Source of the DNA: Syntrophorhabdaceae bacterium
GTDB lineage: Bacteria; Desulfobacterota; Syntrophorhabdia; Syntrophorhabdales; Syntrophorhabdaceae
Direction of reading: 5' to 3'
Length of the DNA: 50,846 nucleotides
NCBI GenBank assembly: GCA_035541755.1
Contig: DATKMQ010000152.1
Coordinates: 1 to 50,846, forward strand
The notes beneath the pieces are model-generated. The model was not told the DNA's origin, searched no databases, and saw only the letters and a program-made list of their open reading frames with translations. Shown piece after piece: positions 1 through 50,846 of the stretch. The first letter of the stretch is position 1. Each line of letters starts with the position of its first letter. A program made the translations under genes and the position numbers.

Positions 1-329
1 TCCTTGTTGTATGCGCCGAAAGAATGCTGCATTTTGATGGCTGCCTTCAGGGCGTTGCCCGTCTCGGGAAAGTAGACCATAACAGAGTCGCCGACTTCCT
101 TGATGAGCGATCCTCCATATTCTTCGACGATAGAAGTGGCAATTGTGTGATGCTTTCGCAGCATCTCGCGCCCTCTGATATCACCGTGAGTCTTGAAGTA
201 TTTGGTGGAACCCACCACGTCGGTAAAAAGCACGGCAATACTGTGCATGGACGCGTCAGGGTGGGCCTCAATGAGAGAGGTGAAGAAGTTCTTAAACGGT
301 TTTGCGCGCGAAGATTCTTGCAGGCTCAT
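1..329 (-). CDS. Class III adenylate/guanylate cyclase domain protein (C-terminus beyond window)
   Basis: The reverse strand from an ATG at 329-327 is open to the window edge, giving 109 codons of an incomplete gene. The visible part contains the opening of a class III nucleotide cyclase catalytic domain: AVLFTDVVGST around residues 33-43 supplies the first metal-binding Asp, and EVGDSVMVYF around residues 77-86 corresponds to the second metal-binding region, where GDG is more usual than GDS. These enzymes make cAMP or cGMP from ATP or GTP. The catalytic domain begins about 30 residues in, so no N-terminal sensor or membrane segment precedes it, and any further domain lies outside the window. 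The substrate cannot be judged from this fragment. Confidence 0.8.
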   Translation of the reverse strand, partial: MSLQESSRAKPFKNFFTSLIEAHPDASMHSIAVLFTDVVGSTKYFKTHGDIRGREMLRKHHTIATSIVEEYGGSLIKEVGDSVMVYFPETGNALKAAIKMQHSFGAYNK

Positions 330-395
330 AGCTGATAGACGTATTATCGCCCAAAAGTGAGATTGCTTTAGGGGTGCGTCCGATTATTATCAGAA

Positions 396-830
396 TTAAT
401 CCTGATAATCGCATGAATCGACGCCAAGAACACGGTTCTTTTTCTTCTCGGAGTGGATATGTTTAAGCCTGAGCATCTTTTCCTTGGCTCTCTTAGACCT
501 TTTTCTCTTTTGCCTCTTGAGTTTTTCGACTCGCTGGCGTTCCTCAGAGAGCTTGCCGAGGACCATGTTTTCGATCTTTTTTACGAGAATTCTTCGGGCG
601 AGAAAACGATTTAACGCCTGAGACCGTTCTTCCTGGCATTTGACTTCGATACCGGTGGGCAGGTGCTTAAGGTAAACGCACGTGGAGGTCTTGTTGACCT
701 TCTGGCCGCCGTGACCGCTTGAGCGGACAAATTGTTCGAAGATGTCCGATTCGTTTATTCCGAGGGCGGCCATTCTTTCGTACAAAGCTTTTTCTTTCTC
801 GGGAGTGATGCCTGATTTAAGCGTCTTCAT
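396..830 (-). CDS. Release-factor-like protein with GGQ motif (ArfB / mtRF-R type)
   Basis: The protein has 144 residues and one domain resembling the peptidyl-tRNA hydrolase domain of release factors. The catalytic GGQ lies at residues 41-43 within SSGHGGQKVNKTS, followed by a conserved stretch ending in CQEERSQALNRFLAR. The C-terminal 40 residues are very rich in Lys and Arg, as in ArfB and mitochondrial mtRF-R proteins, where a basic tail sits in the ribosomal mRNA channel or binds rRNA. There is no codon-recognition domain, so it is not RF1 or RF2. By family it should release peptides from stalled ribosomes or split 50S subunits. It appears to be a single-gene unit. The assignment to a subfamily is less sure than the fold. 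Confidence 0.85.
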   Translation of the reverse strand: MKTLKSGITPEKEKALYERMAALGINESDIFEQFVRSSGHGGQKVNKTSTCVYLKHLPTGIEVKCQEERSQALNRFLARRILVKKIENMVLGKLSEERQRVEKLKRQKRKRSKRAKEKMLRLKHIHSEKKKNRVLGVDSCDYQD

Positions 831-957
831 GGGTTGCCCTTGACTTCTGCATTAGCATAACGCATTCGACACATTTTCAAAAGTACTAATCGGGAGGGTT
901 TGAGCTATGAGGCTCACGCGGCCATTGCAAAGCCTCTCCGATCTTCTAAGAATTGAC

Positions 958-985
958 TTGAAAAGGTCGAGCTTAGCGGTATAAT
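958..985 (+). promoter_or_regulatory. Sigma-70-type promoter for the small lipoprotein gene
   Basis: TTGAAA at 958-963 and a perfect TATAAT at 980-985 are separated by 16 bases. The ATG of the next gene begins only 9 bases after the -10 box, so the expected transcript would have almost no leader. Confidence 0.6.
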
Positions 986-993
986 ATGACCAT

Positions 994-1275
994 ATGAAAA
1001 ACCTCTTTATCTGCGCGGTCGTATGCATTGCTTTCATTTCCTGCAATAAAGGACTCACTACACCCGTGCGTGAGAAGGCGGAAGCGGACGTGGCAGAAAC
1101 GCAATACAAGAAAGAGCTTGAGGAGATTAAGAAGACCATAAAGGGCGATACGAAAATAAAGCTCAGGAAGGACGCTAAAGGTTACAGTTGGGAGATAAGC
1201 GGCAAGGATCCGCAAGAGATTCTTAAGGCCAATGAAACGCTGGCAAGAAAGCTCGATAACGCACCTCCGAGATGA
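994..1275 (+). CDS. Small predicted lipoprotein
   Basis: The protein has 93 residues. It starts with a basic residue and a hydrophobic stretch and reaches a lipobox-like FISC at residues 14-17, so the mature protein should begin at Cys17 and be anchored by lipid. The rest is highly charged and probably helical, with heptad-like charged segments at residues 30-55. No known domain is recognised. No Shine-Dalgarno sequence precedes the ATG, and a TATAAT box ends 8 bases upstream, suggesting leaderless or near-leaderless translation. The next supported gene starts about 200 bases downstream, so it is probably monocistronic. Function is unknown. Confidence 0.7.
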   Translation: MKNLFICAVVCIAFISCNKGLTTPVREKAEADVAETQYKKELEEIKKTIKGDTKIKLRKDAKGYSWEISGKDPQEILKANETLARKLDNAPPR

Positions 1276-1289
1276 GATGCCTAACGTGT

Positions 1290-1337
1290 ATCTGCACCAA
1301 TTCTGCATGGTTACACTGACTATGCCGCAGTGCAGAT
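1290..1337. repeat. Inverted repeat / possible transcript hairpin
   Basis: ATCTGCAC at 1290-1297 is the reverse complement of GTGCAGAT at 1330-1337. The interior contains a further GCAT/ATGC pairing. It lies 15 bases after the lipoprotein stop and is followed only by TTCTCG, so it is a weak terminator candidate at best. Confidence 0.35.
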
Positions 1338-1472
1338 TTCTCGCTGTAAACGACGAAGAAGGTCTAATATGACCTGACAAGTCTGATAGAAGGGGTTTAA
1401 AAACTTTCATTCGTGCATTACTATTTGTTGTACCGGAATGAGTGATGGCAAAAACAGTGTAAGGCGAGGTCC

Positions 1473-1733
1473 ATGAAATTTGAATATAAGATAAAGATAT
1501 TTACTACACAGAACTTGAAAGAGAGAGGTATTGAAGTCGATTCTCAGGACAGTGTCGTCTATGCCTGCAGGCCGGATGGGGCCTGCGAGGTTCACAACGT
1601 TACGCTGGAACAACTCGATAACCTGTCGGAAGCGCTTAATGAAATGGGCGCAGAACGATGGGAACTTGTTCAGCTCGTATTTCACCAATCGGGCATAGTC
1701 AGTTTTTGGAAGAGGGTATTGGATAAACCCTAA
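1473..1733 (+). CDS. Small DUF4177-like protein
   Basis: The protein has 86 residues. It opens with MKFEYKIKIF and ends in a segment with LNEMGAERWELVQL followed by an aromatic-rich strand (SFWKR). The pattern of an opening FEYK strand, a helix with LN.MGA..WELV and a final strand is that of the small DUF4177 family, whose function is unknown. The middle contains two Cys residues (YACRPDGACE). AAGG at 1461-1464 lies 8 bases before the ATG. It precedes an Hsp20 gene by 34 bases on the same strand, so co-transcription is possible. No membrane segment or signal is seen. Confidence 0.65.
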   Translation: MKFEYKIKIFTTQNLKERGIEVDSQDSVVYACRPDGACEVHNVTLEQLDNLSEALNEMGAERWELVQLVFHQSGIVSFWKRVLDKP

Positions 1734-1767
1734 AGCATAGTCTCATCAAGTAAACGGAGGTGCATCT

Positions 1768-2217
1768 ATGCCGCTTACCCCATGGAAAACCCTGTGGGAG
1801 ACAAATTTTCCCACGCTCAGGGCAGAAATGGACAAGGTTTTTGAGGACTTTTTTGGAAGGACCGGGTTCCCATCGCTCAAAGAGGGCGCTTTCGTACCGC
1901 CTGTTGATGTCCGCGAAACAAAAAAGGACGTCATCGTGATGCTCGACATCCCGGCCATGGATCCGAATGACCTTTCCGTTACCATTACGGAAGACAGATT
2001 GACCGTCAAGGGCGAGCGCAAGGCAGAAACGGAAGTCAGGGAAGAGGATTTTTTCAGAAAAGAGCGTGTGCAAGGCACCTTCCAGAGGACAGTACAGCTC
2101 CCGACGGAAGTTATAGGGGACAAAGCAAAGGCCACGTATAAGAACGGGGTCCTGGAAATAACCGTACCTAAGTCGCAGAAGACCATGCCCAAAGAGGTGA
2201 AGATAGAAGTCAAGTGA
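1768..2217 (+). CDS. Small heat shock protein, Hsp20 / alpha-crystallin family
   Basis: The protein has 149 residues with the usual layout: an N-terminal arm opening MPLTPWKTLWETNF, an alpha-crystallin domain from about residue 47 (PPVDVRETKKDVIVMLDIPA) to about 140 with the signature NGVLEITVPK, and a short basic tail. Such proteins are ATP-independent holdases that form oligomers and bind unfolding proteins in the cytoplasm. GGAGGT lies 7 bases before the ATG. It is the first of four Hsp20 genes in the window; the other three are in tandem 17 kb downstream. No CIRCE or clear sigma-32 promoter is seen nearby. Confidence 0.95.
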   Translation: MPLTPWKTLWETNFPTLRAEMDKVFEDFFGRTGFPSLKEGAFVPPVDVRETKKDVIVMLDIPAMDPNDLSVTITEDRLTVKGERKAETEVREEDFFRKERVQGTFQRTVQLPTEVIGDKAKATYKNGVLEITVPKSQKTMPKEVKIEVK

Positions 2218-2307
2218 AGCAACTGAGTGGTGCGGGCGTCGAACAAAGAAGATGCATAACTACCGCAATTTTTTGCAAGAGCTCAAAAAACCGTATGGAG
2301 GATGATC

Positions 2308-2526
2308 ATGAAAGAAAAAGTGCAGGCCGCTATCGAGAAGATTCGACCACTCCTGCAGAGAGATGGCGGGGATATCCAACTTGTTGATGTAGTTGATGGG
2401 ATAGTAAAGGTCAAACTGCAAGGCGCCTGTGGAAGCTGTCCCATGAGCGCGATGACGCTGAAAATGGGCGTGGAAAGACAGCTGAAACAAGAAATTCCGG
2501 ATATCAAGGAAGTCGTTGCCGTATAA
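2308..2526 (+). CDS. NifU C-terminal-domain Fe-S scaffold protein
   Basis: The protein is 72 residues from the chosen ATG at 2308. An ATG at 2302 is rejected because GGAGG at 2297-2301 would abut it, whereas it sits 6 bases before 2308. The whole chain is a NifU-like C-terminal domain: IEKIRPLLQRDGGDI, then GACGSCPMS with Cys41 and Cys44 as the CxxC that holds a transient [4Fe-4S] cluster. The family passes clusters to apoproteins in the cytoplasm. It is a free-standing Nfu of minimal size, with no A-type or U-type domain. The gene lies between an Hsp20 gene and a GGDEF regulator, with no other Fe-S assembly gene adjacent. Confidence 0.92.
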   Translation: MKEKVQAAIEKIRPLLQRDGGDIQLVDVVDGIVKVKLQGACGSCPMSAMTLKMGVERQLKQEIPDIKEVVAV

Positions 2527-2573
2527 GGCGGGCATCGGGGCGACGAGACGGACCTATATCTTAGATCTCTAAA

Positions 2574-3983
2574 ATGAATAGCGAAAAACGGCTCATTGTT
2601 ATAGATGACGATGAATCACTGAGAAATGTTCTGTCAGAGTATCTGAATCAGGCAGGGCTCACGGTCTTTGCATACGAACACGTGCCCGACCTGGAAAAGA
2701 TGTTGAAGGAGAAAGAGCCTCACGCCATCCTCCTCGACATATTCATGCCCCGTGTTCCCGGCAACGAGGTGCTCAAAAGCATAAAGAAGATTGATCAACG
2801 AATCCCCGTTATTATGATGACGGGGTACGCCGATGAATCGAAAAGGATTGACTCGTTACGAGGCGGTGCGTATGCGCTGCTCACCAAACCGTTTGCCAGC
2901 CTCGAAGAACTCTATTATACGGTCAATAACGCCATGGACCATTACCTGGAATCGATCAAAACCAGGCAGTTGAGCATCGAGGTGGAGGAAAGGTACAAGA
3001 GAGAGAAGACGAACCTGCTGGAACTCGATTTCCTAAAAACCCTTCAACACATGATAGGGGAGACGGAAGACCCTTCTTATATGCTTCGAAACGTCTCATC
3101 CCTGCTAAAATCGTTTTTGCAGTTCGAATATTTTGGCGTGCTTCTGGCTGAAGACGGTGCATTCGATATACAGGTGTATCCTCATCCCAATGAATACAGG
3201 GAAAAACTCCGCTTCATCACCTCGGTTCTGCAGAGAGAGTTCCCTGAAGCTCAAGGGCTTCATGACCGTAGATCCCGTTCCAGGAATGAGACGGAAAGAC
3301 CACCCGATGCTCAAGCGGGAGACCAGTTCACTGTGGTGACAAAGCTCTCTACCGCAAAGGATGTATATGGATACGCCGGGTTATTCAGGGATACGCCCTT
3401 CGACGTCCAGGAAGAACTCATCTTCGAGAGGTTCTGTTCCCACATCGCGCTGACTCTCGAAAAGATTCGTCTATTCAGAGAGATCAGGGTACTTTCCGTG
3501 CGGGACGGGCTGACCGGGGTCTTCAATCATGCCTATGCCATGGGAAAACTCGAATCCGAAATAGACAGGGCCAAAAGGTATAGCGGGTCGTTCTCTATGA
3601 TCCTGCTGGACGTGGACAACTTCAAACAGATCAATGATTCTTACGGCCACCTCGCGGGCGATCACGTTTTGAAAAGGATTTCACAACTCATAGCCAAGAA
3701 TCTCCGAACGATTGATGTGGTGGGAAGATACGGGGGAGAGGAATTCATCGTGATCCTGCCGGAAACAGACGTGGAAAAGGCGCTGGTAGCGGGCGAGAGG
3801 CTGAGAAAGGCAATAGAAGCCGAAACGTTCTCCTCATCCGGAAGCGACGTACGGCTTACGGTGAGTTTAGGGATTGCCGCCTATGAAGATGGAAAAAGCG
3901 CGCACGAGCTTATTAAAACGGCCGACGATAATCTCTACAAAGCCAAAGCGGGAGGTAAAAACAGAATCTGCTATGAACCATGA
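2574..3983 (+). CDS. Response regulator with receiver, GAF-like and GGDEF domains (diguanylate cyclase)
   Basis: The protein has 469 residues. A receiver domain occupies residues 1-120, with acidic residues 11-13, phospho-acceptor Asp55 (AILLDIFMP) and the conserved Lys in LLTKPF. A helical linker and a GAF-like region run to about 300. A GGDEF domain follows, with LLDVDNFKQINDSYGH and the active-site GGEEF. Five residues before GGEEF is RTID, matching the RxxD inhibitory c-di-GMP site. It should make c-di-GMP when phosphorylated. No histidine kinase is adjacent, so the partner is unknown. No good Shine-Dalgarno precedes the ATG. Its last codons overlap the start of the M20 peptidase gene. 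Confidence 0.92.
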   Translation: MNSEKRLIVIDDDESLRNVLSEYLNQAGLTVFAYEHVPDLEKMLKEKEPHAILLDIFMPRVPGNEVLKSIKKIDQRIPVIMMTGYADESKRIDSLRGGAYALLTKPFASLEELYYTVNNAMDHYLESIKTRQLSIEVEERYKREKTNLLELDFLKTLQHMIGETEDPSYMLRNVSSLLKSFLQFEYFGVLLAEDGAFDIQVYPHPNEYREKLRFITSVLQREFPEAQGLHDRRSRSRNETERPPDAQAGDQFTVVTKLSTAKDVYGYAGLFRDTPFDVQEELIFERFCSHIALTLEKIRLFREIRVLSVRDGLTGVFNHAYAMGKLESEIDRAKRYSGSFSMILLDVDNFKQINDSYGHLAGDHVLKRISQLIAKNLRTIDVVGRYGGEEFIVILPETDVEKALVAGERLRKAIEAETFSSSGSDVRLTVSLGIAAYEDGKSAHELIKTADDNLYKAKAGGKNRICYEP

Positions 3984-5289
3984 CCACGACATCGTGCAAC
4001 TGACGCGACAATTCCTGCGGATCAACACGACCAATCCGCCGGGCAATGAAGAAGAGGCGGTGCTCTTTCTTGAGGCGATTCTCAAGAAAGAAGGTATCGG
4101 CTCGACAGTTTTTTCGCCCTCTTCAGGCAGGGCCAACATTATGGCGAGGATCGAGGGAAAAAGAAAGGGTAAGCCCGTCATACTCTTGAGCCATATAGAC
4201 GTGGTGCCTGCGAGCCTAGACGAGTGGGAGCACGATCCTTTCGGAGGGGAACTCGTGGATGGTTTTGTCTATGGACGGGGCGCCATCGATATGAAGACGC
4301 AGGCCGTCTGCCAGTTGCTCGCTTTTATCGAGTATGGTAAATGCGGCGTGACCCCGCAAAGGGATATAATCTTCCTTGCAACCTGTGATGAAGAGGTGGG
4401 AGGAAAATACGGGGTCGAGTATATGCTAAAGAAGGTACCTCAACTCAGAAATGCCTCTTTTGTGTTGAGCGAAGGCGGTTTTATCAAAGAGAGCCAGGGC
4501 TTTTCCCATGCCCAGGTTTCGGTGGCCGAGAAGAAGCTCAGCCGGTTCGCGCTAAAGGCAACGGGCACAGGTGGACACGGTTCGGTCCCTCACAAAGATA
4601 GCGCTAACGAGAAGATTATCAAGGCTTGTGCGCGGATCATTTCCTACGAGTGGCCCATCAGGCCCACGGCTGTTTCATCGGCTTACCTCCATGGCATTTT
4701 TAAAGGCGAAAAAAAGAAAGGGTATACCTTCAAAAGTATCGAAGAAGCGTTGAAGAACAAAAGGTTCAGAGAGGCGCTCGAAGCGGTCCCTCTTTACAAC
4801 GCCCAGCTTAAGAACACCGTTACGCCCACGATACTTAAAGGGGGCGAGAGGATTAACGTCATACCGACGCAATCTTCCGCACACTTCGATGCGAGACTCT
4901 TGCCAATACAGAAGCGTGAAAGTTTCTTCAGGAAGATAGAAAAGCTAGCCGGAAGGGATGTACGAGTGGTTCGTGAGGACGAGTCGATCAGCGAGCCCAC
5001 ACCTTCGGGTTACGACAACCGATATTTCAGAGGCATGAGCGCGGTTATAAAAACCACGGAAAGATACGACCTGGCGGTTTTGCCTTATATTACCACGGGG
5101 GCAACAGATTTGAGATACTTCAGGGATCTGGGTATAACGGCCTACGGATTTTTCCCTGTTACTCTTTCAGATGATGAGATCCTTCGAATGCATGGAAAGA
5201 ACGAAAGAATTTCGGTAGAAAACATTCACAGGGGCTTAAGCGGGGTCTATGAAATAGTCAAATTCCTGGGCTCGCAGGATGCCCCGTAA
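3973..5289 (+). CDS. M20 family metallopeptidase (ArgE/DapE/CPG2-like)
   Basis: The chosen ATG at 3973 overlaps the end of the GGDEF gene by 11 bases; the frame remains open further upstream only because it runs inside that gene. The 438-residue product has the M20 di-zinc site: His74 and Asp76 in SHIDVVP, Asp106 in GRGAIDMKTQ, and the Glu140-Glu141 pair in ATCDEEVGG. A dimerisation domain sits in the middle, with GTGGHGSVPH near residue 200. The family removes acyl groups or C-terminal residues from small peptides and amino acid derivatives in the cytoplasm. Substrate cannot be told. Overlap with the preceding gene suggests translational coupling. Confidence 0.9.
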   Translation: MNHDHDIVQLTRQFLRINTTNPPGNEEEAVLFLEAILKKEGIGSTVFSPSSGRANIMARIEGKRKGKPVILLSHIDVVPASLDEWEHDPFGGELVDGFVYGRGAIDMKTQAVCQLLAFIEYGKCGVTPQRDIIFLATCDEEVGGKYGVEYMLKKVPQLRNASFVLSEGGFIKESQGFSHAQVSVAEKKLSRFALKATGTGGHGSVPHKDSANEKIIKACARIISYEWPIRPTAVSSAYLHGIFKGEKKKGYTFKSIEEALKNKRFREALEAVPLYNAQLKNTVTPTILKGGERINVIPTQSSAHFDARLLPIQKRESFFRKIEKLAGRDVRVVREDESISEPTPSGYDNRYFRGMSAVIKTTERYDLAVLPYITTGATDLRYFRDLGITAYGFFPVTLSDDEILRMHGKNERISVENIHRGLSGVYEIVKFLGSQDAP

Positions 5290-5375
5290 GAATGCATCTT
5301 CTTTTTTCTCGCCTCTTTTCATCATCGGTTGCATTCCGGTTGGGTACATTTTTGTCAACGAGGACCTAAAGTGCA

Positions 5376-7829
5376 ATGAATATCAACTTTTTTGACAACG
5401 GATTAGAAACGATTCTTGAGCGACGCAGGAATACGGGGGTTGTAGCGGCCCAGGTTTGGGTGAAGGTAGGCAGCAAATATGAAGATCAGAAGATTGCCGG
5501 TATCACCCACTTTATCGAGCACCTTATCTTCAAGGGAACGAAGAAACTGAAGGGAAATGCCTTTGCCGCGCGCATCGAATCTCTCGGAGGGGCGGTGAAC
5601 GCCTTCACGTCATATGACAACACGGTCTATCACATCACTGTCCCGGCCAAAGCCTTTGAAGACGGCGTGGGTCTTCTCATTGAATCCGTAATGAACCCTG
5701 CCTTCCCACAGGAAGAGATCGAGAAAGAGAGAAATGTTGTGCTCGAAGAGATCAAGATGGGCGAGGACGATCCACAGAGAAAACTCTTTAACGAATTATT
5801 CTCCGTCAGTTATAAGGGCCATCCCTATGGCAGGCCGATTATCGGGTTCACCGGCACTGTAGAGGGCATAACCAGGCCGACCATTCTCCGTTACTATAAG
5901 AAACATTATACACCGGATAACATGACCGTGGTTGTGGTCGGTGATTTTAATGAAGAGAGTGCCAGGGCCATCATCGGAAGGACGCTGGGAAGGACCGAGA
6001 GAAGGGCCTCTCACGGGTTCTCTCTCACTGAGACCATGATTGCGCAAGAGGGCGCGCGCGTGAGCGTGATCGAAAAAGACGTGAGAGAGCGTTATCTTGC
6101 TCTTTCATATCGCATCCCCTCCATAAGCCACGAAGACACAGCAGCCATAGAGGTGCTGGGCACCATACTCGGAGATGGCGAGAGTTCACGCCTCAATAAG
6201 TCGCTCAAGCGAGAAAAGGGCATCCTCACCAATACAGCGACCTATATATTCAGCCCCAGGGAGAGCGGACTGCTCGTCATCTATGCCACATTCAAGGATG
6301 GAGAGTACGATCCGATCGTACGGGAGATCGATAACGAACTGGAGAAGATTAAGACCGGTCACGTCACCGACTGGGAGCTTGAAAAGGCGAAAAATATGCT
6401 CAGAGCATCGTATGTCTATTCCGAGGAAACGGTCCAGGGTAAGGCCAGACAGATCGGCAATTTTCAAACCGTAACAGGCGACGCCCATTTTCTCGATAAG
6501 TTCTTAAACCGCATAGATCGAGTGAGCCAGGCCGATGTAAAAAAGGTTTTTGAGAACTACCTCCTGCAGAAGAACCGCAGCATCGTTTTGCTCAAACCCA
6601 AACAGGAAGGCAACCCTCATGCGCTCGAGTTAAGAAACGGCCTTAAATGCGTGGTTAATAGAAATGAGGCTGCGCCGAGCTTTTCTTTCCGGATCGGCTT
6701 CGTCGGCGGGCTCAAGGAGGAGCCTCCGGGTAAGAATGGCATATTTAACCTGCTCTCCAGAATGCTTCTCAAAGACACCGCCAAAAAGGACGCCTCGGCC
6801 ATCGCGGCTGAGATCGATTTTCTCGCCGGGGACATAAGCCCTTACAACGGGAGGAATCTCTTCGGGCTCTCGGGTAAGTTTCTGAGTAAAGATGCGGACA
6901 AAGTCATGCTTCTCGTGAAAGAAATCCTCACGGAAACAGTTTTGAGGCAGGAAGAGCTGACCAAAGTTAAGGAAGAAGCGTTATCGGAGATTCGCCAGAG
7001 AGACGACGACCCGGTGGCGTACACGTTTACTCGTTTTAACGAAGCGTTTTATAAAGGCCATCCATACAGCAAAGATCCCATGGGCGCGGAAAACGACGTT
7101 GAGGGGGTCACGATCGAGGAACTGAACATTTTCTACAAACGGTTTGTCACGCCATCACACGCGGTCATGGCCGTATCGGGCGATCTCGATAAGAAAGAGC
7201 TCTTCCGGTTTGTTGAAGAGTATTTCACAGATTGGAAGGGAGAAACGAATACGATAGTAGAGCTCCGTCATAGCGCGTCCGCTCAAAGGGCGGCCCTTCA
7301 AAGACAGATCATGCAGACCCACGTGGTTCTCGGTTTTCCCGGCCCGGGCTTGATCGACGAGGACCGCTACGCCGTGGAAGTGCTCGACGCAACCCTCTCA
7401 GGCATGGGCGGGCGTATCCACAGGGTACTGCGCGAGGAAAATCCTTACGCATACGCCGTAACCTTCTTCAACCAGCAGGCATACGAAGTATCGGCCATGG
7501 GTATCTATATAGGCACCGATCCGGATCACGTGAAAGACGTGGAGCGTCTCTCGGAGGAAGAGATTGGAAACATCATTCGGAACGGGTTTAGCGACAAGGA
7601 AATCGAAGATGGTAAGAGCTATCTCATCGGTAACCATTATATTAGAATGCAGTCAAACGGGGCTATGGCCACGAATATGTGCTTCGATACGATGTACGGT
7701 ATGAAACCGGGCTTCTTCAAGGGATATCCTTCACGCATCGAGAAGGTCACTAAAGACGATGTGAACCGTGTGGCCCGAACGTATCTTACCCGAGACAAGT
7801 TAGTTGAAGTGACCGTGGGTAAGAAATAA
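5376..7829 (+). CDS. M16 family zinc peptidase with both half-domains in one chain
   Basis: The protein has 817 residues and two M16 halves. The first (about 1-410) carries the inverted zinc motif HFIEH (His45, Glu48, His49) and the distal Glu ligand near residue 125 (VVLEEIKMG). The second (about 411-817) starts again with LELRNGLKCVVN and has GIFNLLSRML where the zinc motif would lie, so it is non-catalytic and probably helps clamp substrate. Many bacteria encode the two halves as separate M16B genes of about 430 residues each. No signal peptide is visible, so it probably acts in the cytoplasm on peptides. It is followed closely by a small unknown gene. Confidence 0.92.
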   Translation: MNINFFDNGLETILERRRNTGVVAAQVWVKVGSKYEDQKIAGITHFIEHLIFKGTKKLKGNAFAARIESLGGAVNAFTSYDNTVYHITVPAKAFEDGVGLLIESVMNPAFPQEEIEKERNVVLEEIKMGEDDPQRKLFNELFSVSYKGHPYGRPIIGFTGTVEGITRPTILRYYKKHYTPDNMTVVVVGDFNEESARAIIGRTLGRTERRASHGFSLTETMIAQEGARVSVIEKDVRERYLALSYRIPSISHEDTAAIEVLGTILGDGESSRLNKSLKREKGILTNTATYIFSPRESGLLVIYATFKDGEYDPIVREIDNELEKIKTGHVTDWELEKAKNMLRASYVYSEETVQGKARQIGNFQTVTGDAHFLDKFLNRIDRVSQADVKKVFENYLLQKNRSIVLLKPKQEGNPHALELRNGLKCVVNRNEAAPSFSFRIGFVGGLKEEPPGKNGIFNLLSRMLLKDTAKKDASAIAAEIDFLAGDISPYNGRNLFGLSGKFLSKDADKVMLLVKEILTETVLRQEELTKVKEEALSEIRQRDDDPVAYTFTRFNEAFYKGHPYSKDPMGAENDVEGVTIEELNIFYKRFVTPSHAVMAVSGDLDKKELFRFVEEYFTDWKGETNTIVELRHSASAQRAALQRQIMQTHVVLGFPGPGLIDEDRYAVEVLDATLSGMGGRIHRVLREENPYAYAVTFFNQQAYEVSAMGIYIGTDPDHVKDVERLSEEEIGNIIRNGFSDKEIEDGKSYLIGNHYIRMQSNGAMATNMCFDTMYGMKPGFFKGYPSRIEKVTKDDVNRVARTYLTRDKLVEVTVGKK

Positions 7830-7839
7830 GGAGTATGCC

Positions 7840-8199
7840 TTGGCCTCAAGGAGAGTCGCATCCGTGCATATCAGCATAACCAGACAAGAGAATCCCCTTG
7901 TATCCGAAGGGGTTGATCCGTCCGATGGGACACATACCTATCGGGTCACCGAGAACCGCAGGGAATACTTCATTACCGTTCGATCAAACATCCATGGGCT
8001 GTTTCTCGGTTTAAGAGGTCACAAGGGATTTCTCTATACGGATACGGAGAACAACAGGGTATACCGGCAGGTACTTCTCGTTGGCGGCGCGTGCGGTATG
8101 AGGATGGAAAGCGACGAGGTTATCGAGGGGTTATCGGCCTTAGCGATACGCGGCGTTCTGTTGGCAGAGAGTCAGGGAATAACCGGGGAGGCGTTCTGA
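7840..8199 (+). CDS. Hypothetical protein, TTG start
   Basis: The protein has 119 residues and I do not recognise a family. The start is a TTG at 7840, preceded at 6-7 bases by AAGGAG that overlaps the stop codon of the M16 peptidase gene, so translation is probably coupled. An ATG at 7835 opens a frame of only 14 codons. The product has alternating strands (YRVTENRREYFITVRSN, GLFLGLRGHKGFLYTD) and a glycine-rich VLLVGGACG, then a helix near the end. No signal peptide, metal motif or membrane segment is evident. The following 219 bases up to the transporter gene contain only doubtful short frames. Confidence 0.5.
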   Translation: MASRRVASVHISITRQENPLVSEGVDPSDGTHTYRVTENRREYFITVRSNIHGLFLGLRGHKGFLYTDTENNRVYRQVLLVGGACGMRMESDEVIEGLSALAIRGVLLAESQGITGEAF

Positions 8200-8418
8200 C
8201 CGAGAGAGAAGTAGAAGCAGGCCACAATGAACCCACGGTGCTCATCGACGGCCGCATCGCCTCTCTCAGCGAGTACCTGCAGGGGGCACCTGGCACACGA
8301 ACAGAGCGTGCTGACAAGCCGCCAGGAGCTCTGCCGCACGTCTGATGAAGAAGCCAAAACGGTACGCAAAACCATGAAACGTGTTGATAAGATGACCGTT
8401 CTCTGATATTTCATATCC

Positions 8419-9351
8419 ATGCAATCCTCCCTTCGTCTCCGCGATATTATACTGGTTCTCGTGGTCATGTGTTCTATGACCCTGGGTATCATTTTTCCCG
8501 ATTTCGGCTTACGGTTCAGTACTCTTCCTTTTTATTCCCTGATGATAAATTTCTTTCTCAGCTACCTGTCGATCGACCTTAAGTCCGTCTGGAGGATGCT
8601 TAAGAACCACGCCGTACGGATTCTCGCGATCGCACTCGTGAAACTGACCATACTGCCGGTGATCCTTTATTTACTCTTCTACTATGTTGCCCCGAGTTAT
8701 GCCCTTTCGGCCCTCTTGTTGACGGGTGTTTCCGCCGGGGTTGTGGCCCCCATGATTTCAAACATGGTTGAGGGCAATAGTGCGCTTGTTCTGCTTGTCG
8801 TGGTGATCACGTCGGCGCTCGCGCCTTTTACCTTGCCGGCTCTCATTAAGATAATCCTGGCAAAAGAAGCGGCTATTTCCTTTTTATCCATGCTGCGCAC
8901 CCTGGCCACGGTGATCTTTGTTCCCATCGCCGTTGTTGAAATCATCCGATACCTGGCGCCCAAGATTATAGGGCCGATCCTGAGAATACAGTTTCCCGTC
9001 TCGCTTATTCTTTTTGCCATGATCAACCTCGGGGTCTTTTACCGGTATGCGCCTTTCTTCAAAAGAGAACCGTCTGTAATCGTTATGGCAACGGTGGTGG
9101 CCTCAGCACTGGCCGCAATTTACTGTGTGGTTGGTATCCTGTTTTTTCGTAATGGGTCGGTGGAAGACCAGTTGGCCGGAGCGGTTATGCTCGGCAACCT
9201 CAACAACGTGCTCGTGATTGTCTTTTCATCGGAGTTCTTCGGTCCCGTAGAGCCTCTGGTTGCGGCGATGTACATGATCCCTTTTTTTGGCATCGTTATT
9301 CCGCTTCGTTACTACGCCGGGCGAAAGAGAATGGCGGCATACAGGAGCTAA
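8419..9351 (+). CDS. Bile acid:sodium symporter (BASS) family membrane protein
   Basis: The protein has 310 residues, nearly all of it in hydrophobic segments, with roughly nine or ten membrane spans. The pattern of small residues and short loops, including SAGVVAPMISNMVEGNSALV around residues 108-127 and GAVMLGNLNNVLVIV near residue 259, fits the BASS/SBF fold with its two broken helices at the sodium and substrate sites. Members move organic anions such as bile acids, pantoate or keto acids with sodium. The substrate here is unknown. The gene is convergent with the MATE exporter gene. No strong Shine-Dalgarno is seen before the ATG. Confidence 0.75.
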   Translation: MQSSLRLRDIILVLVVMCSMTLGIIFPDFGLRFSTLPFYSLMINFFLSYLSIDLKSVWRMLKNHAVRILAIALVKLTILPVILYLLFYYVAPSYALSALLLTGVSAGVVAPMISNMVEGNSALVLLVVVITSALAPFTLPALIKIILAKEAAISFLSMLRTLATVIFVPIAVVEIIRYLAPKIIGPILRIQFPVSLILFAMINLGVFYRYAPFFKREPSVIVMATVVASALAAIYCVVGILFFRNGSVEDQLAGAVMLGNLNNVLVIVFSSEFFGPVEPLVAAMYMIPFFGIVIPLRYYAGRKRMAAYRS

Positions 9352-9491
9352 GACACATGATTTTAGCCGCATTCAATCCTAAAGTCTCATTTCTGGCGGT
9401 TAAGCCTGTCTCGCGGCTTATGTAAAGTATCAATAACAAGGCGCCCTCAAAAGAGGGGTGGAGCAGGACGTGAGAGGGTAGCGGGCGACCG

Positions 9492-10862
9492 TTACGTGGC
9501 CGATAGAATCTTGCCCGACCAGTATATGCCAATCAACCCCGCCAATATGTCGGTCGCGAGTCGTCCCCAGAAAACGCCCTTAAGCCCAAAGAGAACGCTC
9601 CCTGCTATGGTGAGGGGTATGAGCAGGGCCACAACCCGTATGATGTTGAGGGCAGAGGCCCGCAAAGGTTTGTGAGTACCTGTCATGGTAAACCCGGAGT
9701 AACGGTGGACCTCGGTCATCCCGTATCCCAAACTCGTAATGTAAATGTATGAACAGATGGCCCCTATGACGGCCGCATCGGTTGAAAAGATCCCCGCTAT
9801 GGGTCTCGCGAAGATGATAAGCACAAGGCCGAGGAAGATGCCGTAAAGGATTGCGAATGTCATTGTTCCTTTTCTCGCCTTTTTAATTCTGTCCATCCGG
9901 CGCGCCCCGTAATTCTGGGCGATAAACGGAACGAGCGGTATACCCACGGTCGCCGGTATCATGTAGCCGAATATCTCGATTCTGCCCGCAACCCCCATGG
10001 CCGCAACGGCCGCAGTGCCGTAGCCGGCCGCGAGCTTGGTCATTACGGTCGCCGAGACGGGGCTCATTATCATACCCAGGGCGCCGGGGATACCGAACCG
10101 GAGAATCTTTCCCCAGGACGCGAAAAGCGCGTGACCCGTTAAAGCGCTCCAGTCCACGAGCTTGAGTTTCTTCGCCAGGATGTAGCACGCAATGATCAGG
10201 GCCGTTGCCTGCGAGAGTATCGTGGCAAGCGCCGCGCCCGCTATACCCATGCGCGGCATGCCGAACATCCCGAAAATGAGTACCATGTCCAGAAACGCAT
10301 TGAGCACCGTACTGCTCACCATGAGAAGACTGACGGCCTTTGTATTGCCCGTGCTCACTATGAGGTCGGCCATGACCATCTGAAACACCGTGATGATCGT
10401 GCCTGAGTACCATATCTTCATGTACCGGGCCACGAGCTTGAGCACCTCTCCGGAGGCCCCGAGGCGCGAAAAGACGGGCCCGATCGTAAAAATGCCCACC
10501 GCCGTAATCAGCGCAGCAAAGGGCACGCCGAGGAGCAAGGTCTGTGTGGTGAGTTGTGCGGCCTTCTTGTGATCTCTTTCGCCTATCGCGTGCGCCACAA
10601 GTGGCATGGCTCCGCTGCCTAATCCGCGGATGAGGAACACGAGGAGCATGACCACCGGGAAGGTAAAGGAAATCGCGGCGAGCGCCTCGGTACCGAGCCT
10701 GGAGACAAACCACGCATTGGTAAGCTGGTACGTAGTCAGGGCAAACGTACCGGCGAGCATGGGCACAGCCATACCGATGATTGTTTTTGACACGCTCTTG
10801 TCGACAAGCTTCGACACGTTATGCATGGATTTCCCCGTAAAGATATCTGTGGCATCGCGCAT
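9492..10862 (-). CDS. MATE family efflux transporter
   Basis: The protein has 456 residues from the ATG at 10862. A later ATG at 10826 would start at MHNVSKLVDKSVS and is also possible. It has twelve predicted membrane segments in two similar halves, with the MATE features of an N-terminal TIIGMAVPMLAG segment and GAMPLVAHAIGERDHKKA after helix 2; the second half contains GVAGRIEIFGYMIPATVG. The family exports cationic drugs, toxins or lipidic compounds in exchange for sodium or protons. It is followed upstream, on the same strand, by a DegT aminotransferase gene 18 bases away, so the two are probably co-transcribed, but that does not reveal a substrate. Confidence 0.93.
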   Translation of the reverse strand: MRDATDIFTGKSMHNVSKLVDKSVSKTIIGMAVPMLAGTFALTTYQLTNAWFVSRLGTEALAAISFTFPVVMLLVFLIRGLGSGAMPLVAHAIGERDHKKAAQLTTQTLLLGVPFAALITAVGIFTIGPVFSRLGASGEVLKLVARYMKIWYSGTIITVFQMVMADLIVSTGNTKAVSLLMVSSTVLNAFLDMVLIFGMFGMPRMGIAGAALATILSQATALIIACYILAKKLKLVDWSALTGHALFASWGKILRFGIPGALGMIMSPVSATVMTKLAAGYGTAAVAAMGVAGRIEIFGYMIPATVGIPLVPFIAQNYGARRMDRIKKARKGTMTFAILYGIFLGLVLIIFARPIAGIFSTDAAVIGAICSYIYITSLGYGMTEVHRYSGFTMTGTHKPLRASALNIIRVVALLIPLTIAGSVLFGLKGVFWGRLATDILAGLIGIYWSGKILSAT

Positions 10863-10880
10863 CAAGCCACAGATAGACGA

Positions 10881-12002
10881 TCAGGAGCGGAAGAACTCCC
10901 TGACACATTTAGCCACATATGCCCGCTCACTATTCTTCAATTCGGGATACACAGGCAGGGCGAGAGAGGTCTTTGCGGTCAGCTCGGCCACGGGAAAATC
11001 ACCTTCTCTGTATCCGAGGTAGGAGAAACATGGCTGTAAGTGGAGCGGAAGAGGATAATAGACCCCGCATATGATGCCACGTTCTTTGAGGAAGACTTGC
11101 AGTTCGTCGCGCTTTGGAGTGCGTATGACGTAGTGATGAAAGATGTGCGACGTATCGGTTGTATCGGTGGCGTTAACCGGGAGCAAAAGCGGCAGTTTCT
11201 TGAATTGTTTGCTGTAGTAGGCCGCATTAGCCCTGCGCCTCGTGTTCCATGACTCGAGGTGTGGGAATTTGACCGTGAGGGCGCATGCCTTGATCTCGTC
11301 GAGACGGCTGTTGAGCCCAATCATCTCGTGGTAATACTGATCTCCCATGCCGTGGACGCGGAGTTTTCTTACCTTTTCGCCGATGTCTGCCCGCCTGGTG
11401 TAGACCACACCCCCCTCACCGATGCCGCCCAGGTTCTTTGTGGGGTAGAAGCTCGAGGCGGCCACATCGCCAAAAGCCCCTGACATGACACCATTCTTTC
11501 TGGCACCCAGGGACTGGGCGCAATCCTCGACAAGGGCGAGTCCATGATTTCGAGCAATCTCACCGATCCGCTGCATGTCGCAGACCTGACCGAAGAGATG
11601 GACTACGGTGATAGTCTTTGTGCGGGAAGTGATGGCCTTTTCAATGCGGGTTGGGTCTATGTTCATGGTGGCCTCATCGATGTCGACGAATACGGGTGTA
11701 CCGCCCAGTATTGCGATGGAACTTGCTGTGGAAAAGAATGTATACGGTGTGGTGATGACCTCGTCACCCGCCTTGATATCAAGAGCCATGAGTGCGAGGA
11801 TGAGAGCATCCGTGCCGTTGGCGCAGGAAATCGCATGCGCCACACCCGCGTAGGTCGAGATCTGTTGTTCCAGTTTGGCGCAGAAAGGTCCGAGAATGAG
11901 GCGCTGCTCGTCAAGTATCTGCCTGATGCCGGTCATGATTTCTTTCCTGAGACCCTTGAATTGGGCCTTGAGGTTGATAGGGGGTATGTTCATCATATCC
12001 AT
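10881..12002 (-). CDS. DegT/DnrJ/EryC1/StrS aminotransferase
   Basis: The protein has 373 residues and belongs to the fold type I PLP enzymes that aminate keto-sugars or related compounds. Visible motifs are CANGTDAL (residues 60-67), the PLP-phosphate region YTFFSTASS, VEDCAQSLGA (residues 158-167), where the Asp contacts the pyridine nitrogen, and SSFYPTKNLGG with the Schiff-base Lys189. The start is ambiguous: ATGs at 12002, 11996 and 11993 all follow an AAAGGA sequence, the second having the best spacing. It normally makes amino sugars for polysaccharides or antibiotics, but no sugar nucleotide genes are adjacent. A MATE exporter gene follows. Confidence 0.93.
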   Translation of the reverse strand: MDMMNIPPINLKAQFKGLRKEIMTGIRQILDEQRLILGPFCAKLEQQISTYAGVAHAISCANGTDALILALMALDIKAGDEVITTPYTFFSTASSIAILGGTPVFVDIDEATMNIDPTRIEKAITSRTKTITVVHLFGQVCDMQRIGEIARNHGLALVEDCAQSLGARKNGVMSGAFGDVAASSFYPTKNLGGIGEGGVVYTRRADIGEKVRKLRVHGMGDQYYHEMIGLNSRLDEIKACALTVKFPHLESWNTRRRANAAYYSKQFKKLPLLLPVNATDTTDTSHIFHHYVIRTPKRDELQVFLKERGIICGVYYPLPLHLQPCFSYLGYREGDFPVAELTAKTSLALPVYPELKNSERAYVAKCVREFFRS

Positions 12003-12186
12003 TTCCTTTCCGGGATTTGATCTGTTCCGATGGAATTTAGGGCTATGTTAGCACATCTGGGCGCAACATCTCAAGGGTTCATTCGGAATAAAAGAGACGG
12101 AATCCATCGAAAAATCACCGGGATAAAAAACCTTGGAACCGGCCAGGGCAAGGGGGTGCAAAAAGTCTTGAATTATGCTAAAATCG

Positions 12187-12215
12187 TTGACAAAGAATCA
12201 CAATTACGATAAAAG
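12187..12215 (+). promoter_or_regulatory. Promoter of the thiolase-crotonase-etf operon
   Basis: TTGACA at 12187-12192 and TAAAAG at 12210-12215 are 17 bases apart, about 36 bases before the thiolase ATG. An additional TGCTAAAAT extended -10 sequence lies at 12176-12184 without a matching -35. Confidence 0.6.
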
Positions 12216-12251
12216 ATTGTGAAAGTTTTTTCAAATGAAAGGAGATCCCTT

Positions 12252-13535
12252 ATGAAAGAGGCAGTCATCGTGTCATGTGCAAGAACGGCGATTGGTCAAT
12301 TCGGCCAGTCTCTTAAGGATGTGCCCGTGGTCAAGCTCGGCGGAATAGCCATTAAAGAGGCCATCAAGAGGGCAGGCATACGGCCTTCGAAAAACAAGGA
12401 CAAAGAGTTTGCCCCTGCGGTCTTTCAAGGCAAAACCGACACGGAGCTCGAAGCAAAACATTATGATTATGACAGCAGTTTGAAAGAGGTGGTTATTGAC
12501 GAAGTAGTCATGGGAAATGTGCTCCAGGCGGGTCTTGGCCAGAACTCGGGCAGGCAGGCGAGCATTGAGGGTGGCGTCCCTAAGGAGACTGCGGCGTACA
12601 CCATCAACAAGGTCTGCTCCTCGGGACTGAGGGCCATAATCAGCGGCATGCAATCGATCATGGTGGGCGATAACGACGTGGTCGTGGCAGGCGGTATGGA
12701 GAACATGAGCCAGGCGCCGTTTGCATTGCCGTCTTTGAGATTCGGTGCGAGGATGTTCGATACCAAGGCCATAGACCTCATGGTCCTCGATGGAATCTGG
12801 GAGATCTTTTACGGCTACCATATGGGCCTTACGGCCGAGAATATCGCTGCGAAGTACGGGATTTCCCGGGTGGAGCAGGATACGTTCGGTCTTGTGAGCC
12901 ATCAGAGGGCGCGCAAGGCCATCAAGGAAGGTCTGTTTAAGGCTGAGATCGTACCGGTGAAGATTCCGCAGAAGAAGGGCGATCCCGTTGTTTTCGATAC
13001 CGATGAAAGACCGATGGATACGACCCTCGAAAAGATGGGGGCGCTTGCCACTGCGTTTAAGAAAGACGGAACCGTTACCGCCGGCAACGCTTCCGGTCTC
13101 AACGACGCGGCATCTGCCGTGGTCCTTATGTCCAAAGACAAGGCCAAGGAACTCAGCATCAAACCCATGGGCAAGATCATCTCCTGGGCTAACGGCGGCC
13201 TGGACCCGGCCTTTATGGGGTTAGGCCCTATACCGGCCATCAAGAAAGCCTTGAACAAAGCCAATCTCACCATTGATAAAATCGATCTTATCGAGCTCAA
13301 CGAAGCATTTGCTTCCCAGTCACTCGCGTGCATAAAGGAGCTCGGCGTAAATACGGATAAATGTAATATGTTCGGCGGCGGCATTTCTCTCGGGCATCCG
13401 ATCGGATGCACAGGCGCCCGCCTTGTTACTACTGCGCTGTATCAGATGCAGAGACTCAATTTGCGCTACGGCCTCGTGTCCATGTGTATCGGGGGCGGTA
13501 TGGGACTCGCAGCGGTCCTCGAAAGAGAGGCATAG
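12252..13535 (+). CDS. Acetyl-CoA acetyltransferase (thiolase) with an N-terminal-half insertion
   Basis: Translation should begin at the ATG at 12252, which has AAAGGAG 7 bases upstream, giving 427 residues. The acylated Cys is Cys122 in TINKVCSSGL; NEAFASQ, GGISLGHPIGCTGAR and CIGGGMG supply the remaining active-site His, Cys and oxyanion residues. It condenses or cleaves acetoacetyl-CoA or longer 3-ketoacyl-CoA. Against ordinary thiolases of about 393 residues, roughly 33 extra residues occupy positions 46-78, between RAGIRP and the VIDEVVMGNVLQAG strand. It leads an operon with enoyl-CoA hydratase, etfB and etfA, so the likely role is short-chain acyl-CoA metabolism. Confidence 0.95.
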   Translation: MKEAVIVSCARTAIGQFGQSLKDVPVVKLGGIAIKEAIKRAGIRPSKNKDKEFAPAVFQGKTDTELEAKHYDYDSSLKEVVIDEVVMGNVLQAGLGQNSGRQASIEGGVPKETAAYTINKVCSSGLRAIISGMQSIMVGDNDVVVAGGMENMSQAPFALPSLRFGARMFDTKAIDLMVLDGIWEIFYGYHMGLTAENIAAKYGISRVEQDTFGLVSHQRARKAIKEGLFKAEIVPVKIPQKKGDPVVFDTDERPMDTTLEKMGALATAFKKDGTVTAGNASGLNDAASAVVLMSKDKAKELSIKPMGKIISWANGGLDPAFMGLGPIPAIKKALNKANLTIDKIDLIELNEAFASQSLACIKELGVNTDKCNMFGGGISLGHPIGCTGARLVTTALYQMQRLNLRYGLVSMCIGGGMGLAAVLEREA

Positions 13536-13539
13536 AATC

Positions 13540-14322
13540 ATGGAGTACAAGAACGTTATCGTTGAAGTCAAAGAGGGCATAGGCATTCTGAAGATCGCCA
13601 GGCCAAAGGCGCTTAACGCGCTCAACTCAGAGACACTGACTGAAATCAAACATGCCGGGGAGGCCCTGGGTGCAAATAAGGATGTGAGGGTGGTTATCGT
13701 CACAGGGGAAGGGGACAAGGCTTTTGTTGCAGGGGCGGACATCGTAGAAATGAAGGACATGACGGCCCTTGAGGGCATGGCTTTTTCGGCACGCGGCCAC
13801 GAGGCCATGAATACCCTCGAGAATATGGAAAAACCGGTTATAGCGGCGGTAAACGGTTTCGCCCTGGGCGGTGGTTTTGAACTCGCCCTTGCCTGCGACT
13901 TTATCTATGCATCCGACAAGGCCAAGGTCGGTTTTCCGGAAACCACGCTCGGCATCCATCCCGGTTTCGGCGGGACGCAAAGGACAGCCAAGGTGGTAGG
14001 ACTCGCCCGAGCCAAAGAACTGATATTTACCGGCAAGACTATCACGGCTCAAGAGGCTCTTGAGTTAGGGCTCATTAACCGGGTTCTCCCTCACGATCAG
14101 CTCATGAGTGAAGTCATGGCTCTCGCAGAGAAGATCAAAAACAATGGCCCCTTCGGAATCAAGCTCGCTAAAGAATGTATCAACAAAAGTCAATCGCTTT
14201 CGAGCAAGCAGGGACTCGCACTGGAAGCGGAAGATTTTGGCATGTGCTTTGCCAGCAAGGACCAAAAAGAAGGCATGTCGGCCTTCGTAGAAAAAAGAAA
14301 AGCCACCTTTACGGGTGAGTAA
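13540..14322 (+). CDS. Enoyl-CoA hydratase / crotonase
   Basis: The start is the ATG at 13540, 4 bases after the thiolase stop, giving 260 residues; the open frame upstream is inside the thiolase gene. Both catalytic glutamates of crotonases are present, Glu114 in GGGFELALACDF and Glu134 in FPETTLGIHPGFGGTQR, and the oxyanion-hole segments FVAGADIVEM and FALGGG are intact. It should hydrate crotonyl-CoA or a similar enoyl-CoA. Placement between thiolase and etfBA indicates beta-oxidation or its reversal. The matching 3-hydroxyacyl-CoA dehydrogenase and acyl-CoA dehydrogenase genes are not in this operon. Confidence 0.95.
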   Translation: MEYKNVIVEVKEGIGILKIARPKALNALNSETLTEIKHAGEALGANKDVRVVIVTGEGDKAFVAGADIVEMKDMTALEGMAFSARGHEAMNTLENMEKPVIAAVNGFALGGGFELALACDFIYASDKAKVGFPETTLGIHPGFGGTQRTAKVVGLARAKELIFTGKTITAQEALELGLINRVLPHDQLMSEVMALAEKIKNNGPFGIKLAKECINKSQSLSSKQGLALEAEDFGMCFASKDQKEGMSAFVEKRKATFTGE

Positions 14323-14342
14323 TACTGTCCAAGGAGGACGCT

Positions 14343-15140
14343 GTGAAGATAGCGGTTTGTTTAAAGCAGGTTCCTGACACTGAGGCGGAAGTTAAATGGG
14401 ATATTCCCCAGGGAGCGCTGGCCAGAGGAGGTATGGATTCGATTACGAACCCGTTTGATGAATTTGCTCTGGAAGAGGCGCTACTTACTAAAGAGAACTA
14501 TGACGGAGAGATTGTGGCGATAACCATGGGCCCTGATAAAGCGGCCGATGTGCTAAGGAACGCCCTGGCCTTGACGGTGGATTCGGTGTATCAGCTGACC
14601 GATCCCGCTTTTGCCGGATCTGATACGTTTGCCACCGCGTCCGTGCTTGCCGCCGCACTCAAGAAGGTTGGCGATGTGGATCTCGTCTTCTGCGGAAAAC
14701 AGTCCACGGACGGCAATACGGGAGTCGTGGGCGCCGAACTGGCGGCGATCCTGGGTTTCAGCCAGCTAACCTATGTCTCGAAAGTGCGTCAGATTGATGC
14801 AGCGGCAAAGAAAATTATTGTTGAGAGGGCCATTGAAGGGGGCAGCGAAGTGGTAGAAGCAAAGCTGCCAGCGGTAGTGTCTGTTGTGAAGGGCATCAAC
14901 GAGCCGAGACTCCCGAACCTCATGGGCATCCGGAAGGCGTCGAAGGTCGAGATTCCGAAATGGAACGGTGGTGATCTCGGAGTAGACGCGGCCAAGGTGG
15001 GCGCTGCCGGTTCTTCCACAAAGGTCGTTGAGATCGCCGTACCGCCGCCTCGGGGCGCCGGAGAAATCCTGAAGGGCGAACTGGAAGAAGTTGTCAATAC
15101 GCTTACCGACAAACTTATAGACTTGAAAGTTATAAAATAG
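14343..15140 (+). CDS. etfB: Electron transfer flavoprotein, beta subunit
   Basis: The protein has 265 residues and starts at a GTG with AAGGAGG 4-5 bases upstream. It opens MKIAVCLKQVPDTEAEVKW, the classic beta-subunit N-terminus, and contains the nucleotide-binding segments AITMGPDKAADVLRNALA and FCGKQSTDGNTGVVGAELA. With EtfA it forms a cytoplasmic FAD heterodimer that takes electrons from acyl-CoA dehydrogenases. The subunit binds AMP, or a second FAD in bifurcating types; which applies is not decided from sequence by eye. It is the third gene of the thiolase operon, 20 bases after the crotonase gene. Confidence 0.97.
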   Translation: MKIAVCLKQVPDTEAEVKWDIPQGALARGGMDSITNPFDEFALEEALLTKENYDGEIVAITMGPDKAADVLRNALALTVDSVYQLTDPAFAGSDTFATASVLAAALKKVGDVDLVFCGKQSTDGNTGVVGAELAAILGFSQLTYVSKVRQIDAAAKKIIVERAIEGGSEVVEAKLPAVVSVVKGINEPRLPNLMGIRKASKVEIPKWNGGDLGVDAAKVGAAGSSTKVVEIAVPPPRGAGEILKGELEEVVNTLTDKLIDLKVIK

Positions 15141-15155
15141 CGAGGAGGGAGAATA

Positions 15156-16142
15156 ATGGCTAACGATGTTTGGGTATACATAGAACATAAAGACGGGGGC
15201 GTATCACCGATGGCCTTTGAACTTCTCGGCATCGGCAAAAAGCTTGCGGATGGTCTCGGTTCCAACGTCTGCGCCTTCGTTATCGGAGATAAAGTAGATG
15301 ATCTGGCAAAAGAGGCATTTGCCTATGGTGCATCCAAAGTCTTTGCGGTCGAGGGTGAAGTCTTTAAGGGATTCAGAGGAGAAGCATACGCGAAAGCAGC
15401 TACGTTCCTTCTCGGGAAACATAAACCGGAAGCAGCCCTGTTCAGGAACACGAGCCAGGGAGTGGATGTGGCGGCGGCAACCGCGGCGAACCTCGGTTTT
15501 GGCCTGTGCACGGACAGCATCGATCTCGCGGCGGACGGTGGCAAACTGAAGATGACCAGGGCAGGGTTCGGCGGCAACTTCACCATAACGGTGGTGAACG
15601 AGAAGGCACAGCCTCAGATCGCTACCGTGAGACCCAAAGCCTTCCCCATGCCGGAGAAGGACGCCTCAAAGAGTGGGGAAGTGGTCAAGGAATCCTTCTC
15701 GCTTGCAGAGGCTGATCTGAACACCAAGGTCACTGAATTCATCAAGGCTTTGACCACGGTCAACCTTGTCGAGGCCGACATCATAGTATCCGGTGGTCGC
15801 GGCACGGGCGGTGAGGAAGGTTTCAGGGTCCTGAAAGAGTTTGCCGATGTACTTGGCGGAGCCCTCGGCGCCTCGCGCGCGGCCGTGGACTCAGGCTGGA
15901 TACCCTATGAGCACCAGGTGGGACAGACCGGCAAGACGGTAAAGCCGAAAATTTATATAGCCTGTGGCATTTCCGGCGCCATCCAGCACCTGGCGGGCAT
16001 GAGAACCTCCGATTGTATCGTGGCCATCAACAAGGATCCCGATGCGCCGATCTTCAAGGCCGCCTCCTTTGGCATTGTGGGCGATTACAAACAACTCGTT
16101 CCCAGGCTCATTGAGGTCTTCAAAACAAAATTGAGCAGATAG
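15156..16142 (+). CDS. etfA: Electron transfer flavoprotein, alpha subunit
   Basis: The protein has 328 residues; GGAGGG stands 5-7 bases before the ATG. The C-terminal FAD domain is complete: [32 protein letters not shown], the [18 protein letters not shown] segment, and [20 protein letters not shown]. It pairs with EtfB from the gene before it to carry electrons from acyl-CoA oxidation to a membrane oxidoreductase or, in a bifurcating complex, to ferredoxin and NAD. There is no ferredoxin domain at the N-terminus. A strong intrinsic terminator follows, closing the operon. Confidence 0.97.
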
Positions 16143-16164
16143 CATCGATTACGCGGACGGTTAG

Positions 16165-16198
16165 ACGGGGAGCGTTGAGTACGCTCCCCGTTTTGTTT
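16165..16198 (+). terminator. Intrinsic terminator of the thiolase-etf operon
   Basis: An 11-bp perfect stem (16165-16175 with 16181-16191) closes a 5-base loop TGAGT and is followed by TTTGTTTG. It lies 22 bases after the etfA stop. Confidence 0.9.
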
Positions 16199-16351
16199 GC
16201 CTGTAAGAGGGAGTAGAACGCCGCGGGCCTAAGATGCGGGCAGAGTTTTGATAAAACCGTGCGTGCTGAGTTTACGGTCCGGACGAAAAGCCCTTCCGTA
16301 TTCATCACCGGCTGGCGCGATGAGTGCAGAAGGCATATATACAGAATTCAT

Positions 16352-16380
16352 TTGCTCTCAAGTAGATTTTTTTCTAAAAT
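16352..16380 (+). promoter_or_regulatory. Promoter of yedF-desulfurase-DUF3343 operon
   Basis: TTGCTC at 16352-16357 and TAAAAT at 16375-16380 have a 17-base spacer. The yedF ATG begins at 16387, so the transcript would start at or within a base or two of the start codon. Confidence 0.55.
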
Positions 16381-16386
16381 AGATAC

Positions 16387-16965
16387 ATGGAATATTTGGA
16401 TCTCACCGGCATGGTCTGCCCCATGCCTGTTATCGAAACCAAGAGGGCGCTGGAAACCAAAGCTCCTCGGGAAATCGAAGTAGTCGTCGACAATACGACC
16501 TCCAGTGAAAACGTGAAGCGATTTCTCATATCAAGGGGTTATTCTACTTCCACCACTCAAGAGAACGAGAGGTACCGGATAAGGGGTGTGTTGGAGCGAG
16601 CCCTTGAAGATGCTTCCGGTGAGAAGGCAGAGAAACTACTTGTTTACGTTGACGGCGATACTATGGGCAGAGGAAACGACGAACTGGGCAGGATTCTTAT
16701 GCGGGCATTTCTCAAGACAATCAAGGAATTGAAAAATATGCCCTGGAGGATTATCTTCATCAATACGGGTGTCAGAATGGTATCGCAGGAATCGGATTAT
16801 ATAGAGACCTTAAAGGAAATAGAATGTGCGGGTGCCGAAATCCTCTCGTGCGGCACCTGTCTCGATTTTTTCAAACTGAAAGACAGAATTGCGGTAGGGC
16901 GCATAAGCAATATGTTTGAGATCCTTTCCTCGTTCACCGAAGCAACAAAGGTGATCAGACCGTAA
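16387..16965 (+). CDS. yedF: YedF: TusA-like sulfurtransferase domain plus DsrE-like domain
   Basis: The protein has 192 residues. An N-terminal TusA-like domain (1-70) has the motif Cys11-Pro-Met-Pro in GMVCPMPVIETKRAL, the Cys that carries persulfide or selenide in this family. A C-terminal DsrE-like domain (about 85-192) has LLVYVDGDTMGRGNDELG and a CGTC pair near residue 155. This two-domain form is the selenium-metabolism type of YedF, usually found with a class V desulfurase and DUF3343, as here. It lies 30 bases before the desulfurase gene. No Shine-Dalgarno is seen; the -10 box almost abuts the ATG. Confidence 0.9.
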   Translation: MEYLDLTGMVCPMPVIETKRALETKAPREIEVVVDNTTSSENVKRFLISRGYSTSTTQENERYRIRGVLERALEDASGEKAEKLLVYVDGDTMGRGNDELGRILMRAFLKTIKELKNMPWRIIFINTGVRMVSQESDYIETLKEIECAGAEILSCGTCLDFFKLKDRIAVGRISNMFEILSSFTEATKVIRP

Positions 16966-16994
16966 GAGTTTAGACACCCAAAACGGAGTTTTCA

Positions 16995-18134
16995 ATGGTT
17001 TACCTTGACAATGCTGCCACGTCTTTTCCCAAACCCCAGGAGACTATTACTGCACTTGACAATTTCGTACAGCATGTGGGGGGCAACCCAGGGCGGAGCG
17101 GACATGCACTGTCGCTCGACGCGGCGCGTATCATTTTTGAGGCAAGAGAAAAGCTGACACATTTCATCGGGGGGGACAGTTCAGAGCGACTCATATTCAC
17201 ACACAATGGCACCGAGTCGCTCAACCTGGCCATCCTGGGTCTTCTGAGGCAAGGCGACCACGTGGTTACCACCTCCATGGAGCACAACTCGGTCATGCGA
17301 CCGCTTAGCTTCCTCGAAAAAGAACGCCGGGTGGAGGTGTCCATGGCCAGGTGTTCTCCAGAGGGCATTCTCGACGTGGATCACATGAAATCGCTCATCA
17401 AGAGCAACACCAGGGCGGTCATTCTCATTCACGGATCAAACGTTGTAGGGACAGTACAGCCGGTGCAAGAGGTAAGGGCGGCAATAGGAGACGTGCCTCT
17501 TATCGTCGACGCCTGTCAGACTATCGGCTGCCACCCCATCGATGTGGAGAAAGACGGCATCGATATACTCTGTTTTTCCTGTCATAAGTCGCTCTTTGCG
17601 ATTCAGGGCATGGGCGCTCTCTACATGAAAAGACCGTTTGACCTGACCCCGCTCAGGTTCGGCGGGACGGGCAGCAAATCCGAATCCATCGAGCAGCCCC
17701 TGGTACTGCCTGATCGATATGAGAGCGGCACTCCCAACACGCCTGGCATAGCCTCACTGTTAGGAGGCCTCACGTTCATAGAGAAGACCGGACCTGGCAG
17801 GATTATTGAGAGGGAGAGCAATCTCCGTGAAATGATCGTAAAAGGACTCTCTGAAATCGAATCGGTTATCCTCTACGGGCCAAAAGATGCTACCTCGGTC
17901 TCTTTTTCCCCCGCAGTCTCCTTCAATGTGGCCAATTATCTGCCATCAGAGATCGGTTATATCCTGAATAAGGAGCAGATTTTTGCCCGGGTCGGGCTCC
18001 AGTGCGCGCCTATGACGCACAGGACAATCGGCACTTTCCCTCACGGGACCGTAAGAGTGTCGCCCGGGTATTTTACGTCTGATCAAGAGATCGAATTTTT
18101 TCTGGAGGTAGTAAGACGCATTGGTAGGGCGTAA
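16995..18134 (+). CDS. Class V aminotransferase, cysteine desulfurase / selenocysteine lyase-like
   Basis: The protein has 379 residues. It opens MVYLDNAATSFPKPQ, has THNGTESLNLAI and VDACQTIGCHPIDV, and binds PLP through the Lys in FSCHKSLF near residue 197. The active-site Cys lies in GLQCAPMTHRTIGTFPHG near the C-terminus, followed by VRVSPGYF. It belongs to the short desulfurase-like subfamily often paired with yedF rather than the housekeeping IscS/SufS lines. It should generate persulfide or selenide from cysteine or selenocysteine for YedF and the DUF3343 protein encoded next to it. The next gene starts within its last 14 bases. Confidence 0.9.
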   Translation: MVYLDNAATSFPKPQETITALDNFVQHVGGNPGRSGHALSLDAARIIFEAREKLTHFIGGDSSERLIFTHNGTESLNLAILGLLRQGDHVVTTSMEHNSVMRPLSFLEKERRVEVSMARCSPEGILDVDHMKSLIKSNTRAVILIHGSNVVGTVQPVQEVRAAIGDVPLIVDACQTIGCHPIDVEKDGIDILCFSCHKSLFAIQGMGALYMKRPFDLTPLRFGGTGSKSESIEQPLVLPDRYESGTPNTPGIASLLGGLTFIEKTGPGRIIERESNLREMIVKGLSEIESVILYGPKDATSVSFSPAVSFNVANYLPSEIGYILNKEQIFARVGLQCAPMTHRTIGTFPHGTVRVSPGYFTSDQEIEFFLEVVRRIGRA

Positions 18135-18372
18135 CACATATTTCCTCTTATTCCACACAATCCACGACGTGCTCAGGGTGGAGAAGATTCTCAAAAAACA
18201 AGGAAAGACATATGAGCTCGTGCCCGTTCCGAGGAATTTGAGTTCCGACTGCGGCATGTGTATACAGCTTGGCGGTGACGTGAATGATGTCAAGGAGTCT
18301 ATGAAAGGTATTGAAATCCATAAGTGTTTCTTCTTTGATGGAAACACCTATGTGGACATCACTCCATCTTAG
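18121..18372 (+). CDS. DUF3343 putative Se/S carrier protein
   Basis: The protein has 83 residues and starts at a TTG (18121) inside the end of the desulfurase gene; GGAGGT at 18104-18109 supports it with 11-base spacing. It opens TYFLLFHTIHDVLRVEKILKK and has VPVPRNLSSDCGMCIQLGG, the DUF3343 signature around a conserved Cys. An extra Cys three residues on makes CGMC, a CxxC that I would not expect in most members. Neighbouring yedF and desulfurase genes support a role as a selenium or sulfur carrier, which is context-based inference; the family has no established biochemistry that I know. Confidence 0.85.
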   Translation: MVGRNTYFLLFHTIHDVLRVEKILKKQGKTYELVPVPRNLSSDCGMCIQLGGDVNDVKESMKGIEIHKCFFFDGNTYVDITPS

Positions 18373-18385
18373 CAAATCTGATGAC

Positions 18386-18635
18386 ATGGAAGTAGAGATA
18401 AGGCTTTTTGCCGCGTTCAGGGTTTCCTCGCCTTAGCGACGGCCGGTTCTTCCTTGAAAGGCTGTACCTCGTCGAGGTATGACGGTTCACGTCCTGCTCA
18501 AGGAACTTGATCTCCGAAAATGGGTCGACAAGATCGTAACCGTAAACGACGCTTATGTTCCTTTTGACACGTACTCTGCGAGGTGGCGTCGTGAGTATCT
18601 CCCCACTCGTGCCGGCAGTTGATATGCCCCTATAA
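18386..18635 (+). pseudogene. Decayed MoaD/ThiS-like sulfur-carrier gene
   Basis: Reading all three forward frames gives pieces that join into a ubiquitin-like sulfur carrier. Frame one gives MEVEIRLFAAFR from 18386 and then stops. Another gives GRFFLERLYLVEV. The first frame resumes with GMTVHVLLKELDLRKWVDK and IVTVNDAYVPFDT. A shifted frame then ends LRGGVVSISPLV before TAA at 18635. The order matches beta-grasp MoaD/ThiS proteins, but the terminal Gly-Gly is not seen and at least three frame changes or stops are needed. It directly follows the yedF-desulfurase-DUF3343 genes. Sequencing error is possible, though neighbours are intact. Confidence 0.45.
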
Positions 18636-18660
18636 CCGTTGGGTGAGAGCTGTCTCCTGC

Positions 18661-18689
18661 TTGACAAAACGACACATAGTGAAAATATT
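18661..18689 (+). promoter_or_regulatory. Putative promoter of the tandem Hsp20 operon
   Basis: TTGACA at 18661-18666 with AATATT at 18684-18689 at 17-base spacing lies about 50 bases before the first ATG. It resembles a housekeeping promoter rather than a sigma-32 one. Confidence 0.45.
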
Positions 18690-18737
18690 CTTTTGTAAGG
18701 ATTGAAGAAAAGATAGTTGGAAAGGAGGTGTTACGCT

Positions 18738-19184
18738 ATGTTGTGGACAGAAGGTTTTGGAACATTTGGTCAAGGTCTTGATCCGTGGTTTGAGTTTCGA
18801 AGGATCGAAAACGAGATGAACCGGATCCTGTCCAGATACGCATCGCCTTCAAGCGGTGAATTCCCGGCGGTTAATATCTGGGCGGGGGAAGACTTGGCCG
18901 TCGTGACCACGGAAATACCCGGTATTGACGCAAAGACCATGGAGATATCGGTCACGGGAAAGACATTGTCTTTACGGGGGTCACGCGAACCTGAGGAATC
19001 CAAAGAGGGCGAGTCGTATCATCGCAGGGAACGCTGGTACGGTCAGTTCACCAAAACATTGGAACTTCCCTTTACTGTTGAGGGCGACAAAGTCGAGGCG
19101 CGGTTTTCCAAAGGCGTGCTCACAATCAGGCTCCCCAGGGCCGAGGCAGAAAAACCCAAGAAGATCAATGTAAAGTCGGCGTAA
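18738..19184 (+). CDS. Small heat shock protein, Hsp20 family (first of tandem three)
   Basis: The chosen ATG at 18738 has a perfect AAAGGAGGTG at 18721-18730, giving 148 residues. The N-terminal arm MLWTEGFGTFGQGLDPWFEF is followed by RRIENEMNRILSRY and an alpha-crystallin domain from about residue 44 (FPAVNIWAGEDLAVVTTEIPG) to 140 with KGVLTIRLPRAEA. It is a cytoplasmic holdase by family. It leads a three-gene Hsp20 run with 17 and 29 base gaps. The three copies differ clearly from one another, so they are old paralogs and not recent duplicates. Confidence 0.95.
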   Translation: MLWTEGFGTFGQGLDPWFEFRRIENEMNRILSRYASPSSGEFPAVNIWAGEDLAVVTTEIPGIDAKTMEISVTGKTLSLRGSREPEESKEGESYHRRERWYGQFTKTLELPFTVEGDKVEARFSKGVLTIRLPRAEAEKPKKINVKSA

Positions 19185-19201
19185 ATCGGAGGAGGTGGCA
19201 T

Positions 19202-19606
19202 ATGGCCGAGAAAGACAAGGTACAAAAGAGTGAATCCGAGGGGTTAGAAAAGGTCGAGCGGACACGTGCGGTGAGGGTATTCAATCCGGACGTTGACATC
19301 ATAGAACGAAAGAGTGACATCGTAGTCATTGCTGACATGCCAGGAATAGACGAAGGTTCCATCGATCTTACCCTTGAGAACAACGTTTTAAGCATATATG
19401 GGAGGGTAGACTGGGAAGTGCCCGGGGATTTGAGGCTGGTCAGGGCGGAGTACAATCTCGGTGACTACCAAAGAACATTCACGCTTTCCGGTGATATTGA
19501 CAAAGGCAAGATAGAGGCCGTGGTGACTAACGGAGTATTGAAAATCACGCTGCCCAAGGCAGAAGCGGCAAAGACAAAGAAAATCCCGGTAAAAGCCGCT
19601 GCATAA
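19202..19606 (+). CDS. Small heat shock protein, Hsp20 family (second of tandem three)
   Basis: The protein has 134 residues, with GGAGGAGG just before the ATG. Its N-terminal arm is short, charged and hydrophilic (MAEKDKVQKSESEGLEKVER) rather than aromatic as in the two flanking paralogs. The alpha-crystallin domain starts near residue 28 (FNPDVDIIERKSDIVVIADM) and ends with NGVLKITLPKAEA. The domain carries DWEVPGDLRLVRAEYNLGDY in place of the usual charged loop, seen in a distinct Hsp20 subgroup. A shorter arm suggests smaller or mixed oligomers with the neighbours, which is inference. Confidence 0.93.
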   Translation: MAEKDKVQKSESEGLEKVERTRAVRVFNPDVDIIERKSDIVVIADMPGIDEGSIDLTLENNVLSIYGRVDWEVPGDLRLVRAEYNLGDYQRTFTLSGDIDKGKIEAVVTNGVLKITLPKAEAAKTKKIPVKAAA

Positions 19607-19635
19607 GGACAACAAAGATCAACGGAGGTGTTATC

Positions 19636-20133
19636 ATGGCAGCAAGGGCTATTACTCAAAGCGGTAAAGCCGGTAAGACCGTACCGGCCCGTTTGGAAGA
19701 TTGGAACCCGTTTCTCGCATTGAGAAATGAGATGGATAAGCTTCTTGATAACTTTTTAGGAGTTGAGGAGTCAGAGCCCATAGCGAGATTCTCCGGTATC
19801 TTCCAACCGAAGATCGACGTGGTGGACGCCGACAAAGAGATCAGAGTTTCAGCTGAGATTCCCGGCATTGAAGAAAAGGATATTGACCTTTCTCTCACCA
19901 AGGATTCTCTCACTATTAGGGGCGAAAAGAAAGAGGAGAAAGAAGAAAAAGGCAAAGACTATCACAGGATGGAGCGGGCTTACGGTTCGTTTAGCAGAAC
20001 CATACCTTTGCCCATAGAGGTAAATACGGACAAGGTGGAAGCAACCTACAACAAAGGTGTACTGACCATCGTGCTCCCGAAGACGGACAAAGCGGTTAAA
20101 GAGACTAAGAGGATTCCCATCAAGGCACTATAA
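19636..20133 (+). CDS. Small heat shock protein, Hsp20 family (third of tandem three)
   Basis: The protein has 165 residues with ACGGAGGTG before the ATG. The arm contains DWNPFLALRNEMDKLLDNFL, followed by an alpha-crystallin domain from about residue 54 (FQPKIDVVDADKEIRVSAEI) to 157 with NKGVLTIVLPK. The loop at residues 100-110 is unusually rich in Lys and Glu. It closes the Hsp20 run, and a branched stem-loop follows before the convergent DUF362 gene. Its layout is the most typical class A-like arrangement of the four copies. Confidence 0.95.
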   Translation: MAARAITQSGKAGKTVPARLEDWNPFLALRNEMDKLLDNFLGVEESEPIARFSGIFQPKIDVVDADKEIRVSAEIPGIEEKDIDLSLTKDSLTIRGEKKEEKEEKGKDYHRMERAYGSFSRTIPLPIEVNTDKVEATYNKGVLTIVLPKTDKAVKETKRIPIKAL

Positions 20134-20171
20134 GAAAGCGGGGTGTATGAGCCCCCGGCGGTAACGTCGGC

Positions 20172-20228
20172 AAACCGGCTGTCTCTGAGTCAAGCCCGAA
20201 ACAAGCCGGGCACACGAACAGCCGGTTT
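20172..20228 (+). terminator. Branched stem-loop after the Hsp20 operon, possible terminator
   Basis: AAACCGGCTGT at 20172-20182 pairs with ACAGCCGGTTT at 20218-20228 (11 bp). The 35-base interior holds its own GCCCG/CGGGC hairpin at 20194-20211. It is followed by CTTATA, a poor U-tract, and touches the end of the convergent minus-strand operon. Confidence 0.5.
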
Positions 20229-20229
20229 C

Positions 20230-21318
20230 TTATACCTTAACTGCGCCCTCGGGGCACATTTCCTGACAGCAGTAGCAGCGTATGCACCGGTGATAGTCGA
20301 AGATCGGTTCCTTTGCATCAGGCCTTGTTAAGAGCGCATGGGCCGGACAGACCCGGACACAGATCATGCAGGCCTTGCAGAGTTTACTGTCTAGCCTGGG
20401 TTTCTTAAGGAAGATGTCTTTTAAGACCCGCCGTGCGAGTGTGGGCAGGTTAAAGTCCGTGTTCATGGTCTTCGGCATCTTAAAGTCACGCAAAGCAGGC
20501 GCCTGGCCGGTAATCCGGTAATCAGGTATCAGATTGTGGGTCCTCGCGAGATAGGTGGTGGGTGTGGGATAAGTAAGCGGGAGTATGTTCTCGATCGATT
20601 CGTCCAGGGCAAACGCGTCTTTACTCATAGCAAGCATTCCGAGCTTTCTCGGCCTGCCGCTCGAAGGACCGTCCCCGTCCATACCGAGAATGCCGTCGAG
20701 AACGGTTATAGAAGGTTTCACTAGTCGGTGGATATCTATAAGGATTGAGGCAAAAAGAGCCCTGTCCTGACCTGCCCTGAGATGCCATTTGGCTTTCTCA
20801 TAAGCATGGATGAAGCCGAAGGTGTTTTTCACGCCCAGGGTAAGCCCCATCATGGTGTGGGTTTTAAGCTTAGGGAGGTTGACCACCATGTCAAAGTCTT
20901 GAGGGTCCTGGCCGAACAGAAACCTCCTATATGGAGAGATGCCATTTAATGATTCTTTAATAATATTATTGTTGAATGCAGCAATACCTAATCCAAGATA
21001 TCTAATTACATTCATAACTCCTGAAGAACCAAGCACCTTAGCCTGCGATCCATAGCCGGGACTGTCGCCTACAAAGACATGGCAAAGATGATCTTTCAAC
21101 AATTCGGCGATTGCCCGTACAATCGCTGGATGGGTGGTAACGGCTTTCTCCGGCGTTTTGGCAGACAAAAGATTTGGTTTAAGAAGTACGCGAGCGTCGT
21201 GGGGATCCCATCCTATTTCTTGAAAACTTGCGTTTAGAATCCCCTTGAGCGCTTCTATATCATCGTAAGAATCACATGGGGTTATTGCTACGGTTTCCAA
21301 CCGATCGCCCCTTCTCAA
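20230..21318 (-). CDS. DUF362 domain protein with C-terminal 2[4Fe-4S] ferredoxin
   Basis: The protein has up to 362 residues. The DUF362 part (about 1-290) includes LLKPNLLSAKTPEKAVTTHP, FVGDSPGYGS and NLPKLKTHTMMGLTLGVKN. The C-terminal 55 residues hold CKACMICVRVCP and CIRCYCCQEMCP, two 4Fe-4S binding motifs. Proteins of this layout are common in anaerobes; their reaction is unknown. The start is uncertain: a TTG at 21318 lies inside the preceding lipoprotein gene, and a TTG at 21300 (ahead of ETVAITP) also fits. It is the last gene of the argS-lepB operon and converges on the Hsp20 run. Bases about 20940-21020 are visibly AT-rich against the surroundings. Confidence 0.88.
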   Translation of the reverse strand: MRRGDRLETVAITPCDSYDDIEALKGILNASFQEIGWDPHDARVLLKPNLLSAKTPEKAVTTHPAIVRAIAELLKDHLCHVFVGDSPGYGSQAKVLGSSGVMNVIRYLGLGIAAFNNNIIKESLNGISPYRRFLFGQDPQDFDMVVNLPKLKTHTMMGLTLGVKNTFGFIHAYEKAKWHLRAGQDRALFASILIDIHRLVKPSITVLDGILGMDGDGPSSGRPRKLGMLAMSKDAFALDESIENILPLTYPTPTTYLARTHNLIPDYRITGQAPALRDFKMPKTMNTDFNLPTLARRVLKDIFLKKPRLDSKLCKACMICVRVCPAHALLTRPDAKEPIFDYHRCIRCYCCQEMCPEGAVKV

Positions 21319-21835
21319 AGTTGGCTTCCAAAAACTTGATCACGATATTACCTTGAGTGCTTATCCAACGAATTGTGGGTTCCGGGCGGTCAAGCTCGTA
21401 GAGAACCCTGTAGTAGGTCCTCTGGATGAACGATGTCCCTGTGCTGTCTTGCTGCATGTTCCCCCGTAAGGTAATATCATTAATAAAATCATCAACAGAT
21501 ATGTGAAACATATCCCAAAACCGTTCTTCGTCCTGCACGTCCTCAGTGCCTGTCTTCATGGAAAACTGACCATCCTGTTTGGCGATGGACACGATGGTGT
21601 CCCCGAAGGGCCCGTAAACCTCCGCCTTAAACGTTTGGGGATAGTCAAGTTTCAAAGACATTTCACCTGAATACCGAAAATCTCTGGAGGAGACCGTAAG
21701 TTCGCACACTGCATCCATGTAATCGATGGTAGAAGGCCAGAGGATGTGTGCCGTCCTGCTTTGAAACAAGGCGCATCCGTGTAGAAAGACAGTAAGGAAA
21801 ATAAGGAGAAGGCGGAAGGCTAGGGCCCGCTTCAC
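21272..21835 (-). CDS. Predicted lipoprotein, LolB-like fold tentative
   Basis: The protein has 187 residues. Residues 1-20 are a lipoprotein signal ending LHGC, so Cys21 would be the lipidated residue. The rest alternates strands (SGEMSLKLDYPQTFKAEVYG, PFGDTIVSIAKQDGQFSM) in a manner like LolB or DUF4292 outer-membrane lipoproteins, which is a tentative reading. The ATG overlaps the stop of the upstream TPR gene as ATGA, indicating translational coupling, and its own end overlaps the DUF362 gene by up to 47 bases. It probably sits on the inner face of the outer membrane or in the periplasm. Confidence 0.7.
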   Translation of the reverse strand: MKRALAFRLLLIFLTVFLHGCALFQSRTAHILWPSTIDYMDAVCELTVSSRDFRYSGEMSLKLDYPQTFKAEVYGPFGDTIVSIAKQDGQFSMKTGTEDVQDEERFWDMFHISVDDFINDITLRGNMQQDSTGTSFIQRTYYRVLYELDRPEPTIRWISTQGNIVIKFLEANFEKGRSVGNRSNNPM

Positions 21836-23532
21836 CGTTTTATCTCGGTGATCGCTTTTATCTTTTCCTGAACGAGCTTTTTCTTGTTTTCGTCCTTTTC
21901 GAGGTCTACCGATTTCTTGTAGTACGTGAGGGCATGATTATATTCGTTCATGGCTCTGTAGACGTCGCCCACATGTTCGGCAATCGTGGGATCGTCCGGC
22001 AGGAGCTGATTGGCCCGTAAAATCTCACCGAGAGCCTCATGGTAATTGCCCTTTTTGTAATGCACCCATCCGAGGCTGTCCAGTATATACCCGTCGTCGG
22101 GTCTTTTTGCCAAAGCCTTTTTGATCATGGTCTCGGCTTCGTCCAGTTTGATCCCTTTCTCCGCCAACGAGTAGCCTATGAAATTGAGGGCATTCGTGTA
22201 TTCCGAGTCTGTCTTTAGCACGTCTTCCATGACGGCAAACGCTTTTTCAGAGTCGCCCTTTCTTTCGTAGAGCATTCCCATCTGGTAAAGGGCGTCAACG
22301 TTCTTCGGATCCATTTTAAGAGTTTCCTGCAGTGCTTCTATACCCTTGGTATAATCCATCTTTTCTTCGTAAAGCATGGAAAGAAGGATATAGACTTCAT
22401 TCTTTTGCCTGGAATCGGGCAAGTACCTCTGAAGTGTGGCGATGCCCTCGTCTATCGAACCCGATCTGATATAAATGAAGGTTGCCTGCTTCAGAGCGGT
22501 GACAAATTCCTCCGATTTAGGGTCAATTTTGAGGAATTCTTCGAGCGCCTTCTTTTGGTCGCCTTTCTCCTTCCAGGACATAGCCAGGTAAAGGCGCACG
22601 GGATTGTTATCGGGTTTCGCGGCAAGGATCAGAGAAAACTCGTTGATCGCGTCATCGAATCGCTCTTCTTCCAGGTAGAGAAGCCCGATCCTCACGCGAA
22701 TGGACACGTTTTCCCGATCCATGTCCGAGAGTTCTTGAAAGGCGTGAATCGCCTTATCGTACTCCTTCTGTTTGATAAATATGTCGGCAATCCGTGACCT
22801 GGCCTGCTTGTTTGCCGGGTCCACAGCCAGAAGGTTCCTGTAGTACCCGAGGGCTTTGTCATAATTGCCTTCGATTTCATAGAGCACACCCATATCAAGA
22901 AGGGCAGCCTCAAAATTTGGTCTTAACTCAAGCACTTTGAGAAGGTACTTCTTGGCCTTCTCATTGTCTTTCAATTCGGCGCTCAGCCTTCCCACATAGT
23001 AAAGCGCGAGGATATTCTCGTCATCATAGGCAAGTATCTTCTCATATATGCCCGCTGCATCGGCATACTTTTTTTCTGAGGCGTATAGGGCGCCGAGATA
23101 CATGTATGCTTCCGTATCTTCTTTGTTGAGCTCGATGCATTTTTCATAAAGAGGCTTGGCTTTGTAGGTTAAGCCCTTCGAGGAATAGATCCCGGCGAGA
23201 AGCATGAGCGAGCTGCGATTAGAAGGATTAAGCTTAAGTGCCTGTTCAAGCAGCTCTTCTGCTTTATCCGGTTCGCCCTTCTTTATATGGAGAAAGGCCA
23301 TATCGGTCCGAATCTCGGAGGACTCCGGGTTGAGCCTTAATGCCTCCTTGTAATGCGTCAGGGCCTCGTCCAAATCCCCTTTTGCTTCGCTTCGATATCC
23401 CTCGAGGTAGGCCGTAATCGACGCAGAATAATCGCTGCCATAGAGGGACAGAGGCGCAATGAGTATGAACAATAAGAAAATGATTCTTCTCATCGGCGAA
23501 CATGTTATCATGGAACAGCCCTGAATATCCAT
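21832..23532 (-). CDS. Exported tetratricopeptide repeat protein
   Basis: The protein has 566 residues with a hydrophobic export signal, RRIIFLLFILIAPLSLYG, at residues 15-32. About fourteen TPR units fill the rest, for example LDEALTHYKEALRLNPESSE and the unit near residue 530 ending YKKSVDLEKDENK. TPR arrays bind protein partners; with the LolB-like lipoprotein gene coupled downstream, an envelope assembly role is plausible but inferred. ATGs at 23511 and 23493 are alternatives; 23532 is kept because TCAGGTGA, which spans the lepB stop, lies a few bases upstream. It contains no enzyme motif. Confidence 0.9.
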   Translation of the reverse strand: MDIQGCSMITCSPMRRIIFLLFILIAPLSLYGSDYSASITAYLEGYRSEAKGDLDEALTHYKEALRLNPESSEIRTDMAFLHIKKGEPDKAEELLEQALKLNPSNRSSLMLLAGIYSSKGLTYKAKPLYEKCIELNKEDTEAYMYLGALYASEKKYADAAGIYEKILAYDDENILALYYVGRLSAELKDNEKAKKYLLKVLELRPNFEAALLDMGVLYEIEGNYDKALGYYRNLLAVDPANKQARSRIADIFIKQKEYDKAIHAFQELSDMDRENVSIRVRIGLLYLEEERFDDAINEFSLILAAKPDNNPVRLYLAMSWKEKGDQKKALEEFLKIDPKSEEFVTALKQATFIYIRSGSIDEGIATLQRYLPDSRQKNEVYILLSMLYEEKMDYTKGIEALQETLKMDPKNVDALYQMGMLYERKGDSEKAFAVMEDVLKTDSEYTNALNFIGYSLAEKGIKLDEAETMIKKALAKRPDDGYILDSLGWVHYKKGNYHEALGEILRANQLLPDDPTIAEHVGDVYRAMNEYNHALTYYKKSVDLEKDENKKKLVQEKIKAITEIKR

Positions 23533-23535
23533 CCG

Positions 23536-24159
23536 TCACCTGATCAACCGCCCGAATCTCGACCAGCGGATGTACTCAAAAGGATCCTTAGTGTCACTAT
23601 TCCAGGAAAAGTAGATGACAAGGGCCCTGCCGACAAGGTTCTCTTTTCTCACGGGCCCCCAGAATCGGCTGTCTGCGCTGTTGTCGCGGTTGTCGCCCAT
23701 TGCAAAGTAGGCATCCTTGGGTACCCTGTAGGGACCATAATTGTCTTTCGGCGCGAACTCCCGCGGAATAGGCGGAGTATCGCGAAAATGTCCCCACGGG
23801 TCAGACATCTTCTGTCCGTTGATGTATACGACCTTATCCCTCACCTCTACAGTCTCGCCCTCCGTTGCTATCACCCTCTTGATGAAATCTATGTTTGTAT
23901 TCTCGGGATACCGGAAGACGATCACATCACCGCGTTTGGGCTGGCCGAGCGTAAACAAAACGTTATCGAAGTACGGTACCTTCACCACATAGCTTAACCG
24001 GTTTACCAGCAAATGATCGCCCACAAGAAGGGTCGGCTCCATTGATCCCGAGGGGATCTTATACGCCTGAATAATGAAGCTTCTTACAAATAGTGCAATC
24101 AGCGCCGCGATAAGTAGCGACTCGATCCATTCTCTCGTCGTGCTCTTTGTCTTTTGCAT
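23536..24159 (-). CDS. lepB: Signal peptidase I
   Basis: The start is the ATG at 24159, with GAGGAA six bases upstream; the longer frame running into argS is rejected. The 207-residue protein has one N-terminal membrane helix (about 12-31), then the catalytic Ser39 in IPSGSMEPTL and general-base Lys94 in NIDFIKRVIATEGE, and the C-terminal box GDNRDNSADSRFWGPV. It cuts signal peptides from proteins exported by Sec or Tat on the outer face of the inner membrane. It has a single membrane helix, compared with two in E. coli LepB. It lies between argS and the TPR gene in one operon. Confidence 0.96.
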   Translation of the reverse strand: MQKTKSTTREWIESLLIAALIALFVRSFIIQAYKIPSGSMEPTLLVGDHLLVNRLSYVVKVPYFDNVLFTLGQPKRGDVIVFRYPENTNIDFIKRVIATEGETVEVRDKVVYINGQKMSDPWGHFRDTPPIPREFAPKDNYGPYRVPKDAYFAMGDNRDNSADSRFWGPVRKENLVGRALVIYFSWNSDTKDPFEYIRWSRFGRLIR

Positions 24160-24203
24160 TTCCGTTCCTCTTCTTCTTGGTCTTTTTCGTGAAAGCGGCT
24201 GAA

Positions 24204-25862
24204 CTACATCTTTTCCGGAGCCGATACCCCGAGGATCGTGAGGCCCTCCCGGATAACCTCTTTCAGCATATAGAGCAACCACAGTCTGGCCACCGTGATC
24301 TCGACGGCGTTGCCTAGGACCCTCGTCTTATTATAATAACTATGGAACTTACCCACAAGGTCCATAAGAAAGAAGGTAACACGATGGGGCTCCAGGCTTC
24401 TTGCACTCCCATCTATCACGTTGTGAAAATGGAGTATGCCTTTCACGAGGTTTATTTCGTCACTTAAAGTGAGACGACTTATATCGGCGTTGCTCAGGGC
24501 GTCTTTCCCGATGCCCTGATCCTCGGCATTCCGAAAAATGCTCTCGATGCGTGCATGGGCGTACTGAACATAGTAGACAGGATTTTCGTTGGTGGTCTTT
24601 TTCGCAAGATCGAGATCAAACTCGAGGTGGGCGTCGCATTTTCTCGTCAGAAAGAAGAACCTCGCGGCATCCTTGCCCACATCCTTGACCACTTCGGCGA
24701 GCGTGGTGAATTCGCCGGATCGTGTTGACATACCTACCGGTTTCCCATCCTTCAAAAGTGTTACGAACTGGATAAGGAGCACCTTGAGCGCTTCTTTGTC
24801 TTTGCCTAAGGCCTCAATCGAAGCTTTAAGCCTGGGAATGTATCCATGATGGTCCGATCCCCAGATATCCACAAGCATGTCGAAAGACCTGTTGAGCTTG
24901 TCGCGGTGGTAGGCTATGTCGGATGTAAAATACGTTTTCTCCCCGTCCGACTTGATGAGCACCCTGTCTTCATCTTTTTCAAACAGGCTCGTTTTAAACC
25001 ATAGGGCGCCGTCTTTCTCGTATGCGTAGCCCTTATCTTTCAGGTAACTGAGCGTGTCATCGACGATGCCTTTATCGAAGAGCGTGCTTTCTTCGTAGTA
25101 ATTATCGAAGAGAACGCCGAAGTCCTTGAGGTCATTTTTGATCCCCGTCAGTATCTCTGCGCTCGAAAACTTTGACATGAACTCAACAGCTCTATCTTTT
25201 TCAGCCGGTATCTGGGCCTTGGTTTCGATCAATTCGCGAGCCAGGTCTTTTACGTAGTCTCCCTGATAGCACTCCTTTGGATAGGATACGCTTTCCCCCT
25301 CAAGTTCGCGCCATCTCAGATAGGTCGATTCCCCGAGCGTCTTTATCTGTTTTCCCGCATCGTTTATGTAGTACTCTTTGGCCACATCATATCCCGCGGT
25401 CCTCAATATATTGGCAAGGACATCACCGACGACGGCGCCGCGTCCGTGACCGATATGAAGTGGTCCGGTAGGATTGGCGCTCACAAATTCAATGAGGACT
25501 TTGTTTCCGTGGCCCACGTTAGGATAAAGCGCGGCTATCCCCTTCTCATAAATATCCTTTAAGAGCGCTAGCCAGACAGGGTCCTTGACGTAGAAATTGA
25601 TAAAACCCTTTCCTGCTATCTCCACCTTCTCACAGATCAAGCCGGGCTTTATGTGATCGATAAGGAGGCGCGCGATCTGCTCAGGTTTCTGTTTGAGAAC
25701 AGGGGCCAGCACGAATGCGATGTTTGTCGAATAGTCGCCAAACGTCAAGTCTCTCGGAATCTCGACGAAAGGATCGATACTGTCCTGTCCAAGCGCAAGA
25801 CCATGTTTTCTGCAGTCGTCACAGGCATCAACGATGATCTGTGCTATCTTCTTTCTCAACAT
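24204..25862 (-). CDS. argS: Arginyl-tRNA synthetase
   Basis: The protein has 552 residues. The class I HIGH motif is in GPLHIGHGRGAVVG near residue 125; the KMSKS position reads GMSTRSGEFTT near 378, as is normal in ArgRS, which lacks a canonical KMSKS lysine. The N-terminal Add-1 domain and the C-terminal DALR anticodon-binding domain are visible (ends in EGLTILGVSAPEKM). It charges tRNA-Arg, and by family needs the tRNA for amino acid activation. The ATG lies inside the end of a small Cys-rich gene, a 35-base overlap; GGGAG sits about 9 bases before it. Confidence 0.97.
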   Translation of the reverse strand: MLRKKIAQIIVDACDDCRKHGLALGQDSIDPFVEIPRDLTFGDYSTNIAFVLAPVLKQKPEQIARLLIDHIKPGLICEKVEIAGKGFINFYVKDPVWLALLKDIYEKGIAALYPNVGHGNKVLIEFVSANPTGPLHIGHGRGAVVGDVLANILRTAGYDVAKEYYINDAGKQIKTLGESTYLRWRELEGESVSYPKECYQGDYVKDLARELIETKAQIPAEKDRAVEFMSKFSSAEILTGIKNDLKDFGVLFDNYYEESTLFDKGIVDDTLSYLKDKGYAYEKDGALWFKTSLFEKDEDRVLIKSDGEKTYFTSDIAYHRDKLNRSFDMLVDIWGSDHHGYIPRLKASIEALGKDKEALKVLLIQFVTLLKDGKPVGMSTRSGEFTTLAEVVKDVGKDAARFFFLTRKCDAHLEFDLDLAKKTTNENPVYYVQYAHARIESIFRNAEDQGIGKDALSNADISRLTLSDEINLVKGILHFHNVIDGSARSLEPHRVTFFLMDLVGKFHSYYNKTRVLGNAVEITVARLWLLYMLKEVIREGLTILGVSAPEKM

Positions 25863-26001
25863 CAGGTTCTACTCCCTCTTTGATAGAAACGTCTTTTGTG
25901 AAATCGGGGCACTTCAGAGAGGCATCTTGGGCTCTGAGAAACTTCTTGCGACAGTCCTGCCTCCAGGCGCATACCACGCATATGGTCTTTTCCTGGACCA
26001 T
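25828..26001 (-). CDS. Small Cys-rich protein in the argS operon
   Basis: This 57-residue gene starts at the ATG at 26001, which overlaps the nitrilase stop as TGATG, and ends inside argS. The sequence starts MVQEKTICVVCAWRQDCRKK and continues RAQDASLKCPDFTKDVSIKE. Cys8, Cys11, Cys17 and Cys31 could form a zinc or Fe-S site. I recall similar short proteins in other Desulfobacterota but know no function. Overlaps at both ends with operon genes and codon use like a real gene support it. Its tight coupling with argS suggests co-expression only; no direct link to aminoacylation is shown. Confidence 0.75.
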   Translation of the reverse strand: MVQEKTICVVCAWRQDCRKKFLRAQDASLKCPDFTKDVSIKEGVEPDVEKEDSTDHR

Positions 26002-26813
26002 CAGTCTTCTCTCAGGATCTCCTTATAGAATTGAGGTTTCCTTTCCTTTAGGATGGGCCACTCTCTTCTGACGCGATGCAACTGTTCAAAGTTGATATCG
26101 GCAAGAAGAATGCTGTCAGCTCTTCCGGTGGGACCTCCTATGAGTTCGCCTTCCGCATCCACACAGAAGCTCATGCCGTAGAAATCCTGGAGTTCCTCGC
26201 TTCCGCCCCTGTTCACCCTCATGATGTACACACCGTTCGAAATTGCATTGCCGGAAATCACGGTCTGCCAGATGTGTTGTGATTTGAACGCGCAGGAAGT
26301 GGGCGCAAATACGATGTCGGCCCCTTTCATTCTCAAGATTCGTGTACCTTCGAAATAGAAATTATCCCATGATGCCTGAATGCCGATCTTGCCGTGCAGG
26401 GTCTCAAACACAGGGAAGCCGCTGTCCCCGGGAGAGAAATAAAATTTTTCTTCCCAGAGAGGAATGTCCGTTACGTGAATCTTTCTGTAGCACCCAAGCA
26501 CTTCCCCTGCCTGGAGGATCACGGAGGTGCTGAAATACTTTCCATCTGCTTTTTCAAACATGGGCAGGATAAGTACCGCATCGGTCCCCTTGATTTTGTT
26601 TCTGAAGATGGTTACCGTCTCTCCGTCGATACCTTCAGCCATCTGAAAAACTTGAGCGTTACGATCTTTCGGAAACCAGGGGAGGTTGAACAATTCCTGA
26701 AAGCAGATGATCTTGGCGCCCTGGGAAAATGCGACGCTCAACATCTTCAATGCCTTTTCAACATTCTTTTCTTTGTCGTCTGAACAGGCGAATTGGATTC
26801 CGGAAATCTTCAT
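26001..26813 (-). CDS. Nitrilase-superfamily protein with Ser in place of the catalytic Cys
   Basis: The protein has 270 residues of the carbon-nitrogen hydrolase fold. Glu40 (CFQELF) and Lys111 (CYRKIHVTD) match the catalytic Glu and Lys. The usual nucleophile in G.GIC.D is absent: the segment reads GIQASWDNFYFEG, so Ser148 (codon TCA) stands 37 residues after the Lys where Cys is expected. Family members hydrolyse amides or nitriles through a Cys thioester, so this one may be inactive or use Ser. The ATG overlaps the methyltransferase stop as ATGA, and the stop overlaps the small Cys-rich gene as TGATG. Confidence 0.85.
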   Translation of the reverse strand: MKISGIQFACSDDKEKNVEKALKMLSVAFSQGAKIICFQELFNLPWFPKDRNAQVFQMAEGIDGETVTIFRNKIKGTDAVLILPMFEKADGKYFSTSVILQAGEVLGCYRKIHVTDIPLWEEKFYFSPGDSGFPVFETLHGKIGIQASWDNFYFEGTRILRMKGADIVFAPTSCAFKSQHIWQTVISGNAISNGVYIMRVNRGGSEELQDFYGMSFCVDAEGELIGGPTGRADSILLADINFEQLHRVRREWPILKERKPQFYKEILRED

Positions 26814-27433
26814 GTGTCTTTCTTATTTGTGACGTGAACAACCCACCAGAGGTCCAGAGAATGCTTCCTCGTTACCTCCTCGATACACAGGTTGCAGTGA
26901 TTTGAGAGAAGATCCAGGGTGAGTCCTGACTTCCATCCGAGTCGTATGAAGAGAGGGGCCAGCATCTTCTCTATCGTGAAGAAAAAGGCATTGCCACTGC
27001 TGAAGTGGTTAACGATGATAATTTTCCCATTTGTCTTTGTTACTCTTTTGACCTCCGCCATCATCCTTTCGGGGCTCGGCACCACGCTGATCACGAAAGG
27101 AATGACCGCGTGGTCAAAGCTATCGTCTTCGAAGGTCAGGTTCTCCGCATCCATTTCGATGAGGTCCACGTGTGTAAGCCCCATTTTCTCTTTTTTCTGT
27201 TGCGCCTTTTCGAGCATCTTCCGTGTTATATCTATGCCGACCACGTTGCACGAATTGGGATACAACGACAGAGAGAGGCCGGTTCCCACACCGACTTCAA
27301 GAATTCTCTGACCGTTCTTAATGCCGATCTTTTCGAGTCCACACTTTATTCGCGGAGAGAATGCCCTGGAAAAAATAACGTCGTAGACCGGAGAGTATCT
27401 GCTATAAATCTTTTTTATTTCTTCTTTTTGCAT
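26810..27433 (-). CDS. Class I SAM-dependent methyltransferase (PmtA/UbiE-like)
   Basis: The protein has 207 residues. The SAM-binding motif I is ILEVGVGTGLSLSLYP at residues 44-59, followed by VVGIDITRKMLEKA and DAENLTFEDDSFDHAVIPFV. The N-terminal IYSRYSPVYDVIF segment resembles bacterial phosphatidylethanolamine N-methyltransferases of the PmtA type and UbiE proteins; phospholipid methylation is the likeliest role but not proved. It is the first gene of the long minus-strand operon that contains argS and lepB. No Shine-Dalgarno precedes the ATG, and the -10 box ends about 13 bases away. Confidence 0.85.
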   Translation of the reverse strand: MQKEEIKKIYSRYSPVYDVIFSRAFSPRIKCGLEKIGIKNGQRILEVGVGTGLSLSLYPNSCNVVGIDITRKMLEKAQQKKEKMGLTHVDLIEMDAENLTFEDDSFDHAVIPFVISVVPSPERMMAEVKRVTKTNGKIIIVNHFSSGNAFFFTIEKMLAPLFIRLGWKSGLTLDLLSNHCNLCIEEVTRKHSLDLWWVVHVTNKKDT

Positions 27434-27445
27434 GCGAATGTGACA

Positions 27446-27475
27446 AACCTACCAGATGAAAACGAAGCATGTCAA
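27446..27475 (-). promoter_or_regulatory. Promoter of the methyltransferase-argS-lepB operon
   Basis: On the minus strand TTGACA (27475-27470) and TAGGTT (27451-27446) have an 18-base spacer. The start ATG at 27433 would be about six bases after transcription begins. Confidence 0.55.
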
Positions 27476-27577
27476 GGAAAAACCAACCCGTCTTCATCCG
27501 AAGGGTTCCTGGTGTGCGCCCTTACCCTTGACAGTAATGCAGAAGTGGATCATAGTGTAGGCCCCGTAGAGCAACAA

Positions 27578-27606
27578 TTGTCTTTTATAAATCCTTATTT
27601 TATGGT
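27578..27606 (+). promoter_or_regulatory. Promoter of the tat-glm genes
   Basis: TTGTCT at 27578-27583 and TATGGT at 27601-27606 have a 17-base spacer. The ATG at 27619 would follow a leader of about six bases. The site is divergent from the minus-strand promoter 100 bases away. Confidence 0.5.
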
Positions 27607-27618
27607 ACTTTATGCGTT

Positions 27619-27915
27619 ATGTTTGGCATAGGTTTTCCCGAACTCATCGTTATTCTGATTGTGGCGTTGCTTGTGGTTGGCCCTTCCAGACTGCCGGAAC
27701 TCGCGCGCTCACTCGGGAAGGCGCTTAATGAGTTCAAGCGGATGGCCGATGACGTGAAGGAGACGCTCGATCAAGAGTTGGCCAGGACGGATTCGGCCGA
27801 GCACGAGACTGAGCAAGGAGTGGATAAGAAAGTGCCGGATCAGGAAACCGAAAAGGCCTCCGGGAGAACCGAGAAAACCGATGACGCGTCAGCGGGGCAA
27901 CCCAGGAAAGCCTGA
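27619..27915 (+). CDS. Sec-independent translocase TatA/TatB-like subunit
   Basis: The protein has 98 residues. It opens [20 protein letters not shown], then [22 protein letters not shown]: a short N-terminal membrane helix, a GP hinge and an amphipathic helix, as in TatA and TatB. The C-terminal 45 residues are acidic and basic in alternation and probably disordered. The FGIG opening and the length of the amphipathic helix do not separate TatA from TatB reliably. With TatC from the next gene it would move folded proteins bearing twin-Arg signals across the inner membrane. No Shine-Dalgarno is seen. Confidence 0.9.
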
Positions 27916-27938
27916 CGGCGTCCCGGAGTTGATGGTCT

Positions 27939-28691
27939 ATGACGAAGCAGATCGAGGCGGATGAAAAACAGCCTTTTCTATCTCACCTGAAAGAGCTGAG
28001 AGACAGGATACTTGTCTGTGTCATTGCCGTGGGGATCGCATTTGTAATCACCTACCGATTTAAGGAAAAGATTTTTGCGTTTCTCATGGAGCCGTTCGTT
28101 AAAGTGATGCCCCCGAAAAGCTTCTTTATATTTACCGGCATCACCGAGGCGTTCATAACCTACTTCAAAATAGCCATCGTGAGTGCTGTCTTTCTGGCTT
28201 TACCCGTTGTGCTCTACGAGTTCTGGAAATTTGTTTCACCGGGACTCTATGAGAAGGAGAAACGGTACGTCTATCCCTTTATTGTCTGGGGCAGTTTTTG
28301 TTTCCTCCTCGGGCTTTCGTTCTGCTACTTTCTGGTGCTGCCCTTTGTGTACAAGTTTTTCGTCGGATACTCCGCCGAGTTCATTGTTCCCATGCCGGAC
28401 CTCAAGGGATATATGGCTATCACGCTGAAGATGCTTACGGTATTCGGGATAATATTCGAACTGCCCCTTGTGGTCTACTATCTTTCAAAGGCAGGCATCA
28501 TTCATTACCGAATGCTCACGACCAAACGAAGATACGCCATATTGGCCATATTCATTGTCACTGCCATAGTGGTTTCCTCCGATGCGGCCGGGCTCGTGCT
28601 CGTGGCGCTACCCCTCTGGGGTCTCTACGAAGTGAGCATTCTTATCGCTCGATTCTTCGGGAAGAAGGAGATTCTCAATGAAAGCTCTTGA
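27939..28691 (+). CDS. tatC: Sec-independent protein translocase TatC
   Basis: The protein has 250 residues and six predicted membrane helices. It opens with EKQPFLSHLKELRDRILVCV, holding the conserved HLKELR segment that binds the twin-Arg signal, and has FWKFVSPGLYEKEKRYVYPF in the first periplasmic loop region, typical of the family. It is the core receptor of the Tat system. It starts 24 bases after the tatA/B gene and its end overlaps glmU by 14 bases, so the Tat genes and glmU-glmS are probably one transcript. Confidence 0.97.
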   Translation: MTKQIEADEKQPFLSHLKELRDRILVCVIAVGIAFVITYRFKEKIFAFLMEPFVKVMPPKSFFIFTGITEAFITYFKIAIVSAVFLALPVVLYEFWKFVSPGLYEKEKRYVYPFIVWGSFCFLLGLSFCYFLVLPFVYKFFVGYSAEFIVPMPDLKGYMAITLKMLTVFGIIFELPLVVYYLSKAGIIHYRMLTTKRRYAILAIFIVTAIVVSSDAAGLVLVALPLWGLYEVSILIARFFGKKEILNESS

Positions 28692-30039
28692 TGTTGTGAT
28701 ACTGGCTGCCGGAAAAGGCGAGAGGATGGTATCGAGCAAGCCGAAGGTAATGCACGAGATCATGGGAAGGTCTATGATTGATTACGTGGTTGACACGGCA
28801 TCCAAACTGGAACCGGCAACAATAATCGTTGTAACGGGTTACGGCAGAGAAGAGGTCGAAGCGCATCTCGCAGGCAAACCTGTTGTTTGCGCCGTGCAGA
28901 AAGAACAAAGGGGAACGGCGCACGCGCTCCTTTCGTCGGAAGAGTTTCTCACGGGCAATGACGTGCTTGTGCTCTACGGTGATGTTCCTCTCATGGAACC
29001 GTCAACGCTCAAAGAGTTCGTGTCATTCTATGAGAAGGATAAACAGATTACCTTCATGACCACACTCGTATCTGACCCGAGCGGCTATGGACGAATTATT
29101 TCTGATGGCGACAGGATTCTCCACATCAGAGAGGAGATCGACGCATCGCCTGAGGAGCGAAAGATCAAGGAGATAAATACCGGGATATGCCTGATCCCCG
29201 GTAAGTGCATGGCTTATGTGCGCGAGATTGGCGCCGATAATAAGAAAGGCGAGCATTATCTGACCGACATTTGCGGGGTCGCGGCCAGCAAAGGAGAAGT
29301 GGTCAGGGCCTACCGCCATCTGAGCGCCTCTGAGGTGCTCGGAACGAATTCCCGCAAGGAGCTTTTGGAAGCCAACATGACGGTGAGGATGCGAATTCTC
29401 GAAAGGCATCTCAAGAACGGAGTGTCATTCGCGGACAGTAATGTCTATATTGAGGATGATGTTCAAATCGGGAGAGATGTGATGATATTCCCCAATTGTT
29501 ATATCACGGGAAAAACTGCGATCGGCAACCGGGTGACGGTGGGACCGAATGTGATTATCCGTGATTCGATCATTCATGACGATGTCGAGATAGAAGGATT
29601 TGTGGTAATGGAGGGCGTTGAACTCAAAGCCGGCGCCAAGGCGGGTCCTTTTTCACGCTTAAGACCGAAGTCAGTTGTAGAGAAAGGGGCCAAAATAGGG
29701 AACTTCGTGGAAGTGAAAAATTCCGTGATCGGCGAGGGATCAAAGGCGAGTCATCTCACCTATATTGGCGATTCGACGATCGGAAAGAAAGTTAATATCG
29801 GCGCAGGAACCATAACATGCAACTATGACGGCGTAAAGAAACACAAGACCGTGATCGAAGATGAAGTCTTCGTAGGGAGCAATACGGAACTCGTCGCCCC
29901 TGTCACCATAGGAAAGGGCGCCGTCATCGGTGCAGGCACAACCGTTACAAAAAATGTCCCGGAGGGGGCACTTGCAATCACGCGGGTTCAACAGAAACAT
30001 ATCGCGGGATACGGGAGGAAGAAGAAATGTGCGGAATAG
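28678..30039 (+). CDS. glmU: Bifunctional N-acetylglucosamine-1-P uridyltransferase / glucosamine-1-P acetyltransferase
   Basis: The protein has 453 residues. The N-terminal nucleotidyltransferase domain begins LDVVILAAGKGERMVSSKPK, and the C-terminal left-handed beta-helix (from about residue 250) has hexapeptide repeats and SHLTYIGDSTIGKKVNIGAG. It acetylates glucosamine-1-phosphate and then makes UDP-GlcNAc for peptidoglycan and lipopolysaccharide in the cytoplasm. The ATG lies inside the end of tatC, with AAGGAG seven bases upstream. glmS follows with a 13-base overlap, so the last three enzymatic steps to UDP-GlcNAc other than GlmM are encoded together. Confidence 0.97.
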   Translation: MKALDVVILAAGKGERMVSSKPKVMHEIMGRSMIDYVVDTASKLEPATIIVVTGYGREEVEAHLAGKPVVCAVQKEQRGTAHALLSSEEFLTGNDVLVLYGDVPLMEPSTLKEFVSFYEKDKQITFMTTLVSDPSGYGRIISDGDRILHIREEIDASPEERKIKEINTGICLIPGKCMAYVREIGADNKKGEHYLTDICGVAASKGEVVRAYRHLSASEVLGTNSRKELLEANMTVRMRILERHLKNGVSFADSNVYIEDDVQIGRDVMIFPNCYITGKTAIGNRVTVGPNVIIRDSIIHDDVEIEGFVVMEGVELKAGAKAGPFSRLRPKSVVEKGAKIGNFVEVKNSVIGEGSKASHLTYIGDSTIGKKVNIGAGTITCNYDGVKKHKTVIEDEVFVGSNTELVAPVTIGKGAVIGAGTTVTKNVPEGALAITRVQQKHIAGYGRKKKCAE

Positions 30040-31847
30040 TCGGATACGAGGGCGGCAAAGAAGCGTGCGATATACTCATTGAAGCTTTAAAAAGACTCGA
30101 GTACAGAGGATACGATTCTGCCGGTATCGCGATCTGGGACAAGGGAAACATCAAGGTAGAGCGCAAGAAGGGGAAAGTTGAAGAGCTGAAAAAGACCGTA
30201 TGCGATGGCACGTTCAGAGGTAAGCTCGGCCTCGCGCACACGCGATGGGCCACCCATGGAACCCCCTCGGAAAAGAATGCACATCCACACAAGGCGGGTG
30301 ATGTGGTAGTAGTACATAACGGCATCATCGAGAATTATATAGAGCTCAAAAAGGAGCTCAAGAGGGAAGGGCACAAGTTCTTGTCGGATACGGACACTGA
30401 AGTCATCCCCCATCTCATCATCCATCATATGGACCAGGGAAAAGCTTTCCTTGATGCTGTGTGCGCCGCGCTCAAAGACCTCAAAGGCTCATACGCTCTG
30501 GGTATTTTAAAGGAAAAAGAAAGAATCCTCGTGGCCGCGAAAAAAGAGAGCCCGCTCATTATAGGCGTGGGAGTGGGGGAGTACTTTATTGCCAGTGATG
30601 CGCCTGCCATTATCAATAGGACAAACAGATTTATCTTTCTCGAAGACAACGACATGGCCGTCATCAAAGACAACTCTTTGCGATTGATGAATACGGACGG
30701 AGAGAAGGTTGAAAGGAAGATCCATCAGGTGCAATGGTCTGATGCGATGGCCGAGAAAGGCGGATACAAACACTTTATGCTCAAGGAGATTTTTGAGCAG
30801 CCTCGCGCCATTTCTGAAACGCTGCTCGGAAGAATTAAGGAAGAGAAGGGCGAGATTGATTTCGAAGAGATCAAATTGCCGGATGTGAAGAAGATCGGTA
30901 AGATATGGATGGTGGCGTGCGGAACGTCGTACCATGCCTGTATGATAGGAAAGCACATTTTCGAGTCGAATCTTAAGATACCTGTTGAGACTGATATCGC
31001 CTCGGAATTCAGATACAGAGACCCTATCGTTTCATCAAACGATCTCATGATTGTGGTGTCGCAATCGGGGGAGACTGCGGATACGATTGCGGCCATGAAA
31101 GAAGCCAAGAAGAAAGGCGCCTATACCTTGTCCATATGCAATGTGCTCGGCAGCACCCTTGCCCGTGACGCGGACAGCGTTATCTTCACGCATGCGGGCC
31201 CCGAGATCGGTGTGGCCTCCACCAAGGCTTTCACCACGCAGATCTCGGTCATCTTCATGCTCATGCTTTACATAGGAAAAAGGCTGGGGGTCCTCGACGT
31301 TGAGGATATGAGAAATCACATCCACGAGATGAAGAGAATTCCCCACAAAATGCAGACGATTCTCGAAATGGCCCCTATGATTGAAGAAGCTGCCCGGAAA
31401 TACATGGCGTGTAAAGATTTTCTTTATCTGGGAAGGGGCATACACTTTCCCACAGTGCTCGAAGGCGCGCTCAAGCTCAAAGAAATCTCTTATATCCATG
31501 CCGAGGCCTATGCGGCCGGCGAAATGAAGCATGGTCCCATTGCTTTAATAGACGAGCAAATGCCCGTGGTCTTCGTTTCTCCTGTGGACCAAACGTACAA
31601 AAAGACATGCAGTAACATGGAAGAAGTCATTGCAAGGAGAGGGCGCATCGTTCTCCTCACAGACAAAGAGGAGCACGAGATGCAAAGACGGGTTGACTCT
31701 TACTTTGTGCTGCCTGATACGATTTACGAGTTACAGCCTATTCTCAACGTGGTGCCTCTCCAGCTTTTGGCCTACTATATCGCTAATCTCCTGGGTACGG
31801 ACGTGGATCAGCCGCGTAACCTGGCAAAAAGCGTGACCGTTGAATAG
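30027..31847 (+). CDS. glmS: Glutamine--fructose-6-phosphate aminotransferase (isomerising)
   Basis: The protein has 606 residues. The N-terminal glutaminase domain starts MCGIVGYEGG with nucleophile Cys2 (Cys1 after Met removal) and has RWATHGTPSEKNAHPH. Two SIS domains follow, with MVACGTSYHACM and SQSGETADTIAA. The C-terminus is NLAKSVTVE, as in known GlmS. It makes glucosamine-6-phosphate from fructose-6-phosphate and glutamine. The start overlaps glmU; GGGAGGAAG lies upstream. No glmS-ribozyme region can exist here because the gene overlaps glmU directly. Confidence 0.98.
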   Translation: MCGIVGYEGGKEACDILIEALKRLEYRGYDSAGIAIWDKGNIKVERKKGKVEELKKTVCDGTFRGKLGLAHTRWATHGTPSEKNAHPHKAGDVVVVHNGIIENYIELKKELKREGHKFLSDTDTEVIPHLIIHHMDQGKAFLDAVCAALKDLKGSYALGILKEKERILVAAKKESPLIIGVGVGEYFIASDAPAIINRTNRFIFLEDNDMAVIKDNSLRLMNTDGEKVERKIHQVQWSDAMAEKGGYKHFMLKEIFEQPRAISETLLGRIKEEKGEIDFEEIKLPDVKKIGKIWMVACGTSYHACMIGKHIFESNLKIPVETDIASEFRYRDPIVSSNDLMIVVSQSGETADTIAAMKEAKKKGAYTLSICNVLGSTLARDADSVIFTHAGPEIGVASTKAFTTQISVIFMLMLYIGKRLGVLDVEDMRNHIHEMKRIPHKMQTILEMAPMIEEAARKYMACKDFLYLGRGIHFPTVLEGALKLKEISYIHAEAYAAGEMKHGPIALIDEQMPVVFVSPVDQTYKKTCSNMEEVIARRGRIVLLTDKEEHEMQRRVDSYFVLPDTIYELQPILNVVPLQLLAYYIANLLGTDVDQPRNLAKSVTVE

Positions 31848-31940
31848 GGCAGGGCGTTTACTCGCAACGTGAGCTTAGGCGTTATGGTTTAAGGAGACAG
31901 ACACAGAACACAGTTTCAGAACAGATAACTTGGGGGATCA

Positions 31941-32321
31941 ATGGAAGTTTTTGATAGAAGCAATTCGAGGAATACCGGCGAATTGCCAATTCTTACTTCA
32001 TGGATGCTAATTAGCCCCCTAAACTCAACGGCACAGGATCTGTCTTTGCAGGTTTCCGAAATTCCTGTTGGCTCGGAGCAACCTCTGCACGTCCACGCCC
32101 CCGAACAATGCTATTACATCATAAGGGGAAAGGGTCTCATGACCGTAGAGGAAGAGACGAGAGAAGTCTCTGCAGGGAACGCAGTCTATATACCATCTAA
32201 CAAGCGGCATGGTATCAGAAACACCGGAAACGAAGTTCTGGAATACCTGACAGCCAATTCGCCGGCATTTGAGCACGATTACGAGACGAGACTCTGGACG
32301 GCAAGGGCGCTTGGCGCGTAG
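31941..32321 (+). CDS. Cupin-domain protein
   Basis: The protein has 126 residues with one cupin domain. The first motif is EQPLHVHAPEQCYYIIRGKG with two His and one Glu metal ligands in place; the second is AGNAVYIPSNKRHGIRNTG with the final His. GGGGGA stands five bases before the ATG. Such small cupins bind a divalent metal and serve as sugar isomerases, dioxygenases or binding proteins; sequence alone does not decide. It follows glmS by 93 bases without a visible terminator and could be either linked or independent. Confidence 0.88.
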   Translation: MEVFDRSNSRNTGELPILTSWMLISPLNSTAQDLSLQVSEIPVGSEQPLHVHAPEQCYYIIRGKGLMTVEEETREVSAGNAVYIPSNKRHGIRNTGNEVLEYLTANSPAFEHDYETRLWTARALGA

Positions 32322-32487
32322 TCTATACGAAATTCTACTCTTTCTTTTATCCTCGATTCTTCGCGATGGACCCAATCCACAGGCAGAAGTCGCATATCGA
32401 CGGAAGACAGCAGGCGTGCGATTTCAGTAAGAAGAAATCACCTTCTCGCGTAATAATGAAGCAAGAAGATGGACTAACCATTTATAA

Positions 32488-32518
32488 CCATAAACCTGTG
32501 CTTTGCGCACTTTTATGG
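32488..32518. repeat. Compound hairpin in the 32322-32608 gap
   Basis: CCATAAA (32488-32494) pairs with TTTATGG (32512-32518), and GTGC (32498-32501) pairs with GCAC (32507-32510) within it. It lies between the convergent cupin and cyclase genes and has no U-tract on either side, so its role is unclear. The rest of this gap shows nothing I recognise. Confidence 0.4.
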
Positions 32519-32608
32519 CTTGTCTTACAAAAAAGCGCCGGCAGAGCTTATCGTGCCAAAGTGAGAGAAAAATGGAATGGATTGCTGTTCTATGACTTTA
32601 TTATCAGT

Positions 32609-34609
32609 CTACGATTCCGTTGAAGGTGTTTGGAATCTGAGAACCTGAAAAGCGGCATCGACAACGCGAGGATCGTAGTACCCCTTGTCAGATGTTTTAC
32701 GAATTTCGTTGAGCGCCAGCTTGACGTCCCAGGCACCTCGATAGGGACGCCACGAGGTCATGGCCCCGTACGCCTCGGCCACAGCGGTAATGCGTGCGCC
32801 CACGGGTATTTCTTCGCCCCTCAAGCCATCGGGGTATCCATTGCCATTCCACGCTTCGTGGTGGTGCTTGACGATCTCGAGAAGCGATTCGTTCACGTAG
32901 CCGAGACGCTTAAGCGACGCTACACTTTCTATAACATACTTCTCCACATATTTTATCTCCTGTTCCGTGAGACTTGCAGGGCGGTTCAATATGTGGTGAG
33001 GTATCGCCTCCTTGCCTATGTCCTGCAAGAATCCCGCCTGCAGTATCGTATTCTTCAGCTCTTCATTGAGCTGCATCTGATCGGCTATCGCGTAGGAGAG
33101 CATCCCCACGAGAAGTCCCCTGCCTACGGACCCGTCGAGCGACTCCACAGACAGAACAAGATCAAAGGGAGCTTTAATACTTGCTTCGATATCGGCGTAC
33201 CGGCTTGATATTGACGGCGGTATAACGGACGAATCGTGCCACCGGCTTCTGATGGACTTAACTTCAAAGACCGGTATCTTATGGAGCTTACCTTTAAGTT
33301 GAAATTTCTCGAATTCGTCCCGTTTGAGGTTAGCATCGGCGTAGGCGAGGCGTATCTCGGTGGATTCCGGATCAAGATTGAGCGCCTGCTCAAAGCATGA
33401 AATAGCTGCCGTGGCATCATGTAACCCAAAATGAATCTTACCGGTCTGGTACAGGAGATCTGCGCTCTCGCCTTCTTCGGCAAGCCTCGCTTCAAGCACC
33501 CGCAGTTGTTCGAGCAACGTTTTATCAACCTGCCGGCTATAACCCATATTTCTCAACTTCACGAAATTAACAAAAGGTTCTACTTGCTTGCAGGTAAACT
33601 CGTCAACATAGATCCTTTCGGGTTGACATATCTCTTCCAAACGTTTTGCTACATTGACGCGGTCTCCTATTGCGCTGTATGCCTGGCGGTGTACCCCCAT
33701 CATGCCCACAATAGTGTAGCCCGTTGCCACACCGATTCTTAAGCGCCAGGGGAGCCCTATCTCCTTCATCTTCTCCTGCATCTTCAGACCTGCGAGAACG
33801 GCCATCAGGGCGTGTTGAGCGTAATCGATGGGCGCTCCGAACTCGACCATGACCCCGTCACCCATATACTTGTCTATGTGCCCACGAAACAATTCCACTA
33901 CAGGTTCGATGTGTCCGATGAATCTGTTCAATTCGTCGAGTACGATATCGGGAGGATTCTGGTCGGAGTAGGTGGTGAATTCCGTGAGGTCACAGAACAT
34001 GATACTGATCTCCCGTTTCTCAATGCGGAGTTTACCTTCGGTTGCGAGCTTTGCGACAACAGGATCCATGGTGGCATAGAGGGTTCTTTCGACCTTCTCC
34101 TTCATCTCTTCGGTAACACGGCTTCTTTTCAACTCCTCATATAAGCGGCGTGTTTCCTCAAATCCTTTGGAGAGTCTCTCCTGGAGCGATCCGATGCCGA
34201 CACTCGTGAGTGCAAGAAATCCTCCCCAGATAATTATCATGAATAAGGTGCTGAAAACATTTCCGCCTACCTCGAACCATTCGGGCCTGATAAAAGCGGA
34301 GACGACCACCACGAGAATGATGTTTAAACATGCGTACAGGGCCTTTCGCTTTCCAAGGATGTACGCGGCAAGCAGCACCGGGAGGTAAAAGAGATTCAGA
34401 AAAGCAAACTTGAACGGAAGTATAAAGAAAACCGCTATAACGAGAATAGCAATGAGCAGTACGAAAGCCAGCTCAAGGTGCCGGATAACAAAATTCCGAA
34501 AACGAATCGCGCTTCCTACGCCAAAGGCTTCCGCGACCCTGAAATCGGGCCACTGATCCTCTGGAGGGGGTATCGCACTATTTTCTTCTTCAGGACTGGG
34601 AGGCCTCAT
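32609..34609 (-). CDS. Membrane class III nucleotide cyclase with a degenerate HD-GYP domain
   Basis: The protein has 666 residues. An N-terminal membrane region (about 40-160) has several helices. The cyclase domain (about 195-370) keeps both metal Asp residues, in MFCDLTEFTTYSD and DKYMGDGVMVEFG, and the nucleotide segment GDRVNVAKRL. TPR-like helices follow. The last 180 residues align with HD-GYP phosphodiesterases: NGNGYP is present and HHE remains in HHHEAWNGNGYP. The HD pair, however, reads QD (GFLQDIGKE), a later His is Tyr, and VAD reads VAE. It should synthesise a cyclic nucleotide, with the HD-GYP part acting as a sensor or scaffold, which is inference. Confidence 0.9.
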   Translation of the reverse strand: MRPPSPEEENSAIPPPEDQWPDFRVAEAFGVGSAIRFRNFVIRHLELAFVLLIAILVIAVFFILPFKFAFLNLFYLPVLLAAYILGKRKALYACLNIILVVVVSAFIRPEWFEVGGNVFSTLFMIIIWGGFLALTSVGIGSLQERLSKGFEETRRLYEELKRSRVTEEMKEKVERTLYATMDPVVAKLATEGKLRIEKREISIMFCDLTEFTTYSDQNPPDIVLDELNRFIGHIEPVVELFRGHIDKYMGDGVMVEFGAPIDYAQHALMAVLAGLKMQEKMKEIGLPWRLRIGVATGYTIVGMMGVHRQAYSAIGDRVNVAKRLEEICQPERIYVDEFTCKQVEPFVNFVKLRNMGYSRQVDKTLLEQLRVLEARLAEEGESADLLYQTGKIHFGLHDATAAISCFEQALNLDPESTEIRLAYADANLKRDEFEKFQLKGKLHKIPVFEVKSIRSRWHDSSVIPPSISSRYADIEASIKAPFDLVLSVESLDGSVGRGLLVGMLSYAIADQMQLNEELKNTILQAGFLQDIGKEAIPHHILNRPASLTEQEIKYVEKYVIESVASLKRLGYVNESLLEIVKHHHEAWNGNGYPDGLRGEEIPVGARITAVAEAYGAMTSWRPYRGAWDVKLALNEIRKTSDKGYYDPRVVDAAFQVLRFQTPSTES

Positions 34610-34790
34610 GTCCTATCACCGTTGCGTCGCTGAAAAGACTCGATTTCTTCATGAATTCTACCTTTTAACATGGTCATACGTTTTTGTCAATCGTAATATT
34701 GTAAAGCAAAAAATAGCACTTATAGATGATTATCGGTGGTTTTAGATTGCAATTAAGCAAAACTTGTGTGATATTTAAGCGGAATCCCTC

Positions 34791-35402
34791 ATGGGCCTCA
34801 TACAATCACTCTTCACTGACCCTCTCTCGTTTGTGCTCTTTGCTATCCCTCTTCTCTACTCGATCATTTTCCATGAACTGGCGCATGGTTTGGTTGCCTA
34901 TAAAATGGGGGATCCCACGGCAAAGTGGCTTGGCCGATTGAGCCTTGACCCGCGCCGGCATCTTGATCCCATAGGAACCGTGGCCCTCTTCCTTGTCGGC
35001 TTCGGGTGGGCTAAACCGGTGCCTGTCAACTTTGCCAATCTCCGTCCGCAGAGGTTGGGGCTTATCCTTGTTTCGGCCGCAGGGATCACGGCTAACCTGA
35101 TCCTGGCGTTCTTCTCTTTCTTTGCCATGCAGTTTGCACCTCCCTACCTCTTCGAAGGATTAAGCAACATGGGGCGCATCAATATTATGCTTGCTTCTTT
35201 CAATCTCATTCCCATACCACCCCTTGACGGCTCAAAAATCCTCATGGGTTTTTCCACGAGACGGTTCCAGTACACGCTCCAGCAGATTGAACCGTACGGC
35301 ATGTTTATCCTCATCGGCCTGCTCCTGATAGGCGCATTAAATAGGCCGATCATTTTGATTGAGACCGTTCTCGCTCATATCATAAGGTTCCTCGTTTCGT
35401 AG
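34791..35402 (+). CDS. Site-2 protease family M50 membrane metalloprotease (short type)
   Basis: The protein has 203 residues and five or so hydrophobic segments. The zinc motif HELAHG (His28, Glu29, His32) lies in the first membrane helix, and the third ligand Asp is in NLIPIPPLDGSKIL near residue 147. It lacks the PDZ domains of RseP, as in the short M50 subfamily found in many bacteria. It should cut membrane proteins within the bilayer, but no partner is adjacent. The gene is divergent from the cyclase gene; only weak promoter candidates are seen in the 181 bases between. Confidence 0.93.
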   Translation: MGLIQSLFTDPLSFVLFAIPLLYSIIFHELAHGLVAYKMGDPTAKWLGRLSLDPRRHLDPIGTVALFLVGFGWAKPVPVNFANLRPQRLGLILVSAAGITANLILAFFSFFAMQFAPPYLFEGLSNMGRINIMLASFNLIPIPPLDGSKILMGFSTRRFQYTLQQIEPYGMFILIGLLLIGALNRPIILIETVLAHIIRFLVS

Positions 35403-35446
35403 GCCCCTTAAACGGCTTCACTGACGCCCACGCGCATAATCCCCCA

Positions 35447-35475
35447 TTGAAGAGCAATGGGCCATGATGTATACT
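35447..35475 (+). promoter_or_regulatory. Promoter of the VKOR-like and anmK genes
   Basis: TTGAAG at 35447-35452 and TATACT at 35470-35475 are 17 bases apart. A GAGG sequence follows at 35493-35496 before the candidate start codons. Confidence 0.6.
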
Positions 35476-35509
35476 ATGGCAAATCTTTTTTTGAGGCGTG
35501 CCTTACGTG

Positions 35510-35968
35510 ATGAAGGACACAACTAAACGAGTCTTGAACATAGCCCTTTCATTCATTGGCATCGGAGTGGTGATATTCTACAATCTTTGTAGCGGTACCT
35601 GTTCATATTTGAGAGGATCGGTCTTCAACATAGACCTCAAGTACATCGGCGCCTCGTACATGGTAGCCTTCATGGTTGTCAATCTTTTCCGATGGTCGCT
35701 GCCCGCGTTGCTCCTTGCGTCAGCGGCGCTCGGTATCGAATTCTATCTCATCGGATTCCAGGTGAGATACTGGACGTTCTGCCATTTCTGTCTCGCTTTC
35801 GGCGGCGTGATAATAGTCCAGTTCATCCTCAATTTTGATCGCCTGAAGAAATGGCACATGATTTTCGGAGCGGTTATAGGCCTGCTTTTCTTTATCTTGT
35901 TCTTCAAGGGATCGATCCTGCCGACATACAATTTCAGCCTTTCCAGCAGGTTTGGCGCAGGTGGGTAA
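35510..35968 (+). CDS. VKOR/DsbB-like membrane protein with two Cys pairs
   Basis: The protein has 152 residues from the ATG at 35510; GTGs at 35507 or 35498 are alternatives. Four hydrophobic helices are seen. Cys91 and Cys94 (TFCHFCLAF) form a CxxC at the start of a helix, as in the active site of VKOR-type quinone reductases, and Cys27 and Cys31 (LCSGTCSYL) sit in a position for the loop Cys pair. These enzymes reoxidise periplasmic disulfide carriers and pass electrons to quinone. No DsbA-like partner is adjacent, so the assignment is by pattern. Its end overlaps anmK. Confidence 0.65.
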   Translation: MKDTTKRVLNIALSFIGIGVVIFYNLCSGTCSYLRGSVFNIDLKYIGASYMVAFMVVNLFRWSLPALLLASAALGIEFYLIGFQVRYWTFCHFCLAFGGVIIVQFILNFDRLKKWHMIFGAVIGLLFFILFFKGSILPTYNFSLSSRFGAGG

Positions 35969-37100
35969 GAGAAAGAGAGTCAAGATTATCGGGATCATGT
36001 CCGGAACGTCTCATGATGGTGCGGACGCGGCGCTCGTCGAAGTTTACCCTGAGACGGGATCAGACCCACACGATTTACGTATTCGCGTTGTAAGCCATAC
36101 TCACCTCCCATATAGAAAAGATCTCAGAATGGAGATTGCGCAAGCATTTGACGGCAATACCGAACGTATATGCAGGTTGAATTATGTGTTGGGAGAGGTT
36201 TTTGCCCGTGCGGCCCTGACGCTCCTAAAGCAAGCGGGCCTGCCCTCAAGCGAGATTGACGCGATCGCCTCCCACGGACAGACCATATACCACATACCGC
36301 CGGCCCCTCGAAGAGGCGGTTCAACCCTGCAAATCGGTGAAGCGGCGGTCATTGCAGAACGAACAGGTATATTGACTATTTCCGATTTCAGGGCACGCGA
36401 TATAGCAGCGGGCGGACAGGGCGCACCGCTCGTGCCGCTCGCGGACTACCTGCTCTTTAGAAGGGAAGGACGGAAACGGGCCGTGTTGAATATCGGGGGT
36501 ATGGCTAACGTTACCATCGTGTCCGAAGGACGCGACGAGACCGTTGCCTTCGACACCGGACCCGGCAATGCCCTCATAGATGAGACGGTGAGACTCTTTG
36601 GCCTGGGCACATATCCCTACGATAGAAACGGCTCTTTTGCAAGGTCCGGCACGCTAAGTAAGAAGCTTCTCGCGACTCTCTTATCGCACCCCTTCTTCCG
36701 GAAAGCTCCTCCCAAATCTACCGGCAGAGAAACTTTTGGAACGGAGTACGTGCGAGATCTTGTGAAGAAAAATGGAACCGTAGAATCGAAAGACATACTC
36801 TGTACTCTCACGCATTTGACTGCCGTCAGCATATTTCGCGCGATCAGACCTTTTACGCCGGATGAAATCATTGTGACCGGGGGCGGCGTGAAGAACCGAT
36901 TTCTCATGATGCTTCTGGAAGAGTTATTCCGCGGGGTTTCCGTGAGAAGTGTGGCTGATTACGGTATTCCCATAGAGGCAAAAGAGGCGGTAAGTTTTGC
37001 GATCCTCGGTTACGAAACGCTTAAGCGCAGGCCGGGAAACATTCCGCGCGCTACCGGCGCGGCGCATAACGTTATTCTCGGAAAGATCACGCTGCCTTGA
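35961..37100 (+). CDS. anmK: Anhydro-N-acetylmuramic acid kinase
   Basis: The GTG at 35961 is chosen, inside the end of the VKOR-like gene; a TTG at 35952 is an alternative. The product of about 379 residues has the ATP-binding motif GIMSGTSHDGADAAL at its N-terminus, then ASHGQTIYH, the FDTGPGNALIDE segment and VTGGGVKNRFLM. It opens the 1,6-anhydro ring of anhMurNAc and phosphorylates it, giving MurNAc-6-phosphate in cell-wall recycling in the cytoplasm. No murQ or AmpG gene is in the window. Sequence motifs are complete, so it should be active. Confidence 0.95.
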   Translation: MGKRKRVKIIGIMSGTSHDGADAALVEVYPETGSDPHDLRIRVVSHTHLPYRKDLRMEIAQAFDGNTERICRLNYVLGEVFARAALTLLKQAGLPSSEIDAIASHGQTIYHIPPAPRRGGSTLQIGEAAVIAERTGILTISDFRARDIAAGGQGAPLVPLADYLLFRREGRKRAVLNIGGMANVTIVSEGRDETVAFDTGPGNALIDETVRLFGLGTYPYDRNGSFARSGTLSKKLLATLLSHPFFRKAPPKSTGRETFGTEYVRDLVKKNGTVESKDILCTLTHLTAVSIFRAIRPFTPDEIIVTGGGVKNRFLMMLLEELFRGVSVRSVADYGIPIEAKEAVSFAILGYETLKRRPGNIPRATGAAHNVILGKITLP

Positions 37101-37240
37101 TCTTCCGCTACGGCGCCTCTGACGGTAGCTCATTCCCCCATCCGGTGAGTGAAAGAGAATAAATTTGGTTTTGAAATACTATTCTCAATCTCCCTCATGA
37201 CGTTTGCGCACACGAGTGATTTCCCGCCCTTTATTTAATG

Positions 37241-37269
37241 TTGACTTTGCGCTCCGTTTCCCTTAAGAT
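37241..37269 (+). promoter_or_regulatory. Promoter of the initiator tRNA gene
   Basis: TTGACT at 37241-37246 and TAAGAT at 37264-37269 have a 17-base spacer, with the mature tRNA starting 13 bases after the -10 box. Confidence 0.6.
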
Positions 37270-37281
37270 ATGCGAACCAAT

Positions 37282-37358
<77 letters not shown>

Positions 37359-37367
37359 AACAACATT

Positions 37368-37400
37368 AAGGACCTGCGCATTTTGCAGGTCCTTTTCTTT
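37368..37400 (+). terminator. Intrinsic terminator after tRNA-fMet
   Basis: AAGGACCTGC (37368-37377) pairs with GCAGGTCCTT (37385-37394) round a 7-base loop, followed by TTCTTTTA. It starts ten bases after the CCA end. Confidence 0.92.
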
Positions 37401-37721
37401 TACTGCACGGAACATACAAGCTTAGACACGAAGGGCTGACCGGCGTGGACGTGCGAAGGTGACATCTCTTGAATGCTGCAAGACCCGGCGCATTAATTAG
37501 GTGTGATGCTTGAGAATGCCGATCCGTGAGCGGGGCCGGATAGACCTTACCGTAGACTCCGCCAGGAGAGTACGCCTTAGCGTGCATGACCGTTTACGCC
37601 GCATAGCTCGCAACAGTCATTCTGATCATCAATCCCTTGTCAACCGAATGACAGGCGCCTGCGAATATCAGGAGCCCGTGCAGGAGAATTTATGGAGGTG
37701 TAGATCTATAATCGCGCAGGA
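37401..37721. other. Gap without a recognised gene
   Basis: These 321 bases lie between the tRNA terminator and the end of the minus-strand mutase operon. A plus-strand open frame from 37510 runs into the antisense of the mutase gene and has no recognisable product. No tRNA, repeat or clear terminator for the minus-strand operon is seen. Confidence 0.5.
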
Positions 37722-39164
37722 TCACTCAACCAGGAAACCCTTGCTCACCGCCATGAGGTCATTGACAAGCGTTTCATAATCCAGCTTCTTGTTCTTGATT
37801 CTTTCTCTTTCTGCAATCTTCTCCTTGTGAAACCTGATGATCTCCGGAGTGAAGGGAAGATTTCCCGTGTCAAAGTATCGTACCGCCCCCTGAGCGTCCT
37901 TTATTGACATGACTTTGCAGGGGCTCGCGGAATTAGTGGCGAAGGGATTGTCAAGGATTCCCTTTTTTATCGCCGCTATCGTACCAATCATCACGTCTCC
38001 TTCTCCCATTTCAAGGACTTTATCGACGATACATCTCGCCTCCCTCTTTACCGCTTCAGTTTCGATTCGAAGGGCGGCACTGTCTACTTCTATCTTCTGA
38101 CTCTGGAGAAAATTCTCCATAGCCTTGGCCGTGCGGAAAGAATACGCGGTGTCTTCTTTTGTTGGGATTCCTTTGGCCTCAGCAACCGTCCTGATGTCGT
38201 TTGCCTGCGCTTCGCACAATTTAGCCATAAGGGTGTTCATAAATATGACCGCAAAAGAAGAGCCGGCTTCCAACGGATACTGAACAAGCGAAAAGCTCAC
38301 CGAAGCAAAGACATCTATTCCTTTGTAGCCGAACTTATCCAGATATTCGCGAGAGAGTTCCCGCAATGTTCTGGCCGTCGCCACATCCTGCGCCAAATTG
38401 CCGTGAGCGGCAAAGTGACATCGGACGTTCTTCACGCCCTGTTCAGCCATCATCAATAGCTGGACCAGAATGGCAGAGATCTGTAAGCTCGGAGTAATGC
38501 CCGCGCCGTATAGCCCCTGGCAGGACGCGCAGATGGGCACCCCGTGTTCCTCGTAATAGCCTATCAGCCTCTGGCTGTAACGGTGTGTCAGGAGGGATGT
38601 TTCAAGGGCCACTCTCGCATTATGATGCCAGAAATCCATCAACGCATCCACAGCACCTGCGGTGTGGCCGCCTGCAAAACCGATTTCATCTATGAGTCTG
38701 GGATCTGCGGCCCCATAGCGCATCGATAGGGGCGATTTCACTGCCGAAACGACTTTTCTGAACCCCGAAACCCCGTGGTTCACGAGAGGTAAACCATTGA
38801 GGACGGATTTTCCCCTCTTTACGCTCTCTTCAAGCCTTCGACCAGCTTCCGTAAAATCCAGCTGTCTCGAGAAACTGTCTACCGACGTTCCGAGAATATC
38901 CGCAAGTCCTTCCTGCTCCACATAGGTAAGGAGTTCGATTTGTTCCTCAATGGTTGCCTTGCCCATGCCTGTGATGGCGTACGTCTCACCATGCTCCCTG
39001 GCGTAGCGCATTTTATAGACCCAATTCTTCTCCGGAAGCAGACTGCTGTGAAAGGCGATCGCCTCATCAAGGTCCACATCTTTTCCCGTGGGCCACTGTG
39101 TGAGAACCTCCTCTCTTTCTTTGAAGAATTCTTCATCGGTCAGCTTTCTATTCCTGATTTCCAT
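37722..39164 (-). CDS. Glutamate mutase E-subunit homolog with altered substrate site
   Basis: The protein has 480 residues and matches the epsilon subunit of B12-dependent glutamate (methylaspartate) mutase along its length, from KLTDEEFFKEREEVLTQWPT to GKFLVE-like ends (VSKGFLVE). I recall the Clostridium cochlearium enzyme using Arg66, Arg100, Arg149, Gln147, His150, Glu171, Tyr177 and Tyr181 to hold glutamate. Here the alignment is gapless and only Arg100 and Arg149 remain; the others are Gly66, Ser147, Tyr150, Ala171, Asp177 and His181. A different substrate, perhaps without the amino group, is likely. Its ATG overlaps the S-subunit stop as TAATG. No mutL repair gene is nearby. Confidence 0.88.
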   Translation of the reverse strand: MEIRNRKLTDEEFFKEREEVLTQWPTGKDVDLDEAIAFHSSLLPEKNWVYKMRYAREHGETYAITGMGKATIEEQIELLTYVEQEGLADILGTSVDSFSRQLDFTEAGRRLEESVKRGKSVLNGLPLVNHGVSGFRKVVSAVKSPLSMRYGAADPRLIDEIGFAGGHTAGAVDALMDFWHHNARVALETSLLTHRYSQRLIGYYEEHGVPICASCQGLYGAGITPSLQISAILVQLLMMAEQGVKNVRCHFAAHGNLAQDVATARTLRELSREYLDKFGYKGIDVFASVSFSLVQYPLEAGSSFAVIFMNTLMAKLCEAQANDIRTVAEAKGIPTKEDTAYSFRTAKAMENFLQSQKIEVDSAALRIETEAVKREARCIVDKVLEMGEGDVMIGTIAAIKKGILDNPFATNSASPCKVMSIKDAQGAVRYFDTGNLPFTPEIIRFHKEKIAERERIKNKKLDYETLVNDLMAVSKGFLVE

Positions 39165-39601
39165 TACCGGCTCCTTCTGGCTGTAATATCCGCTTCAAGA
39201 TCAGCGATGGCCTTTGTAGGCATGGTGCCGGGCGGATATACTCGATCTATACCCATATCCACAAACTTCTTTTCTGCCTCTGTCCATGCCGCCTCGCCGA
39301 CGAGTAGGTAGCCGCCCAAATACAGAAGGACCTTGTTGAGTCCCGCCTCAACGCACTTCTCTCTCAGGCCGGGTATAAGCGCTTCAGCGTGGCCGCTGAG
39401 AGAAGAAATCAGGATTGCATCCGCATTTGTTTCAATAGCACCCTCAACAAACTCTGTCTGCGATACCTGAGACCCCAGGGGTACGACCTTGAATCCCGCT
39501 TTACCCAGGGCATACTCGAGTATTCTTATGCCGACGATATGGACATCGTCTCCTATCACCCCTGTCACTATTGTTCCTTTGGATTGAATGTCATTGTTCA
39601 T
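39164..39601 (-). CDS. Glutamate mutase S-subunit homolog (B12-binding)
   Basis: The protein has 145 residues and is a stand-alone cobalamin-binding domain. GVIGDDVHIVGIRIL holds the DxHxxG motif (Asp19, His21, Gly24), where His21 replaces the dimethylbenzimidazole ligand of cobalt. ISSLSGH and LYLGGYLLVG supply the SxL and GG motifs that cradle the nucleotide tail. It ends DRVYPPGTMPTKAIADLE, as in MutS/GlmS of glutamate mutase. With the E-subunit homolog encoded directly after it, it should form a radical carbon-skeleton mutase. An 81-base gap separates it from the ferredoxin gene, which is probably in the same transcript. Confidence 0.92.
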   Translation of the reverse strand: MNNDIQSKGTIVTGVIGDDVHIVGIRILEYALGKAGFKVVPLGSQVSQTEFVEGAIETNADAILISSLSGHAEALIPGLREKCVEAGLNKVLLYLGGYLLVGEAAWTEAEKKFVDMGIDRVYPPGTMPTKAIADLEADITARRSR

Positions 39602-39682
39602 GAGGTCCTCGATTTCAAATGGCCCTGGCTCCGGAATGATTTCCCTACTTCACCGCCGGGCAGATATATGACCAAGCCTCTC

Positions 39683-39967
39683 TCATCTGTCCTCGTCCAG
39701 CACCTTGTATTCCTTTTTCAGGTCCGTAGGGGCGAGTCCGAAGTCGAGCATATGGTGAAGCGGGAGGTGTACGTCTATCGCTACCTGTGAGCACATTACC
39801 TCGCAAAAACAGCAGAAGGAACATTCAGCCGGATAGGCGACGACCGGCAATTGCTTTTCTTCATCCCAGCCGAAGATATCCATAGGACAGTGTTGATAAC
39901 ATACACCGCATCTGTTGCAGTGTTCGTAATCGATCCTTGGGCCATAATTGACATCAGTCTTGTACAT
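39683..39967 (-). CDS. Two-cluster 4Fe-4S ferredoxin, AprB-like
   Basis: The protein has 94 residues. Two cluster motifs are present: CNRCGVCYQHCPMDIFGWD near residues 17-35 and CSFCCFCEVMCSQVAI near 49-64, where the second lacks the usual Pro after its last Cys. A His-rich tail follows (HLPLHHMLDFGL). A gap of 27 bases separates it from the flavoprotein gene, and the pair resembles the AprA/AprB or flavoprotein/ferredoxin arrangement of anaerobes, in which the ferredoxin brings electrons to or from FAD. Its exact redox partner is inferred from position only. Confidence 0.93.
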   Translation of the reverse strand: MYKTDVNYGPRIDYEHCNRCGVCYQHCPMDIFGWDEEKQLPVVAYPAECSFCCFCEVMCSQVAIDVHLPLHHMLDFGLAPTDLKKEYKVLDEDR

Positions 39968-39994
39968 GTATTTCCTCCTTTCAGATCATCCCTT

Positions 39995-41791
39995 TTATTC
40001 TTTATTCAGTCTTTCGCGATCGTACTTGATTTCACCGGCTATCTTTTGTGCCGTGACCACCATGTCGTCCCACGCGGGATCCATTTCCGGATAGTCGTCG
40101 CGGTAATGGGCCGGTACCATACGGCTTTCAGTCCGCCTCAGAGCAAATTGTGCATGCAGCTCTGATATTTGTATGATGTCTTTCACCTCCAGAGCCCGCA
40201 TTAGCTCGTGCGGATTGCCCGCGTACAGCAAGGGTACTGCGCCCTGGTACGCGAATCTCAGCAATTCAATAGCGCGATCCATTTTTGCTTTAACCCTTTT
40301 GATGCCCACGTAGTTGTAGTTTACATTTCTGACATAGTCTTCAAGCTCTAATGGATTCACTCGGTATTCAGATCGCTGTGACAGCGGGGACAGGACCGCC
40401 TTTCTCGTCAACTCCACCTGCCGTAACTGTTCCGGGCCAAACGATTCCAGCTTTTCACATTTCACCAGTTCCGTGACATGATCCGCGATCAGACATGCCC
40501 AGGTGAATCCGTGTGAACCGGCCGAGCCGCCGCCAGAAACGGTTCCACCTGCAAACAGGTTCTTTACCCCGGTCTCTGCGTATTCGTTTTCACGGAAAAC
40601 ACCACCGCTCGCCTGCATACCTATACCGACCAGTACGGGCACGCATTCGGCGGGCCGTTCGTTCGTGAGACCGCCGGCGAGTTTGTGGAACTTGAGCGCC
40701 CTCGTCGGTTCTGTTGCGGCCGTAAAATAGACCGCGGCTACATCATCATCGGTGGCTACATTCTTTGCGGATAGAATAACATCATTCGCATACTCCGAGT
40801 TCCGGACGTTGGGTGAAAAGAGGAAATTTACCCCGGGGATCATGCCGCCCATTTTGGTGACATTGCTGTCGGGGTACTTATCCTCAAGATACTCCCCTTT
40901 GGAGTTGTACATCTTGAAATACCAGTTGCAGGCTCCGCCACCGCTGGAGTGGTTTATTCCTTTGGATACGTTGTAGACGATATTGATCTCCATATTCCAG
41001 AGTTTTGCACCTGCGTCTAACGCACATATATGTCCTCCTCCGTGGTTCATTGGGGCCGTCAGGGTGTAGAAGAGGTTATTAGGGTAGGGGGCCCATGGAT
41101 AGGGATAGAGCCTTGCTGCCATTCCGGTTGCCAGAAGGAGCGTCTTGGCCTTGAACACGAGAAACTTGCCGGTTCTTACGTTGATAGCCGTTGCTCCGAT
41201 GGCTTTGCCGTCGTTCGTTACGATACTCGTCACCATCGTTCTATCGAGGATCCTCACTCCCGCCTTGCGGACCGCAGTTCCCAGTCTCATCTTAAGATCG
41301 GAGCCTCTCGACAGAGTCCCGAATAGAGGTTCATACGGTTTTCCATGCTCGTCATATTCGATGCGGCCCCATACGGTTCCTTTTCTGTATCCCTGAAGCA
41401 CCTTAAGCGAACCATCGTCTTCGCGGAGCTTGACGCCGATCTCTTCGAGGAGGGGCACCGACACGTAGGTGTTCTTCGCTTGTTTCTCGGCCAGCTTGGC
41501 TTGCTTGAGACCTTTGTACCGCTCGGTCCCCATTGCTCCCTTCTTTACATCATTTGTGCTGGCTTCCTTTTTCCCCATATCCTCCTTATGAAGCGGAATC
41601 TGGTTAAAATTATCGAGTCCCACTCCATCACCGCTATATTCCATCGTGGCTTTGTCAATCACGGTAATATCCAAATCTTTGCTGTTTTTCCTGGCCCGGA
41701 TAGCAGCCAGGCTTCCTACCAGGCCGCCACCGATGATCAGGAAGTCTGTTTCGATGACGCCGTCTGATAATTGTTCGAGTGTTGCCGCCAT
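39995..41791 (-). CDS. AprA/fumarate-reductase-like FAD flavoprotein
   Basis: The protein has 598 residues. FAD binding is shown by DFLIIGGGLVGSLAAIRAR near residue 17 and by the C-terminal FAGGTVSGGGSAGSHGFTWA. Between these lies a capping region with MNHGGGHICALDAGAKLWNM, and the layout follows the fumarate reductase/AprA superfamily. It has no signal peptide, so it is cytoplasmic. Clear adenylylsulfate reductase function cannot be claimed: no aprB tail or sulfate genes are adjacent, and the next genes encode a mutase. It may reduce or oxidise the substrate or product of that mutase, which is inference. GAGG-type SD precedes the ATG. Confidence 0.88.
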   Translation of the reverse strand: MAATLEQLSDGVIETDFLIIGGGLVGSLAAIRARKNSKDLDITVIDKATMEYSGDGVGLDNFNQIPLHKEDMGKKEASTNDVKKGAMGTERYKGLKQAKLAEKQAKNTYVSVPLLEEIGVKLREDDGSLKVLQGYRKGTVWGRIEYDEHGKPYEPLFGTLSRGSDLKMRLGTAVRKAGVRILDRTMVTSIVTNDGKAIGATAINVRTGKFLVFKAKTLLLATGMAARLYPYPWAPYPNNLFYTLTAPMNHGGGHICALDAGAKLWNMEINIVYNVSKGINHSSGGGACNWYFKMYNSKGEYLEDKYPDSNVTKMGGMIPGVNFLFSPNVRNSEYANDVILSAKNVATDDDVAAVYFTAATEPTRALKFHKLAGGLTNERPAECVPVLVGIGMQASGGVFRENEYAETGVKNLFAGGTVSGGGSAGSHGFTWACLIADHVTELVKCEKLESFGPEQLRQVELTRKAVLSPLSQRSEYRVNPLELEDYVRNVNYNYVGIKRVKAKMDRAIELLRFAYQGAVPLLYAGNPHELMRALEVKDIIQISELHAQFALRRTESRMVPAHYRDDYPEMDPAWDDMVVTAQKIAGEIKYDRERLNKE

Positions 41792-41824
41792 GGTGTCCTC
41801 CTTATCCTTTTTCTTTAATGGAGA

Positions 41825-42022
41825 TCAATCGAGTTTCAAGCTGACGCATCGAAGGTTGTACATGTTTTGCAACCTTTCGTAGGTGAGTCTGGGCGCGTCG
41901 TAAAAATCCAATTTGAAACAAAAATCCGAACAATAAACGTGCTCTTTGCCTCTGAGGATTTTGATTTCCGGATCACCCTTGATAGGCCTGCCGCAATACT
42001 CGCAATTCTCTTTCTTTGCCAT
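41825..42022 (-). CDS. Small TRASH-like zinc-finger protein
   Basis: The protein has 65 residues from the ATG at 42022, which has CTGGAGG seven bases upstream; a longer frame is rejected. MAKKENCEYCGRPIKG and KEHVYCSDFCFKLDF give Cys7, Cys10, Cys31 and Cys35, a TRASH/MYM-like zinc or metal site. It is the first gene of the operon that leads to the flavoprotein, ferredoxin and mutase genes, and lies downstream of a sigma-54-type promoter. Proteins of this type can act as metal sensors or small chaperones; neither is shown here. Confidence 0.8.
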   Translation of the reverse strand: MAKKENCEYCGRPIKGDPEIKILRGKEHVYCSDFCFKLDFYDAPRLTYERLQNMYNLRCVSLKLD

Positions 42023-42095
42023 AGTTTGCCTCCAGGTTTTTTTGTTAATCCTTTTCTTTCTCATTCTTTCTCAGGCTGCTTTTTTATTAAAAGAA

Positions 42096-42110
42096 GCAAA
42101 AACGATACCA
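42096..42110 (-). promoter_or_regulatory. Sigma-54-type -24/-12 promoter of the mutase operon
   Basis: On the minus strand TGGTATCGTTTTTGC (42110-42096) has GG and GC at exactly the -24/-12 spacing of the TGGCACRNNNNTTGC consensus. It lies about 75 bases before the first ATG and just downstream of a sigma-54 activator gene. An inverted repeat, CTCAAG and CTTGAG (42111-42129), adjoins it. Confidence 0.65.
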
Positions 42111-42261
42111 CTCAAGCGGTGGCCTTGAGATAATGCGGAAAAACCGTTGTTTCGGGGTCAAGACCTTCTATGATTCAGGATTTAGGCGGGATTCACGTGG
42201 GGCGGCCAGTGACTTCTTGGTGCGTTTTGTTCCAGGTTCTTTTGGTAGAAAATCCCTAAAT

Positions 42262-42277
42262 ACCGTAATTAATCACC
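42262..42277. promoter_or_regulatory. Candidate activator site upstream of the sigma-54 promoter
   Basis: TACCGTAATTAATCAC matches TACCGTGAAATATCAC, found upstream of the activator gene at 45597-45612, in 12 of 16 positions. Its distance of about 150 bases from the -24 element suits an upstream activator sequence. A palindrome ACCAT-ATTTG-ATGGT overlaps its end (42276-42290). Confidence 0.4.
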
Positions 42278-42340
42278 ATATTTGATGGTAGGTTATGGCT
42301 TTATTGCCTTACGGATTGTTAGGCGAGGGCCTATCTCCAT

Positions 42341-45300
42341 CTAGGCGGAACGTTTGTTGTATATTGCCGGCTTAACGATGTCGAGTTTTTTCATGCGGTA
42401 TATCAATGTTGAAGCGTTTATGTCGAGCAATTCAGCTGCTCCACCGGGTCCGTAGACCTTCCATCTGGTTTCCCTAAGGGCACCAAGGATATGCTCCCGT
42501 TCCTTTTCTTTGAGGGTTTTGGCGTTGCCGTTCTTCCCGTCTAATGTGGGTGCGTTCTCAAAGGGGGGTAGCCGAAAATCGGATCCTGTGCTCGATATGA
42601 TACCTCTCTGGACGACATTTTCCAGTTCGCGCACGTTACCCGGCCAGTCATGGCGAATCAGGGTCCCCATTACTTCCTGCTTCACATTGAGCACATTCGT
42701 GCCCAGGCTCGCGTTATGGACTTTGAGGAAATGACGGACAAGCAATGGAATATCTTCTCTTCTCTCCCGTAAAGGCGGTATGGTGAGAGGGAATACGTTT
42801 ATTCTGTAATAAAGGTCTTCGCGGAACCTTCCTGCCTTGATCTCCTGAAGAAGGTCCCGGTTGCTTGCTGCGATGAGTCTGAAGTCGGACACAAGTACAT
42901 CCTTTCCTCCTCCCACTCTTTCGAACTCTTTGCTTTGAAGGACGCGGAGGAGCCGTGCCTGTACTTCGAGCGATAGATCGCCGATCTCATCCATGAACAG
43001 GGTTCCCTTATCAGCCATTTCGATCCGCCCCACATACCGGTTGGTCGCTCCGGTGAAAGCCCCTCTCTCGTGGCCGAAAAGTTCACTCGTAATAAGGCTC
43101 TCTGTCAGCGCGCTGCATTGGACAGTAACAAAAGGCCCATTGGCCCGGGAACTCTGACGATGAACGGCTTCGGCAAGCAAATTCTTGCCCACACCTGTTT
43201 CACCCAGTATCAGCACCGCCGCGTCACTCTTTGCAACGTGGTTCGCCTGCACAAGAATATGCCGGATTGCAGGGCTTGTTCCTACAATACTCTCGTGGTA
43301 GCCTGGTAGTACCGATTCCTTTTGTCCCGCAAAGTTCTCCTGTCTCTCTTTCCTCAGGATCTTGTCCAGATCCTGATGGGCCCTTTCCCCGTAAAGATAG
43401 AGGGTCGCTAAGGCGGCGAAAAAGGTGAGAAGATTTAGATCCTGGTTTCTGAAGACGTTCCCGAGAAGCCGGTTCTCATGATAAAGAACTCCGATAACCC
43501 TTTTTTCCAATAAGAGAGGCACACAGATACTCGACCGCACAAGAGGGTTTGACTGTTTGGAAAGGGGGTCTCCATCAGCATCGTCTGTTTCAAAAATAGA
43601 ACCTGTGCCTGAGGTTATCACCCTCTCAATCATCTTTCTTGAGGATGCAAAAGCTGGATCGTATATCTGTTCCATGGTAAGGTTTTTTGAGGCTCGAAGG
43701 CGCAAAATGGGGCCGTTTTTCTGTTCCTCCCTCTGTTCCTCGAGAAGCAACAGGGCACCGCGCTCTGCCCCTGTTATGCGGTTTACCGTTGCAACGATGT
43801 TTTGGAGCAGCTTACCTCCGCCGTGTCTCGCACCGACCTCTTGGGTCAGGCTCACGATCTCCGTAAGAATAGTCCTTTCGTAATTTTGACCCTGTACCAG
43901 CGCCCGTAGATCATCGGGAATACAATCGGCGTTGGTGGAGGAAAATATCTCTGAAGCGAGCTGTACGGCGGCCCTGGCCTTCTTGTCGTTTGCCATGGAC
44001 AAATAATAACGGGTCAACTCAAAGTATGTTTTGGCCAGTTCAATCTGGTTGCCCGATTCGCGGAGGCACTTGGCCGATTGATTAAAGAGATTGACAATCT
44101 CCTGGCTCGTTAATCCCTTGGATTTCTGGAGAAGCGCCTTATACCGGTACGCGATGCCACGCATAAATATATTCTTTACGCTTAGCATCCGTTCTATTTC
44201 CTGATCAAGCGATACGCCGGGCACTCTCGGCAGCTCCCCGCATTCCATAGCCCAGCCGAGCTCCATAAGATATGGGTAGAGCAAAAGGTTTGATTTCCGG
44301 ACCGAACTGTTCCTCAAGAACTTTCGAAGATGCTGCAGGCATTCCCTGTGGTTACCCATATGCCGATAAGCAACCGCCAATTCAAGAGTCACGAGGTTTT
44401 CAATCCAGGTGTTATCGCTCTCCTGCGCTTCTTTTAAGGCAAGCTTCATGTATCGGAGGGCGTCTTCAGCCCGGTTTATGAGCAGCATCACCATGGAAAT
44501 GGAAGAGTCGGCGTGCGCTGCAAGATAACGGTTATCTTTCTGAAAGCAATGGTCACGAATCGTGTCGAGCAATCCGAGCCCCTGCGTAGTCTGGCCCACC
44601 ATGGCATAGCAGTGGCCTACCATCATGCCGGCGACAATGGGGAAATGACCTATCGGGTACTTTTCGACGTCGGGCACGGATTTCTCATAAACTTTGATGA
44701 CCTCCCGGAATTGGCCCTGCCAGAAAAGAAAATAGATGCGAAACATGGTGATAGGGGCTGCCAGTTCCGGGTCGTCTGCATGTTTGATCCGGGATATGGC
44801 TTGTTCGAAACGCTGGGCTGCTTCGTTCAGGTGGGACGTCAGCCTTTCATATTTTGCAACGTGCATCTCCAAAAGTATTTCATACGCCGGTTTGTCCAAC
44901 GATTTTACCCGCTCCCTGGCTTCCTTCAGGAAGGCGACGCATTGTTCCATATTGGTTCTGCCGCCATACACATTGGAATACCCTATTGCGGCCTTGATAA
45001 AGAGCCAATCTTCGTTTGCCCCCCCTTTGTCGGCAAGCTGTGCGAGCACATGAGTGAAACAGGACATAGCTTCATTCGAACGAAGGGATTGAGCGTAGAT
45101 CTCTCCCGCTCTGATAATCCACTGGCATTCGGTCGCATCGTTCGGAATACAGGCAAGGTGTTCGGCAATCTCGAGTGCTTTTGCGTCGTCGTCGTGAAGA
45201 TCCCGGATGAAGATCGCTGCCATCTGACGGTGATACCGTTCTTTTTCTTCGGTAGAGAGACGGCTGTATTGTTCCAGACGCCTTTCGCTGTTTCTGAAAG

Positions 45301-45499
45301 CGTACACGGCAGGCCTGATTCTGACGAGCAGTCCGCCCTGGACCTCTCGCTCGAGCATATCGAGTATCTTTGACGCCTTCATCCCTGTGAGTTCTTCGAT
45401 CCAGTCCAAGGAGAACTCACCCTTAAACATTGAAGCTATGGATAGCAAAAAGTCTTCTTCGGGAGATTGCTGGCTCAAGGAAATCTGTTCGTTCTGCAT
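42341..45499 (-). CDS. Sigma-54-dependent activator with TPR-like and GAF domains
   Basis: The ATG at 45499 is chosen because the -10 box at 45532-45537 lies close to the longer TTG frame, giving 1052 residues. The N-terminal half is helical repeats (about 1-540). A GAF domain follows (about 545-700), then the AAA+ domain with Walker A GETGVGKN near residue 770, the sigma-54 contact motif GAFTGA near 813, and Walker B LFMDEIGDL. A Fis-type helix-turn-helix ends the protein (GGAAELLDINASTLIYRMKK). It should bind upstream sites and open sigma-54 promoters. No receiver domain is present, so the GAF or repeat region probably senses a ligand. Confidence 0.92.
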   Translation of the reverse strand: MQNEQISLSQQSPEEDFLLSIASMFKGEFSLDWIEELTGMKASKILDMLEREVQGGLLVRIRPAVYAFRNSERRLEQYSRLSTEEKERYHRQMAAIFIRDLHDDDAKALEIAEHLACIPNDATECQWIIRAGEIYAQSLRSNEAMSCFTHVLAQLADKGGANEDWLFIKAAIGYSNVYGGRTNMEQCVAFLKEARERVKSLDKPAYEILLEMHVAKYERLTSHLNEAAQRFEQAISRIKHADDPELAAPITMFRIYFLFWQGQFREVIKVYEKSVPDVEKYPIGHFPIVAGMMVGHCYAMVGQTTQGLGLLDTIRDHCFQKDNRYLAAHADSSISMVMLLINRAEDALRYMKLALKEAQESDNTWIENLVTLELAVAYRHMGNHRECLQHLRKFLRNSSVRKSNLLLYPYLMELGWAMECGELPRVPGVSLDQEIERMLSVKNIFMRGIAYRYKALLQKSKGLTSQEIVNLFNQSAKCLRESGNQIELAKTYFELTRYYLSMANDKKARAAVQLASEIFSSTNADCIPDDLRALVQGQNYERTILTEIVSLTQEVGARHGGGKLLQNIVATVNRITGAERGALLLLEEQREEQKNGPILRLRASKNLTMEQIYDPAFASSRKMIERVITSGTGSIFETDDADGDPLSKQSNPLVRSSICVPLLLEKRVIGVLYHENRLLGNVFRNQDLNLLTFFAALATLYLYGERAHQDLDKILRKERQENFAGQKESVLPGYHESIVGTSPAIRHILVQANHVAKSDAAVLILGETGVGKNLLAEAVHRQSSRANGPFVTVQCSALTESLITSELFGHERGAFTGATNRYVGRIEMADKGTLFMDEIGDLSLEVQARLLRVLQSKEFERVGGGKDVLVSDFRLIAASNRDLLQEIKAGRFREDLYYRINVFPLTIPPLRERREDIPLLVRHFLKVHNASLGTNVLNVKQEVMGTLIRHDWPGNVRELENVVQRGIISSTGSDFRLPPFENAPTLDGKNGNAKTLKEKEREHILGALRETRWKVYGPGGAAELLDINASTLIYRMKKLDIVKPAIYNKRSA

Positions 45500-45531
45500 G
45501 CGGGTACTCGTAAGAGTCCTGTAACCACACT

Positions 45532-45560
45532 TTGTTATCAAAATAGCAGCGCCATGTCAA
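45532..45560 (-). promoter_or_regulatory. Sigma-70-type promoter of the activator gene
   Basis: On the minus strand TTGACA (45560-45555) and TAACAA (45537-45532) are 17 bases apart. Transcription would begin about 26 bases before the chosen ATG. Confidence 0.6.
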
Positions 45561-45573
45561 CATAATAAATCGC

Positions 45574-45599
45574 GTAAATAATGAAATATTGTTATTTAC
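45574..45599. promoter_or_regulatory. Palindrome upstream of the activator promoter
   Basis: GTAAATAA (45574-45581) and TTATTTAC (45592-45599) are perfect inverted repeats with a 10-base spacer, 14 bases upstream of the -35 box, and overlap the TACCGTGAAATATCAC element. It is an operator candidate. Confidence 0.45.
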
Positions 45600-45805
45600 C
45601 GTGAAATATCACTGTATCCTTGCTTAAGCCTTCGGGACGAAAAAATAGGTTCTCAACCTGTTGAGATCCATTGAAGTAAAGGGAAATTGGAGTAGAAACG
45701 TGGCGCATGACAGTATTGACAAGACGGCTTGCCGTTTGTACCAAATCAAATAATGTGCAGATGGATGCCGTCTTCGCTATTTCGATGCAGGCTCTGAGGT
45801 GGAGG

Positions 45806-45839
45806 GAGAGGGGGACTGAAAAGGTAAGTTCCCCCTCTC
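45806..45839. repeat. Strong stem-loop after the TRAP binding protein gene
   Basis: GAGAGGGGGA (45806-45815) pairs with TCCCCCTCTC (45830-45839), 10 bp round a 14-base loop, 30 bases past the stop. No U-tract follows on the minus strand, so it may stabilise the transcript end or act as an imperfect terminator. Confidence 0.45.
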
Positions 45840-45868
45840 TTTGAGAGAAGTTGTTGCTTACGGTTGCG

Positions 45869-46909
45869 CTATTTTGCAGCGTTGTATTGCGCTATGAGAC
45901 GCTGCGCTTCGTTATAGATCTTAGTGCCCGGAAGACCTTTGAGGTCAAGGTCCTGGGCTTCTTTCAGGGCCATGGGCTTGATCGGCGCATAGAATTTAGC
46001 CATGTCTTCCTTTGAGAGCGTTATGAATTCAACTCCGAGCTTTCTTGCTACATCCATGGACTGTGGACTGTTCATCCACGTAAAATACGCATCAGTCTCC
46101 CGGCTATAGTACTCTATATTGTTCTCGAAAACTTTCCTGATGTCGGGAGGCAGGCTGTTGAACTTCTTGAGATTCATCATCCTCATGCCTCCGTGCGTAC
46201 GGTACCAGTTGATCATGGTGACATATTTTGCCACATCGGCGAGTTTCAAGGACTCAAGTCCTTCAGTCGGACCTATCAGTCCGTCAAAGATGCCCTTCTG
46301 CAAACCCACATAGATTTCGGCATTCGATATAGAAATACCCTCTACGCCCAGCTCCTTGAGCGCGTTCGAAATGTCCCCCACGACTTTGATCCTCATGCCC
46401 TTCAGGTCGTCTATCTTTCGGACAGGTTTTCTGGTAATAAGCTGATTTAGTGATCCACCCCAACAGAGCACTTTCATGTCTTTATACTCTTGCTCAATCT
46501 CGGGAAATTTGGCGAGCATCTCTTTCCATATCTTGGCGCCCACGTCCAAGTTTGTCACACCATAGAAAAAGAGATAGCTTGCTCTAAGAATCTGAAAGCC
46601 GCTCTTGGACGTAGATGGGTTGATAAAGGCCATGTCAATGGCTCCCTGGGTGAGCTCTTCAACCGCATCCCTGCCGCCGATAACCGCTCCGCCCCAATAG
46701 GGTTTGAATTTCACTCGTCCATTGGTCTCTTTTTCAACCTTTGCCATCCATTTTCTGTCCACCACACTGAAAGGATGGTCCACACCGTACGGTGTGCCGT
46801 AGGTTAGTTCGATGACCTTTTGCTGCTGGGCCGCCGCAAAGCAGGGTAAAATAACGCTTATGAGGCAGACAGCCATAAGAAGCCCAATCGTGTTCCTAAC
46901 TTTTCTCAT
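45869..46909 (-). CDS. TRAP transporter substrate-binding protein (DctP type), copy 1
   Basis: The ATG at 46909 follows AAGGAG by six bases, giving 346 residues. A Sec signal peptide (MRKVRNTIGLLMAVCLISVI to AAAQ) is followed by QQKVIELTYGTPYGVDHPFS and VKFKPYWGGAVIGG, then the DctP fold with RVKVVGD-like and ITRKPVRKIDDLKG segments. It captures an organic acid in the periplasm for a TRAP permease. The DctQ and DctM permease genes are absent from the window. It is the last gene of the tandem [UroD-like plus binding protein] module and is about as similar to copy 2 as paralogs of moderate age. Confidence 0.92.
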   Translation of the reverse strand: MRKVRNTIGLLMAVCLISVILPCFAAAQQQKVIELTYGTPYGVDHPFSVVDRKWMAKVEKETNGRVKFKPYWGGAVIGGRDAVEELTQGAIDMAFINPSTSKSGFQILRASYLFFYGVTNLDVGAKIWKEMLAKFPEIEQEYKDMKVLCWGGSLNQLITRKPVRKIDDLKGMRIKVVGDISNALKELGVEGISISNAEIYVGLQKGIFDGLIGPTEGLESLKLADVAKYVTMINWYRTHGGMRMMNLKKFNSLPPDIRKVFENNIEYYSRETDAYFTWMNSPQSMDVARKLGVEFITLSKEDMAKFYAPIKPMALKEAQDLDLKGLPGTKIYNEAQRLIAQYNAAK

Positions 46910-46987
46910 TTTACTCTCCTTTTGCTTTTTTTCGCGACGACGGTTGACGTCGTAATCTTTCGGAGTTCTCACAAAATTGGATGTTTT

Positions 46988-48238
46988 CTATCTGTAAGTA
47001 CTGTATTCTTTTGTAAATTCGAACATCATCTTCACGTTCTCCGGTTTAGCGTCATCGAGGCCCGTCGAAGCATCCATGATGAAACCGCCTCCCCTTCCGC
47101 AATGATCGATAAGCTTCTTGCAGTGGGCTTTCACATCTTCAGGCGTTCCTGTAGCAAGGACAGAGATGGGCAGTCCGCCTTTTATGCAAATACCATCTCC
47201 CAGGATATCTTTGGCCTTCGTCATATCCGTTGCCTCAAATGAGTAGCAGGCCTTTGCTGGCGGAATATCTTTTATGAACTCAAGCCGGGAGGTACAATCA
47301 CCCTCCCAGAACGGGCAGGGATTGAGCCCCTCGTTGATGATGCCGATCATGAGTTCGCGGAACGTGGGCCAGTAAAAACGCTTGAATTGTTCGAGAGACA
47401 TGAATCCGTCAAGCCCTTTGTGAAGAGGGATGAGAATCTTCGTGTTTCCAGATCTCTTCGCGCCAGCGAGGGCCATTTCCAGCATGTAAGGCAATAACTT
47501 TTCGCAGGCTTTCTCGACCAACTGAGGCCTCCTGTACATATCGAGCATAAGGCCCTTGGTTCCACGGAAGAAATCGCCCAGCGTGTCGAAGGGGGCTTGC
47601 GTGCCTCCTCCTGCCAGGGATGGGAATCCTTCCTCTTTCAACTTTTCATTGAATCTTTGAGCATAAGAACGGCTCTTAATGATTTCCTCGCCCGCCTTCA
47701 TGAGGGTTTTAAGCGCGCTCTGAACTTCCGGCATACCGAATGCCCCAAAACCCACGAGGCCCAGATAATAGCTAATTATCGTGTGGATTGGCGGCAATTG
47801 TTCGAAGGCCTTGAGTTCTCCGCAGAGCCTGGGCCAGTACTTGCGCACCATGAAATCACTCGTGTCAGAAAGGAAATGATCGTACTCATCCGCCTTCATG
47901 TACTCACCTTCCACAAATTGGAAAGAAACATCGGCAGGCAACTGGCGTCCCGGCCACTTCAGCTGTTGAAAATCGAGGATATCGAGTAAAGGGCCGATAC
48001 CTCTGGAGCCGAATGGGTTTTGAGCCATATCGGGCGCAAAATCGATGGTCGTCTTCAATTGTGCTTCCCAAACTTTGTCAAGATCGTACATCATATCTGC
48101 ATGGGTAAACCCGCAGTAGCGTGCGGGGAAGAATGCAAAGGAAACAGCTATGGGCACCCTGTCAGGCGTTCTGAGCGCGATAGCATCTGCGTATCGTTTT
48201 TCCCGTTCGGCATAAAGCTCTTGAGGCGTCTTGTGCAT
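46988..48238 (-). CDS. UroD-like corrinoid methyltransferase family protein, copy 1
   Basis: The protein has 416 residues, longer than ordinary UroD or MtaA/CmuA proteins of about 340. Segments YAEREKRYADAIALRTPDRV at the start and EGDCTSRLEFIKDIPPAKAC, FMSLEQFKRFYWPTFRELM and STGLDDAKPENVK later place it in the UroD/methyltransferase superfamily. At the usual HxC zinc site it reads EGDC, and the late SCG position reads STG, so the zinc ligands differ from MtaA. A corrinoid gene opens the same array. It likely transfers a methyl group or acts on a corrinoid-bound compound, but the substrate is unknown. Confidence 0.85.
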   Translation of the reverse strand: MHKTPQELYAEREKRYADAIALRTPDRVPIAVSFAFFPARYCGFTHADMMYDLDKVWEAQLKTTIDFAPDMAQNPFGSRGIGPLLDILDFQQLKWPGRQLPADVSFQFVEGEYMKADEYDHFLSDTSDFMVRKYWPRLCGELKAFEQLPPIHTIISYYLGLVGFGAFGMPEVQSALKTLMKAGEEIIKSRSYAQRFNEKLKEEGFPSLAGGGTQAPFDTLGDFFRGTKGLMLDMYRRPQLVEKACEKLLPYMLEMALAGAKRSGNTKILIPLHKGLDGFMSLEQFKRFYWPTFRELMIGIINEGLNPCPFWEGDCTSRLEFIKDIPPAKACYSFEATDMTKAKDILGDGICIKGGLPISVLATGTPEDVKAHCKKLIDHCGRGGGFIMDASTGLDDAKPENVKMMFEFTKEYSTYR

Positions 48239-48347
48239 ATGGTCTTTTCTCCCGCTTATTGTTTTCTTCGCACCCGCTGTTTACAAGGCACAAAGTGTAG
48301 CTGATTCTTCAATCAGTGGTCTCAGGCAATAGTAACTTTCTGGCTCG

Positions 48348-49373
48348 TTACCTTCCTCCCCTGAGTCTCTGCACCTCGGTGAGAATCTTTGTACCCGGAA
48401 GCCCCTTGGCATCGAGATTCTTTGCTTCTTTGGCGGCTTTGTCCAGGATCAAGCTGTAGAATTTTGCCATGTCTTCCTTTGGGAGCGTAATGTACTCTAC
48501 GCCGTTCTTCTTGCCGAATTCCTTTCCCTCCATGTCACTCTTTATCTGGTCGTTGTCCGACTCTGTAGAGAACCATTCGACGTTGCTCTGAAAGACCTTC
48601 TGGATGTCAGGGGGTAATTTGCTCCATGCAACAAGGCTCATGACGCGCGAGCCCGTACTGGGCCTTACCAGATTGAGCATAGTGTAATACTTGGCGACTT
48701 CAGCTAATCGCAGAATGTCGAGTGTATTGTAGGTGACGAATGCCCCGTCAAGGATGCCCTTCTGCATGCTCACGTAGACTTCCGTCATGGGCGAGTTTAC
48801 TCCTTCTACACCCAGATCCTTGAGTACTGAGGTGATTTCACCGAGAGTCTTGACCCGCATGCCTTTCATGTCGGCAAGCTTGCGCACGGGTTTGCGGGCC
48901 AACAGATCATACTGGGTGCCCGAACTCCATCCCATGACCTTGAGCCCCTTATATTCGGCTTCAATCTCGGGGAACCTCTTCAGCATCTCGAAGAAGATGC
49001 GCCTTTCATCCGCAGGGTTTACACCTGTAAAGAAAAGGAACAGTGCCTTGGAGACGTCGTACCCTGTTTTTGCCTGACCCGGAGAGATGAACCCCACGTC
49101 AGCAACGTTTTTAACCATCTCATCCATGGCATTTGCCGAAGCCCCAATGATGGCCCCACCCCAGAATGGTTTGAACTTCACCCGTCCGTTGGTCTCCTTC
49201 TCTATCTTAGCCATCCATCTCTGATCTGTTTTGCTGAAGATATGGTCCGGACCGTAGGGCGTGCCATAGGTAAGCTCGATGACTTTCTGCTGGGCTATAG
49301 CGCCGGAAGGCATAACTGTTGTCATCAAAACAATTATTGATAAAGCAATTATGAATACGCTGATCTTTTTCAT
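48348..49373 (-). CDS. TRAP transporter substrate-binding protein (DctP type), copy 2
   Basis: The ATG at 49373 follows GGGAGGAG, giving 341 residues with a signal peptide (MKKISVFIIALSIIVLM to GAIAQQ). The mature start KVIELTYGTPYGPDHIF and FKPFWGGAIIGASANAM are nearly the same as in copy 1, while other parts diverge (QAKTGYDVSKALFLFFTG). It sits between the two UroD-like genes, so each UroD-like gene is followed by a binding protein gene. As with copy 1, no TRAP permease subunit is in the window. Confidence 0.92.
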   Translation of the reverse strand: MKKISVFIIALSIIVLMTTVMPSGAIAQQKVIELTYGTPYGPDHIFSKTDQRWMAKIEKETNGRVKFKPFWGGAIIGASANAMDEMVKNVADVGFISPGQAKTGYDVSKALFLFFTGVNPADERRIFFEMLKRFPEIEAEYKGLKVMGWSSGTQYDLLARKPVRKLADMKGMRVKTLGEITSVLKDLGVEGVNSPMTEVYVSMQKGILDGAFVTYNTLDILRLAEVAKYYTMLNLVRPSTGSRVMSLVAWSKLPPDIQKVFQSNVEWFSTESDNDQIKSDMEGKEFGKKNGVEYITLPKEDMAKFYSLILDKAAKEAKNLDAKGLPGTKILTEVQRLRGGR

Positions 49374-49470
49374 TACTCTTCTCCTCCCTATGTGATTAAT
49401 CTCAGTGAAGTCTTGACTGTCCGGAAGAGGCATTGGTTAAAGCCGCTTCGCACTTGCCTGAGTTCGCTCC

Positions 49471-50718
49471 TCAATACGCACCATATTCCTTCGTAAAATC
49501 AAACATAGCTCTTACGTTCTCGACTTTCGCGTCGTCAAGACCTGTTGAAGAGTCCATGATGTATCCTCCGTTCCGGCCCACAATATCGATAAGCTTCTTG
49601 CAGTGGTTCTTTACGTCCTCAGGTGTGCCTGTGGCGAGAATGGAGAGGGGTACGTTACCCCGAATACAAATGCTATCACCCAGCACCTCTTTTGCTTTAA
49701 AGATGTCCGTCGCCTCGAAGGCGTAGCACGTCTTTCCCTCGGGGATGTCTTTGATGATCTTTAGACGGGAAGTGCAGTCTCCCTCCCAGAGAGGACAAGG
49801 CGTTAAACCCTCATTGATGAGTCGTACCATCAACTCCTTGAGGGTCGGCCAGAAGAACTTCTTGAACTGCTCTTCCGACATGAATCCGTCAAGCCCTTTA
49901 TGGATGGGGATGAAGATCCTTGGATTCCCGGAGGCCTTTGCAGCGTTGACAGCCATCTCGATCATGAAGATCAGGATCTTTTCGCAGGCTGCGATCACTT
50001 TGTCAGGTCTTCTGTACATATCGAGCATGAGTCCTTTTGTACCTCTAAAAAAGTCACCCAGGGTATCAAACGGTGCCTGGCTCAACCCACCGAACTGCAT
50101 GGGGAATCCCGCGTCCTTTGCCTTCTGGTTGTACGCCCTACCGTAGGTTGCGACCTGCAGTGATTTCTCCGCTGCTTTCTTCAATCCATCGAGGGCTTCG
50201 ACTACTTCCGGAGAAACGAAGGCCGAAAGGCCCGTCGAAAGACCCATATAGTAAGAGATAATGTTATGGAGAGGGGGCAGTTTTTCAAATCCTTTTAGAC
50301 TGCCGCATATGCGGGGCCAGTATCGTCTGAACATGAAATCGGTGGGGTCGACAAGAAAGTGGTCGTACTCATCGGCTGACATATACTCGCCTTCAACAAA
50401 TTGATACGACAGGTTACTCTCCACCCCGTGGCCTGGCCATTTCAATTGCCTGAAATCGAGGGCATCGAGGAGCGGTCCGAGAAAACGTGTGCCGTACGGG
50501 TTCATGTCCATATCCGGCGCGAAATCCATAAGGGTCTTAAGCTGTGAACTGAGCATCTTATCGGGGTCATACATGACCTCTTCGATGGTCATGCCGGTAT
50601 ACTTGCACGGAAAGAAACCGAAGAGAACCATAATGGGAACCCGATCAGGCTTCTTTAAGGCGATGGCGTCATTCGTCCGCTTCTCTCGTTCCGCGTAATG
50701 CGCATCTGGTACCTTCAC
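49471..50718 (-). CDS. UroD-like corrinoid methyltransferase family protein, copy 2
   Basis: The GTG at 50718 is chosen: AGGAGG lies seven bases upstream, and the corrinoid gene stop is two bases earlier. The product has 415 residues. It matches copy 1 throughout, including EGDCTSRLKIIKDIPEGKTC and STGLDDAKVENVRAMFDF, with the same replaced zinc-site residues. It is tightly coupled to the corrinoid gene, which is the best evidence that it is a corrinoid-dependent methyltransferase rather than a heme enzyme. It differs from copy 1 mainly in the middle third. Confidence 0.88.
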   Translation of the reverse strand: MKVPDAHYAEREKRTNDAIALKKPDRVPIMVLFGFFPCKYTGMTIEEVMYDPDKMLSSQLKTLMDFAPDMDMNPYGTRFLGPLLDALDFRQLKWPGHGVESNLSYQFVEGEYMSADEYDHFLVDPTDFMFRRYWPRICGSLKGFEKLPPLHNIISYYMGLSTGLSAFVSPEVVEALDGLKKAAEKSLQVATYGRAYNQKAKDAGFPMQFGGLSQAPFDTLGDFFRGTKGLMLDMYRRPDKVIAACEKILIFMIEMAVNAAKASGNPRIFIPIHKGLDGFMSEEQFKKFFWPTLKELMVRLINEGLTPCPLWEGDCTSRLKIIKDIPEGKTCYAFEATDIFKAKEVLGDSICIRGNVPLSILATGTPEDVKNHCKKLIDIVGRNGGYIMDSSTGLDDAKVENVRAMFDFTKEYGAY

Positions 50719-50720
50719 GG

Positions 50721-50846
50721 TCAGCCTCCTATCCATCCGTTACAGAGCGTTACCGCGGCCATGGCATCCTTACCATAGGCATCGGCCTTCACATACTTTC
50801 GGATCTCTTCATCGATCTGACCGCCGCCGATCATGATCTTGATCTT
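50721..50846 (-). CDS. Corrinoid (B12-binding) protein, C-terminal end only
   Basis: The last 41 codons of a gene that starts beyond the window end at a TGA at 50723-50721. KIMIGGGQIDEEIRKYVKAD followed by AYGKDAMAAVTLCNGWIGG matches the C-terminal part of methyltransferase corrinoid proteins, with the GG and D..DA segments that line the B12 tail. Its upstream part is not seen. Its coupling to the UroD-like gene suggests it carries the methyl group for that enzyme. Confidence 0.85.
   Translation of the reverse strand, partial: KIKIMIGGGQIDEEIRKYVKADAYGKDAMAAVTLCNGWIGG

Follow-up and report, generated by a model that had tools for sequence, protein, structure and literature searches.

A glutamate mutase homologue with a rebuilt substrate pocket, probably acting on a substrate other than glutamate

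To our knowledge, few coenzyme B12 carbon-skeleton rearrangements are known, and glutamate mutase is treated as a one-reaction family. Glu171 of its E subunit, GlmE, holds the amino group of the substrate. In GlmE, Arg66, Arg149 and Glu171 hold the migrating glycyl part of the substrate, and Arg100 and Tyr177 hold the acrylate part (PMC9545868). We analysed a homologous gene pair in a 50,846-nucleotide stretch (here, the window) of a Syntrophorhabdaceae bacterium (GCA_035541755.1, contig DATKMQ010000152.1, positions 1-50,846, forward strand), which is contig C152 of a genome of 3.85 Mb in 180 contigs, hereafter G000. With GlmES of Clostridium cochlearium (EC 5.4.99.1; PDB 1ccw/1i9c/6h9e), the window pair has in common the E and S subunits, the TIM barrel, the cobalamin motif and Arg100, Arg149, Asn123 and Glu330; unlike GlmES, it has six of the eight substrate contacts replaced, a pocket that appears enlarged, no adjacent mutL and, genome-wide, no methylaspartate ammonia-lyase. 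Methylmalonyl-CoA mutase, 2-hydroxyisobutyryl-CoA mutase, lysine 5,6-aminomutase and ornithine 4,5-aminomutase likewise combine a TIM barrel with a Rossmann B12 domain (Z ~17-29), but they are 11-18% identical, have CoA-thioester or PLP-dependent substrates and follow another subunit layout. We found no literature on GlmE homologues with altered pockets; recent work on anaerobic benzene degradation returned by a text search mentions no mutase and is unrelated.

The gene pair and its operon

The features of the locus are as follows.

37722..39164, minus strand: E subunit, the TIM-barrel substrate subunit (480 aa, intact open reading frame)
39164..39601, minus strand: S subunit, cobalamin-binding (145 aa, intact open reading frame)
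39683..39967, minus strand: small ferredoxin that partners the flavoprotein and carries two CxxCxxCxxxC clusters (94 aa; Fer4; apparently same operon)
39995..41791, minus strand: flavoprotein of the AprA/fumarate-reductase superfamily (598 aa; FAD_binding_2; PDB 8a8o/1jnr; apparently same operon)
41825..42022, minus strand: CxxC protein, zinc-finger-like, apparently the operon's first gene (65 aa open reading frame)
42095..42110, minus strand: candidate sigma-54 (-24/-12) promoter, TGGTATCGTTTTTGCT (pattern match)
42341..45541, minus strand: sigma-54-dependent activator with TPR, GAF, AAA+ and Fis-type HTH domains (Pfam), the upstream gene

Transcription on the minus strand runs from the sigma-54 activator through the CxxC protein, flavoprotein and ferredoxin to S and E. 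The last five genes are separated by 33, 27, 81 and -1 bases, S and E sharing one base in TAATG (S stop, E start), so the genes from CxxC to E look like a single operon. The candidate promoter TGGTATCGTTTTTGCT lies ~72 bases 5' of the first ATG of this operon; two matches to the -24/-12 pattern occur in the window against 0.71 expected, which is statistically weak alone, and the position is right. The activator probably regulates the operon. Downstream of E lies a tRNA-Met on the opposite strand, and upstream of the regulator (45869-50736) two gene pairs follow one another in tandem, each encoding a TRAP solute-binding protein together with a uroporphyrinogen-decarboxylase-like protein (MtaA/CmuA-related). 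A binding protein 50% identical to that of the window is found near a second flavoprotein copy on contig C180 of the same genome.

The window E protein is 40% identical to C. cochlearium GlmE end to end and matches it over its full length (phmmer against PDB 6h9e/1cb7, E 1.5e-110). A first-pass annotation of the window, made from its letters, had described the alignment as gapless over residues 1-181; the first gap indeed falls only at ~residue 217, so residue numbers 1-181 map one to one on GlmE. The AlphaFold model of E (mean pLDDT 83.6, pTM 0.86) supports the GlmE fold, superposing on GlmE 6h9e_B with Z 59.1 and an rmsd of 1.9 Å over 441 residues, against Z 29 for the next-best fold, lysine 5,6-aminomutase. 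The S protein matches 1i9c_A (phmmer, E 3.1e-41), scores 174.9 bits on NF002612 (cut-off 110) and in alignment retains the complete cobalamin motif (D-x-H-x-x-G, S-x-L, G-G), as had been annotated. Membership of the window pair in the GlmE/GlmS superfamily, with the build of an AdoCbl carbon-skeleton mutase and with Arg100 and Glu330 present, is thus well supported by sequence and model.

The flavoprotein resembles the APS/PAPS reductase alpha subunit and the fumarate reductase flavoprotein in its FAD-binding fold and its small two-cluster ferredoxin partner, but identity to both is weak. In SdhA/FrdA the NRLGG segment carries the dicarboxylate-binding arginine; this segment is not conserved in a local alignment with the window protein, and for this reason a role as methylsuccinate or succinate dehydrogenase was set aside. 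The flavoprotein is very rare: at E <= 1e-100 it was found in one of 395 sampled genomes of the phylum, namely G000 itself, and in a second 395-genome sample around genome G424 (largely the same group) again in the centre genome alone. The ferredoxin recurs beside it at four other loci, and in both G424 and G425 a CxxC homologue (64% identical) likewise stands first in a Zn-flavoprotein-ferredoxin block. From the position of the mutase genes after this module, the first-pass annotation had suggested a redox pathway, and it had proposed seeking the same pocket residues with a flavoprotein neighbour in other genomes. The redox link held only in part. Of the three further genomes with a window-type E, two have a close homologue of the flavoprotein (67% identical in G424, 65% in G425); these two belong to one class, so their co-occurrences are not independent, and none was found in the third, the spirochaete G426. 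The residue set itself is present in all three orthologues, apart from position 171 in one, but the flavoprotein adjoins E at none of the four loci inspected (L037-L040). At L037 and L039 a zinc dehydrogenase and BaiCD/enoate-reductase-like flavoenzymes are the neighbours instead.

Constraint on the pocket and its variation across the family

Alignment to 6h9e/1cb7 shows that Arg100 and Arg149 alone survive among the substrate contacts named in the annotation, and that the six replacements are exactly those it gave: R66G, Q147S, H150Y, E171A, Y177D and Y181H. Further changes in the pocket are P180H, F216Q, M294L, K326R and T94S; Asn123 and Glu330 are retained, and the residues on the adenosyl side are intact. 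In the AlphaFold model the changed residues lie mostly at or near the C-terminal ends of the barrel strands, and since Arg66, Arg149 and Glu171 hold the glycyl part in GlmE, the changes would fall mainly on the migrating part of the substrate.

Three window-type E orthologues were recovered, two proteobacterial and one from a spirochaete, giving four genomes in all within the searches made; extending the search to 85 genomes of the G424 class and 46 of the G426 class yielded no additional window-type protein. The orthologues (loci L037, L038 and L039; 68-71% identity) all retain G66, S147, R149, Y150, D177, H180, H181 and Q216, position 171 being Ala in two and Pro in one, so that the replacement set itself is under constraint. 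Ten GlmE-clade proteins, which are probably true glutamate mutases (61-90% identity, the farthest 61% identical to C. cochlearium GlmE), retain all eight contacts, with Gln147 replaced by Glu in two. Among 150 columns invariant within both clades, 63 are fixed differences (a background of 42-44%), and the contacts differ at four of six positions under a strict definition or six of eight under a relaxed one (P 0.20 and 0.08). Contact-only statistics, not significant at 40% identity, were dropped as proof of a rebuilt site, and the rebuilt-pocket claim therefore rests on clade-wise conservation. A set of 15 pocket residues is enriched over the background of fixed differences (P 0.019). Summed side-chain volume at these 15 positions is 325 cubic angstroms lower in window E than in GlmE, compared with a change of 4 +/- 124 when columns conserved in GlmE are drawn at random (P 0.005); such sums take side chains alone and ignore backbone shifts and waters. 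The pocket thus appears to be significantly opened, by ~300 cubic angstroms.

Across 37 homologues, R100 is the sole contact invariant in every sequence, E330 and R149 are retained in most, and positions 66, 147, 150, 171, 177, 180, 181 and 216 vary clade by clade. Besides the window type, the following pockets were seen, which makes at least seven types on one GlmE scaffold in the sequences compared.

True GlmE: R66, Q/E147, R149, H150, E171, Y177, Y181
E2: G66, Q/G147, R149, Y150, S171, N177, N180, M181
E1: D/E66, R149, G150, S171, Y181
G000 contigs C130 and C167: R66, D147, R149, S171, S177, Y181
Fused E-S: R66, D147, P171, W177
L021-L027, from the window's phylum: R66, L149, S150, L171
L013/L014: Q66, N149, N171, E177, H181

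Outside the GlmE clade, Glu171 is retained in these 37 sequences solely by the protein of G000 contig C143. The natural reading of the alignment is that the family retains the propionate end of its substrates and varies the migrating group. G000 encodes six E proteins, which together with relatives fall into several clades, every one with a distinct pocket; none of the six has a full glutamate site and five lack Glu171. Their genes lie on C3, C130, C143, C152 and C167 (loci L007-L010). Other genomes of the same order mostly lack E genes, three of 45 having one or two. In the tree, window E and its three orthologues group with support 1.000, followed by the E2 protein of G425 (0.897) and then by those of G000 and G424.

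Several other arrangements were observed. The L021-L027 clade (45-51% identity to GlmE) has Leu for both Arg149 and Glu171 and retains Arg66, Tyr177 and Tyr181, another rebuilt pocket. In the spirochaete G426 (C67, L082:9866-15519), E and S are fused in a protein of 639 aa encoded beside MutL and adjoining a glycyl radical enzyme and its activase; an E-type protein of similar length, its pocket the same, is encoded in genome G077 (L028). A fumarate-adding role of the glycyl radical enzyme, as in an alkylsuccinate pathway, was rejected, the protein resembling sulfopropanediol or hydroxyproline dehydratase below the cut-offs. At L040:7749-11440 the order is E1-S-E2, with S located by tblastn at 9390-9818, a single cobalamin subunit as if shared by two E proteins. 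Two copies of an E-gene fragment, codons 1-36 only, lie on the G424 chromosome in opposite orientation ~13.8 kb apart (L083:1478-1585 and 15287-15394), one copy directly after an S gene, a possible inversion, truncation or assembly fault.

Gene context of the sister mutases

The E2 mutases of G000, G424 and G425 are nearest to window E in the tree (49-58% identity) and share G66, R149, Y150, L294 and R326 with it, but have N177, N180 and M181 where window E has D177, H180 and H181. In G000 and G424 they are encoded with E1, MutL, MmgE/PrpD and EtfAB, and in G425 in the order E1-S-E2. On C3 of G000 the order is acyl-CoA dehydrogenase, EtfB, EtfA, S, E1, MutL, E2, MmgE/PrpD and a second acyl-CoA dehydrogenase, followed by transport genes; in G424 the CxxC-flavoprotein-ferredoxin block adjoins acyl-CoA dehydrogenase, EtfB, EtfA, S (67%), E1, MutL, E2 and an MmgE/PrpD-like protein. 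C143 and C167 likewise have MmgE/PrpD with S and E, accompanied by a class III CoA-transferase on the former and class III CoA-transferases on the latter.

Substituted 1,4-dicarboxylates are the substrates of known MmgE/PrpD enzymes, which include a methylsuccinate isomerase whose gene lies with those of a CoA-transferase and an acyl-CoA dehydrogenase (PMC12290011). By analogy, methylsuccinate corresponds to the branched product of GlmES-type chemistry, amino group aside, and one would expect MmgE/PrpD, CoA-transferase and acyl-CoA dehydrogenase to act after a mutase of the glutarate to 2-methylsuccinate type. Some or all of these three genes lie beside the sister mutases at C3, C143 and C167 of G000 and in G424, in part or whole as in the methylsuccinate/itaconate degradation cluster, for which no B12 mutase is named (PMC12290011); none of the three is present in the window operon. 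The HxTGT motif of the MmgE/PrpD proteins at C3 (L008:13624-15003) and in G424 (L081:1601-2989) reads DCTGT, with Asp where their structural homologue has His, which suggests that they use a substrate other than that of known members; they therefore need not be methylsuccinate isomerases, nor need methylsuccinate be an intermediate in these two clusters.

The reaction of the window pair and its rivals

The window pair is not a glutamate mutase in the strict sense, because the arginine claw (R66/R100/R149) is broken by Gly66, the Glu171, Tyr177 and Tyr181 contacts are Ala, Asp and His, and the gene set mutS-mutL-mutE-methylaspartate ammonia-lyase is missing; the full-length GlmE-like barrel and the S cobalamin motif are in place. 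As annotated, no mutL adjoins the pair; the operon has none, and two full-length copies are encoded elsewhere in the genome. No methylaspartate ammonia-lyase was found in G000, the assembly of which is 96% complete, such that a gene scored absent could sit in a gap; the single PF07476 match is a muconate-cycloisomerase-type protein, compared with 743 bits for the lyase in the control cluster L041. Both GlmE-clade clusters inspected (L041 and L043) have the order S-mutL-E, L041 with the lyase.

The best explanation is the one already favoured in the first-pass annotation, that the substrate lacks the amino group or is new: with the residue set conserved across two phyla, the pocket larger and the lyase absent, a non-glutamate substrate with mutase chemistry retained is probable. 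That it belongs to a bulkier, amino-free, glutarate-type class is a more evenly balanced call, and we put just short of even confidence in the specific proposal of a new AdoCbl radical reaction, the interconversion of a bulky, amino-free 2-substituted glutarate and a 3-substituted 2-methylsuccinate, as one among several parallel and functionally distinct radiations of the glutamate mutase fold in anaerobic bacteria. For the window pair we infer activity, reaction class, direction and pathway as follows. S would carry AdoCbl base-off/His-on, and substrate binding would trigger Co-C homolysis; the 5'-deoxyadenosyl radical would abstract hydrogen from the carbon beside the Arg100-held carboxylate, the Arg149-held fragment would shift by one carbon, and the hydrogen would then be returned. 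The migrating fragment is predicted to carry no ammonium and to be bulkier than glycyl, because Arg66 and Glu171 are gone and the pocket is larger; the likeliest reaction would thus be that of a linear 2-substituted glutarate with a branched 3-substituted 2-methylsuccinate. Under control of the sigma-54 activator and together with the flavoprotein-ferredoxin oxidoreductase, the pair may serve to break down an imported acid anaerobically; DASS-type anion transporters adjoin the spirochaete orthologue (L039). Against the glutarate reading, the MmgE/PrpD and CoA-transferase genes are neighbours of the sister mutases, the nearest of which is 50% identical, and not part of the window operon, and window E differs from sister E2 at positions 147, 171, 177, 180, 181 and 216, so that their substrates may differ too.

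GlmES turns over 2-hydroxyglutarate slowly, and the chief rivals to a bulkier substrate are this acid and glutarate. Conversion of such a small amino-free analogue (2-hydroxyglutarate to 3-methylmalate, or glutarate to methylsuccinate), with Asp177, His180 and His181 binding a hydroxyl or water, would agree with the removal of the amine partner by E171A and with the retention of R100 and R149; at two loci (L037 and L039), moreover, the orthologue genes directly follow the zinc dehydrogenase upstream of S (68% identical between them). We consider this unlikely, however: a smaller substrate has no need of ~325 cubic angstroms of extra room, R66 is lost though both carboxylates would remain, and close homologues of the zinc dehydrogenase are absent from G000 and G425. 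The dehydrogenase neighbours at the two loci and the Asp-His-His that replaces Tyr177, Pro180 and Tyr181, fixed in the orthologues, might suit a methylmalonyl-CoA-mutase-like 1,2-acyl shift on a free 4-oxo or 2-oxo acid, the three residues polarising the carbonyl of a migrating acyl or ketone group, but the idea is speculative, the window operon holds no demonstrated ketone-producing enzyme, and we regard it as a long shot.

We find it just as improbable that the pair is still a glutamate mutase binding glutamate in another way. The E protein passes the cut-off of the NCBIfam equivalog model TIGR01503 (399.4 bits against 390.1) and R100 and R149 remain, but the ten GlmE-clade proteins keep their contacts down to 61% identity, and the model does not discriminate, accepting the orthologues and several paralogues with mutually differing pockets (L007, L008, L010, L037, L039, L040 and the window were tested); the name methylaspartate mutase is therefore no evidence of glutamate mutase activity, and the absence of the lyase from the genome and of mutL from the operon also speaks against it. 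Least probable is a non-catalytic pair, a relic or cobalamin carrier: six contacts are lost and the mutL reactivase is missing from the operon, but the frames are intact, the S-E overlap is tight, and orthologues 58-71% identical in two phyla retain R100, N123, E330 and D-x-H-x-x-G.

For annotation, a non-glutamate mutase here means that pipelines would misname window E, the current curated model giving most pocket types the name methylaspartate mutase. The natural series of pockets would directly test the coupling between Co-C homolysis and substrate recognition, and, if the proposed reading is true, expression of a few gene pairs could uncover a set of new radical mutases and the anaerobic dicarboxylate pathways to which they belong.
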